Shown here: piece after piece, positions 1 through 37,703 of the stretch
Position numbering within the stretch: the stretch's first letter is position 1
Layout of the letters: each line of letters opens with the position of its first letter
Notes under the pieces: model-generated
Databases searched by the model: none
Seen by the model: only the letters and a program-made list of their open reading frames with translations
Told to the model about the DNA's origin: nothing
Made by a program: the position numbers and the translations under genes
From: Halobacteriales archaeon QH_10_67_22
GTDB lineage: Archaea; Halobacteriota; Halobacteria; Halobacteriales; Haloarculaceae
Assembly (NCBI GenBank): GCA_003021305.1
Contig: PXQN01000003.1
Coordinates: forward strand, 40,164-77,866
Direction: 5' to 3'
Length of the DNA: 37,703 nt

Positions 1-752
1 CTCTGACCGACCTGACGGTTCTTCGGGAGCCAGCCGTTGTCGACGACGGGCCGCGAGGCCGAGACCGTCGCGCCCAGCGCGTCGGCGAGGTCGTGAACGA
101 TGTCCAGGTTCTCCGCCTCGCCGATGCCGCGCCCGACCGAGACGAGCACGTCGGCGTCGGTGATGTCGACGTCGCCGTCGGCGACCTCCTCGAACCTGGT
201 GACCCGCGAGCGGACCGCCGACTCGTCGATGGACACGTCCGCCGACTCGGTCGTCGCGTCACCGACGCCCTGGGCGGGGCCCCACTCGGCCGGTCTGACC
301 GTCACCAGCGCCCGCTCGCCCGTGACCTCGATGGTGGTCTCGACTTTCGACCCGTACATCTCGCGGGTGACGACCAGCTCCTCTTCGACGGCGAGGTCGA
401 CGGCGTCGGTGACCAGCGGGTAGTCCAGCCGTTCGGCCAGCGCCGGCGCGTAGTCGAGCCCGTTGACCGTGTGTGGGGCTACGATGACCCGGGGGTCGAC
501 CCGCTGTGCGAGCTGGGCGAGCGCCTGGACGGTGACGTCGTGGTTGAACTCCTCGCCGTAGTCGACCGTGTGGACGACGTCGACGCCCTCGCAGTTGAGG
601 TCCTCGGCGTAGCGGTCGACGTCGCCGCTCACGACCGCGACGTGGAACTCGGCGTCGAACGCCGCGGCGAGTTCGCGCCCGACTGTCAGGAGTTCGTAAC
701 TCACGTCGCGCAACTCGCCACGGCGGTGTTCGGCGACCGCCAGCACCGTCAT
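1..752 (-). CDS. etfA: Electron transfer flavoprotein alpha subunit, C-terminus cut by window edge
   Basis: Not in the ORF track because it runs off the left edge. Reading the minus strand from the ATG at 752 gives MTVLAVAEHRRGELRD, then about 250 residues. The N-terminal Rossmann-like ETF domain contains PRVIVAPHTVNGLDYAPAL and ends in the start of the FAD-binding domain (VSVGRGIGEAENLD, then PVVDNGWLPKNRQVGQS). EtfA binds FAD and, with EtfB, carries electrons from acyl-CoA or other dehydrogenases towards the quinone pool. The start overlaps the etfB stop by four bases (ATGA), so the two are probably translationally coupled. The last ~70 residues lie outside the window. Family assignment is secure; the physiological electron donor cannot be read here. 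Confidence 0.93.
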   Translation of the reverse strand, partial: MTVLAVAEHRRGELRDVSYELLTVGRELAAAFDAEFHVAVVSGDVDRYAEDLNCEGVDVVHTVDYGEEFNHDVTVQALAQLAQRVDPRVIVAPHTVNGLDYAPALAERLDYPLVTDAVDLAVEEELVVTREMYGSKVETTIEVTGERALVTVRPAEWGPAQGVGDATTESADVSIDESAVRSRVTRFEEVADGDVDITDADVLVSVGRGIGEAENLDIVHDLADALGATVSASRPVVDNGWLPKNRQVGQ

Positions 753-1540
753 TGGCCGACCCCCCGTTCGCGGAGGACGCCCGCGAGTTCGCCCGCGGCC
801 GTCTCGGGGTCACCCTCGAAGAGGGTGGGCTCGCCCTCGGACTCGGGAACCCGGGTGGCCGTCCACGTGAGCGGCGAGTCGAGTGCTGTCTCGTCGATAC
901 CCAGCTCGTCGGTCGTCGTCACGTCGAGGGGTTTGTTCTGTGCCTGGCGGATCCCGCGGAGACTCGCGTATCGCGGGTCGTTGATCCCGGTCTGGATCGT
1001 CAGCACGGCGGGGAGTTCGACCTCGGTTACCTCCTCGACGCCACCCTCGAGTTCGCGGTGGACGGTCGCGAGGCCGGCGTCCCGGTCCAGGTCCATGTCG
1101 TTGACGACGGCGGCCCACTCGTAGTCGAGTCGTTCGGCCAGCGTCACGCCAGTGGCGGCGAACCCGGCGTCGCCCGACTGGACGCCCGTCAACACGAGGT
1201 CGGGGGATTCCTCGCGGGCGACCGCCTCGACGAGCGTGGCTTTCGTGCGGGCATCGAGCAGGTCCCGGTCGGCCAGGGCGTCGTCCCAGACGCGGACGGC
1301 GCGGTCGGCGCCTTTCGCGAGCGCCTCTCTGACCGTCTCCTCGACGCGCTCGGGCCCGACCGTCACGACGACCACCTCGATGTCGTCGCCACTCTCGGCG
1401 ACCTGGACGGCCTCCTCGACGGCGTAGTCGTCCCACTCATTGATCTCGTAGGTCAGGTACCGCTCGTCGATCTCGAGTCCGTCGACCGCGAACTCGTCGT
1501 CGACCGTCGCCGCGTCCGTCACCGGTACGAGGACCTTCAT
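749..1540 (-). CDS. etfB: Electron transfer flavoprotein beta subunit
   Basis: 263 residues, usual length for EtfB/FixA. It begins MKVLVPVTDAATVDDEF, has the conserved segment DLVLTGVQSGDAGFAATG and the EtfB signature region EVELPAVLTIQTGINDPRYA near residues 195-215. EtfB holds the AMP/nucleotide-binding part of the heterodimer and forms the surface that docks on partner dehydrogenases. It is first in the etfBA pair: a TATA-like element lies about 27 bases upstream of the ATG, and the stop overlaps the etfA start. Whether this pair is an ordinary or a bifurcating ETF cannot be decided without structural alignment. Confidence 0.95.
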   Translation of the reverse strand: MKVLVPVTDAATVDDEFAVDGLEIDERYLTYEINEWDDYAVEEAVQVAESGDDIEVVVVTVGPERVEETVREALAKGADRAVRVWDDALADRDLLDARTKATLVEAVAREESPDLVLTGVQSGDAGFAATGVTLAERLDYEWAAVVNDMDLDRDAGLATVHRELEGGVEEVTEVELPAVLTIQTGINDPRYASLRGIRQAQNKPLDVTTTDELGIDETALDSPLTWTATRVPESEGEPTLFEGDPETAAGELAGVLRERGVGQ

Positions 1541-1563
1541 ACCGCTACCTGGGGCCGCTCGCC

Positions 1564-1571
1564 GGTTAAGC
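1564..1571 (-). promoter_or_regulatory. TATA-like element of etfBA
   Basis: Minus-strand GCTTAACC centred about 27 bases before the etfB ATG. That is the spacing expected for a leaderless haloarchaeal transcript. Motif and spacing are seen; promoter activity is inferred. Confidence 0.45.
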
Positions 1572-1618
1572 GTTTCCGGGCCACCGGTCGGTGAGAACCG
1601 ACGTGGGGCCGAGCGCGC

Positions 1619-2857
1619 TCACCGCTCGTCGTCGGAGCCGATATCGGTGACGTCTTCCTCGGGGAACGAGATGAGGTTCTCGCGACCGATGCGGAGTTTG
1701 TCGACCCGGTCGTTCTCGGCCATCGCCGAGAGCAGCTGTGACACTTTGGCGTTGGACCAGCCGGTCTCTTTGACGATGTTCGCCTGTTTCATCCGGCCGC
1801 CGTTCCGTTCGAGCAGGCGCTCGACGCGCTCCTCGTCGCTGAGCAGGGTCTCGTCTATCGCCTCGTCCGGTTCGTCCTCGGTCGCGGCCTCCCCGCTCGC
1901 GCTCGCTCCAGCGGTCGGGCCCGCGGTCTCGGCGCCGTCGTCCGTGTCCTCGATTGCGCCAGTGGCGTCCGAGACGGTGGACATGTCACGACTGTCTCCG
2001 GCGGCCGCGTCCGCGGCGGCCGTACCGTCGTCGCCGCCGGACCCGCCCGCGCCCGTCGCGACCCCGTCCTCGTCGGGGGACCCGTCACGGCGCATGTACA
2101 CGACGAGGGCCGCCGCGCTCACACCGGCGACGAGGACCAGTATCGCGACGGGCAGGGCCGAGGAGAACCCACCCGGCGGTGGGGTGGTCGTCGGTGAACC
2201 CGTCGTCGGCGGGGCCGTCGTCGCGGCCGCGCCGGAGTAGACGATCCAGGGTTCGCGACCGTCGAACCGGTAGGGACCCTCCCACCGTGCGGCGCCGTTG
2301 AAGATACCGACCTGTGGCGCGCTGACGACGCCGTACCCCGACGGTGGTTCGACCACCAGCGTCTGTCGGTCGTTCAGTCGCGGGAGCCACGTTCCGTCCG
2401 AGGTGTTGAACGCGTCCCCGACGGAGAGGCGGTCACCGTCGGTCCTGGCGAAGTTCGACCAGGTGAAAGCGAGGGTTACCGTTCCACGGGTGCCTGTCCG
2501 CGAACTGCTGCGGTTGACGCTGCGCAGTTCCATCTCGCGACCGGTCGCCTCGGTCGCCTCGACGGCCGCCAACTGGAACGTGTCGTAGCCCAGCGACAGT
2601 TCGCCGTTCTCGAAATCCGACGCGAGGTCGTCGAACGCCGCGGACTCGTTGTCGGTGCGGACCGGGAACGTCGTGGTCACGGTCCAGCGCGCGTCGCCGT
2701 CGGCCTCGAGAGAGACCCGCATCGTCACTGGCCGCGGCTCCTCGGGCGAGCCCTGGTCTGTCGACGCCGCTGTTGACCCGCCGCCTGCTCCGGCGACGCC
2801 GCCCACGAGCAGGAACGCGACCACCACGAGGAGGGCACCCCGCGACCGCAGGGACAT
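1619..2857 (-). CDS. Membrane-anchored protein with cytoplasmic winged-helix domain
   Basis: 412 residues from the ATG at 2857. The ORF-track start 33 codons upstream is unlikely, because MSLRSRGALLVVVAFLLVGGVAGAGGG is a typical signal sequence. Layout: signal peptide (1-27), an extracytoplasmic beta-rich domain (about 40-225), a Thr/Pro-rich stretch, one transmembrane helix (SALPVAILVLVAGVSAAALVVYM) followed by arginines, a long Asp/Glu/Ala/Gly linker, and a C-terminal winged helix (DEERVERLLERNGGRMKQ to ISFPEEDV). The topology puts a putative DNA-binding domain inside the cell and a sensor-like domain outside. Such haloarchaeal proteins are known, but the target is not. It is divergent from the secreted protein at 2996. 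Architecture is clear, function is not. Confidence 0.8.
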   Translation of the reverse strand: MSLRSRGALLVVVAFLLVGGVAGAGGGSTAASTDQGSPEEPRPVTMRVSLEADGDARWTVTTTFPVRTDNESAAFDDLASDFENGELSLGYDTFQLAAVEATEATGREMELRSVNRSSSRTGTRGTVTLAFTWSNFARTDGDRLSVGDAFNTSDGTWLPRLNDRQTLVVEPPSGYGVVSAPQVGIFNGAARWEGPYRFDGREPWIVYSGAAATTAPPTTGSPTTTPPPGGFSSALPVAILVLVAGVSAAALVVYMRRDGSPDEDGVATGAGGSGGDDGTAAADAAAGDSRDMSTVSDATGAIEDTDDGAETAGPTAGASASGEAATEDEPDEAIDETLLSDEERVERLLERNGGRMKQANIVKETGWSNAKVSQLLSAMAENDRVDKLRIGRENLISFPEEDVTDIGSDDER

Positions 2858-2880
2858 ACGGCCTACATTCCATGCCGCCG

Positions 2881-2972
2881 GGAAAACGCTTTCCATTAAA
2901 ACGTCTCCGCGGGCGATAAAACGTTTTGACCGCTCTCGTCGGGCCAACGGCGCCAACAGTTGACTTTTAGTG
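2881..2972. promoter_or_regulatory. Divergent promoter region with inverted repeat and TATA-like boxes
   Basis: The 138-base gap between two divergent starts holds GGAAA-acgc-TTTCC (2881-2894), an ATTAAAA box reading towards the minus-strand gene, AAAACGTTTT further on, and CTTTTAGTG (2964-2972) about 27 bases before the ATG at 2996. The last is a good TATA candidate for the plus-strand gene. The AAAACG motif occurs three times within about 45 bases. An operator role is speculation. Confidence 0.4.
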
Positions 2973-2995
2973 ACCGGGTGTGGAAAGGAACACAG

Positions 2996-4231
2996 ATGCG
3001 TTACCTCCGCCCTGTCCTCCTCGGGTTCGCCTTCGTGGCGCTGTTGTCGGCCGCCGTCGCCGGGATGCCGGCGAGTTCGGCTGTCGACGCCCCCTCGCCG
3101 GACGAGACAGCGTCCGACTCACAGGTCGTCAGAACTGTTCCCAACACGTCGAACTACCTCGACATCGAGCAAGAGAACGTCGAGCGTGGTGAACACGGCG
3201 GTGCGTCGCTCGACGTCGGCGCGGCCGTCGCGATGGACGCGACCCGGTTGCACACCGAGCACAGAAGCCGCACCGTCGACCAGGCACTCGGCGGCCTGGA
3301 CGAGGACCGTCCCCGCCGCGAGCGACTCGACGTCGCAGTCACCCGCCTCGAGACGCGGATGGACGCGCTCGAACAGCGCCAGCAACGCGCCATCGAACGA
3401 TACAACGCCGACGAGATCACCACGGGAGCGTTCCTGGCGGAACTGGCACTGATCGACGTCACAGCGTCGGGCGTCGAATCCCAATCCCAGCGACTCCGAC
3501 AGAGCGCGGGCGTCGGGCTGACCGAGCGCCTGGACGAGCGGTTGGACGCCCTCGAGGCCGACCTCGTGACGCTCCGTGGACCTGTCAGAGCGCGTGCGGG
3601 GGCGGCGATGGCCGGTCAGCGGCCGGCGACGGACGTGTACGTCCTCACGTCGACGAACGGTCTCGTGCTCTCGACGACCGACCGGGCCCGCGCCCACCGC
3701 GAAGCACACCTCCCGGACGACCGGGCGCCGAACGGCCCCGACCAGTTCGTCACCGAGAGCGACGATTCGGGTATCACGGCCGCCAGCACCCGCGCGAGCG
3801 AACTCTACCCCTGGGCGTACGCCGACGCCGGCCCCAGCATCCAGCGACTCGGCCGCACGTCGGTGTACTTCGTCGGGCTAGACCACAGCCACGGCGAACT
3901 CGAAACGTACCTCGACGGGGCCACGCAGTCGGTGTTCCGCGAGCGACAGCGGTTCCGCCTGGGCCGCGTCCCGACCGACACGACGACCGCCAACGAGACC
4001 GCGCAACTCGCCGTCCGCGTCAACAGAACCTACGGAACCGGCCCGATGGAGGTGCGTGTCACCGACCCGGCGACCGGCCGGCCCGTCGACGCGAACGTCA
4101 CGATAAACCAGTACCGCGTCGGGTCGACCGGCCCCGACGGCCGGCTCTGGACGACCGCGCCCCACCGGTCGGTCCGCATCGAAGTCACGTCCGGCGACGA
4201 CACCGTCCGCGTGTCGTTTTTCGCGAACTGA
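2996..4231 (+). CDS. Haloarchaeal secreted protein with coiled-coil segment
   Basis: 411 residues. The ATG at 2996 is chosen over 2960 because MRYLRPVLLGFAFVALLSAAVAGMPASSA is a clean signal peptide and a TATA-like box sits about 27 bases upstream. Residues about 85-205 are rich in Arg, Glu, Gln and Leu heptads (RLETRMDALEQRQQRAIERY), suggesting a helical coiled coil. The C-terminal ~100 residues look like an Ig/carboxypeptidase-regulatory-like beta domain (MEVRVTDPATGRPVDANVTI, STGPDGRLWTTAP). No catalytic motif is visible. I recall similar uncharacterised proteins next to membrane winged-helix proteins in haloarchaea, but cannot verify a family number here. Divergent pairing hints at a shared envelope-related role. 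Confidence 0.72.
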   Translation: MRYLRPVLLGFAFVALLSAAVAGMPASSAVDAPSPDETASDSQVVRTVPNTSNYLDIEQENVERGEHGGASLDVGAAVAMDATRLHTEHRSRTVDQALGGLDEDRPRRERLDVAVTRLETRMDALEQRQQRAIERYNADEITTGAFLAELALIDVTASGVESQSQRLRQSAGVGLTERLDERLDALEADLVTLRGPVRARAGAAMAGQRPATDVYVLTSTNGLVLSTTDRARAHREAHLPDDRAPNGPDQFVTESDDSGITAASTRASELYPWAYADAGPSIQRLGRTSVYFVGLDHSHGELETYLDGATQSVFRERQRFRLGRVPTDTTTANETAQLAVRVNRTYGTGPMEVRVTDPATGRPVDANVTINQYRVGSTGPDGRLWTTAPHRSVRIEVTSGDDTVRVSFFAN

Positions 4232-4280
4232 CGAGCGGGACACTTCGCGGAGTTTTGTCACTCCGTCCCGTCAGTGACCG

Positions 4281-4901
4281 TCACTCGGGGACGTCGGCGA
4301 CGGTCGTGATCGCGATGTCGGGGCTGTAACTGGGCCCGTGCGTGAAATGGCGAAAGTCCTCGAACCCGGCCGCCTCGAACATCCGGTCGGCTTCAGCCTC
4401 GTTGTAGAACAGCATCATCGCGTCGGCAAGCCGCTGGAAGAGTTCCCGCGAGGGGTAGTTCGGGCCGACGACGAGCGCCTGTCCGCCGGGTTTCCCGACC
4501 CGGCGCAGTTCCGCGAGCCCGTCGACCGGGTTGGGCCAGTACTCGATCGACCCCGACGACCACACGACGTCGAACGTGTCGTCGCGAAAGGGGAGCCGTT
4601 CGGCGTCGCCCCGGAAAAAGCGCACCCGGCCGTGTTTGCCGAACTTGCCGAACGCCTGTTCCATCTGGTGGGCGCTCTGGTCTAACCCGTGGACGGTGTC
4701 GACGTGTTCGAGCAATCCCTCGGTGGCAAAACCCGTGCCACAGCCCACATCTAACACCCGGTCGTCGCGGTCTATCGACAGCAGCCCCAGCGCTTCCCTG
4801 CGCATGTTCTCGGTCCAGATGAAACTGTTGACCTCGTCGTAGACCTTCGAGAGGTACTTGTAGAACAGGCGCGCGCGCGACTTGTCTTCGAGGACTCCCA
4901 T
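4281..4901 (-). CDS. SAM-dependent quinone methyltransferase, VTE3 / MPBQ-methyltransferase-like
   Basis: 206 residues from the ATG at 4901 (MGVLEDKSRARLFYKYLSKVYDEVN). ATGs at 4928 and 5027 would add an unconserved-looking N-terminus. Class I Rossmann methyltransferase: motif I DVGCGTGF at 51-58, the acidic loop HGLDQSAHQ, then GDAERLPF and SSGSIEYWPNP. The order and wording (YDEVN..W.ENMR, DQS.HQ, GSIEYWP, GPNYPS) match plant VTE3, the 2-methyl-6-phytylbenzoquinol methyltransferase, which I recall as having archaeal relatives. In a haloarchaeon the likely substrate is a demethylated or desmethyl menaquinone head group in the membrane. Substrate is inference; fold and cofactor are secure. 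It is divergent from the ATP synthase operon. Confidence 0.85.
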   Translation of the reverse strand: MGVLEDKSRARLFYKYLSKVYDEVNSFIWTENMRREALGLLSIDRDDRVLDVGCGTGFATEGLLEHVDTVHGLDQSAHQMEQAFGKFGKHGRVRFFRGDAERLPFRDDTFDVVWSSGSIEYWPNPVDGLAELRRVGKPGGQALVVGPNYPSRELFQRLADAMMLFYNEAEADRMFEAAGFEDFRHFTHGPSYSPDIAITTVADVPE

Positions 4902-4999
4902 TGGCGGGTCTTGGGACCTGTCCGGCATAATTCCCCTGTTTCGACCGTCGATGTTGCCCGACAGGCGGGCTGGCGTGCAGTCGCCACACTTCGCAACTA

Positions 5000-5009
5000 C
5001 CAAATAGGC
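5000..5009 (+). promoter_or_regulatory. Candidate TATA box of the atp operon
   Basis: CCAAATAGGC lies about 30 bases before the atpH ATG, fitting a short-leader or leaderless transcript. It is weaker than the other TATA-like boxes in this window. Spacing supports it; it is not proven. Confidence 0.35.
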
Positions 5010-5037
5010 GCTGAACTGATCCCCCAACGATCAGGCA

Positions 5038-5370
5038 ATGCCAAGGCCAGAGGTTCTCGACCGTATCAAGTCGGTCGAGCAGGAGGCAGACGAGATCGTC
5101 GCCGAGGCCGAGGAGGCGGCCGACGAGCGGATCGCCGAGGCACGCGCGGAGGCCGACGAGACCCGCGAGCAGGCCCGTGAGGACGCCGAGGCCGACGCCC
5201 AGGAGCGCCTCGCGGAGGCCCGCGAGGAGATCGAGGCCGAACGCGAGCGCATCCTCGCGGAGGGTGAAGACGAGCGCGAGGAACTCGTGGCGGCGGCCGA
5301 CGACCGCACGGACGAGGTCGTCGAGTTCGTCGTCACCCAGTTCGAGGAGGCGGTGCATGCTCAGACCTAA
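5038..5370 (+). CDS. atpH: A-type ATP synthase subunit H (peripheral stalk)
   Basis: 110 residues, almost entirely Glu/Ala/Arg/Asp in one long coiled coil (EQEADEIVAEAEEAADERIAEARAE). Subunit H pairs with subunit E as the peripheral stalk that links the A1 head to membrane subunit I and resists rotation torque. It is the first gene of the atp operon. Its last 14 bases overlap atpI. Low-complexity coiled coil alone would be ambiguous, but position directly before atpI settles the call. Confidence 0.9.
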   Translation: MPRPEVLDRIKSVEQEADEIVAEAEEAADERIAEARAEADETREQAREDAEADAQERLAEAREEIEAERERILAEGEDEREELVAAADDRTDEVVEFVVTQFEEAVHAQT

Positions 5371-7657
5371 GCGCATGAGCAAAGTGTCCGTGACGGGCGC
5401 GTCGGCCGTCATGGACGACGTCATCGAGACGGTCCACGACCTCCACGTGGTCCACCTCTCGGAGTACGAGGGTCGCTGGGACGGGTTCGAGAACGGCACG
5501 CCACTGGCGGGCGGCGACGAGGCCTCGGAGAAGCTCGTCACCGTCCGCTCGCTCAAGAGCATCCTCGGGGTCACCGACGAGGACGCCGGTCCCAGCCGGA
5601 TCGTCACCGACGAGGGACTCGAGGCGGAACTCGAGGAGATCCGGGTCGAGGCCAACGAACTCGACGACCGCCGCAACGAACTGGAGGGCGAACTCCGCGA
5701 GGTCGAGGACCGCGAGACCGCGATGGAGCCGTTCGCGACGCTGGGTATCGACCTGGACCTGCTGTGGGGGTACGACTCGCTTTCGGTCCGGGTCGGCGAG
5801 GGTGACCCCGACTCCGTCGCGGACGCACTCTCGGACCTGGACGCCCCGACCGAGGTGTTCGCCGAGGACGGCGTCGTCGCCGCGTTCGCCCACACCGACG
5901 AGGGGACGCTCCAGGACGCCCTCGTCGAGGCCGACTTCGGCGCCGTCGAGGTGCCCCACGAGGAGGGCGACCCCCAGGCGGTCCTGGCCGACCTCGAACA
6001 CCGCGAGAGCGAACTCGAATCCAACCTGGAGACCGTCGAGCACGAACTCGAGGACCTGCGCTACGACGCCGCGGGCTTTCTCCTGGCCGCCGAGGAGAAA
6101 CTGTCCATCGAGGCCCGGAAGGCCGAGGCACCCCTCTCGTTTGCGACGACCGACAACGCCTTCGTCGCGGAGGGGTGGCTCCCGACCGAACGGGTCGAGG
6201 AGTTCGAGCGGACGGTTTCGGACGCCGTCGACGGCCACGTCCACATCGAGGAACTGGAGGTCGCGGAGTACGACCGTCACGGCCACGGCCACGCCGAAGA
6301 GGTCGGCCACGAGGGGGCCATCGAGGACGTCGCGCCCGAACCGGGGACCGACGAGAGCCCCGACGGCGTGGCAGCCGACGAGTCCGCCCCACAGGAGGCA
6401 CGGGCGGACGGCGGTTCGACGAGCGACGCGAGTCGGTCCTCGTCGGACGGTCGTTCCGACGGGGGGTCCGCCGAGGTTCGCTCCGACGGCGGAACCGTGA
6501 CCATGGGCGAGACAGACGACCCGCCGGTCGTCCAGGACAACCCCGACGTGATCGAGCCGTTCGAACTGCTCACGAAGGCGGTCGGGCGACCCAACTACTC
6601 GGAGTTCGACCCGACCTTCCTGCTCTTTCTGACCTTCCCGCTGATGTTCGGGTTCATCATCGGTGACTTCGGCTACGGGCTGATCTACACGGGCATCGGC
6701 TACTACATCTACGCGAAGTTCGACAGCGACGCGTTCCGGAACCTCGGAATCATCACGATGGCGGCGGGTGCGATGACGACGCTGTTCGGTATCCTGTACG
6801 GCGAGGTATTCGGACTCCACCTCATCGCCGACGAGTTCTGGGTGGCCGTCGTCGGCCTGGAACACGCCCCCATCGAGAAGGGACTGTCGCCCGCCACCGG
6901 CTACTGGGCGCGGGCGTGGTTCGTCGTCACCGTCCTGTTCGGCATCGTCCACCTGAACATCGCGTACGTCCTCGAGTTCCTCGAGGGGTACTCGCTGCAC
7001 GGCGCCAAGGAGGCCGTCATCGAGAGCGGGTCGTGGATCCTGGCGCTGAACGGCCTCTGGCTGTTCGTCTTCAGTCGCCTGTTCGACGGTGCGAAACCGA
7101 ACTTCCTCTTCGAGGTGTTCGACGGGGGCGAGGGCGCGGCGTTCGCGCTCGGGTTCACCGGTCTGCCGGCCGAGGTCGGGATGGTCGGCGGCGGGATGGT
7201 GCTGGCCGGGATGGGGCTGCTGGCCGTCGGCCCGGTCCACGAACTCATCGAGATCCACGTCGTGCTGGCCCACGCGCTGTCGTACCTGCGGATCGCCGCC
7301 GTGTTGCTCGCCAAGGCGGGGATGGCCTTCGCGGTCAACCTCCTCTTTTTCGGTGCCTACGAGCACCACGGCGAGTTCCACTTCATGCTCGACCACGGCC
7401 CCGAGTGGGTCGCAAACGAGTACGGCCAGTCGGCGATCATCTTCGGCGGGATGTTCCACGGCAGCACGCTCATGCTGGTGCTGGGTGTGCTCGTGTTGGT
7501 CCTGGGACACGTCGTCGTGCTCATCCTCGGGGTCACCTCCTCGGGCATCCAGTCGATCCGTCTCGAATTCTTCGAGTTCTTCGAGAAGTTCTACGACGGC
7601 AACGGCGACGCCTACTCGCCGTTCGGCACCGACCGGGTGTTCACCCGCGACCAGTAA
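5357..7657 (+). CDS. atpI: A-type ATP synthase subunit I (membrane stator, a-subunit equivalent)
   Basis: 766 residues from the ATG at 5357 (MLRPKRMSKVSVTGASAVMDD), overlapping the end of atpH by 14 bases. The N-terminal soluble half (1-300) has long helices. Residues about 305-395 form a His-, Ser-, Gly- and Asp-rich linker (RHGHGHAEEVGHEGA, later SDASRSSSDGRSDGGS). The C-terminal half has about seven to eight membrane helices, starting FLLFLTFPLMFGFIIGDFGYG. The conserved segment HALSYLRIAAVLLAKAGMAF carries the arginine that faces the rotor-ring glutamate during proton transfer. The protein provides the two half-channels for H+ and anchors the peripheral stalk. The polar linker is longer than I would expect in non-halophile homologues. 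Confidence 0.95.
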   Translation: MLRPKRMSKVSVTGASAVMDDVIETVHDLHVVHLSEYEGRWDGFENGTPLAGGDEASEKLVTVRSLKSILGVTDEDAGPSRIVTDEGLEAELEEIRVEANELDDRRNELEGELREVEDRETAMEPFATLGIDLDLLWGYDSLSVRVGEGDPDSVADALSDLDAPTEVFAEDGVVAAFAHTDEGTLQDALVEADFGAVEVPHEEGDPQAVLADLEHRESELESNLETVEHELEDLRYDAAGFLLAAEEKLSIEARKAEAPLSFATTDNAFVAEGWLPTERVEEFERTVSDAVDGHVHIEELEVAEYDRHGHGHAEEVGHEGAIEDVAPEPGTDESPDGVAADESAPQEARADGGSTSDASRSSSDGRSDGGSAEVRSDGGTVTMGETDDPPVVQDNPDVIEPFELLTKAVGRPNYSEFDPTFLLFLTFPLMFGFIIGDFGYGLIYTGIGYYIYAKFDSDAFRNLGIITMAAGAMTTLFGILYGEVFGLHLIADEFWVAVVGLEHAPIEKGLSPATGYWARAWFVVTVLFGIVHLNIAYVLEFLEGYSLHGAKEAVIESGSWILALNGLWLFVFSRLFDGAKPNFLFEVFDGGEGAAFALGFTGLPAEVGMVGGGMVLAGMGLLAVGPVHELIEIHVVLAHALSYLRIAAVLLAKAGMAFAVNLLFFGAYEHHGEFHFMLDHGPEWVANEYGQSAIIFGGMFHGSTLMLVLGVLVLVLGHVVVLILGVTSSGIQSIRLEFFEFFEKFYDGNGDAYSPFGTDRVFTRDQ

Positions 7658-7824
7658 CGCCCGTTGGTCCCGTTTTCCGGCGCCGCGGTGGCGAGTAATC
7701 TGTTCTTTCCAGGCGACGGAGACCGTTTACTGGTCGGACCTGCCCGACGTTCGCCGGGGCCTTCAGGCCCGTCGAACACGTGGGAGAGAGACAATGTCGG
7801 CCCATCTGCCGACGTATTTGAGAA

Positions 7825-7832
7825 CCTTTATG
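7825..7832 (+). promoter_or_regulatory. Possible internal promoter before atpK
   Basis: The 230-base gap between atpI and atpK is the only large gap inside the first part of the operon. It contains CCTTTATG about 60 bases before the atpK ATG. An internal promoter would allow extra synthesis of the multicopy ring subunit, but a 30-base leader would be needed. Weak. Confidence 0.25.
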
Positions 7833-7887
7833 ACCGGGATAGAGCAAACGTGCCCTGTACGGAAACCAAATTCGCGAGCTCATAACA

Positions 7888-8145
7888 ATGTACGAAACCG
7901 TTCCACAGTTGGCGGAAGTCGCACTGCAGCAGGGAGGGCCAGCCCTCGACGCACAGGGTGCCGCGGCGATCGCGGTCGGTCTGGGCGCCATCGCGACCGG
8001 GTACGCACAGCGGGGCATCGGGTCGGCGGCCGTCGGCGCCGTCGCCGAAGACGACGACATGTTCGTCCCGGCGCTGATCTTCACTGCCCTGCCGGAGACG
8101 CTCATCATTATCGCGTTCGTCACCATCTTCATCGCCGGGAGCTAA
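7888..8145 (+). CDS. atpK: A-type ATP synthase subunit K (rotor ring proteolipid)
   Basis: 85 residues, a single hairpin of two membrane helices (GAAAIAVGLGAIATGYAQ and PALIFTALPETLIIIAFVT) joined by the polar loop QRGIGSAAVGAVAEDDD. Glu70 in ALPETLII is the ion-carrying carboxylate of the c-ring. The two-helix form is the size of F-type c subunits rather than the doubled V-type proteolipid. Some archaeal rings have four or more helices, so this is the simple form. Many copies form the ring turned by H+ flow against subunit I. Preceded by a 230-base gap after atpI. Confidence 0.96.
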   Translation: MYETVPQLAEVALQQGGPALDAQGAAAIAVGLGAIATGYAQRGIGSAAVGAVAEDDDMFVPALIFTALPETLIIIAFVTIFIAGS

Positions 8146-8163
8146 AGCCCCGTCCCACTATCC

Positions 8164-8742
8164 ATGAGCCTCGATACTGTCGTAGAGGACATCCGGGACG
8201 AGGCCCGCGCGCGTGCAGGGGAGATCGAGAACGAGGCCGAACAGGAGGCCGAGGAGATCCTCGCGGCGGCCGAGGCCGACGCCGAGACCATCCACGAGGA
8301 ACGCGAGCGGGAGGTCGAGGCCACCATCGACCAGGAGCGCGAGCAGAAGCTCTCGAGCGCGAAACTCGAGGCCAAGCAGGCACGCCTGGAGGCACGCCGC
8401 GACGCCCTCGAGGACGTCCGCGGGGCCGTCGAGGACGAACTCGGCAGTCTGGACGGGGACAGGCGCGAGGAGCTGACCCGGGCGTTGCTCGACGCTGCGA
8501 GCGCGGAGTTCGACGACGACGAGACCGTCAGTGTGTACGGCCGCGCAGACGACGAGGAGTTGCTCACGAAACTGGCCGGCGAGCACGGCTTCGAGCACGC
8601 GGGCGAGCGCGACTGTCTGGGTGGTGTCGTCGTCGAGAGCGAACAGTCCCGCGTCAGGGTGAACAACACGTTCGACTCGCTGCTCGAGGACGTCTGGGAG
8701 GACAACCTCAGGGAGATAAGCGACCGCCTGTTCCAAGAATGA
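8164..8742 (+). CDS. atpE: A-type ATP synthase subunit E (peripheral stalk)
   Basis: 192 residues. An N-terminal coiled coil (about 1-100, EARARAGEIENEAEQEAEE) is followed by a small globular domain (about 105-190) with EHGFEHAGERDCLGGVVVES and a C-terminal segment RVNNTFDSLLEDVWEDNLREI typical of subunit E. It pairs with subunit H and caps the A3B3 head. The start is 18 bases after atpK; the stop overlaps the atpC start (ATGA). Confidence 0.94.
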   Translation: MSLDTVVEDIRDEARARAGEIENEAEQEAEEILAAAEADAETIHEEREREVEATIDQEREQKLSSAKLEAKQARLEARRDALEDVRGAVEDELGSLDGDRREELTRALLDAASAEFDDDETVSVYGRADDEELLTKLAGEHGFEHAGERDCLGGVVVESEQSRVRVNNTFDSLLEDVWEDNLREISDRLFQE

Positions 8743-9797
8743 GTGCGCCCGCCTACGAAACCAGCAACTACGAGTACGTCAACGCCCGGGTGCGGTCCCG
8801 GCGTGCGTCGCTGTTCGACGACGACGACTACCGGAAACTGGTTCGGATGGGGACGGGCGAGATCGCCCGTTACATGGAGGAGACCGAGTACGAGGCCGAG
8901 ATGAACCGGCTGGCCTCGCGCTACTCCGGGGTCGACCTCATCGAGTACGCACTGAACCAGAACCTGGCGAAACACTTCGAGGACCTGTTGCGCTGGTCGG
9001 AGGGGCGGCTGTACGACTACGTCGCGCGGTACCTGCGGAAGTTCGACGCCTGGAACGTCAAGACCGCACTCCGTGGGGTCTACACTGACGCCAGCACGTC
9101 CGACGTCGAGGACGACTTCATCCGCGCCGGCGAGTTCTCGGGTGCGTCGCTCGACGAGTTGGTCGAGGCCGACAGCGTCGAGGAGGTGGTCGAGGCCCTC
9201 GAGGAGACGATCTTCGGCGACCCGCTCCGGGCGGCGATGGACGATTACGAGGACACCGGCCTGCTCGTCCCGCTGGAGAACGCGGTCGACCGGACGTTCT
9301 ACGAGACGCTCATCGAGGGGTTGCCCGCAAACCCCGACAGGCCGACCGAGCTGTACGTCCAGTTCCTGCGGGCCGAGATCGATTTCCGGAACGTACGGAA
9401 CGCGTTGCGGCTGGCCCGCACCGCGACCGACATGGACCCGGCCGAGTACTTCATCGAGGGTGGCCGCCTGTTCGACCGGGACGAGCTCCGCGGGCTCGTC
9501 GCCGACGAGGCCCAGCTCGTCGAACATATCCGCGAGAGCACGTACGGCGACGACCTGGCGGACGCGCTGCGCGTCCTCGAGGACGCCGAGACGCTCATCG
9601 GGTTCGAGCACGCCCTCGAGGTCGCACTGCTGGAGTACGCCGGGACGCTGTCGAACCGGTATCCGCTGTCGGTCACGCCGGTGCTGTCGTACGTCCTCGC
9701 GAAAGAACGCGAGGTCGAGAACGTCCGCGCCATCGCGCGGGGACGCGAGGCCGACCTCTCGCCCGAGGAGATACAGGAGGAACTGGTGGTACGATGA
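8739..9797 (+). CDS. atpC: A-type ATP synthase subunit C (central stalk to ring adaptor)
   Basis: 352 residues from the ATG at 8739; the ORF-track entry begins 550 codons too early. It starts MSAPAYETSNYEYVNARVRSR and is helix-rich throughout, as in the V-ATPase d / archaeal C family (pattern NARVRSR near the start, NVRNALRLARTATDM around residue 220). Subunit C is the funnel that couples the K ring to the D/F central axle. ATGA overlap upstream with atpE and downstream with atpF points to coupled translation and fixed stoichiometry. Confidence 0.94.
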   Translation: MSAPAYETSNYEYVNARVRSRRASLFDDDDYRKLVRMGTGEIARYMEETEYEAEMNRLASRYSGVDLIEYALNQNLAKHFEDLLRWSEGRLYDYVARYLRKFDAWNVKTALRGVYTDASTSDVEDDFIRAGEFSGASLDELVEADSVEEVVEALEETIFGDPLRAAMDDYEDTGLLVPLENAVDRTFYETLIEGLPANPDRPTELYVQFLRAEIDFRNVRNALRLARTATDMDPAEYFIEGGRLFDRDELRGLVADEAQLVEHIRESTYGDDLADALRVLEDAETLIGFEHALEVALLEYAGTLSNRYPLSVTPVLSYVLAKEREVENVRAIARGREADLSPEEIQEELVVR

Positions 9798-10117
9798 GCC
9801 AGGAGATCGCCGTCGTCGGCAGTCCGGAGTTCACGACCGGCTTTCGCCTGGCGGGCGTCCGCCGGTTCGAGAACGTCGCCGACGACGACAAGGACGAACA
9901 GCTCGACGAGGCCGTCCGGGAGACGCTTGCCGACGACGGCGTCGGCATCGTCGTGATGCACGACGAGGACCTGTCGCATCTCTCCCGGGACGTGCGGTCC
10001 GACGTCGAAACGAGCGTGGAGCCGGTGGTCGTCACCCTCGGCGGCGAGGGCGGGTCCAGCGGGCTCCGCGAGCAGATCAAACGCGCCATCGGCATCGACC
10101 TGATGGAAGAGGACTAA
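9794..10117 (+). CDS. atpF: A-type ATP synthase subunit F (central stalk)
   Basis: 107 residues, with the compact Rossmann-like fold of subunit [23 protein letters not shown] at the N-terminus, [14 protein letters not shown] centrally, and a C-terminal helix [13 protein letters not shown]. It binds subunit D in the rotating axle. It overlaps atpC by four bases and is one base from atpA. Confidence 0.94.
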
Positions 10118-10118
10118 C

Positions 10119-11885
10119 ATGAGTCAAGCAACTGATACAACTGTGCGCGAGGACGGCGTCATCGACAGCGTCTCGGGGCCGGTCGTCACGGCCAGGGACC
10201 TGGACGCGAAGATGAACGACGTCGTCTACGTCGGCGAGGAAGGTCTGATGGGCGAGGTCATCGAGATCGAAGGCAACATCACGACGATCCAGGTGTACGA
10301 GGAGACCTCGGGGGTCTCCCCGGGCGAACCCGTCGAGAGCACGGGCGCGCCCCTCTCGGTGGACCTGGGTCCGGGCATGCTCGACTCCATCTACGACGGC
10401 GTCCAGCGCCCGCTGGACGTCTTAGAAGAGAAGATGGGGTCGGCGTTCCTGGACCGGGGCGTCGACGCGCCGGGGATCGACCTGGAGAAGACCTGGGAGT
10501 TCGAACCCGAGGTTTCCGAGGGCGACGCGGTCGAACCCGGCGACGTCGTCGGTAGCGTCCCGGAGACGCCGAGTATCGACCACAAGGTGATGGTCCCGCC
10601 CGGCTCCGAGGGCGGGGAGGTCACCGCGGTCGAGTCGGGCGAACTCACCGTCGAGGAGGCGGTGGTCGAACTCGACTCGGGCGAGGAGATACAGATGCGC
10701 CAGGAGTGGCCGGTCCGCCAGGAACGGCCCACCGTCGACAAGCAGACGCCGACCGAACCGCTCACGTCGGGCCAGCGCATCCTCGACGGGCTGTTCCCCC
10801 TCGCGAAGGGCGGGACGGCCGCCATCCCCGGCCCCTTCGGGTCGGGCAAGACCGTCACCCAGCAGTCGCTGGCCAAGTTCGCCGACGCCGACATCGTCGT
10901 CTACATCGGCTGTGGCGAGCGTGGCAACGAGATGACCGAGGTGATCGAGGACTTCCCCGAACTGCCCGACCCACAGACCGGCAACGCGCTGATGGCCCGG
11001 ACCTGCCTCATCGCCAACACGTCGAACATGCCCGTCGCCGCCCGCGAGTCCTGCGTGTACACGGGGATCACCATCGCGGAGTACTACCGCGACATGGGCT
11101 ACGACGTGGCGCTGATGGCCGACTCGACGTCGCGGTGGGCCGAGGCGATGCGGGAAATTTCGAGCCGACTCGAGGAGATGCCCGGCGAGGAGGGCTACCC
11201 CGCGTACCTGGCCGCGCGCCTGTCGGCCTTCTACGAGCGGGCCGGCTACTTCGAGAACATCAACGGGACCGAAGGGTCGATTTCGGTGATCGGCGCGGTC
11301 AGCCCCCCCGGCGGTGACTTCTCGGAGCCGGTGACCCAGAACACGCTGCGTATCGTCAAGACGTTCTGGGCGCTGGACTCGGATCTCGCCGAGCGGCGTC
11401 ACTTCCCGGCGATCAACTGGAACGAGTCGTACTCGCTGTACCGGGACCAGCTGGACCCGTGGTTCGAGGACAACGTCGCCGACGACTGGTCCGAGCAGCG
11501 CCAGTGGGCCATCGACGTCTTGGACGAGGACGGCGAACTCCAGGAGGTCGTCCAGCTGGTCGGCAAGGACGCCCTGCCCGAAGACCAGCAGCTCACCCTG
11601 GAGATCGCCCGCTACCTCAAGGAGGCGTGGCTCCAGCAGAACGCCCTCCACGACGTCGACCGCTACTGTCCGCCCGAGAAGACCTACCGCATCCTGGGCG
11701 CGATCAAGACGCTGAACGACGAGGCCTTCGACGCGCTGGACGCGGGCGTTCCGATCGAGGAGATCACCGACATCGACGCCGCGCCCCGGCTCAACCGCAT
11801 CGGGACGACGCCCGACGACGAGGTCGAGGAGTTCGTCGATGACCTCGAAAGCGAGATCGCAGAGCAACTGCGCTCACTGTACTAA
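10119..11885 (+). CDS. atpA: A-type ATP synthase catalytic subunit A
   Basis: 588 residues. The Walker A motif GPFGSGKT at about 238-245 and the family's long non-homologous insertion (about 120-200) identify the catalytic A subunit. Further family landmarks: [31 protein letters not shown] (Walker B region) and [15 protein letters not shown]. Three copies alternate with B in the A1 head and make or hydrolyse ATP. No intein is present, although archaeal A subunits sometimes carry one at the P-loop. Starts one base after atpF. Confidence 0.98.
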
Positions 11886-11887
11886 CA

Positions 11888-13294
11888 ATGAAAGAGTACC
11901 AGACAATCACGGAGATAAGCGGGCCGCTGGTGTTCGTCGAGACCGACGAACCCATCGGCTACGACGAGATCGTCGAGATCGAGACCGCCGACGGCCAGAA
12001 GCGCCGCGGGCAGGTGCTCGACAGCGCCGCCGACCACGTCGCAATCCAGGTGTTCGAGGGCACCGAGGGTATCGACCGCGACTCCTCGGTCACGTTCCTC
12101 GGCGAGACGATGAAGATGCCCGTCACCGAGGACCTGCTCGGCAGAGTCCTGGACGGGTCGGGCAACCCCATCGACGACGGGCCCGACATCGTCCCCGACG
12201 ACCGCCGGGACATCGTCGGCGAGGCCATCAACCCCGTCTCCCGGGAGTACCCCGAGGACTTCATCCAGACCGGCGTCTCTGCCATCGACGGCATGAACAC
12301 GCTGGTCCGGGGGCAGAAACTGCCCATCTTCTCGGGGTCGGGACTCCCCCACAACGACCTGGCGTTACAGATCGCACGCCAGGCCGCAGTCCCCGAGGAG
12401 GAGGAAGGCGGCGAGGGCTCGGAGTTTGCAGTGATCTTCGGCGCGATGGGGATCACCGCCGAGGAGGCAAACGAGTTCATGGACGACTTCGAGCGCACCG
12501 GTGCGCTGGAGCGGTCGGTCGTCTTCATGAACCTCGCGAACGACCCCGCAGTCGAGCGGACGATCACGCCGCGGCTGGCGCTGACGACCGCCGAGTACCT
12601 CGCGTTCGACGAGGGGTATCACGTGCTGGTCATCCTGACAGACATGACCAACTACTGTGAGGCGCTGCGCGAGATCGGCGCCGCACGCGAGGAGGTGCCC
12701 GGCCGACGCGGCTATCCGGGCTACATGTACACCGACCTCGCACAGCTGTACGAGCGCGCGGGTCGCATCCGTGGCCAGGACGGGTCTATCACCCAGATCC
12801 CCATCCTGACGATGCCCAGCGACGACATCACCCACCCGATCCCGGACCTGACGGGGTACATCACGGAGGGACAGATCCTCGTCGACCGGGACCTCAACAG
12901 CCAGGGGGTTCAGCCGCCGGTCAACGTCCTGCCGAGCCTCTCGCGGCTGATGGACGACGGGATCGGCGAGGGGCTGACCCGTGGCGACCACGGCGGCGTC
13001 TCCGACCAGCTGTACGCCGCCTACGCCGAGGGCGAGGACCTGCGGGACCTCGTGAACATCGTCGGCCGCGAGGCCCTCTCCGAACGGGACAACAAGTACC
13101 TCGACTTCGCCGAGGCGTTCGAGGAGACGTTCGTCGAACAGGGGTACGACACCAACCGCGACATCGAGGACACCCTCGAGATCGGCTGGGACCTCCTCTC
13201 GATGCTCCCGAAGGCCGAACTCAACCGCGTCGACGAGGACTACATCGAGCAGTACTACGTCGAAGACGTCGAAGCCGAAGTCACCGCCGACTGA
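11888..13294 (+). CDS. atpB: A-type ATP synthase regulatory subunit B
   Basis: 468 residues. The P-loop position is degenerate ([11 protein letters not shown] instead of GxxGxGKT), the mark of the non-catalytic B subunit. Other landmarks are [41 protein letters not shown] and [14 protein letters not shown]. It provides the arginine-bearing interface to subunit A. It starts two bases after atpA. It is the last gene of the contiguous atp operon: the next co-oriented gene is the bat-like regulator, and atpD is about 6 kb away. Confidence 0.98.
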
Positions 13295-13295
13295 C

Positions 13296-13328
13296 GCGAG
13301 CCGTCTTCTACCGGGCCGACTCGCTTTT
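13296..13328 (+). terminator. Possible terminator after atpB
   Basis: Directly after the atpB stop, GCGAG (13296-13300) can pair with CTCGC (13320-13324), followed at once by TTTT. The stem is short and haloarchaeal termination often depends only on T tracts, so this is a modest candidate. It would separate atpHIKECFAB from the rhodopsin block. Confidence 0.35.
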
Positions 13329-13492
13329 CGTCGGTCCGACCTGCTCTCTTCGGTCGTGCGACCCCCGTGTCGATGAGCCGCCCCGCGGTACACCCGGCTT
13401 ACCGCAATCTGTCGTCGGAACGTCACGGTTCCGCCCGGGCCGCCACGGGAGCACAGTATCCGATCACTACTCCCGGGTGTGTGGAAACGCTC

Positions 13493-15601
13493 ATGAGTCG
13501 TCCGGGACAAGGATCGGGCATGACGGTATCGAGCAGCGGACGGTCCGGACGTGTTCTCTACGTCGACCCGGACGACGATGCGGCCGGGCCAGTGCTGGAC
13601 GTGCTCGGGCAGGCAGCCTTCGCCGTCGAGCACGTTCGGGACGCAGCGACGGCCCGCGAGCGGCTGAACGACGGGTTCGACTGCGTCGTCAGCACACAGG
13701 ATCTACCCGACGGGACGGGGCTGGACCTGCTCGGGACGGTCCGCGAGGCCGACGACGAGTTCCCGTTCGTCCTCTTTCCCGACGAGGGCGACGAACGCCT
13801 GGCCAGCGAGGCCATCTCGGTGGGCGTCAGCGACTACGTCCCCCGCGAGCCGGTCCCGAAACAGCGGCTGGCACTGGTCGACGCCGTCGAGCGCGTCGTC
13901 TTCGGGAGCCCCGAGTTCCCCGCGGTGAGCGAACAGCTCAAAGACCGGGCCATGGACGAGGCGCCGGTCGGGATCACCATCGCCGACGCCTCGCGCCGGG
14001 ACATGCCGCTCATCTACGTCAACGACGCCTTCGAGGAGCTGACCGAGTACACGGAGGCCGACTCGCTGGCGCGCAACTGCTCGTTCCTGCAGGGCGACGA
14101 CAGCGACCGCGCTGCTGTCGCGGAGATGTCGCGGGCGCTGGGCGCCGGCGACCCCGTCTCCGTCGAGATCAAAAACTACACCAAATCCGGTGAGCCGTTC
14201 TGGAACCGGGTCGACATCGCACCCGTCCACGAGGACGGCGAACTGACACACTACGTCGGCTTCCAGCTGGACGTGACCGAACGCGTCGAGGCCGAACGCG
14301 AGGCCAGACGCCAGGCCGAGAAAGCCCGCGCCGAGCGCGAGACCGTCGAGGCACTGCTGGCCCGCCTGGACGGGCTGGTCACCGACGTGACCAGCGGCCT
14401 GCTGGGTGCGGGCACGCGGTCGGCGGTCGAGGCAGCCGTCTGTGATCGCCTGGTCGAGACCGAGGAGCACGCCGTCGCCTGGATCGGCGACAGCGACCCC
14501 GCGACCGACACCATAACGCCGAGCACCTGGGCCGGCGGTGACGACCCCGAGGGGTTCGCGGTCGACCTGGACGACGGCGGTCCCGTCGCCCGGGCCGTCG
14601 AAACCGGTGAGTTACAGGTCGTCGCTGCCGACGGCGACGGCGAGTCCGAGCGTGAGCACGAACGCGAGACCGGCGCTGCCGTCGACCGCTCGGCCGACGG
14701 CGGCACGGTGGCGGCCGACGAGGCGAGGAGGGGCGTACTGGCCGAGTACGCCGACGTCGTCGGCGAGGAGGTCGCGGCGGTCGCAGCACTACCCCTGCAG
14801 TACGGCGATGTGGGGTACGGCGTCCTCGTGGTCGCGTTGCGGGCCGGCGCGCGACTGAGCCAGCCCGAGCGGCGTGTCCTCTCGGCGGTCGGCACGTCGA
14901 CGGCGATGGCGCTCCACGACCTGACGAGCCAGCGACTGCTCGCCTCCGACGACGTGATCGAGCTCGAGTTCGCCCTGAACGGCTCCGAGCCCTTCTTCGT
15001 CGGCCTGTCGGGGGTACTGGGCGCGTCGTTCGGCCACGTCGGGACGGTCGCCCGCGACGACGGCCCGACGACGCTGTTTTTCGAGAGCGACGCCGACCCG
15101 GACGCGGTCACGGCTACACTTGAGGACCGCGGCGACGGGACGACCGTCACGGCCGTGACGACCGTCGACGACCGCTCGATACTGGAGTTCGTCGTCGAGT
15201 CCTCGCCACTCTTTGACCTGCTGAGCGACCGCGGCGGGCGCGTCACCGACATGCACGCGGCGGGCGGCGCCGGGCAGTTGACGCTCGAACTCCCGCCCGA
15301 AGCCCAGCCGCGTGAAGTCGTCGAGACCATCGAGGAGGCGATCCCGGGCGCGGACCTGACCGCGTACCGCGAACACGAACGACCGGCCGAGACGCGCCAG
15401 GACGTCCGGACCCGCATCGACGAGCGCCTCACCGACCGCCAGGAGACCGCGCTCCAGACCGCCATCGTCGGCGGCTTCTTCGAGTGGCCCCGCGATTCGA
15501 CCGGCGAGGAACTCGCCACCACCATGGACATCGGCCGCTCGACGTTCCACCAGCACCTCCGTGCCGCCCAGCGCAAAGTGTTCGAGGAACTGTACGGCTG
15601 A
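13493..15601 (+). CDS. bat: Bat-type regulator with degenerate receiver, LOV-like PAS, GAF and HTH domains
   Basis: 702 residues from the ATG at 13493; ATG 13520 (MTVSSSGRSG) is an equally fair start, ATG 13367 unlikely. Domains: receiver-like (20-125), PAS (150-265), coiled linker, GAF-like (about 290-475), Bat-associated domain (about 485-625), HTH_10 (645-700, DRQETALQTAIVGGFFEWP). The receiver lacks its phosphoacceptor: Thr68 stands where Asp is expected (VVSTQDLPDG), and Arg118 replaces the conserved Lys. The PAS carries LOV hallmarks: RNCSFLQG with Cys196, KNYT (Asn228), FWN (Asn238) and VGFQLDVTE (Gln258). Bat is the known activator of bop and carotenoid genes. Direct light sensing via flavin is inference from these residues. 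The gene lies 198 bases after atpB and 150 before bop. Confidence 0.9.
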   Translation: MSRPGQGSGMTVSSSGRSGRVLYVDPDDDAAGPVLDVLGQAAFAVEHVRDAATARERLNDGFDCVVSTQDLPDGTGLDLLGTVREADDEFPFVLFPDEGDERLASEAISVGVSDYVPREPVPKQRLALVDAVERVVFGSPEFPAVSEQLKDRAMDEAPVGITIADASRRDMPLIYVNDAFEELTEYTEADSLARNCSFLQGDDSDRAAVAEMSRALGAGDPVSVEIKNYTKSGEPFWNRVDIAPVHEDGELTHYVGFQLDVTERVEAEREARRQAEKARAERETVEALLARLDGLVTDVTSGLLGAGTRSAVEAAVCDRLVETEEHAVAWIGDSDPATDTITPSTWAGGDDPEGFAVDLDDGGPVARAVETGELQVVAADGDGESEREHERETGAAVDRSADGGTVAADEARRGVLAEYADVVGEEVAAVAALPLQYGDVGYGVLVVALRAGARLSQPERRVLSAVGTSTAMALHDLTSQRLLASDDVIELEFALNGSEPFFVGLSGVLGASFGHVGTVARDDGPTTLFFESDADPDAVTATLEDRGDGTTVTAVTTVDDRSILEFVVESSPLFDLLSDRGGRVTDMHAAGGAGQLTLELPPEAQPREVVETIEEAIPGADLTAYREHERPAETRQDVRTRIDERLTDRQETALQTAIVGGFFEWPRDSTGEELATTMDIGRSTFHQHLRAAQRKVFEELYG

Positions 15602-15693
15602 TTTCGGTCGCGACAACTTTTGCGCCGCCGCTCTCGGCACAGAACAGCCGTTAGAGAGATTCTGTGGCTCTAGACCGCCAGATTCCGGTCCGA

Positions 15694-15708
15694 TTCCAAC
15701 TAGTTCGG
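15694..15708 (+). promoter_or_regulatory. Bat-type upstream activator sequence of bop
   Basis: TTCCAACTAGTTCGG matches 13 of 15 positions of the haloarchaeal bop-regulon UAS as I recall it (ACCnnactagTTnGG), with the core ACTAGT palindrome intact. Its centre lies about 20 bases before the TATA box and about 47 before the predicted transcription start, close to the spacing in Halobacterium. The only such site I found in the window. It implies control by the adjacent Bat-type protein. Confidence 0.7.
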
Positions 15709-15715
15709 TACTAAT

Positions 15716-15726
15716 CTTTTATTATC
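15716..15726 (+). promoter_or_regulatory. TATA box of bop
   Basis: CTTTTATTATC, centred about 31 bases before the bop ATG, predicting a start site only a few bases upstream of the codon, as for classical bop. It lies directly downstream of the UAS. Confidence 0.6.
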
Positions 15727-15751
15727 AAAGCACCAATGTAGAAATGTAGTC

Positions 15752-16510
15752 ATGCCACAACCAGGAAGCGAAAGCATTTGGCTATGGATAGGCACCGCAG
15801 GAATGTTCCTCGGCATGTTGTACTTCATCGCGACAGGCTGGGGCGAGGACGACGAGAAACGCCAGGAGTTTTTCATCGTCACCATATTCATCGCCGCCAT
15901 CGCGTTCTCGAATTACCTCGCGATGGCGCTCGGGTTCGGGCTCACAACGGTGTCGGTGGGGGGTGAAGAGCTCCCCATCTACTGGGCCAGGTACACCGAC
16001 TGGTTCTTCACGACGCCGCTGTTGCTGATCGACCTCGGGCTGCTGGCGGGCGCGAACCGCAACCAGCTCTCCGCGCTGGTCGGCCTGGACGCGCTGATGA
16101 TCGGTACCGGCGCAGTCGCGACGCTGGCCGGCGGCGGCTTCGCCGTGTTCGGCCTCGGTGACGGCGCACGCCGCCTCATCTGGTGGGGCGTCAGCACGGG
16201 CTTCCTGCTCGTCCTGCTGTACTTCCTGTTCGGCACGCTGAGCCAGCAGGCACAGGCGCTGTCCAGCGAGGTCGGCTCCAAGTTCGCACAGCTGCGCAAC
16301 CTGATCGTGGTCGTCTGGCTGGTGTACCCGGCCTGGTGGCTGCTTGGGACCGAAGGGCTCCAGCTGGTCAGTCTCTCTATCGAGACGGCCGGATTCATGG
16401 TGCTCGACCTGACCGCGAAGATCGGCTTCGGGTTCCTGTTGCTGTCGAGCCGGCAGGTGCTCGACGACGTCTCCGAGGCGTCGGCGGGCGCGACGACCAC
16501 GGCAGACTGA
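15752..16510 (+). CDS. bop: Bacteriorhodopsin-type light-driven proton pump
   Basis: 252 residues, seven membrane helices. Helix C reads [20 protein letters not shown]: Arg80, proton acceptor Asp83 and proton donor Asp94 match Arg82, Asp85 and Asp96 of Halobacterium BR. Asp113 (LDALMIGTG) matches Asp115. GTEG and SIET supply Glu201 and Glu211 of the proton-release group, and [12 protein letters not shown] gives counter-ion Asp219 and retinal-binding Lys223. The DTD pattern with Leu91 indicates a green-absorbing outward H+ pump, not a chloride pump (TSA) or sensory rhodopsin. Sequence texture resembles cruxrhodopsins. A Bat-type UAS and TATA box precede it; crtY and brp follow and would supply its retinal. 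Confidence 0.97.
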
Positions 16511-16695
16511 CGACTCGCACAGCCGGGTCGTCGCACTTCGACCCCCCTTGACCGGTGAGAGCCCCTCGCCGGCGCGGGTCGACGTGACCTCCGTCGTTTT
16601 CGCCGCGTCGGGAGCACACCCCACCGTCGGTGGTGGTCTCCCGGCGCCGCGCACCGAGACGCGACCGAACACCGCCCCACGACGACAACCACCCA

Positions 16696-17421
16696 ATGTC
16701 GACGCTGACGTACCTGGCGTTTCACGCGCGGTTCGTCGTCCCGGCGCTCATCGCGCTGGCGGCGGTGGCGCGCTGTCGGCGGCCCGAGTCCGTCGACGTC
16801 CGCGTCCACGGCGTCGGCGTCGGCGTGCTCCTCGCCCTCGCCGTCGTCTACACGACGCCCTGGGACGCCACCCTCATCGAGCGGGGCGTCTGGTGGTACG
16901 GCGACGGCCGCGTCACGGGCTGGGTGTTCGGCGTCCCGGTCGGGGAGTTCCTGTTTTTCGTCCTGCAGCCGCTGCTCACGTCGCTGTGGACGCTCCAGGT
17001 CGCCGGCCCGGTCGTCGAGGGCGTCAGCCACTCCCGGCGTGACCGACTCGTCGGCGCGGCCGCCGGACTGGCGGTGAATCTCGCCGGGTTCGCGGCGCTC
17101 ACCGGGACGTCGACCATGTATCTCGGCGCCATCCTCGCGTGGGCCGGACCGATCCTGGCGCTCCAGTGGGCGGTCGGCTGGCGATACCTCCTCCGGGTAC
17201 GTCGCCGCGTCGTCCTGGCCGTCGGCGTCCCGACGGTCTACCTGTGGGTCGCCGACTGGTACGCCATCGCCGACGGCGTCTGGGTCATCTCCGGAACCCA
17301 CACGACGGGGCTGGCCGTCGCCGGCCTCCCGGTCGAGGAGATGGCCTTTTTCCTCGTGACGAACCTGTTCGTCGTCCAGGGGCTGGTCCTGTTCCGGTGG
17401 GTGGTGAGCCGATGGCGGTAG
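16696..17421 (+). CDS. crtY: Lycopene beta-cyclase, fused CrtYc-CrtYd type
   Basis: 241 residues from the ATG at 16696 (MSTLTYLAFHARFVVPAL); the ORF-track start is 22 codons upstream in unconserved sequence. Two similar halves of three to four membrane helices each carry the family motifs: VYTTPWDATLIERGVWWY and PVGEFLFFVLQP in the first, SGTHTTGLAVAGLPVEEMAFF in the second. This corresponds to the bacterial CrtYc/CrtYd heterodimer fused in one chain, as in Halobacterium crtY. It cyclises lycopene to beta-carotene in the membrane, the substrate for the next gene product. Its last 10 bases overlap brp. It begins 185 bases after bop, where I see no clear UAS, so it may be read through from bop. 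Confidence 0.92.
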   Translation: MSTLTYLAFHARFVVPALIALAAVARCRRPESVDVRVHGVGVGVLLALAVVYTTPWDATLIERGVWWYGDGRVTGWVFGVPVGEFLFFVLQPLLTSLWTLQVAGPVVEGVSHSRRDRLVGAAAGLAVNLAGFAALTGTSTMYLGAILAWAGPILALQWAVGWRYLLRVRRRVVLAVGVPTVYLWVADWYAIADGVWVISGTHTTGLAVAGLPVEEMAFFLVTNLFVVQGLVLFRWVVSRWR

Positions 17422-18440
17422 CGACCGACCGCGGGCTGTCAGCGGGCGTCCGCGAGACGCTGCGGGTCCCCGTCGTGTGGCTGCCGTGGCTGCCGGTCGC
17501 GACCTGTACCCTGGCGTTCGGTGCGGGCCTGTCGGTCCCCGAGCGGTGGCGATACCTCCCGCTGGTGGCGAGCGTCGTCGTCCTCGGACTCCCTCACGGT
17601 GCCGTCGACTGGGCGGCGCTCCCGCGGGCGGTCGCCGGTCGCCTCGACGCCCGCTGGGTCGGCGCCGTCGGGCTCATCTACCTCGTCGTCGGCGGCGCCT
17701 ACGCCGCGGGCTGGTTTCTCGCACCCGTCACCGCGGCCGTCGCCTTCGTTGCGGTCACGTGGTTCCACTGGGGCCAGGGCGAGGTCCACCCGCTCGTTGA
17801 AGTGGTGGGCGCCGACCACCTGGACGCGACCCCGCGGCGGGCGCTGTTCGTCGTCGTCCGTGGCGGACTCCCGATGCTCGTCCCGTTGCTCGCCTTTCCC
17901 GACCGGTATCGGGCGGTCGTCGCGGCCTTCGCGGCCCCGTTCGGCGGGCGGGTCGCGACGTGGCCGGTCACGCCGGGCGTTCGACTGGCGCTGGGCGTCG
18001 CCTTCGGCGCGCTGACCGTCTTCTCGCTCGCGGCGGGCTACCGGGCGGCCGACGAGCGGCGGGCGTGGGCGGTCGACGCCGGCGAGACCGGCCTGCTGTG
18101 GGCGTACTTCCTCGTCGTCCCGCCGGTGTTCGCCATCGGCGTGTACTTCTGTTTCTGGCACGCCGCCCGCCACGTCGCGCGCGTGCTCACGCTGGACGAC
18201 CGGGCGACAGCGTCGCTCTCGCGCGGACAGCTCCGGCCCGCACTCGCCCGGTTCGCGAAGGAAGCGGCGTTACCGACCGCCGGCGGACTCGTCGTCCTCG
18301 GGGTGCTGTGGACGAGTGCGCCCGCGCCGCCGACGACGCTGGCAGGCGTAGTGGCGCTCTACCTGGTCGCCATCGCCGTCATGACACTGCCCCACGTCGT
18401 CGTGGTGACGTGGCTCGACAGGGTCGACGGGTACTGGTAG
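17412..18440 (+). CDS. brp: Brp/Blh-type beta-carotene 15,15'-dioxygenase
   Basis: 342 residues from the ATG at 17412, inside the end of crtY. Multiple membrane helices carry the conserved histidine motifs of the Brp/Blh family: LGLPHGAVDW (His62), TWFHWGQGEVH (His119 and His126), YFCFWHAARH and LPHVVVVTW. These bind the iron that cleaves beta-carotene into two retinals. With crtY it completes retinal supply for the adjacent rhodopsin. Overlap with crtY suggests coupled translation. Paralogues brp and blh cannot be separated from sequence alone. Directly after the stop lies the 16-base 3'-end element described separately. Confidence 0.92.
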   Translation: MAVATDRGLSAGVRETLRVPVVWLPWLPVATCTLAFGAGLSVPERWRYLPLVASVVVLGLPHGAVDWAALPRAVAGRLDARWVGAVGLIYLVVGGAYAAGWFLAPVTAAVAFVAVTWFHWGQGEVHPLVEVVGADHLDATPRRALFVVVRGGLPMLVPLLAFPDRYRAVVAAFAAPFGGRVATWPVTPGVRLALGVAFGALTVFSLAAGYRAADERRAWAVDAGETGLLWAYFLVVPPVFAIGVYFCFWHAARHVARVLTLDDRATASLSRGQLRPALARFAKEAALPTAGGLVVLGVLWTSAPAPPTTLAGVVALYLVAIAVMTLPHVVVVTWLDRVDGYW

Positions 18441-18444
18441 ATTC

Positions 18445-18470
18445 ATACGGTCGTGCGTAATTCTTTTTGT
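18445..18470 (+). repeat. 3'-end element, copy A (after brp)
   Basis: ATACGGTCGTGCGTAA then TTCTTTTTGT, four bases after the brp TAG. The 16-base core recurs at 18538-18553 and 24833-24848, each time directly after a stop codon and in the same orientation relative to its gene. TACG/CGTA can form a small stem before the T-rich tract, so a shared terminator or processing site is likely. Confidence 0.6.
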
Positions 18471-18537
18471 GGCCACGAAATAGACGACCGCCCTCGTGGT
18501 CCGAAACGTCGATCCGAACCGACACTGCAGAAATTAG

Positions 18538-18553
18538 TTACGCACGACCGTAT
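18538..18553 (-). repeat. 3'-end element, copy B (after DUF5615 gene)
   Basis: Minus-strand ATACGGTCGTGCGTAA, whose first base is the last base of this gene's stop triplet region (TGATACGG), then CTAATTT. It forms a perfect 16-base inverted pair with copy A 77 bases away, so the two convergent genes brp and the DUF5615 gene end in facing copies. Confidence 0.6.
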
Positions 18554-18876
18554 CAGACCCAACCGTCGGGCAGGTAGATAGTCTGTTCGGTCAGATCGGT
18601 GTCAGCTAACAGGTCCTCGACAGTACGGACCGCGTTGACGAGGTCACGACGTGTGGTCGACTGGTCGTCGTAGTAGAGGACACCGCCTTCCGGGCGGTCG
18701 ACGAAATCGCTGTCGTTCGTCAGGAGGAGGTAGCCACGGTCGGTCGCGTGCGAGAGAACGTCGGTGTCGGCAGTACCTGGCTCCAGTTCGTCGGTGACAG
18801 TCGCAACTTCGATCCCCTCGCCACGGAGTGCGTTGACGACTGGTGGAGGAACGTGCTCGTCACAGAGGATCCTCAT
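18553..18876 (-). CDS. DUF5615 PIN-like protein, putative toxin of a TA pair
   Basis: 107 residues. The start MRILCDEHVPPPVVNALRGEG with Asp6-Glu7, an acidic residue near LSHATDRGYLLLTNDSDF (Asp in TNDSDF) and the overall size match DUF5615, a PIN-like nuclease family (COG4634 type). It is usually encoded beside a DUF433 protein as a toxin-antitoxin-like module. The ATG overlaps the stop of the DUF433 gene (ATGA). Nuclease activity and toxicity are inferred from the family. The pair is on the strand opposite to the flanking bop and atpD genes. Confidence 0.8.
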   Translation of the reverse strand: MRILCDEHVPPPVVNALRGEGIEVATVTDELEPGTADTDVLSHATDRGYLLLTNDSDFVDRPEGGVLYYDDQSTTRRDLVNAVRTVEDLLADTDLTEQTIYLPDGWV

Positions 18877-19157
18877 GCCCGGCGCGTGAACTCTTCGGGG
18901 TCGGGCTGCTCATCGCGTGCCGTCTCTGCTGTTGCCCGCTTCCGGCGGCGCCACTCTCGCATCTCGTCCGGGTGGTCGTAGTAGTACGCCACGGCCCGAT
19001 ACACGTCGGCGATATCGAGGTCGAAATCCGCCGCGACCGACGCAGGAGCTTCGTCACCGTCGAGTACCCGGTTGACCACGTGAAGCACGCCGATGCGCCG
19101 GCCCTTGATGCGTGGTTCGCCACCGAGAACGTCGGGCGTCGAGACGATGTCTGCCAT
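18873..19157 (-). CDS. DUF433 protein, putative antitoxin
   Basis: 94 residues from the ATG at 19157 (MADIVSTPDVLGGEPRIKGRRIGV); the 19250 start would run into the atpD promoter. DUF433 is a winged-helix family: LGGEPRIKGRRI is the signature, followed by a helix-turn-helix-like DLDIADVYRAVAYYYDHPDEM. The C-terminus is highly charged. It is the first gene of the pair, with a TATA-like box 28 bases upstream, and likely binds both its own promoter and the DUF5615 partner. Role inferred from the family and arrangement. Confidence 0.8.
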   Translation of the reverse strand: MADIVSTPDVLGGEPRIKGRRIGVLHVVNRVLDGDEAPASVAADFDLDIADVYRAVAYYYDHPDEMREWRRRKRATAETARDEQPDPEEFTRRA

Positions 19158-19180
19158 ACGAGACTGTTCGTCGGTTCGGG

Positions 19181-19225
19181 ATAAAAACCTGTGCTCGTTC
19201 GGAACTGGACTGAAAACGATTAACT
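19181..19225. promoter_or_regulatory. Divergent promoters: DUF433 pair and atpD
   Basis: Minus-strand AGGTTTTTAT (19181-19190) is centred 28 bases before the DUF433 ATG, and plus-strand GATTAACT (19218-19225) about 28 bases before the atpD ATG. Both fit leaderless transcripts. The second indicates that atpD is transcribed on its own, not from the distant atp operon. Confidence 0.5.
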
Positions 19226-19249
19226 GGCTCGCCCCGAAAGTCCCCGTCA

Positions 19250-19939
19250 ATGGCCAAAGACGTCAAACCCACGCGCAAGGAGTTGATGCAGATCGAGGAG
19301 CGCATCGAACTCTCCGAGCGGGGTCACGACACGCTCGAACAGAAGCGCGACGGCCTCATCATGGAGTTCATGGACATCCTGGACGAGGCCAAGGACGTCC
19401 GGTCGGAACTGGAAGCCACCTACGACGACGCCCAGCGCGCCATCAACGTCGCGCGGGCACTCGACGGCGACGTCGCCGTCCGCGGAGCCGCCGCGGCGCT
19501 CAAGGAACACCCCGAGATCACGACCGAGTCCAAGAGCGTCATGGGCGTGTTCATCCCACAGATAGACTCCACGAAGGTCCGCAAGAACCTCGACGAGCGC
19601 GGGTACGGCGTCCTGGGGACGAGCGCGCGCATCGACGAGGCCGCCGAGGCCTACGAGGAACTGCTCGAACAGATCATCCTCGCCGCCGAGGTCGAGACGG
19701 CGATGAAAAAGATGATCGAAGAGATCGAGACCACCAACCGCCGGGTCAACGCCCTCGAGTTCAAGCTCCTCCCCGAACTCCGCGAGAACCAGGAGTACAT
19801 CGAGCAGAAACTCGAAGAGCAGGAACGCGAAGAGATCTTCCGCATGAAGAAGGTCAAAGACAAGAAAGAAGAGCAGGAACGCGAAGAACGCGAGGCCGAA
19901 AAAGAAGAGGAAGAGGAGCCGGTCCCCGCCGACGACTGA
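19250..19939 (+). CDS. atpD: A-type ATP synthase subunit D (central rotor axle)
   Basis: 229 residues, starting [25 protein letters not shown]. Long N- and C-terminal helices form the coiled-coil axle, with the family motif [18 protein letters not shown] near residues 163-180. The C-terminus is an extreme Glu/Lys/Arg run ([20 protein letters not shown]). Subunit D transmits rotation from the K ring to the A3B3 head. It is separated from atpB by about 6 kb holding bat, bop, crtY, brp and a TA-like pair, so its expression must be balanced with the main operon from another promoter (TATA-like box 28 bases upstream). Confidence 0.96.
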
Positions 19940-20026
19940 GCGCGATCCCTGGCCGTCTCCGGTATCTATCGCCGCCGGCGCGTGCTGGGGCGTCATCGTT
20001 TTCTCCCACCGCCGCCCACGACCGGT

Positions 20027-20416
20027 ATGGACTGTCCCGCCTGTAGTGGGCCGACCATCGCGTTCGCGGTGCCCGCCGACCTGCGCGAGTATCTGCCCGG
20101 CGACGACCCGGGCGCGGCGCTGTGTACGACGTGTCTCGAACTCCATCCGGTCGCCGACCCGCCCGCCGACCCGCCGGAGTTCGCGCACGTTAGCGACGTC
20201 TTCCCCGACGGCGAGGCGGCGATCCCCTTCGCGTTGCTGGTCGGCCTGGTCGACTCGCTGGCACAGTATCGCTCGGAGCTAACGGCGTTGCTCGAACGCG
20301 TCGAGCGCGCGGGCGCCGACCCGTTGCTCGCCCTCGACCGCCTGGCTGACGACCCCAGCGTCGACGCCGCCGCCGACCTGCGCCGGCGCCGCCACCAGCT
20401 CGAACAGCTGCTGTAA
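20027..20416 (+). CDS. Small zinc-ribbon-like haloarchaeal protein
   Basis: 129 residues from the ATG at 20027 (MDCPACSGPTIAF). Two CxxC pairs, CPAC (3-6) and CTTC (about 38-41), can form a zinc ribbon; the rest is helical and ends RRRRHQLEQLL. I recall a haloarchaeal family of this size and shape (DUF6276) next to atpD, but cannot confirm it here. Co-directional with atpD, 87 bases downstream, so possibly co-transcribed. Function unknown. Confidence 0.65.
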   Translation: MDCPACSGPTIAFAVPADLREYLPGDDPGAALCTTCLELHPVADPPADPPEFAHVSDVFPDGEAAIPFALLVGLVDSLAQYRSELTALLERVERAGADPLLALDRLADDPSVDAAADLRRRRHQLEQLL

Positions 20417-20474
20417 CCCAGACCCTACTCAGTTAGGCACAGGGGATTTATCCATCCAACTCCTGTTACGAGAT

Positions 20475-20519
20475 GCGGCATCCGGATAGGTGCCGCGACG
20501 ACGTGTAAGACCGTCGTCG
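20475..20519. terminator. Two tandem hairpins between convergent genes
   Basis: GCGGCA / TGCCGC (20475-20496, 10-base loop) is followed immediately by a perfect 8-base stem CGACGACG / CGTCGTCG (20496-20519, 8-base loop) and then TTT and a C-rich run. They lie in the 228-base gap between the small zinc protein (+) and prf1 (-). A role as terminator for one or both genes is likely; a structured small RNA is possible. I found nothing else in this gap. Confidence 0.45.
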
Positions 20520-20644
20520 TTTCCCCACCCCCACCCCCACCCCATTTCCACCTTTCACTTTCCGCCCGCCCGGCGTCAGCGAGTCCCCCCGACTCGCGAC
20601 CCGGTCGGCGGGAGTTTTCGACCGGACCCGGCAGTCTACCGTCC

Positions 20645-21883
20645 TCAGACGCCGGTCGAGTACCTGAGAATGCCGGCGATGCCCCCGAACGCCGAGAGCA
20701 GTTGTTCGCCCTTCTCGAAGTCCGTCGAGACGAAGTACGGTTCCGTGCCCCGCTGTTCGGCGATGTCGATGAGGTGGTCGATCGCGTCCTCGCGTTCGGT
20801 CTCCATGGGTTCACCACACCGCTGGCAGTCCGTCTCGGGGAGCGACTCCGAGCGGTCGAGGAAGTCGTACTCGGTGTGGCCGTTCGGACACTCGCGGACG
20901 GCGACGTCCTTGCGCAAGTCCTCCGAGAGGAGGAGCGTCTCGACGGCACCCATGTTGAGGTTCTCGCGGGTCGGGCCGAAGCCGTATGTCGCCAGGTCCC
21001 CGTCGTGGAGTTCCTCGAAGAACCGCTCCATGAGCTTCTTGTCCTGCATCATCTCGTGCTCGTCGAGCACGTCCTGTGCGGCGTCGACGAGGTCGTGCAG
21101 TCCGGACTCGTCGGTGTAGGAGACGTCGAACTTCCCCAGCACCTCGTCGCCGAGTTCGTGGTGGAGGTAGTCGCCGTCGAGGAACTCGTCTTTGGTCGGC
21201 GAGGGACCACCCACCAGGATGCCGTCTATGTTGTGGCGCTCGGGGACGAACAGGTCGTTGGCCATCCCGGCGACCTCCTGGTAGAAGTTGTCGATGGCCT
21301 CCAGGCGCAGGCGGGCGAACCGCTGTGCGGACTGGCCCCCCTTGCGCTGTTTCCCGGGGACGAGCGACTCGGCGGATTTGACGGGTTCGACTCGCTTCCC
21401 GCGGAGCCAGCCGACGTTGGCCTCGCGTCTGTCGAGCACTATCAGACCGAACAGACCCTCGTCGGCCAGCATCTCCGCTAGGGGCTCGGTCAGAAACTCC
21501 GAGTCACAGTGGTAGCGAAACGACTCGATGGGTCGGGGCGGGCTCTCCAGAACCTCGGTGATCATGTCGCTGCGGCCGCCGCCGGTGTCGACCGCGCCCG
21601 AGAAGATGACCATCCCGTTCTCGGGCGGGTACGTGTCGTAGTAGCGCAGGCGGTCTTTGATCGACTTGAGCGCGTCCTGGACGCTCGTCCGGGTGTCCTT
21701 GGACTTGATGTTCGAGGCCTCGGAGTGTTCCTGTGTGACGTGCTGGACGACGGAGCTCACCTGCCGGTCCTCGGGGACGTAGATCGAGACCAGCTGTGTC
21801 CCGGACCCCCGGTAGTCCGTGAGTTTCTCGATGACTTTCCGAAACTCGTACTTTTGTTTGTCCGTCTGTTCTGACTCACTCAT
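20645..21883 (-). CDS. prf1: Peptide chain release factor aRF1
   Basis: 412 residues from the ATG at 21883 (MSESEQTDKQKYEFRKVIEKL). The stop-codon recognition motifs NIKS (58-61) and YHCDSEF (YxCxxxF, 124-130) are intact, and GGQ at 182-184 (KGGQSAQRF) is the peptidyl-tRNA hydrolysis motif. A zinc mini-domain (CPNGHTEYDF, CQRCG) lies near the C-terminus. It decodes all three stop codons and releases nascent chains with aEF1A/Pelota-type partners. The gene is divergent from minD, with a compact palindrome-rich promoter region between them. The 22-codon N-terminal extension in the ORF track overlaps that region and is rejected. Confidence 0.97.
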   Translation of the reverse strand: MSESEQTDKQKYEFRKVIEKLTDYRGSGTQLVSIYVPEDRQVSSVVQHVTQEHSEASNIKSKDTRTSVQDALKSIKDRLRYYDTYPPENGMVIFSGAVDTGGGRSDMITEVLESPPRPIESFRYHCDSEFLTEPLAEMLADEGLFGLIVLDRREANVGWLRGKRVEPVKSAESLVPGKQRKGGQSAQRFARLRLEAIDNFYQEVAGMANDLFVPERHNIDGILVGGPSPTKDEFLDGDYLHHELGDEVLGKFDVSYTDESGLHDLVDAAQDVLDEHEMMQDKKLMERFFEELHDGDLATYGFGPTRENLNMGAVETLLLSEDLRKDVAVRECPNGHTEYDFLDRSESLPETDCQRCGEPMETEREDAIDHLIDIAEQRGTEPYFVSTDFEKGEQLLSAFGGIAGILRYSTGV

Positions 21884-21900
21884 TACCCTCTGTTGGGGTC

Positions 21901-21965
21901 GTACTCCGTAAGTACCTGTTGACCTCCCCGCTCGGGGGATCGAAGTCAACAGCGGGTTTAAATAA
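21901..21965. promoter_or_regulatory. Divergent prf1/minD promoter with two inverted repeats
   Basis: GTACT-ccgta-AGTAC (21901-21915) sits at the expected -28 position for prf1. CTGTTGAC (21916-21923) pairs perfectly with GTCAACAG (21945-21952), enclosing CCCC-gctc-GGGG. TTTAAATAA (21957-21965) is about 27 bases before the minD ATG. The nested dyads look like a repressor site able to affect both genes. Sequence symmetry is seen; binding is inference. Confidence 0.5.
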
Positions 21966-21987
21966 TTCCCGCCGTGTTATACGCACA

Positions 21988-22821
21988 ATGGCTGGTTACG
22001 TCTGTACCGTTGCCGGCGGAAAAGGGGGCGTGGGCAAGACGACGACAGCTGTCAACGTCGCCGCGGCCCTGGAAGGGGAAGGGTACGACGTCGTGGTGGT
22101 CGACGCGGACCTGGGCATGGCGAACCTCGCAGCGATGCTCGGCGTCGACCCCGACGACAGTATCCACGAGATCCTGGCCGGCGGCGGTGCGGTCAGCGAC
22201 GCCCTCACAGAAGCCGAAGGCGGGATCACCATCGTCCCGGGCGAGCAGAGCCTCGAAGCGTTCGCCGACGCCGACCCCGCGAAACTCAAGCGGGTAGTCA
22301 AGACGTTGCGCAACGCCTACGACGTCGTGTTGATCGATACGGGGGCGGGTCTCAGCCACGAGACGACCGTCCCGCTGGGACTGGCCGACGGCATCCTCCT
22401 CATCACGACGCCCGACGAGGTCGCGGTCGGCGACGCGGTCAAGACCGCCGAACTCGCGGACCGCGTCGGCGGCGAGGTGCTCGGCGCGATGATAAACCGG
22501 GCCACGAGCGAGACGGACGTGGAGACCATCGCCGAGAAGTTCGACTCGAAGCTCCTCGCGGTGATCCCCGACGACATCGCCGCCACGGAGAACGAACCGC
22601 TGGTGTTCAACAGCCCCGACAGCCACGCCGCCGAGGCGTACCGCCTGTTGACCGACCAGCTCGTCGGCGTGTTCTTCGAGGGCGAACGGCTCGCGGACGT
22701 CGAGACCGTGGTCGAGTCCGAATGGTTCGACGATGTCGATGGAACCACCGACGACGAGAGCGACGATGACGACGATGACGACGACGGCGGGTTCGCCCAC
22801 AGCGTTTTCCAGGGGATCTGA
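21988..22821 (+). CDS. MinD/ParA-family ATPase
   Basis: 277 residues from the ATG at 21988. Deviant Walker [10 protein letters not shown] with the signature lysine at 12 and the catalytic lysine at 17, then [17 protein letters not shown] (switch I region) and [14 protein letters not shown] (switch II). This is the membrane-associated MinD branch of P-loop ATPases, which dimerise on ATP and position other structures. The C-terminus has a run of eight aspartates (DDDDDDDD) followed by [11 protein letters not shown], a short possibly amphipathic tail. Haloarchaea carry several MinD paralogues that act in placing archaella and chemoreceptors rather than FtsZ; which one this is cannot be told. No MinC or MinE is nearby. 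Confidence 0.9.
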
Positions 22822-22895
22822 GCCGCGTCCGGCGCCGGCATCGGCCCCCGCCCAGGTTCGTTACCCCTAAACCCGCCGCTCGAAAACCCGGTGGT

Positions 22896-24653
22896 ATGTT
22901 TCGCTCCTTTCGCGCGGCGGTCGAGGACGCCCTCGCGGACGCACTCGCGACCCTCGGGTTCCCGACCGACGACCTGGGTATCGAGCGCCCGCCGGCCGAC
23001 GTCGACGCCGTCGTCGCCTCCAGCGTCGCCTTCCGACTGGCCGGCGAGGCCGGCACCCCGCCGCCCGCAGTCGCCACCGACGTGGCCGAGGAGATCGACC
23101 CCGACGACTACGACTACATCGCTGCGGTGCGCACGGAGGGCCCGTATCTCAACTTCTACCCCGACGACACCTACTTCGCCGACACCGTCGAGTCCGCCGA
23201 CGCCGACTACGGCCGTCTCCCCGACCGGGAGACGTCGGTCGTCGTCGAACACACCTCGGCCAACCCGACAGGGCCGGTCCACGTCGGCCGCGCGCGCAAC
23301 CCGATCGTCGGCGACGCGCTCGCCCGCATCCTCGATTTCGCCGGCTACGACGTCGACACACACTACTACGTCAACGACGCCGGCCGCCAGCTGGCCGTGT
23401 TCACCTGGGCCTACGAGACGTTCGACGAGACCGATCTGCCCGCCCCCGAACGCGACCGGGCCGACTACGAACTCGTCCGCTACTACCGGGCGGGCAACGA
23501 GTTCCTCGAAGAGGGGCCAGACGGGGAAGTCGAGGCCGCCGAGGAGGCGATCCAGTCGATCATGCAGGGGCTGGAGGCGGGCGACGCGGAGACGCTGGCG
23601 CGGGTCAGCGAGGTCGTCGACGGCGTCCTCTCGGGGATGCGCGAGAGCCTCTCGCGGCTGCCCGCGACCTTCGACGAGTTCGTCAAGGAGACCCGCTTTC
23701 TGCGGGACGGTTCGACCCGCGAGGTGGCCGACCGCCTCCAGGACAGCGAACACGCCGTCTACGAGGAGGGGGCCTGGCAGCTCGAACTCGACGACTGGGG
23801 GATCGACAAGAACTTCGTCTTCCTGCGTTCGGACGGGACGTCGCTGTACGCGACCCGGGACGTGGCCCACCACGCCTGGAAGTTCGACAACTTCGACCGC
23901 GCGGTGACGGTGCTCGGCGAGGACCACCGCCTCCAGGCAGACCAGCTGCGGGCCACGCTCGAGGTCCTCGGCGAGGACACGGACAAACTCGACCAGGTGT
24001 TCTACGGCTGGGTGAACCTCCCGGGCGGGGAGTCGATGAGCACCCGCGAGGGGACCGGCATCGACCTGGACGACCTGCTCGACGAGGCCACCGACCGCGC
24101 CCGCGAGGAGGTCGAGACCCGCCTCGACGACCGGATACGCGGCGACGACCTCGACGAGGACGACGTCGAACGCATCGCCCGTCAGGTCGGCATCGGCGCC
24201 GTCCGCTACGACATCGTCTCCAAACAGCCCACGAAGGCGATCACCTTCGACTGGGACCGTGCGCTTGACTTCGAGGCCCAGTCGGCCCCCTACGTCCAGT
24301 ACGTCCACGCCCGCGCCTGTGGCATCCTCGGCGAGGCCGCCGGCGCCGGCCTCGAACCCGCCGACAGCGTCGACCCGACCCTGCTCGCGACCGACGCCGA
24401 ACGGGAGCTGCTGCGGACCATCGCCCGCTTTCCCGCGGTCGTCGAGGACGCTGCCGACGAACTGCAACCTCACACCGTCGCCACATACACCCGCGAGTTC
24501 GCCGAACAGTTCAACGCCTTCTACCGGGAGTGTCCGGTGCTCAACGCCGACGCGGAGACCGCCCGGGCGCGTCTCGCGCTGGTCGCGGCCGCCCGCCACA
24601 CCGTCGCCAACGCGCTCTCGCTACTCGGCGTCGAAGCGCCCGACTCGATGTGA
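22896..24653 (+). CDS. argS: Arginyl-tRNA synthetase
   Basis: 585 residues. N-terminal additional domain (1-100), then the class I catalytic core with the HIGH-equivalent [14 protein letters not shown] preceded by [16 protein letters not shown] is represented by [17 protein letters not shown], as is common in ArgRS. The C-terminal DALR anticodon-binding domain ends in [21 protein letters not shown]. It charges tRNA-Arg in the cytosol. Starts 74 bases after minD, same strand. Complete and of usual length for haloarchaea. Confidence 0.96.
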
Positions 24654-24832
24654 CCGAGGCGAGGTCCGTCGCTAATTGGTCCCGCAGGCGCGCGGGGCCG
24701 TCGCCGGCAGAGAATACTCGGAGTATCCGTTGGGACCCGGAATCCGGGCTGTGCGTTGCTCATTCACCGGGTAGTATTCGTCGCTACCCCCCGTCGCGGA
24801 GACAGTCTTCTGGTTCGTGGGAATACAAAGAA

Positions 24833-24848
24833 TTACGCACGACCGTAT
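24833..24848 (-). repeat. 3'-end element, copy C
   Basis: Minus-strand ATACGGTCGTGCGTAA followed by TTCTTTGTATTC, again joined to the TGA of the upstream gene as TCTGATACGG. It shares 22 bases with copy A (through TTCTTT) and 20 with copy B (from TCTG). The rest of the 195-base argS downstream gap holds only a small palindrome ATACTC-g-GAGTAT (24714-24726). Confidence 0.6.
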
Positions 24849-25300
24849 CAGATGTTCGTCGGGTCCTCGCCGGCCTCGAGGCGCTCGATACCGTCTTCGA
24901 CGGTGTAGCGCTGGTCGCCTTTCGTCACCGGGTAGAGCCCGCACAGGTCGCCGTCACAGCGGACCAGCAGACAGATGACCGGGAGGAAGAGCACCCGTTC
25001 GTCGTCGTCGTGGCTGGCCGCACGTGACCGGAAGTACGGTTCGACCGACACACCGCGTTCACGGGCGACCTCCAGGATCTCGCCGACGACCCGCGGACAG
25101 CGGTCCGCCGGGCCCGACCCGTTGTCGGGCATGCACACGCGCGTGCTCCAGTAGTTGACCGTCGCGTCCGCGACTGCGTCGTCCTCGTCGAGCGCCTCGA
25201 CGCGCTCGCGGACCGTCTCCTGGCGGCCGCGGGCCACGCTTGGCGCCGACGACCGCAGGCAGAGTTCGACCGTGACGTCACGCTGTCGGGTTTCCGACAT
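24849..25300 (-). CDS. Unrecognised small acidic protein
   Basis: 150 residues from the ATG at 25300 (MSETRQRDVTVELCLRSSAP). I do not recognise the family with confidence. It has alternating beta and alpha segments, several cysteines (CLRS, RVCMPD, DRCPRV, ICLLVRCDGDLCGLYPV), and a C-terminal strand-helix VTKGDQRYTVEDGIERLEAG. Similar small haloarchaeal proteins have been labelled HTH-like, but no clear helix-turn-helix is visible to me. It is convergent with argS, and its stop is fused to copy C of the 3'-end element. Codon use and composition match neighbours, so it is probably real. Confidence 0.65.
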
Positions 25301-25364
25301 CAAGGGCACTACACGCCGACACCGTAAATTCGTTCTCCCTGATTATCATGTTCGAAAGCTCCCG

Positions 25365-26753
25365 CTACGTCTCCCCGAGCGTCCACAGTTCGACCCGGTC
25401 GGGCACCGACGCGAGCGCGCTCGCCGGCCAGTCCTCGTGGCCCAGCGTGAACGCGACGTCCGGGTGGGCCTCAACCAGTCGGCGGACGCCCTGTGCGGCG
25501 CGTTCGTAGGCCGCCGGGTCGAGCCGGTCGGGCAGTTCGGCGGTCAGCGGGTAGCCGTCCGACAGCGCGCGCGGGTAGGGACCGAACGGCGGCCGGACGC
25601 GCCAGCACTCGTCGAAGCCGTCGGCGGCCGACCCCTCGGTGAGCAACACCGACTCGCCCTCGGGTTCGAGTCGGGCCAGGCGGTCGTGGTGGCGAGCGAC
25701 CTCGGGCCGGCGCGGGCTGTCGGCCGAGAGGTAGAAGTACGGCGCTTTCGAGACGGGGTCGGTCCGCTCCAGCTGGTCGGCGTACTCCAGCAGCGTCCGG
25801 TAGCCGTCAAGCATCGCCGGGTGACCCCGGGCGCGGGCCTCGACGAGTTCCAGCAGGTTCCCCCGGCGCAGCGCCTGTTTGACACGGCGCAACTCGCCGA
25901 AAGAGACGTGGAGGTTGTGCTCGGCCAGCAGGCGCTCGCGCTCGTCGTCCTCGTGTTCGCGCAGTCTCCCGGGCGTGTGCTCGACACAGACCGGACACGA
26001 ACACGGGAAGTAGTCCAGATCTGCCAGGTGTTCGGTCGTCCGCACGGTCATGTAGCGGTCGTCGCGGGCGTAGATGGCATACGCCGCCGAGTCGAAGAGA
26101 TCACAGCCAAGCGCCACCGCCAGGGCGAACATCATGGGGTGGCCGGCGCCGAAGAGGTGGACCGGCCCGCTCTCGGGGAAGACGTCCAGGCCAGACCCGG
26201 CGGCGTGGTCGGCGGCCGACTCGCGCAGGTCCGGGTAGGTCGACCCCTGGACCGGGGCCGTGACGAGCATCTCGCCCGTCTCGACGCCGGCGGCCGTCTC
26301 GATGCGGTCCTGCGTGGTCGCCAGTTCGCGTTCGGCCCGCTCGCGGTCGACGTCCGGCGGCGTGGGTACGTCGACCGGCGTCGCCACGTCCGAGCCGATC
26401 TCGCGCTGGAACGCGAGGATCTCCGGCGTCGTCACGTCGATCTCGCCGTACTCGGCCAGCTGGAACGAGCCCGAATCGGTGACGATTGCGCCCGAGAAAT
26501 CGAGCACGTCGTGGACGCCCCGTTCGAGCGCCGGGTCGCGGAAGTCGTCGCTCCCGTAGAAGACGTAGCTGTTGGTGATAAGCGCCTCGGCGCCGAACTC
26601 CGACTCCAGGGTCGCGGGCGTGACCGTCTGGAGGTGGGGGTTGACCACCGGCAGGAGAGCGGGCGTCTCGACGGTGACCCCGGCCCGCGGGATTTCGAGT
26701 TCGCCCAGGCGGCCGGCCGCGTCGTAGTCCCGCACCTCGAAGACGTCGCGCAT
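25365..26753 (-). CDS. tgtA: tRNA-guanine(15) transglycosylase (archaeosine pathway)
   Basis: 462 residues from the ATG at 26753 ([19 protein letters not shown]); the ORF-track extension of 43 codons overlaps the Nudix gene. TGT barrel motifs include [34 protein letters not shown] with the catalytic Asp93, and [12 protein letters not shown]. The zinc site is [14 protein letters not shown] with a later histidine. It swaps G15 in the D-loop for preQ0, the first committed step of archaeosine synthesis, which stabilises tRNA. The PUA domain may be partly lacking, since archaeal TgtA can be longer. The start follows the Nudix gene stop by 62 bases on the same strand. Confidence 0.93.
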
Positions 26754-26814
26754 TACCCGCCGTAGCCGGGCACCCGGCCTAAGGGTTGTGTTCCGACCAG
26801 TCTCGTTCCTGTCG

Positions 26815-27381
26815 TCACTCCTCGCGCCCGAACAGCTGGTAGTAGAGCACGCCCAGCATCGAGCGACCGTCTCGGAGTTCATCCTCGCGGGCCGCTTCGA
26901 GCAGTTCCTCGAACGTCGTCGTGTCGACGCGGATGTCCTCGTTGTAGTCTAAGTCCTGGCTCCCGGTGGGCGTACAGTCGCGGGCGAGGAAGTAGTGGAA
27001 CTCGGAGTCGAGCAGGCCGTTGGCGGGTTCGACGGTGGTGAGGTGGTCGGCCGGGCCGGCCTCGTAGCCGGTCTCCTCTTCGAGTTCGCGCGCGACGGCG
27101 TCTTCCGGACTCGCGTCGTCTGCTTCGACGCCGCCGGCGGGCAGTCCACGGTTGACCCGCCGGACCGGGTGGCGCCACTCCTCGATGACGACCACCTCGC
27201 CCTCGGGGGTGAACGGAAGCACGACCACGCTCGGACCCTCGGAGACGTAGTCGTAGCCTGCGACCGTGTCGCCCGGGAACTTGACGTCCTCGTTGACCAC
27301 GTCGAACCCCTCGCAGGTGTAGACCGTCTGTGCGCCCAGCGTCTCCCAGGCCAGTTCGCTCGCGTCGGCGTCCTCGCTCAT
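26815..27381 (-). CDS. Nudix hydrolase, ADP-ribose pyrophosphatase-like
   Basis: 188 residues from the ATG at 27381. An N-terminal beta domain ([20 protein letters not shown]) precedes [42 protein letters not shown], typical of ADP-ribose/nucleoside diphosphate sugar hydrolases. In the Nudix box (Gx5Ex7REUxEExGU) the first Glu is Ala90, while RELEEETGY is intact, so metal-binding glutamates Glu99, Glu102 and Glu103 are kept. Activity is therefore likely, substrate uncertain. It probably forms an operon with tgtA. Confidence 0.85.
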
Positions 27382-27522
27382 ACTCGCCACGGGGTCTGCC
27401 AGCGGGTTAGCGGTGTCGACTCCCCGGTCCGGGGTCGGTCAGCGGGGTGGCGGTGCCGGCGCTCGCGTGGCCGGGGACCGCGTCCCGACAGACCCAAACC
27501 GGTCGCGCTGCTGGCCGGTGAC

Positions 27523-27981
27523 ATGGAGATTCACGACGAGTTCGTCCCCGAGGAGACGTTCGGCGCCTGTCTCGACGTCCTGCCACAGGTCTGTGTCGAA
27601 CTCCTCCTCGCGGACGACGACGGGATGCTGGTCGCTCGCCGGACGAACGAACCGGCGAAGGGAACGTACTTCTGGCCCGGGGGCCGCCTGTACAAGGGCG
27701 AACGCCTCGCCGACGCTGCCCACCGGGTCGGTCGCGAGGAACTCGCTATCGCGGTCGAACTCGGCGACCGCTTCGGGGTGTACAGCCACTTCTGGGACCG
27801 GTCGTCGGTCGCGGGCGCCGATTCCCGCCACACCGTCAACGTGGTCTTTCACGCCCGCCGACGCGACCCTGGCGCCGATATCGTCCTCGACGACCAGCAC
27901 GACGACTACCGGTTCGTCGACGAACCCGACGCGGACTGTCACGCCTACGTCCACGAGTACTTCGAGGCCCTGAGCCTGTAA
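27523..27981 (+). CDS. Nudix hydrolase, GDP-mannose mannosyl hydrolase-like
   Basis: 152 residues from the ATG at 27523 (MEIHDEFVPEETF); the track start is 176 codons too early. The Nudix box is WPGGRLYKGERLADAAHRVGREELAI, with Gly54, Glu60 and Arg68 but Val69 where the canonical Glu should be. That substitution and the R-V-G-R-x-E-L wording match GDP-mannose mannosyl hydrolase (E. coli has R-L in the same place), which hydrolyses GDP-mannose with inversion. It stands at the edge of the glycosyltransferase region, where it could tune GDP-sugar pools. Function from family similarity; not tested. Confidence 0.82.
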   Translation: MEIHDEFVPEETFGACLDVLPQVCVELLLADDDGMLVARRTNEPAKGTYFWPGGRLYKGERLADAAHRVGREELAIAVELGDRFGVYSHFWDRSSVAGADSRHTVNVVFHARRRDPGADIVLDDQHDDYRFVDEPDADCHAYVHEYFEALSL

Positions 27982-28023
27982 TCCGCCGGCTCGAAGGCCG
28001 TCCGTGTGGGCCGTCGCTGCTGT

Positions 28024-29283
28024 CTACCCGCCCTCTGCCACGAGTTTGTAGAGACGGCCGGCCGCGCCGTCGCCGCCGTCGAGGTACGCCTCGGTCGCGC
28101 GGTCGGCGACGTACACCGCGCCGTCGACGACCAGCGGCGTGCTGGAGACGTTGCCCCCGGCCGCCACGCGCCAGGCACCGCGGCCCGAGTCGCGTTCGAC
28201 CGCGTAGCAGTGACCGTCGTGAGAGCCGACGAGGACGTGCTCGGCCGTGACGGTCGGACAGCCGATCAGCCGACCGCCCGTGTCGTAGCGCCACTGTGGT
28301 TCGCCGGACTCCATATCGAGCGCGTACAGCCGCGAGTCGTGGCTCCCGACGTAGACGACGCCCGCCTCGGCGTCGACTGCGGGGCCGCTCATCACCAGAC
28401 TCCCCGTCTCGACGGCCCACTCTTCGCGCCCGTCGCCCAGGGCGACCCGGTAGACGTGGTCGTCCCACGACCCGAAGAAGGCGCTCCCGTCGGCCGTCGC
28501 CACCGGCCCCTTGATCGCCCCGTCGGTCTCGAAGACCCACTCGCGTTCCAGGTCGGGGTAGGACCACGCGTAGCAGTTCCCGTCGTTCGAACCGACGACC
28601 AGACGCCCGGCCGTCCGGTCGATGGCACACGTCGAGTGTGGGTGGTCGGTCGGTCGGCCGTCCTCCCAGACGATGTCGCCCGTCACGGCGTCGAGGCCGA
28701 ACATCGCGCCGCTGGGTGCGCTGTACTCGACGGCGACGTAGACGGTGCCGTCGTGGTAGGCGGGGCTGGAGCCGATGGCGTCACCGAGGTCCATCCGCCA
28801 GAACCGGTCGCCGGTCTCGACGTCGATCGCCGACAGCGCGCCGTCGTAGGCGCCGATGTAGGCCGCGCCGTTGGCGACGGCCGGCGTCCCGTGGATCCCC
28901 CGGGTCGTGTCGGCGACCGACGCCGTCCACGCGACCGTCCCGTCCGGTCCCAGGCGGTGTAACTCGCCCGTGTCACCGGCCACGAGCACGTCACCCGACG
29001 GGAGCGCCATCGGGCTGGCCTTTGCGGCCGTGTGGTCGCCGGTGTTGAGCTCGGGCAGCGACCACGCCGTCTCGACCGATCCCGGTACTCGGGCCTCGGG
29101 GAAGACGCCCCGTCGCCGGAGTCCGCCACGGAACTGCGTCGTCGCCGTCTCCGACGGCGGGACGCCGTCGTCGTCGATACGCTCGTCACCGCCGGTGGCC
29201 GGCAGCGAGCCACAGCCGGCGGCCCCGACGGCCGCGAGACCGCCGACGGTCCGGAGGACATCACGCCGGGATCGGCAGTCCAT
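28024..29283 (-). CDS. Tat-exported PQQ-like beta-propeller lipoprotein
   Basis: 419 residues. The N-terminus CRSRRDVLRTVGGLAAVGAAGC has the twin-arginine motif SRRDVLR, a short hydrophobic stretch and a lipobox AAGC, so it is folded before export and lipid-anchored outside. The rest is about seven repeats of the PQQ/BamB-like blade (DGTVYVAVEYSAPSGAMFGLDAVTGDIVW, GVVYVGSHDSRLYALDMESGEPQWRYDTGG). No PQQ-binding catalytic residues or quinoprotein tryptophan-docking signature are evident, so it is probably a scaffold or binding protein rather than a dehydrogenase. Divergent from the glycosyltransferase at 29391. Confidence 0.88.
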   Translation of the reverse strand: MDCRSRRDVLRTVGGLAAVGAAGCGSLPATGGDERIDDDGVPPSETATTQFRGGLRRRGVFPEARVPGSVETAWSLPELNTGDHTAAKASPMALPSGDVLVAGDTGELHRLGPDGTVAWTASVADTTRGIHGTPAVANGAAYIGAYDGALSAIDVETGDRFWRMDLGDAIGSSPAYHDGTVYVAVEYSAPSGAMFGLDAVTGDIVWEDGRPTDHPHSTCAIDRTAGRLVVGSNDGNCYAWSYPDLEREWVFETDGAIKGPVATADGSAFFGSWDDHVYRVALGDGREEWAVETGSLVMSGPAVDAEAGVVYVGSHDSRLYALDMESGEPQWRYDTGGRLIGCPTVTAEHVLVGSHDGHCYAVERDSGRGAWRVAAGGNVSSTPLVVDGAVYVADRATEAYLDGGDGAAGRLYKLVAEGG

Positions 29284-29350
29284 GCGCCCTCTGGACCGGC
29301 GACGGATATGTCAGTTTGGATCGCTCGTTTCCCGGCGAACGGTATCCCAC

Positions 29351-29360
29351 GCTTTTATGC
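29351..29360 (+). promoter_or_regulatory. TATA-like box of the 29391 glycosyltransferase
   Basis: GCTTTTATGC about 31-40 bases before the ATG, in the 107-base gap shared with the divergent lipoprotein gene. Allows a leader of under 10 bases. Confidence 0.45.
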
Positions 29361-29390
29361 TTCGAGAGATAGCTTACGCGAACGACACGG

Positions 29391-30332
29391 ATGTCTGAGG
29401 GTGGGCCGCTAGTGTCGGTCGTGGTCCCGATGCACGACGAGGCACGGACCGTCGCCGAGGCGTTGCGCTCGCTGCTCGCCCAGTCGTACGACTCGGTCGA
29501 GATCATCGTCGTCGACGACGGGTCGACCGACGGGTCCAGCACCGTCGTCCGGGCGTTCACCGAGCGACACGACCGCGTCCGACTCCTCGAAAACCGCACG
29601 AACGTCGGCCAGTCGTTCGCTCGCAACAGGGGTGCGATGGTCGCAGACGGCGAGTATCTCGTCTTCCACGACGCCGACGACGTCTCGACGCCCGACCGCA
29701 TCGGGAAACAGGTCGCGTTCATGGAGGCCAATCCCGACGTGGGCGTCGTCGGGAGCGGCTACTACTATCTGAACGCGTTGCGGGGCGAGCGGACGGTCCG
29801 GACCCGCCCGACCGACGACGAGACGCTGCGCCGGAACCTGGCTCGCGAGTCGATGGTCAACCTCGGGACGGCGATGTACCGGTGGTCGGCACTCGACGAG
29901 ACGGGACTGTTCGAGGAGTCTCACCTCGAAGGGTACGACCTGCTGGTTCGACTCGCGGCGGACCACGAGATAGCCAACCTCGCCGAACCGCTGTACGTCT
30001 ACCGCGTCGACGACGGGTCGATGAGTCGCCGCGACGAACGCCGGAAGAAAGCCGCGCTGGTCCGTCGCGGGGTCCAGGCCGCACGGACGCTCGGCGTGGG
30101 CTACTGGAACCTCCTGTTGACGCCCGGCTGGTTCGCGTACATGTACCTCCCCGACAGGGCGAAAGCGACCGTCCGTCGGCTGTTTTCGCCCACCGACAAC
30201 GAGACGATCACCGACGGCCACGCCACGAAACTCGACCGGACGCTGGCGGTCGCTCGCGGGGAGACAGCGGTGGTTTCCGACGGCGAGACGGCGAGAGTGG
30301 ACCGACAGCCAGTGACCGAACCCGGAGCCTGA
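29391..30332 (+). CDS. Family 2 glycosyltransferase (GT-A)
   Basis: 313 residues. GT-A fold: VSVVVPMHDEARTVAEALRSLLAQSYDSVEIIVVDDGSTDGSS at 8-50, then SFARNRGAMVADGEYLVFHDADD with the metal-binding DxD (DAD). The acceptor side includes YLNALRGERTVRTRPTDD and MYRWSALDETGLFEESHLEGYDLLVRLA. A hydrophobic stretch LLLTPGWFAYMYL follows and may hold it at the membrane. Transfers a sugar from an NDP-donor; which sugar cannot be read. It opens the cluster of surface-glycan genes and is not in an operon with the next, convergent one. Confidence 0.88.
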   Translation: MSEGGPLVSVVVPMHDEARTVAEALRSLLAQSYDSVEIIVVDDGSTDGSSTVVRAFTERHDRVRLLENRTNVGQSFARNRGAMVADGEYLVFHDADDVSTPDRIGKQVAFMEANPDVGVVGSGYYYLNALRGERTVRTRPTDDETLRRNLARESMVNLGTAMYRWSALDETGLFEESHLEGYDLLVRLAADHEIANLAEPLYVYRVDDGSMSRRDERRKKAALVRRGVQAARTLGVGYWNLLLTPGWFAYMYLPDRAKATVRRLFSPTDNETITDGHATKLDRTLAVARGETAVVSDGETARVDRQPVTEPGA

Positions 30333-30413
30333 CCGGGTCGTTCTGTCCGAATATCAGTTTCGACGGTCGATCCCACCGACCTCCTCGCGGTCCCGTCAGC
30401 GGTTACCTCCCGA

Positions 30414-30442
30414 CACAGTGGGTCGATGACGGATCCACTGTG
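30414..30442. terminator. Hairpin between convergent glycosyltransferases
   Basis: CACAGTGG (30414-30421) pairs perfectly with CCACTGTG (30435-30442) across a 13-base loop, in the 159-base gap between the 3' ends of two genes. Likely a bidirectional terminator; no T tract follows on the plus side. Confidence 0.4.
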
Positions 30443-30491
30443 GGTCTCGCCGTCTGCAGCACCTGGAGTCCACCGAAACGCAGGGGATACG

Positions 30492-31433
30492 TTACCGGGA
30501 CAGTTCCGATTCGTGCAGTCTCCGGTAGACGCGTCGTTTCGCCCGGATTTTCAGACCAACTGCTCCGCGGAGGCCGGGAGTCCCGCCCAGCGACGCCAGG
30601 AAGTGATACCAGTGGCGCCAGTTCGAGGGATCGGTTCGCAGTCCGCGCCAGAACCAGCGCCTGGCCGTCGCGGTGTCGCCAGCCCTGGCGTGGGCCATCC
30701 CGAGCTGGTAGTGCTGGTTGGCGACACCGGCCGCGGTGAGTCTGTCGCGGTGTTTGTCGAGAAACCGGCGTCTGCCGTCGGTTTTCGCTCCGAGGTCGTC
30801 GCCGATCCTGGTCGCGCCCTCGTCGTGGAGGTAGTACCGAACGACGGCGTCCGAGACCGCGACCAGCCTGTGTCCGTCGGGTTCGAGCGCACGCAGGAAG
30901 AAGTCGTAGTCCTGTGACGATTCGAGCGTCTCGTCGAGCATGCCGGCAGTTTCGAACAGTCCGCGCCGGAACACGACGTTCGAGAAGCCGCCGACCGCGT
31001 TTTTCCGGCGGAGGTCCTCGTGGGTCACGTCGTCGTCCGCGACTGTCAGGTTCCACCGCCGCCCGTCGCGGTACCAGACCCGGGAGGCGTAGGTGCCGAC
31101 ACAGTAGTCCGGTGCCCCGACAAGCATAGCGACGCACCGTTCGAGATACGTCTCCGTGTAGGCGTCGTCGGAATCCAGAAAGGCGACGTACTCGCCCGTC
31201 GCGGCGTCGACCCCGTGGTTGCGGGCCGCGTTCGCGCCCCTGTTCTGTTCGAACCGGTGGGCGACCAGTCGGTCGTCGTCGTACCGGTCGAGGACCGACG
31301 GGGTGTCGTCGGTCGACCCGTCGTCGACGACGTGGAGTTCGACGTCGTCATAGGTTCCGTCGAGGACGCTCTCGATGGCACGTGGCAGCGTCTCGGCCCG
31401 GTTGTACGTCGGAACGACGACGCTGACGGTCAT
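30492..31433 (-). CDS. Family 2 glycosyltransferase with TPR-like tail
   Basis: 313 residues. GT-A start MTVSVVVPTYNRAETLPRAIESVLDGTYDDVELHVVDDGSTDDTP, then RGANAARNHGVDAATGEYVAFLDSDDAYT with the DSD metal site. The acceptor domain has GMLDETLESSQDYDFFLRALE. From residue 235 on (GVANQHYQLGMAHARAGDTATARRWFWRGLRTDPSNW) the chain looks like one or two TPR-type helical repeats, shared with the enzymes at 32913 and 34921. Second in a two-gene minus-strand operon, 46 bases after the 31480 gene. Donor and acceptor are unknown. Confidence 0.88.
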   Translation of the reverse strand: MTVSVVVPTYNRAETLPRAIESVLDGTYDDVELHVVDDGSTDDTPSVLDRYDDDRLVAHRFEQNRGANAARNHGVDAATGEYVAFLDSDDAYTETYLERCVAMLVGAPDYCVGTYASRVWYRDGRRWNLTVADDDVTHEDLRRKNAVGGFSNVVFRRGLFETAGMLDETLESSQDYDFFLRALEPDGHRLVAVSDAVVRYYLHDEGATRIGDDLGAKTDGRRRFLDKHRDRLTAAGVANQHYQLGMAHARAGDTATARRWFWRGLRTDPSNWRHWYHFLASLGGTPGLRGAVGLKIRAKRRVYRRLHESELSR

Positions 31434-31479
31434 CAGTGGTCACCGCCGCTCTGACTGGAACGGGCCGCCCCGTCGACGC

Positions 31480-32343
31480 TCACAGTCGCGCCCGTTCCAG
31501 TAGCCGTCCCCGGGCGACCGCGAGTTTCGTCAGCCACGTCAGGGCCAGCCACGTCCCGAGTGCGCTGAAACCTTGTGGTTTCGACGCGCCCCTCGCGGGC
31601 GCTCGCGGAGGGCCAGGGAGGTAGTTGCGGGGGTCCCACAGCGGCCGGGCGTCGAACCGGTCGGGGTGGCGCCGGGTCAGTTGCTCGCGGCCCCGGCCGA
31701 TCCGACTGTACTTCGCGACGAGTGCCCCGACAGTCGCCCGCGCCGGGTGGAACACGACCACGTCCGCCAGGTACGCCTGGTCGAACCCCGCCCCGGCCAC
31801 GCGCTTGCCGAACTCGTCGTCCCCGCCCGAGACGAGCAGGTCGTCGAAGCCCCCGACCGCCTCGACGACCCGTCTGTGGACCGTCAGACAGCACGTCGGG
31901 ACGAACGCTTCTGTCGCGAGAAACCGCTCGACCGGAAACGCAGTCGCCGCAACGAACGCGCCGACCGGACCGTCAGCGCTCACGACCTCGACTCGACAGC
32001 CCGCATAGTCGTGTCCGTCGTCGCGCATTGCCGCCGTGACCCGTTCGATGTAGGTCGAGTTTACCCAGGTGTCGGCGTCGAGAAAACAGAGGTACGCCCC
32101 GTCGGCCGCCTCGATGCCGCTGTTTCTAGCGGCGTAGGAACTCCGGATCGCTCGCTCGGTGACGAGCCGGACCCGCTCGTCGTCCGCGTATTCTTCGACG
32201 ACAGTCGGTGTCTCGTCGGTCGAACCGTTGTCGACGACGACTACCTCGTAGTCGGTCGCAGTCTGGTTGACCAACGAGTCAAGCGTCGTCCGGATCCCGT
32301 CGGGGTCGTTGTACACCGGGACGATGACGCTCGCTTCGAGCAT
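31480..32343 (-). CDS. Family 2 glycosyltransferase
   Basis: 287 residues from the ATG at 32343 (MLEASVIVPVYNDPDGIRTTL); ATG 32373 would add ten residues and is possible. GT-A features: EVVVVDNGSTDETPTVVEEY, SSYAARNSGIEAADGAYLCFLDADTW with the DAD metal site, and GGFDDLLVSGGDDEFGKRVAGAG, the ED-type acceptor loop. The C-terminal part (YSRIGRGREQLTRRHPDRFDARPLWDPRNYLPGPPRAP) is followed by a hydrophobic segment LALTWLTKLAVARG. First gene of a two-gene operon with the 30492 gene. This one lacks the TPR-like tail. Confidence 0.88.
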   Translation of the reverse strand: MLEASVIVPVYNDPDGIRTTLDSLVNQTATDYEVVVVDNGSTDETPTVVEEYADDERVRLVTERAIRSSYAARNSGIEAADGAYLCFLDADTWVNSTYIERVTAAMRDDGHDYAGCRVEVVSADGPVGAFVAATAFPVERFLATEAFVPTCCLTVHRRVVEAVGGFDDLLVSGGDDEFGKRVAGAGFDQAYLADVVVFHPARATVGALVAKYSRIGRGREQLTRRHPDRFDARPLWDPRNYLPGPPRAPARGASKPQGFSALGTWLALTWLTKLAVARGRLLERARL

Positions 32344-32657
32344 CGTTATCTCGTTCCTGGCCGGTACTGACACGACAGTGCGTACGACCGGCGTCGCGGG
32401 TCGTATCCAGTCTCCGGGCGTGTGCCAGTGTCTCTCCTCGTCACGCTTGAACCCGTCCCGTTGTCCCGTCTCACGGAGGGTCGGAGTAAAACGATGGTGG
32501 CTCGGGTCAGTCCCAAGATTGGGGCGGTTGAACGCCCGAATCGATAGACCATTCGTTCTTAGTTAAGACTCACAATAAGACCAATTGCCTACATTTCTCG
32601 CCTAAATCCGATCTGATCACGGCTGCTACGAAGGAAACGTCGTTTTTGATGAGCGAG

Positions 32658-32673
32658 TGTTATTTAAATAACA
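32658..32673. promoter_or_regulatory. Perfect 16-base AT-rich palindrome
   Basis: TGTTATTTAAATAACA is its own reverse complement. It could be a dimeric regulator site or a symmetrical TATA element working both ways. About 240 bases before the 32913 gene and 315 before the 32343 start, so not a simple core promoter for either. Confidence 0.4.
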
Positions 32674-32877
32674 GAGTGCTGGAATATAAGCCCTGATTTC
32701 TCCACGTACAATACCATCATGCACAATTTTGCTCCAGATGGTACTATCGCGCTTAATCAAAGCCGATTGATAGAGACACACAGACGGCCGAGTGATAGAC
32801 AACGTCGGAGTCCATATCCCATCTTACGTCCAGCAACGTGTAAACAAATCTGACTGGAGATGCAAAGCAACCGGGTA

Positions 32878-32888
32878 TTTTATTTATA
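32878..32888 (+). promoter_or_regulatory. TATA box of the 32913 glycosyltransferase
   Basis: TTTTATTTATA, 25-35 bases before the ATG at 32913, the strongest TATA match in this region and well placed for a leaderless transcript. Confidence 0.55.
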
Positions 32889-32912
32889 CGGTCGCTCGAA
32901 ATTTTACGTTGG

Positions 32913-33830
32913 ATGGTGGCGGTAACAGTCGTACTTCCGACATACAATCGCGAACACCGTCTGAGATACGCAGTCGAAAGTGTCCTCGATCAGACCTATA
33001 CCAACCTAGAATGCATCGTCGTCGATGGTGGTTCGACGGACGACACCCCAACGATGCTGGAATCGTTCGACGACGACCGACTGCGCGTGATTCGTCGTAC
33101 CGAACCGCAGGGCCTGAGCAGCGCCCGCAATGCCGGTCTGGAACTCGCGTCCGGCGAGTATATCGTCTTCCTGGACGATGACGATGCTTTCTACGATACC
33201 GCGATCGAGACCCTCGTCAGGACCATACGCGAGCAACCCGAGAACTGTGCCGGGGTCTACACTGCCCATCGTAGGGTCGATGAATCGGGAGATTCCACAA
33301 CCGAACGGGTCACTGGTGGAAAAGTCGACCGTCTTGAGAACGCACGTATAGGCGGTCCCTCGTGTACACTCATCAAAGCCGAGATCTTCGACGTGATCGG
33401 TCCGTTCGACGAGTCGTTTCCGGCCTGCGAAGACGAGGAGTTCTGGCTCCGCCTGTTTGACGAATTCTACATGTTCGCCATTGATACGGTTCTTTATAAG
33501 CGTCACTACCACGGCGACCAGATGACAAACGACCTGGGACTGATGTTGGAGGGGCGTGCGCGTCTCCTCGAAAAACACGGTGAGAAACTCTCAGATCAAT
33601 ATCAAGAACATCTCCAGTACAGCCTGGCACATGGCTACGCACGACTCGGCCGGACCGAGAAGGCTCGTGCGTTCTTCCGTGGTTTCACACGAAAATACCC
33701 CTTGCGGCTGGCATACTACTATTATTACGTTTGGCTTCTGTTCGGGGTTCGGGGATACGATCTCGGAAAGCTCATTCATCATCGCCTCTACCGTCCCGTA
33801 GTCGATCGGTTTCGGGCACATCTGCGATGA
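32913..33830 (+). CDS. Family 2 glycosyltransferase with TPR-like tail, low-GC
   Basis: 305 residues. GT-A start MVAVTVVLPTYNREHRLRYAVESVLDQTYTNLECIVVDGGSTDDTP, metal site FLDDDDAF, and acceptor loop IGPFDESFPACEDEEFWLRLFDEF. The tail YSLAHGYARLGRTEKARAFFRGFTRKYPLRLAYYYYYVWLLFG is a short TPR-like unit plus a hydrophobic, tyrosine-rich end that could touch the membrane. GC is visibly lower than in flanking genes, suggesting recent acquisition. It is convergent with the 33857 gene, with a gap of 26 bases. Confidence 0.88.
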   Translation: MVAVTVVLPTYNREHRLRYAVESVLDQTYTNLECIVVDGGSTDDTPTMLESFDDDRLRVIRRTEPQGLSSARNAGLELASGEYIVFLDDDDAFYDTAIETLVRTIREQPENCAGVYTAHRRVDESGDSTTERVTGGKVDRLENARIGGPSCTLIKAEIFDVIGPFDESFPACEDEEFWLRLFDEFYMFAIDTVLYKRHYHGDQMTNDLGLMLEGRARLLEKHGEKLSDQYQEHLQYSLAHGYARLGRTEKARAFFRGFTRKYPLRLAYYYYYVWLLFGVRGYDLGKLIHHRLYRPVVDRFRAHLR

Positions 33831-33856
33831 GGTTGGCTCTCCTATCGTCTCCCGAT

Positions 33857-34729
33857 TCAAAAGCCGAGGCGTTTCAGGATTCGATGTTTCATAAGCCGTA
33901 TATTACCGATAAGACGTCCAGCGTTGGGTTTTATCGGATGCCACAGCGTCCCAGATTGTCGTCCGGGCTCCGGTCGGGCTGGACGGTAGACGAAACTCCC
34001 AGGAGCCAGTGTTGGATGGTCTGGAGTGTTCGTATAGAACCGATTACGATTTTTTGACTTCACGAAATATCCAGTCCCTCCAATATCCTCTATTTCCAGC
34101 CCCTTTGTGTGTAACAAGGTAGGCATCACTGCCTCGTGATGACCAGTCCATCCGGCCCGATACCCTTCGTCAAGGAGTTCAATTGCGTCCGTGGACAAAC
34201 GAACAATCGGAAAAAACCCACGAACCCACTTCGATCGATCAAGTTCAGAAGCCGGGTCAAATGAAGGCCACCAGTACCAGTCTGGCAGGTGCTCGTACGG
34301 TGTAAGTGTCGTCCCAAGCAAGTCAGCAGTGGATTGTTTAAACCGTTGGAACACTTCTGACCACGGACCCGTATAGGCGACATCGTATTCGATGAACCAG
34401 TATCGCGAGTAAGACGGTTCGATTTTCGAGAAATAAATAAACAGGAGATCGATATTACCTGGCACGATCGATTTCTCCCCTGAGTCAGCCCACGGATCGG
34501 GATACGCGGTGTCTACGATCTGTGAAACCTCGAAGGTCCGCAGTCCATCTCCGACCAATTGACGAGTCGTCTGTCGGCTCGCTGCATTCACGCCTGTGGT
34601 ATCGTACGCAAAAAACACGTCTTTCTCTGGGGCTGTCTCGCGTTCAAGTTGTCTAAATCGAGAAAGAACTGGTTCAGAGAGCGTATGGGAAATAAACACT
34701 ACTGCCTCTCGGCACTCTCCGTCAGTCAT
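33857..34729 (-). CDS. Unrecognised glycan-cluster protein, possibly a glycosyltransferase
   Basis: 290 residues from the ATG at 34729 (MTDGECREAVVFISHTLSEPVLSRFRQL); ATG 34753 adds eight. Not firmly recognised. Central segment YSRYWFIEYDVAYTGPWSEVFQRF is followed by DLLGTTLTPYEHLPDWYWWPSFD. The W-x-I-E-Y-D-V-x-Y-T-G pattern resembles uncharacterised bacterial and fungal glycan-related families (DUF3405-like, from memory), and EYDV could serve as the metal site of a GT-A-like enzyme. The end is basic (NIRLMKHRILKRLGF). Among the most AT-rich genes here, so likely a recent arrival. Its 191-base upstream gap has GATTTATAAGC near 34850, too far for a leaderless start. Confidence 0.65.
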   Translation of the reverse strand: MTDGECREAVVFISHTLSEPVLSRFRQLERETAPEKDVFFAYDTTGVNAASRQTTRQLVGDGLRTFEVSQIVDTAYPDPWADSGEKSIVPGNIDLLFIYFSKIEPSYSRYWFIEYDVAYTGPWSEVFQRFKQSTADLLGTTLTPYEHLPDWYWWPSFDPASELDRSKWVRGFFPIVRLSTDAIELLDEGYRAGWTGHHEAVMPTLLHTKGLEIEDIGGTGYFVKSKNRNRFYTNTPDHPTLAPGSFVYRPARPEPGRQSGTLWHPIKPNAGRLIGNIRLMKHRILKRLGF

Positions 34730-34920
34730 TCGGGAGCAAAGTTCTGCTGGCATCGGTTACGAGTGTCGGAGCATTGTGTCTCTCCATGGTATCTCGAACT
34801 GTCTGTGCCTGAGCGGTGTCCGCCGAACAAAGATACCTGATACGCTTGCTTATAAATCATTTCCGTTTCGGCGGGAAGGACAGATCACAGGAGCGACCGT
34901 GCTCCCTTTGTCTCTTACGT

Positions 34921-35940
34921 CTATATTTTTATATTTGATATGATACCGTCCCGTGTCGATTTGAGCGTTGTCACTGCCCCCTGTCCCTCAACCGGGGCGA
35001 ACGTCGCGAGGAGCAATACATACGACCGGTAGGCCAACGGGTTCCGTCGGAGGGCCGCGCACAGATATCGGCGCGCGAGGGGACGATGGCCGACCTCGAG
35101 ACAGGTTCGACCGATGAGTTCGTAGACGGATCGGTCGTATGAGTCTCGCCATAGATCGACCGCTTTTTCGAAGTGGTCGCGCGCCGTTTCCTCGTCACCG
35201 GTTCGCAGATACGTGGCACCGATCCGTCGGTGTCTATCGGCTATATTCCTATCCGACAGCATCTCACGGTGCTTGTTCAGCAGGCTCGTCAGTCCCTGTC
35301 GAACTTTCAGTGGATCGTTCGAGAGGCCCTCGACATCGCCGTAACACCGAACCAGTGCCTCGTCGATGCCGACCATCGTGAACTCACGAAGCAGTCGGAG
35401 CTGTAAGTCGTAGTCCTCGGCGTAGGCGAGGCTCTCGTCGAATCCGCCGACGGCGTCACACGCTCGCGAGCGGTACGCCGAGTTGGGCAGTCCGCAGATG
35501 ACGTTCGCCGTCACCAGTTCGTCCAGCGTTATTTCCCCGGTCGGCGTCTTTCGTACCGATTCGTTGTCACCAGATACCTTCACAAGGGGGTGGAACACGC
35601 CAGCGACGTGGTCCGGTTGGGCATCGAGTGCTGTCGTCGTGATCGCAAGACGATCGGGGTGATACGCGTCGTCGGAGTCGAGGAAGGTGACGTACTCGCC
35701 CCGTACTCGCTCGAGACCCCGATTCCGAGCCGCGGCCGCGCCGCAGTTGTTCGGCAGGTCAACGTACTCGATGCGGTCGTCGTCGTATTCGGCGACGACC
35801 GCCGGCGTGTCATCTGTCGACCCGTCGTTGACCACGATGTGCTCGTAGTCCCGGAACGTCTGGCGACGAACCGACTCAATCGCCCGCGGGAGGACATCGG
35901 CTCGGTTATACGTGGGCGTAATGACGCTGACTGTCGGCAT
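34921..35940 (-). CDS. Family 2 glycosyltransferase with TPR-like tail
   Basis: 339 residues from the ATG at 35940 (MPTVSVITPTYNRADVLPRAI); the track's 124-codon extension crosses a non-coding gap and the pseudogene. GT-A motifs: EHIVVNDGSTDDTPAVVAEY, GAAAARNRGLERVRGEYVTFLDSDDAYH (DSD), GGFDESLAYAEDYDLQLRLL. The tail has two clear TPR-like units, RIGATYLRTGDEETARDHFEKAVDLW and YELIGRTCLEVGHRPLARRYLCAALRRNPLAY. It is close in plan to the 30492 enzyme, and the two may be paralogues. GC returns to high values within this gene. Downstream of the broken glycosyltransferase, same strand. Confidence 0.88.
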   Translation of the reverse strand: MPTVSVITPTYNRADVLPRAIESVRRQTFRDYEHIVVNDGSTDDTPAVVAEYDDDRIEYVDLPNNCGAAAARNRGLERVRGEYVTFLDSDDAYHPDRLAITTTALDAQPDHVAGVFHPLVKVSGDNESVRKTPTGEITLDELVTANVICGLPNSAYRSRACDAVGGFDESLAYAEDYDLQLRLLREFTMVGIDEALVRCYGDVEGLSNDPLKVRQGLTSLLNKHREMLSDRNIADRHRRIGATYLRTGDEETARDHFEKAVDLWRDSYDRSVYELIGRTCLEVGHRPLARRYLCAALRRNPLAYRSYVLLLATFAPVEGQGAVTTLKSTRDGIISNIKI

Positions 35941-36070
35941 GCCGGAGATTCGTATCCCGGCCAAGGAGAGCGACCTACATAACGCCCGGGGGAACCGATC
36001 CGTGCCAGTAGTCGGTCTCGTCGCCGTTGCTCGCGGTGACAGTGATGCGGAAAGATGGGCCGGTGCAAGG

Positions 36071-36826
36071 TCACACAGTAGGCCAGGACCGGCCCGAACT
36101 AGCGGAGGCTCTCGAGACCGTCGCGCCCGTCTCCCGGAACCGCCGCGCCAAGTCGTCGGGGAACCGGCCACCGTTGTACACCAATCTGAGTGTGACATCG
36201 TCCATCGCCACCGGTCCGAGCGTGTCAGCGAGGTGTCGCATGTTCGCGTCGTGGGCCTCGATGCTACCGACCCAGCCGAGCACGAACCCGTCGTCGTCGA
36301 ACCGGCTCTCAACGGGCGGGTCGGGCCTGAAGCGGTCGGTGTCGATGCTGGGCGGGATCAGCGCGACCCGCTCGGACGGTGCGTGTTCGGTCGCCCTCGC
36401 GTAGATCCGCCTGCTAGTCGCGTAAACCAGGTCGGCGCGTTCGAACAACGTCCTGGATTTCCCCGGCATGTGGACGTAGTTGGCGTCGAAGGTCGCGTAC
36501 ACGACCGGGTCGAACCCCGTCAGGGTTCGCTCCGGAAAGGGAACGTCGAACAGGACTTCGACGAGGTCCGTGGGAAGTGGTTTGTGGACCACGAGAACGT
36601 CGGTTACGACCGCGATTTTCAGCCTGATCCAGAGTATCAACATGGTCACGAAGCCGTACTTGATGCCCTGGACCAGGTTATTCTCTCCCGGGAGGTCGGG
36701 GCGAGTGACGCGATGGACCCTGACCATCTACGATTCGTCCACGCCTTCGAGCCCCTGCCGAACATTTCGTAGCGAGGTCGTGTCCTGCGGGAATCGCGTG
36801 ACTACGGTAACGCGTTTCCCCGTCAT
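36071..36826 (-). pseudogene. Broken GT-B (family 4-like) glycosyltransferase
   Basis: Reading from the ATG at 36826, MTGKRVTVVTRFPQDTTSL runs to GLEGVDES, then an in-frame TAG (36728-36730), directly followed in the same frame by ATG and MVRVHRVTRPDLPGENNL. The second part continues with ATFDANYVHMPGKSRTLFERADLVYATS and ALIPPSIDTDRFRP, the linker of GT-B enzymes, and FVLGWVGSIEAHDANM, the start of the donor domain. It then ends at ATVSRASASSGRSW, with no NDP-sugar-binding E-x7-E region; neither other frame restores it. A normal enzyme has about 350-400 residues, here about 250. So both a nonsense change and a 3' loss. Reinitiation at the ATG after TAG could still make a fragment. Confidence 0.75.
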
Positions 36827-36938
36827 TGGCAGGTAGTACAGAAGGATCCGCTTGGACCTGCCGGTTCGGGGGAGCCAGACCGCAGACCTCGGACGGGTGA
36901 CCGACGCATCGCTCGGCGTCAAGCACCGCGAGAAATGA

Positions 36939-37011
36939 TGGGCCGGCGCGAATTCGAATCGCGGTTACGGCCACCCGAAGGCCGAAGGATACCAAGCTAC
37001 CCCACCGGCCC
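36939..37011 (-). tRNA. tRNA-Pro (anticodon CGG)
   Basis: 73 bases on the minus strand. Acceptor GGGCCGG pairs with CCGGCCC plus discriminator A. The anticodon arm is CGGCC-TTCGGGT-GGCCG, giving anticodon CGG. The T arm is CGCGA-TTCGAAT-TCGCG with the standard TTCGAAT loop. The D arm contains GGGGTAGCTTGGTATCC. No intron and no encoded CCA, as expected in archaea. Its 3' end faces the glycosyltransferase region and it is the natural right-hand border of that region; tRNA 3' ends are common integration sites, although I found no second att-like copy in the window. Confidence 0.93.
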
Positions 37012-37042
37012 GCTGGTAGCACACGGGAGAAGACACCCGCCG

Positions 37043-37050
37043 GTTTTAAT
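37043..37050 (-). promoter_or_regulatory. TATA-like box of tRNA-Pro
   Basis: Minus-strand ATTAAAAC, 32-39 bases before the tRNA 5' end, preceded by purine-rich GGAAGG. Predicts a leader of roughly ten bases. Confidence 0.5.
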
Positions 37051-37083
37051 CCTTCCGGAGTTGTGCACCGACTCGCCGACGAT

Positions 37084-37283
37084 TCAGTACCGCCGGAAGC
37101 CGTCGGTATCGAGGTAGTTGTGCGCGACGGTGATGGCGTGGTTGGCGTGCAACGGGTGCGGTCCCAGCGAGACGCGCTCGTCGGCAACCTCGGCCAGTCG
37201 CTCCCGTTCCTCGCCGGTGAAGTCGCGGTGGTCCGAGAGCACGAAGGTCACGTCCGCCGGCACCGACGCCTCGACGACCTCGC
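37084..37283 (-). pseudogene. trmY C-terminal remnant
   Basis: Minus-strand frame ending at the TGA at 37084 reads [20 protein letters not shown], then [20 protein letters not shown] and [17 protein letters not shown]. This is the C-terminal third of TrmY, the SPOUT enzyme that methylates N1 of pseudouridine 54 in archaeal tRNA (it includes the SAM-binding knot region). Upstream the homology stops near 37283, and an in-frame stop occurs within the next 60 bases, so the first two-thirds are missing. It abuts, tail out, the plus-strand trmY copy, sharing the CGCCTCGACGAC segment (37267-37278). Confidence 0.75.
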
Positions 37284-37703
37284 CGGCGGTGCCGGTCGCC
37301 TGGACGTGCTCTGTCGATGTGTCTCGGCGGCCTTCTTCCTCTCACACGATATCCGCGAGGACGTCCGGGTCCACCTCGTGTTCGGGGACGCCTACACCGT
37401 GGTCTTCGAGGGACGCGACCTGCGACACCTCAACCCCGACGAACGGTCCACGGCGGCGCTGATACGGACGGCACTGGAACAGCGGGAAGAAGCCATCGGC
37501 CACCAGGCCGTCGAGACCACGCCCGGCGTCTCCATCGTCCGACGGGATTTCGCCGCGACGCTCGAGACCGTCGCCGAGAACACCGTCGTCACGCTCCACG
37601 AGGAGGGCACCCCGGTCGTCGAGGCGTCGGTGCCGGGGGACGTGACCTTCGTGCTCTCGGACCACCGGGGTTTCACGGCGGCCGAGCACGAGCGACTGGC
37701 CGA
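37267..37703 (+). CDS. trmY: tRNA (pseudouridine(54)-N1)-methyltransferase, both ends incomplete
   Basis: Absent from the ORF track because it has no ATG and runs off the window. Frame with codon start 37291 reads [40 protein letters not shown], then [20 protein letters not shown] and finally [20 protein letters not shown]. This is TrmY from about residue 20 to 150. The expected N-terminal ~20 residues (usually MRxFVV...) are not there: upstream the open frame continues into the antisense of the minus-strand remnant, with only GTG codons as possible starts (37228, 37156, 37147). Either the gene is inactivated, or a chimeric N-terminus replaced the original. The last ~45 residues are outside the window. 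Confidence 0.8.

Follow-up and report, generated by a model that had tools for sequence, protein, structure and literature searches.

The PAS domain of the Bat protein encoded directly upstream of bop in the stretch of DNA analysed here (37,703 nucleotides, hereafter the window) is, judged by sequence and predicted fold, of the LOV type, its match to LOV lying far above chance. I consider it likely that this Bat is a modular activator through which bop responds to blue light sensed by a genuine LOV domain, the flavin being held loosely or with indifference to its phosphate. LOV domains in Bat-like proteins were known before; new here is a variant that lacks both of the arginines contacting the flavin phosphate. 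In Halobacterium salinarum, Bat mediates the induction of bop by light and low oxygen (PMC3184054), and direct light sensing by Bat has been suggested, not established, in the literature.

Residues are numbered from the methionine at 13493 as residue 1, a second in-frame methionine at 13522 being an alternative start. The gene and its parts are located as follows:

13493..15601, plus strand: bat gene, 702 aa (PF15915 BAT, E 1.5e-36; PF04967 HTH_10, E 9e-19)
13547..13903, plus strand: REC (receiver) domain, residues 19-137 (domain match and predicted fold)
13943..14278, plus strand: LOV domain core, residues 151-262 (sequence matches and predicted fold)
14276..14407, plus strand: continuous helical linker from LOV to GAF, residues 262-305 (full-length model)
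14417..14941, plus strand: GAF domain, residues 309-483 (domain match and predicted fold)
14948..15409, plus strand: BAT domain, residues 486-639 (domain match)
15428..15586, plus strand: HTH_10 DNA-binding domain, residues 646-698 (domain match)

The order REC-LOV-GAF-BAT-HTH_10 includes the GAF-BAT-HTH_10 architecture of the Bat family (PF13185, PF15915 and PF04967, respectively). In a motif alignment, the phospho-acceptor aspartate in strand beta-3 of the REC domain is replaced by threonine in the window and by glutamate in 9/9 relatives of its clade (defined below), which makes a pseudo-receiver probable. LOV and GAF are joined by a single unbroken helix (262-305) in the full-length model (pLDDT 87.8 overall), whose pTM of 0.47 leaves the relative placement of the domains unsure. 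The distance from Q258 to G294 is either 37 or 30 residues in 105/106 Bat-type proteins, and the gap between these classes is exactly 7, or one heptad, as expected if a coiled-coil helix carried the signal from LOV to GAF.

The original prediction had named four residues as the light-reacting set of a LOV domain: Cys196 in RNCSFLQG, Asn228 in KNYT, Asn238 in FWN and Gln258 in VGFQLD. Translation from the methionine at 13493 puts each of them where it was said to be, and in the alignment all four occupy canonical LOV positions:

14078..14080, plus strand: Cys196, adduct-forming position (alignment; invariant in 49/49 Bats directly upstream of bop)
14174..14176, plus strand: Asn228, isoalloxazine contact (alignment)
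14204..14206, plus strand: Asn238, isoalloxazine contact (alignment)
14264..14266, plus strand: Gln258, N5-responsive glutamine in strand I-beta (alignment)

The GxNCRFLQ-type motif around the adduct cysteine is present as ARNCSFLQG, deviating by Ala193 for glycine and Ser197 for arginine. On this domain, 128.7 bits are reached by the YtvA blue-light family of NCBIfam and 47.1 bits by the generic PAS family. A phmmer search of the PDB returns PAL as the best match (6hmj, E 5e-32), and the remaining identifiable top matches are likewise LOV proteins, namely YtvA, LOV histidine kinases (LOV-HK) and phototropins. The AlphaFold2 model of the LOV domain (pLDDT 90.7), when submitted to Foldseek, finds LOV structures in 50/50 among the matches listed, including Meiothermus LOV, YtvA, PpSB1-LOV and Chlamydomonas Phot-LOV1. 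Residues, family score, PDB matches and predicted fold thus all confirm the LOV-type flavin photoreceptor signature. Positions R63 and R79 of YtvA, used below, are numbered on what I take to be its LOV sequence. At least three other LOV domains of the same genome (G000; C19:17601-18359, C51:12993 and C41:5171) carry GRNCRFLQ or GKNCRFLQ in full, and one of these is arranged in tandem with another LOV/PAS domain.

In LOV domains a pair of conserved arginines, R73 and R89 in DsLOV, holds the flavin phosphate (PMC4335406). The corresponding positions in the window are:

14081..14083, plus strand: Ser197, at the first phosphate-arginine position (YtvA R63, DsLOV R73; alignment)
14129..14131, plus strand: Ser213, at the second phosphate-arginine position (YtvA R79, DsLOV R89; alignment)

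Earlier, a single phosphate arginine had been reported as lost; this is right for the first, replaced by Ser197, but overlooks that the second has gone too. The adduct cysteine occurs in 83 of 106 distinct Bat-type LOV domains. Of these 83, 68 carry arginine or lysine at each of the two phosphate positions, in 5 the second alone is missing, and in 10 neither is present. The ten form one supported clade in a tree built from the LOV domain to the C-terminus (support 100, starred), consisting of the window, the metagenome-assembled genomes QS_4_69_31, QS_5_68_33 and QS_9_67_15, four named Halosimplex species and two further genomes, with the double loss in 10/10 members. Position 197 is asparagine, aspartate or serine in this clade and position 213 is alanine or serine. 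An assembly error as the source of Ser197 was rejected, as nine relatives from other assemblies likewise lack the arginine and have asparagine or aspartate.

The remainder of the flavin pocket is largely preserved in the ten sequences: N195, C196, Q200, N228, N238 and Q258 are invariant, as are the ring-lining residues T162, M212, I242, Y254, V255 and G256, and the changes are conservative ones at 199, 216 and 240 and alanine for Gly193 in two rows. Within the clade (n=10) the pairwise identity of the LOV domain (0.77) is higher than that of REC (0.66), GAF (0.70) and BAT (0.73), and lower than that of HTH (0.91). The phosphate site is thus lost selectively, without general decay of the domain. 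A degenerate Bat-type LOV is seen in another locus (L082, at 5055-5450), where Cys is replaced by Tyr, Gln200 by Arg and Asn228 by Ser; with these three lost together, decay looks unlike what is found in the clade of the window.

If the domain works as its residues suggest, blue light would lead the flavin C4a to react with Cys196, the adduct would reorient Gln258, and this switch would be relayed along the linker helix to the GAF and HTH domains, thereby tuning the transcription of bop. With neither phosphate arginine left but the contacts to ring and ribityl chain kept, the flavin would most likely be loosely bound, or could be any of FMN, FAD and riboflavin; a loose flavin would be expected to have an altered adduct lifetime and probably a sensitivity to its redox state. 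Mutation of two other arginines of the phosphate cluster in PpSB1 makes dark recovery 280-fold faster (PMC5314338). The Bats with Pro or His in place of the adduct cysteine (see below) have lost the second phosphate arginine and kept the first, and one such protein, BAT-LOV*, binds FAD, FMN and riboflavin with modest loading (PMC4682037); for these reasons I predict loose and phosphate-indifferent binding in the clade of the window, possibly with fast dark recovery. Flavin identity and affinity are the weak point of the LOV reading with both arginines lost, and the double loss could abolish useful flavin binding altogether.

The neighbourhood of bat gives the proposed light input its likely target. 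Along the window, atpA, atpB, bat, bop, crtY and blh are followed by two small minus-strand open reading frames and then by atpD:

10119..11885, plus strand: atpA, A-type ATP synthase subunit A (ORF; named from sequence and homologues)
11888..13294, plus strand: atpB, A-type ATP synthase subunit B (ORF; named from sequence and homologues)
15696..15708, plus strand: UAS-like box CCAACTAGTTCGG upstream of bop (exact CCNACTAGTTNGG match, with ACTAGTT)
15752..16510, plus strand: bop, bacteriorhodopsin-type proton pump (PF01036, E 2.4e-64)
16696..17421, plus strand: lycopene cyclase, crtY-like (PF18916, E 2.3e-8; inferred start)
17412..18440, plus strand: blh-type beta-carotene 15,15'-dioxygenase (PF15461, E 1e-75; approximate start)
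19250..19939, plus strand: atpD (ORF; PF01813, E 2e-58 at 19280-19861)

The bat-bop-crtY-blh block is therefore placed inside the A-type ATP synthase operon, between atpB and atpD, and atpA/atpB precede bat in the loci of relatives from many genera as well. Verma et al. 2020 (PMC7755889) already described this setting, in which atpB and atpD enclose bop together with bat, crtY and blh. The two small open reading frames in the gap between blh and atpD (window 18553-19250, minus strand) look toxin-antitoxin-like by eye. In four other loci (L125, L129, L130 and L131) a rhodopsin directly follows atpB and no Bat was detected in the vicinity, an arrangement known from Haloarcula. A bop that occupies such an ATPase operon in the absence of bat, HmBRI, is reported to be expressed constitutively and not to respond to light (PMC7755889), a point against the proposed light input.

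The 150 nt between the end of bat and the start of bop include the one place in the window where CCNACTAGTTNGG matches exactly (15696-15708); with two mismatches allowed, the window has 12 matches against 6.8 expected. ACTAGTT is located at -53 relative to the bop ATG in the window and in 8/8 clade relatives with a readable bop start, with flanks that are otherwise diverged. The locus of Halosimplex aquaticum (L035, 6900-8000) keeps bat, crtY and blh and misses bop between bat and crtY, and ACTAGTT occurs nowhere in the fetched locus. I liken the box to what I take to be the UAS of Halobacterium bop, and because of this resemblance the CCAACTAGTTNGG box before bop is a putative target of the Bat HTH domain. 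In line with the supposition that bop is under a Bat-type UAS, bop adjoins bat and a conserved UAS-like box lies at a fixed distance before it; control by Bat through this box is putative. A direct switching of both rhodopsin and carotenoid genes had also been proposed. Its rhodopsin half, a direct link to bop, is well supported, like the LOV identity, by family, fold, conservation of the cysteine in all Bats directly upstream of bop and the fixed position of the box. For the carotenoid half, crtY and blh follow bop on the same strand, but in the window no exact copy of the box precedes either of them, only bop, so direct control of these two genes by Bat is an inference. Redox control had been assigned to the GAF domain in the same proposal; published work on a Cys-less Bat LOV traces redox sensitivity to the flavin of the LOV domain instead (PMC4682037).

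Relatives were drawn from named genomes and from a further set that comprised up to 394 genomes of the class; with full-length Bat as query, a cut-off of E 1e-100 proved over-strict and split the matches. Where bat immediately precedes bop in the same orientation, the LOV cysteine is found in 49/49 distinct loci from many genera, and convergent bat/bop arrangements have it in 6/6. In the stand-alone bop arrangement, with the rhodopsin upstream of bat in a separate cluster, it is found in 0/21 loci, 16 of them having Pro and 5 His; these locus counts are not counts of independent events. The Cys set came mostly from Bat queries (19 Cys-bearing Bats were also recovered from rhodopsin-chosen neighbourhoods), and the Cys-less set was chosen by closeness of LOV and rhodopsin matches. 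The 16 Pro loci have bop and bat on one strand and belong to one genus group (g21), taken to be Halorubrum; a 17th Pro Bat lies on a short fetched locus without rhodopsin. In the 5 His loci bop is divergent, and in L147, L195 and L198 a brp/blh-like gene stands between, which is the order of H. salinarum. The rhodopsins of the two arrangements are split by a starred branch of support 99 in the rhodopsin tree.

In the LOV-to-C-terminus tree, the Pro clade joins one Cys row (L022; 99, starred) and the His clade joins two others (L055 and L135; 100, starred). At least three changes of state are needed at the adduct position, one to Pro, one to His and one to a degenerate Tyr, and a single clade of Pro and His Bats is rejected (p-AU 0.002). 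This tree is unrooted, and a rooted LOV-only tree with outgroups is poorly resolved, with 20/118 inner branches starred. Cysteine is present in YtvA and in 14/15 other archaeal LOV rows used as outgroup, the remaining one (OG_L006) being without the motif. As the Cys-less clades nest among Cys rows and the outgroup LOVs carry Cys, Pro and His are best read as separate changes, both losses of cysteine. With Cys196, and with the Pro and His rows forming two other clades, the LOV domain of the window stands outside the Cys-less BAT-LOV* type. The tree speaks against the published idea that the Cys-less Bat LOV may go back to an ancestral redox LOV, because Pro and His sit apart among Cys-bearing relatives.

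The domain might instead be a redox sensor in the first place, its loose flavin reporting the redox state, as at low oxygen, with the cysteine merely speeding photoreduction and forming no lasting adduct. The Cys-less Bat LOV lends itself to this view: BAT-LOV* binds all three flavins and shifts conformation on reduction, and its P188C variant is photoreduced faster, to the hydroquinone, without an adduct, so that cysteine alone is insufficient (PMC4682037). Furthermore, the clade of the window has a fixed tyrosine, Y254, at a position that lies near the ring according to the LOV literature, and low oxygen induces bop in H. salinarum (PMC3184054). However, a pure redox LOV would have no need for the cysteine, which is invariant directly upstream of bop and among bop-linked Bats is lost in the stand-alone-operon groups only, and the quenching Trp of BAT-LOV* is Phe180 in the window; I hold this reading to be unlikely. 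Very unlikely, in my estimate, is a degenerating LOV that has lost its phosphate anchor, carries no flavin in vivo and persists as a structural PAS domain. The loss of both arginines and the aspartate at the first site in two relatives would fit, and flavin occupancy can be low even with all arginines present (about 10% in W619_1-LOV, PMC5314338), but nearly every contact to ring and ribityl chain is invariant across the clade, the domain is more conserved than REC, GAF and BAT, and the true decay in L082 looks different.

A variant of the main reading would have Arg168 and Arg169, in the loop between A-beta and B-beta, replace the lost arginines, so that ordinary FMN binding is kept. Arginines occupy both positions in 10/10 clade members while 169 is Pro in 61/74 other rows, and the flavin pocket of PpSB1-LOV reaches toward the same loop (PMC5314338); yet these arginines may be mere surface charges, and I regard the relocation as rather doubtful. 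The LOV blue-light input with a loosely held flavin, which I prefer, also has a bolder extension, possible though rather improbable: the clade would consist of adduct-forming LOVs without phosphate anchoring, in which riboflavin or any flavin is exchangeable, making the activator of bop responsive to light and, at the same time, to flavin supply or redox state; the ATPase-operon branch would be light-gated, and stand-alone purple-membrane operons would twice have swapped the cysteine for redox-type control.

How haloarchaea sense light for rhodopsin becomes, through Bat, a directly testable question. The single Bat LOV studied biochemically is Cys-less and is here placed in one of two Cys-less branches. 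As the adduct cysteine is retained in the Bats next to an ATP-synthase-linked bop, the Cys types of Halosimplex and Halorubrum could be compared with the Pro and His types, and the clade without phosphate arginines offers a natural test of what these arginines do in LOV domains.

Among known systems, Bacillus subtilis YtvA and PAL (6hmj) share the LOV core, key residues and fold with the Bat of the window and differ in their output domains; both keep the first phosphate arginine, and YtvA keeps both. ALovD-1 from Lake Diamante is a canonical haloarchaeal LOV with a photocycle measured up to 3 M salt (PMC12202551); unlike the window protein, it stands in a histidine kinase context and has a GXNCRFLQ-type motif with the arginine kept. 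The bop locus of PMC7755889 has the same ATPase-operon setting, and the accessible text of that paper does not address the LOV character of bat. Archaeal LOV-HTH proteins, with a Bat-like arrangement noted, were catalogued by Losi, Mandalari and Gartner 2014 (PMC4844311), and like the Bat of the window they combine a canonical LOV with HTH in haloarchaea; the accessible part of that paper reports neither a relation of the adduct residue to the type of bop operon nor the double arginine loss. H. salinarum Bat, of the bop-brp-bat cluster, is likewise a bop activator with PAS/LOV-like, GAF and HTH_10 parts. It lacks the adduct cysteine according to PMC4844311, which agrees with the His in its place, in contrast to the Cys of the window, in the H. 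salinarum-type clade with bop-divergent brp-bat order (L147). Light induction nevertheless requires this Bat, so its branch has a light control that is independent of an adduct, a further point against the light-input reading. BAT-LOV* of Halorubrum hochstenium, the Cys-less Bat LOV of Yee et al. 2015 (PMC4682037), shares with the window protein the order of REC, LOV, GAF and HTH, the annotation and the LOV family, and differs in having Pro at the adduct position, the first phosphate arginine kept and a quenching Trp. The Pro clade matches it by Pro196, Tyr171 and Trp180 at the same spacing, and five of its LOVs were counted to contain neither Cys nor Met. In the Pro clade bat comes after bop, within a separate cluster. 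The protein of the window belongs to another clade, with the adduct cysteine in place.

Follow-up and report, generated by a model that had tools for sequence, protein, structure and literature searches.

Archaeal TrmY is the methyltransferase responsible for m1-pseudouridine at position 54 of tRNA (PMC7912444). Chimeric joins of the kind considered below have been characterized in one MDA library, in which 85% of 475 chimeric junctions were inverted; in most of the inverted chimeras, less than 10 kb separated the joined segments, and priming occurred mostly through 2–21 nt of complementarity (PMC1855051). The window (the whole 37,703-nucleotide stretch that was analyzed) corresponds to positions 40164–77866 of contig C71 in a haloarchaeal genome bin of 94 contigs and 2.5 Mb that is 77% complete, and its last 620 bases consist of two trmY pieces placed head-to-head (Table 1). 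Since C71 is 77,866 bp long, position 37703 is the exact end of the contig, and the right arm of the structure runs off it. A search of a plasmid collection gave no match. On the sequence evidence set out below, the arrangement most likely arose as an artefact of the assembly or the library, not through a real rearrangement of the gene. We consider it very probable that a single trmY locus was folded back in a chimera or misjoin in which alleles of different strains are mixed.

Table 1. Features at the right end of the window (window coordinates).
Feature	Coordinates	Strand	Basis or remark
tRNA-Pro (CGG)	36939..37011	-	ARAGORN; native downstream neighbour of trmY
trmY 3′ part, codons ~133–198 plus stop, native synteny	37084..37279	-	PF04013 profile 139–197; alignment with 32 relatives' sequences
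trmY body, codons ~20–165, inverted, cut by contig end	37267..37703	+	PF04013 profile 19–165
Putative fold-back junction, 12–13 base microhomology CGCCTCGACGACC	37267..37279		At least 10 bases native to the N-terminal side
Inverted partner of the junction GGTCGTCGAGGCG, within the plus-strand copy	37614..37626		
Left inverted-repeat arm	37190..37279		78/90 bases identical to right arm
Right inverted-repeat arm	37614..37703		11/12 differences within 37666–37689

Both pieces matched the TrmY family profile PF04013 well above its curated cut-off of 25.5 bits, the plus-strand piece with an E-value of 4.8e-36 (124.8 bits) and the minus-strand piece with an E-value of 3.6e-16 (59.9 bits). Together with the alignment, this confirmed the assignment made in the initial annotation, in which the minus strand encodes the 3′ end of trmY and the plus strand encodes trmY from about residue 20 on. 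That both copies had lost the N-terminus, as was also proposed there, does not describe the minus-strand copy, which lacks the 5′ two thirds of trmY and not the N-terminus alone. Neither piece forms a complete open reading frame with a start codon, and codons 1 to ~19 were present in neither piece and were not found elsewhere in the bin. The search for an intact trmY that the annotation had suggested likewise turned up no trmY piece in the 77% complete bin beyond the two in the window. Taken together, the two pieces add up to approximately one gene, with an overlap of only 90 bp, and the body absent from the minus-strand piece is provided by the plus-strand piece. This points to one gene folded back on itself as two segments in inverted orientation.

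We detected trmY in 53 of 58 surveyed genomes, the source genome included, and every one of the other 52 trmY-positive genomes gave a single match; among high-quality relatives, 38 of 39 have kept the gene. One relative (G065) gave two trmY matches with equal scores on C1 (27876–28265 and 3312942–3313331), which could reflect either a true duplication or terminal redundancy in a chromosome that was not closed. In the comparison of tRNA-Pro–trmY synteny suggested in the initial annotation, tRNA-Pro(CGG) and the trmY 3′ end formed one unbroken alignment in the nearest of the relatives compared, a congener (G001), and in G013, indicating that the minus-strand piece is in its native place. On the other side of the gene, in G013, G002 and G021, the trmY start faces cyt-like and YdjM-like genes (names assigned from sequences). 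In the present bin both of these genes are terminal on a small contig, C73, whose sequence breaks off ~280 bases beyond the start codon of the cyt-like gene, following a palindromic repeat that occurs at least 72 times in the bin. The position of these upstream neighbours is most simply explained by a native order of C73, short gap, trmY and tRNA-Pro, interrupted at that gap in the assembly.

This survey bears directly on the mechanism put forward in the initial annotation, namely that two divergently placed trmY alleles existed in one genome and that the DNA between them was deleted through a 12-base match. The 12-mer does lie in the right orientation for such an event, and the two arms do differ from each other; however, the model requires an ancestral head-to-head trmY pair, to which the 52 other genomes bearing trmY, with one gene apiece, lend no support. 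It would also leave the cell without TrmY, a gene that nearly all high-quality relatives retain, and the structure coincides with a contig end. We therefore regard this deletion as highly improbable.

The short match on which the deletion model relies is itself exact, as had been noted: CGCCTCGACGAC occurs at 37267–37278 and its complement GTCGTCGAGGCG at 37615–37626, and one further base pairs (37279 with 37614), extending the inverted match to 13 bases. By comparison with the congener (L066), ~10 of these bases (CTCGACGACC) alone are demonstrably native to the N-terminal side. The plus-strand copy contains one single 13-base inverted pair, and an inverted 12-mer pair of any kind was found in only 2 of 32 trmY sequences from relatives. 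Given this rarity, it is unlikely that the match at the junction arose by chance, and homology-guided joining, whether in vivo or in vitro, is indicated. The inverted 12–13-mers stand on both sides of a 334-bp trmY body, an arrangement that would also be compatible with a real inversion or a phase-variable switch of that body. Such a switch predicts that N-terminal codons should follow position 37626 on the minus strand, whereas we found a second C-terminal part there, and the first ~19 codons were not found in the bin. A simple inversion between the 12-mers was rejected on the C-terminal identity of the sequence past 37626, and we consider it exceedingly unlikely that a genuine switch of this type exists at the locus.

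Comparison of the two arms showed 78 of 90 bases to be identical, which bears out the earlier count by hand (77 of 89). The differences are far from evenly spread: 11 of the 12 are concentrated within a single patch of 24 bp (P ~1.5e-5 under random placement); outside it, 65 of 66 bases are identical, with one difference. The 12 differences cause several amino-acid changes and no frame break. When the patch was compared with trmY from relatives, the plus-strand version had a mean of 9.8 mismatches and the minus-strand version a mean of 9.1, while a random-change null for the plus-strand patch gave a mean of 14.2 mismatches (P = 0.0002). We thus rejected sequencing error in the right arm, as the patch is natural TrmY sequence that is approximately as near to the relatives as the other arm. 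Its nearness to relatives suggests instead that the right arm is a natural variant and that strain alleles have been mixed, the simplest source of the variant being a different strain present in the sample. An intramolecular fold-back alone would produce identical arms, and as these arms differ at 12 of 90 positions, a second strain must be involved. The initial annotation had concluded that there are two alleles and not a simple fold-back; here, one locus folded back, with a second strain variant, is favoured over two copies.

The same differences could be read as the mark of a real inverted partial duplication, in which the quarter of the genome that was not assembled holds an intact trmY, the present structure being a pseudogene built from two partial copies. 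Arms that have diverged in amino-acid sequence with the frame kept open would be consistent with this, and a bin of only 77% completeness could have missed an intact copy. On the other hand, the minus-strand piece already fills the conserved trmY locus by tRNA-Pro, no surveyed relative has a second trmY, and near-complete identity outside the patch fits poorly with copies that have long been separate. The clustering of the differences argues for one locus and not two old copies, and a partial duplication combined with a missing intact gene is the less simple account; we judge it unlikely.

We also looked for inverted pairs lying close together in ~2.07 Mb of the bin. Most of those found were copies of dispersed palindromic repeats, along with a few in single-copy DNA. 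The repeats of the bin include a palindromic MITE-like element of ~111–118 bp with the ends TACTGTCGGACACAAG (e.g., L140 3616–3733, G000:C73), of which at least 72 non-redundant copies occur in the scanned sequence and none in the window, and a second, near-palindromic family of ~82–90 bp (e.g., L076 4274–4355 and L123 16113–16200) with ~200 or more BLAST matches in the bin contigs that were searched, some of them counted twice where loci overlap. Among the single-copy cases, contig C19 (L086 12222–12521) carries a perfect 99-bp inverted repeat flanking a gap of 102 Ns, which is typical of a scaffold join in the wrong orientation. In contig C62 (L129 9016–10595), an inverted 135-bp copy of sequence from farther upstream in fixC, with 4 mismatches, lies inside the same fixC and replaces the native sequence, with a frame break near 9500. 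The two sides of this join have a 9-base microhomology, CGGGCGCCC, in common, homology to a solved FixC (7koe_C) ends at the join, and downstream of it the sequence runs on into the expected ferredoxin-like partner; this fixC looks like a second assembly chimera. From C19 and C62, we concluded that inverted misjoins occur in this assembly, with slightly differing arms in one of them. We found no systematic occurrence of hairpins at contig ends: among 182 contig-end pieces, which leave out the right ends of C86, C87, C88, C92, C93 and C94, only the right end of C71 has a hairpin arm running off it, and contig ends of this assembly thus do not generally show such a structure. The possibility that two strains had been assembled into a chimera, raised in the initial annotation as an alternative, is thus the one that gained support, from the contig end, the single-copy trmY of relatives, the other inverted misjoins and the 90-bp overlap.

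Under the favoured reading of one folded-back locus, the genome would carry one ordinary trmY on the minus strand beside tRNA-Pro, and the contig would be correct, toward the start of the gene, up to codon ~133. There, an inverted match of 10–13 bases between the region of codons ~133–137 and that of codons ~19–23 would have led to a wrong join, either via a chimeric molecule formed by fold-back or template switching or via a misjoin by the assembler or during gap-filling. Past the join, the contig would retrace the same gene on the opposite strand, in the version of a strain variant, until the data end. The join would have arisen in the library or in the assembly, with an assembler or gap-filling misjoin and an amplification chimera as equal candidates. 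Usual de Bruijn word sizes exceed 12–13 bases, and a match of this length therefore makes a chimeric read or loose gap-filling more likely than a plain graph error.

We further considered that the population might contain a strain with a real fold-back trmY, two C-terminal alleles and no intact gene, which seems very unlikely to us. If such a strain existed, its tRNAs would be expected to lack m1-pseudouridine at position 54, and the locus would be a case in which a tRNA methyltransferase that nearly all haloarchaea possess has been lost naturally. Taken as an artefact, the structure serves only as a warning that this assembly contains inverted misjoins in single-copy genes and that trmY should be counted neither as absent from the bin nor as duplicated in it.

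Set against archaeal TrmY as described, both pieces are clearly TrmY and lie beside tRNA-Pro(CGG) as in the congener, but each is incomplete, with codons 1 to ~19 not found in the bin. The likeness to the MDA or template-switch chimeras of PMC1855051 rests on the form of the junction: an inverted join of segments less than 10 kb apart, a short complementary match, and loss of the intervening DNA. It differs from them in that the arms are not identical and a second strain variant is involved. With metagenome misjoins and strain chimeras, the locus has in common its place at a contig end, its mixed alleles and its origin in a scaffolded draft bin that also holds the C19 and C62 misjoins, whereas the match at the junction, at only 12–13 bases, sets it apart from these.
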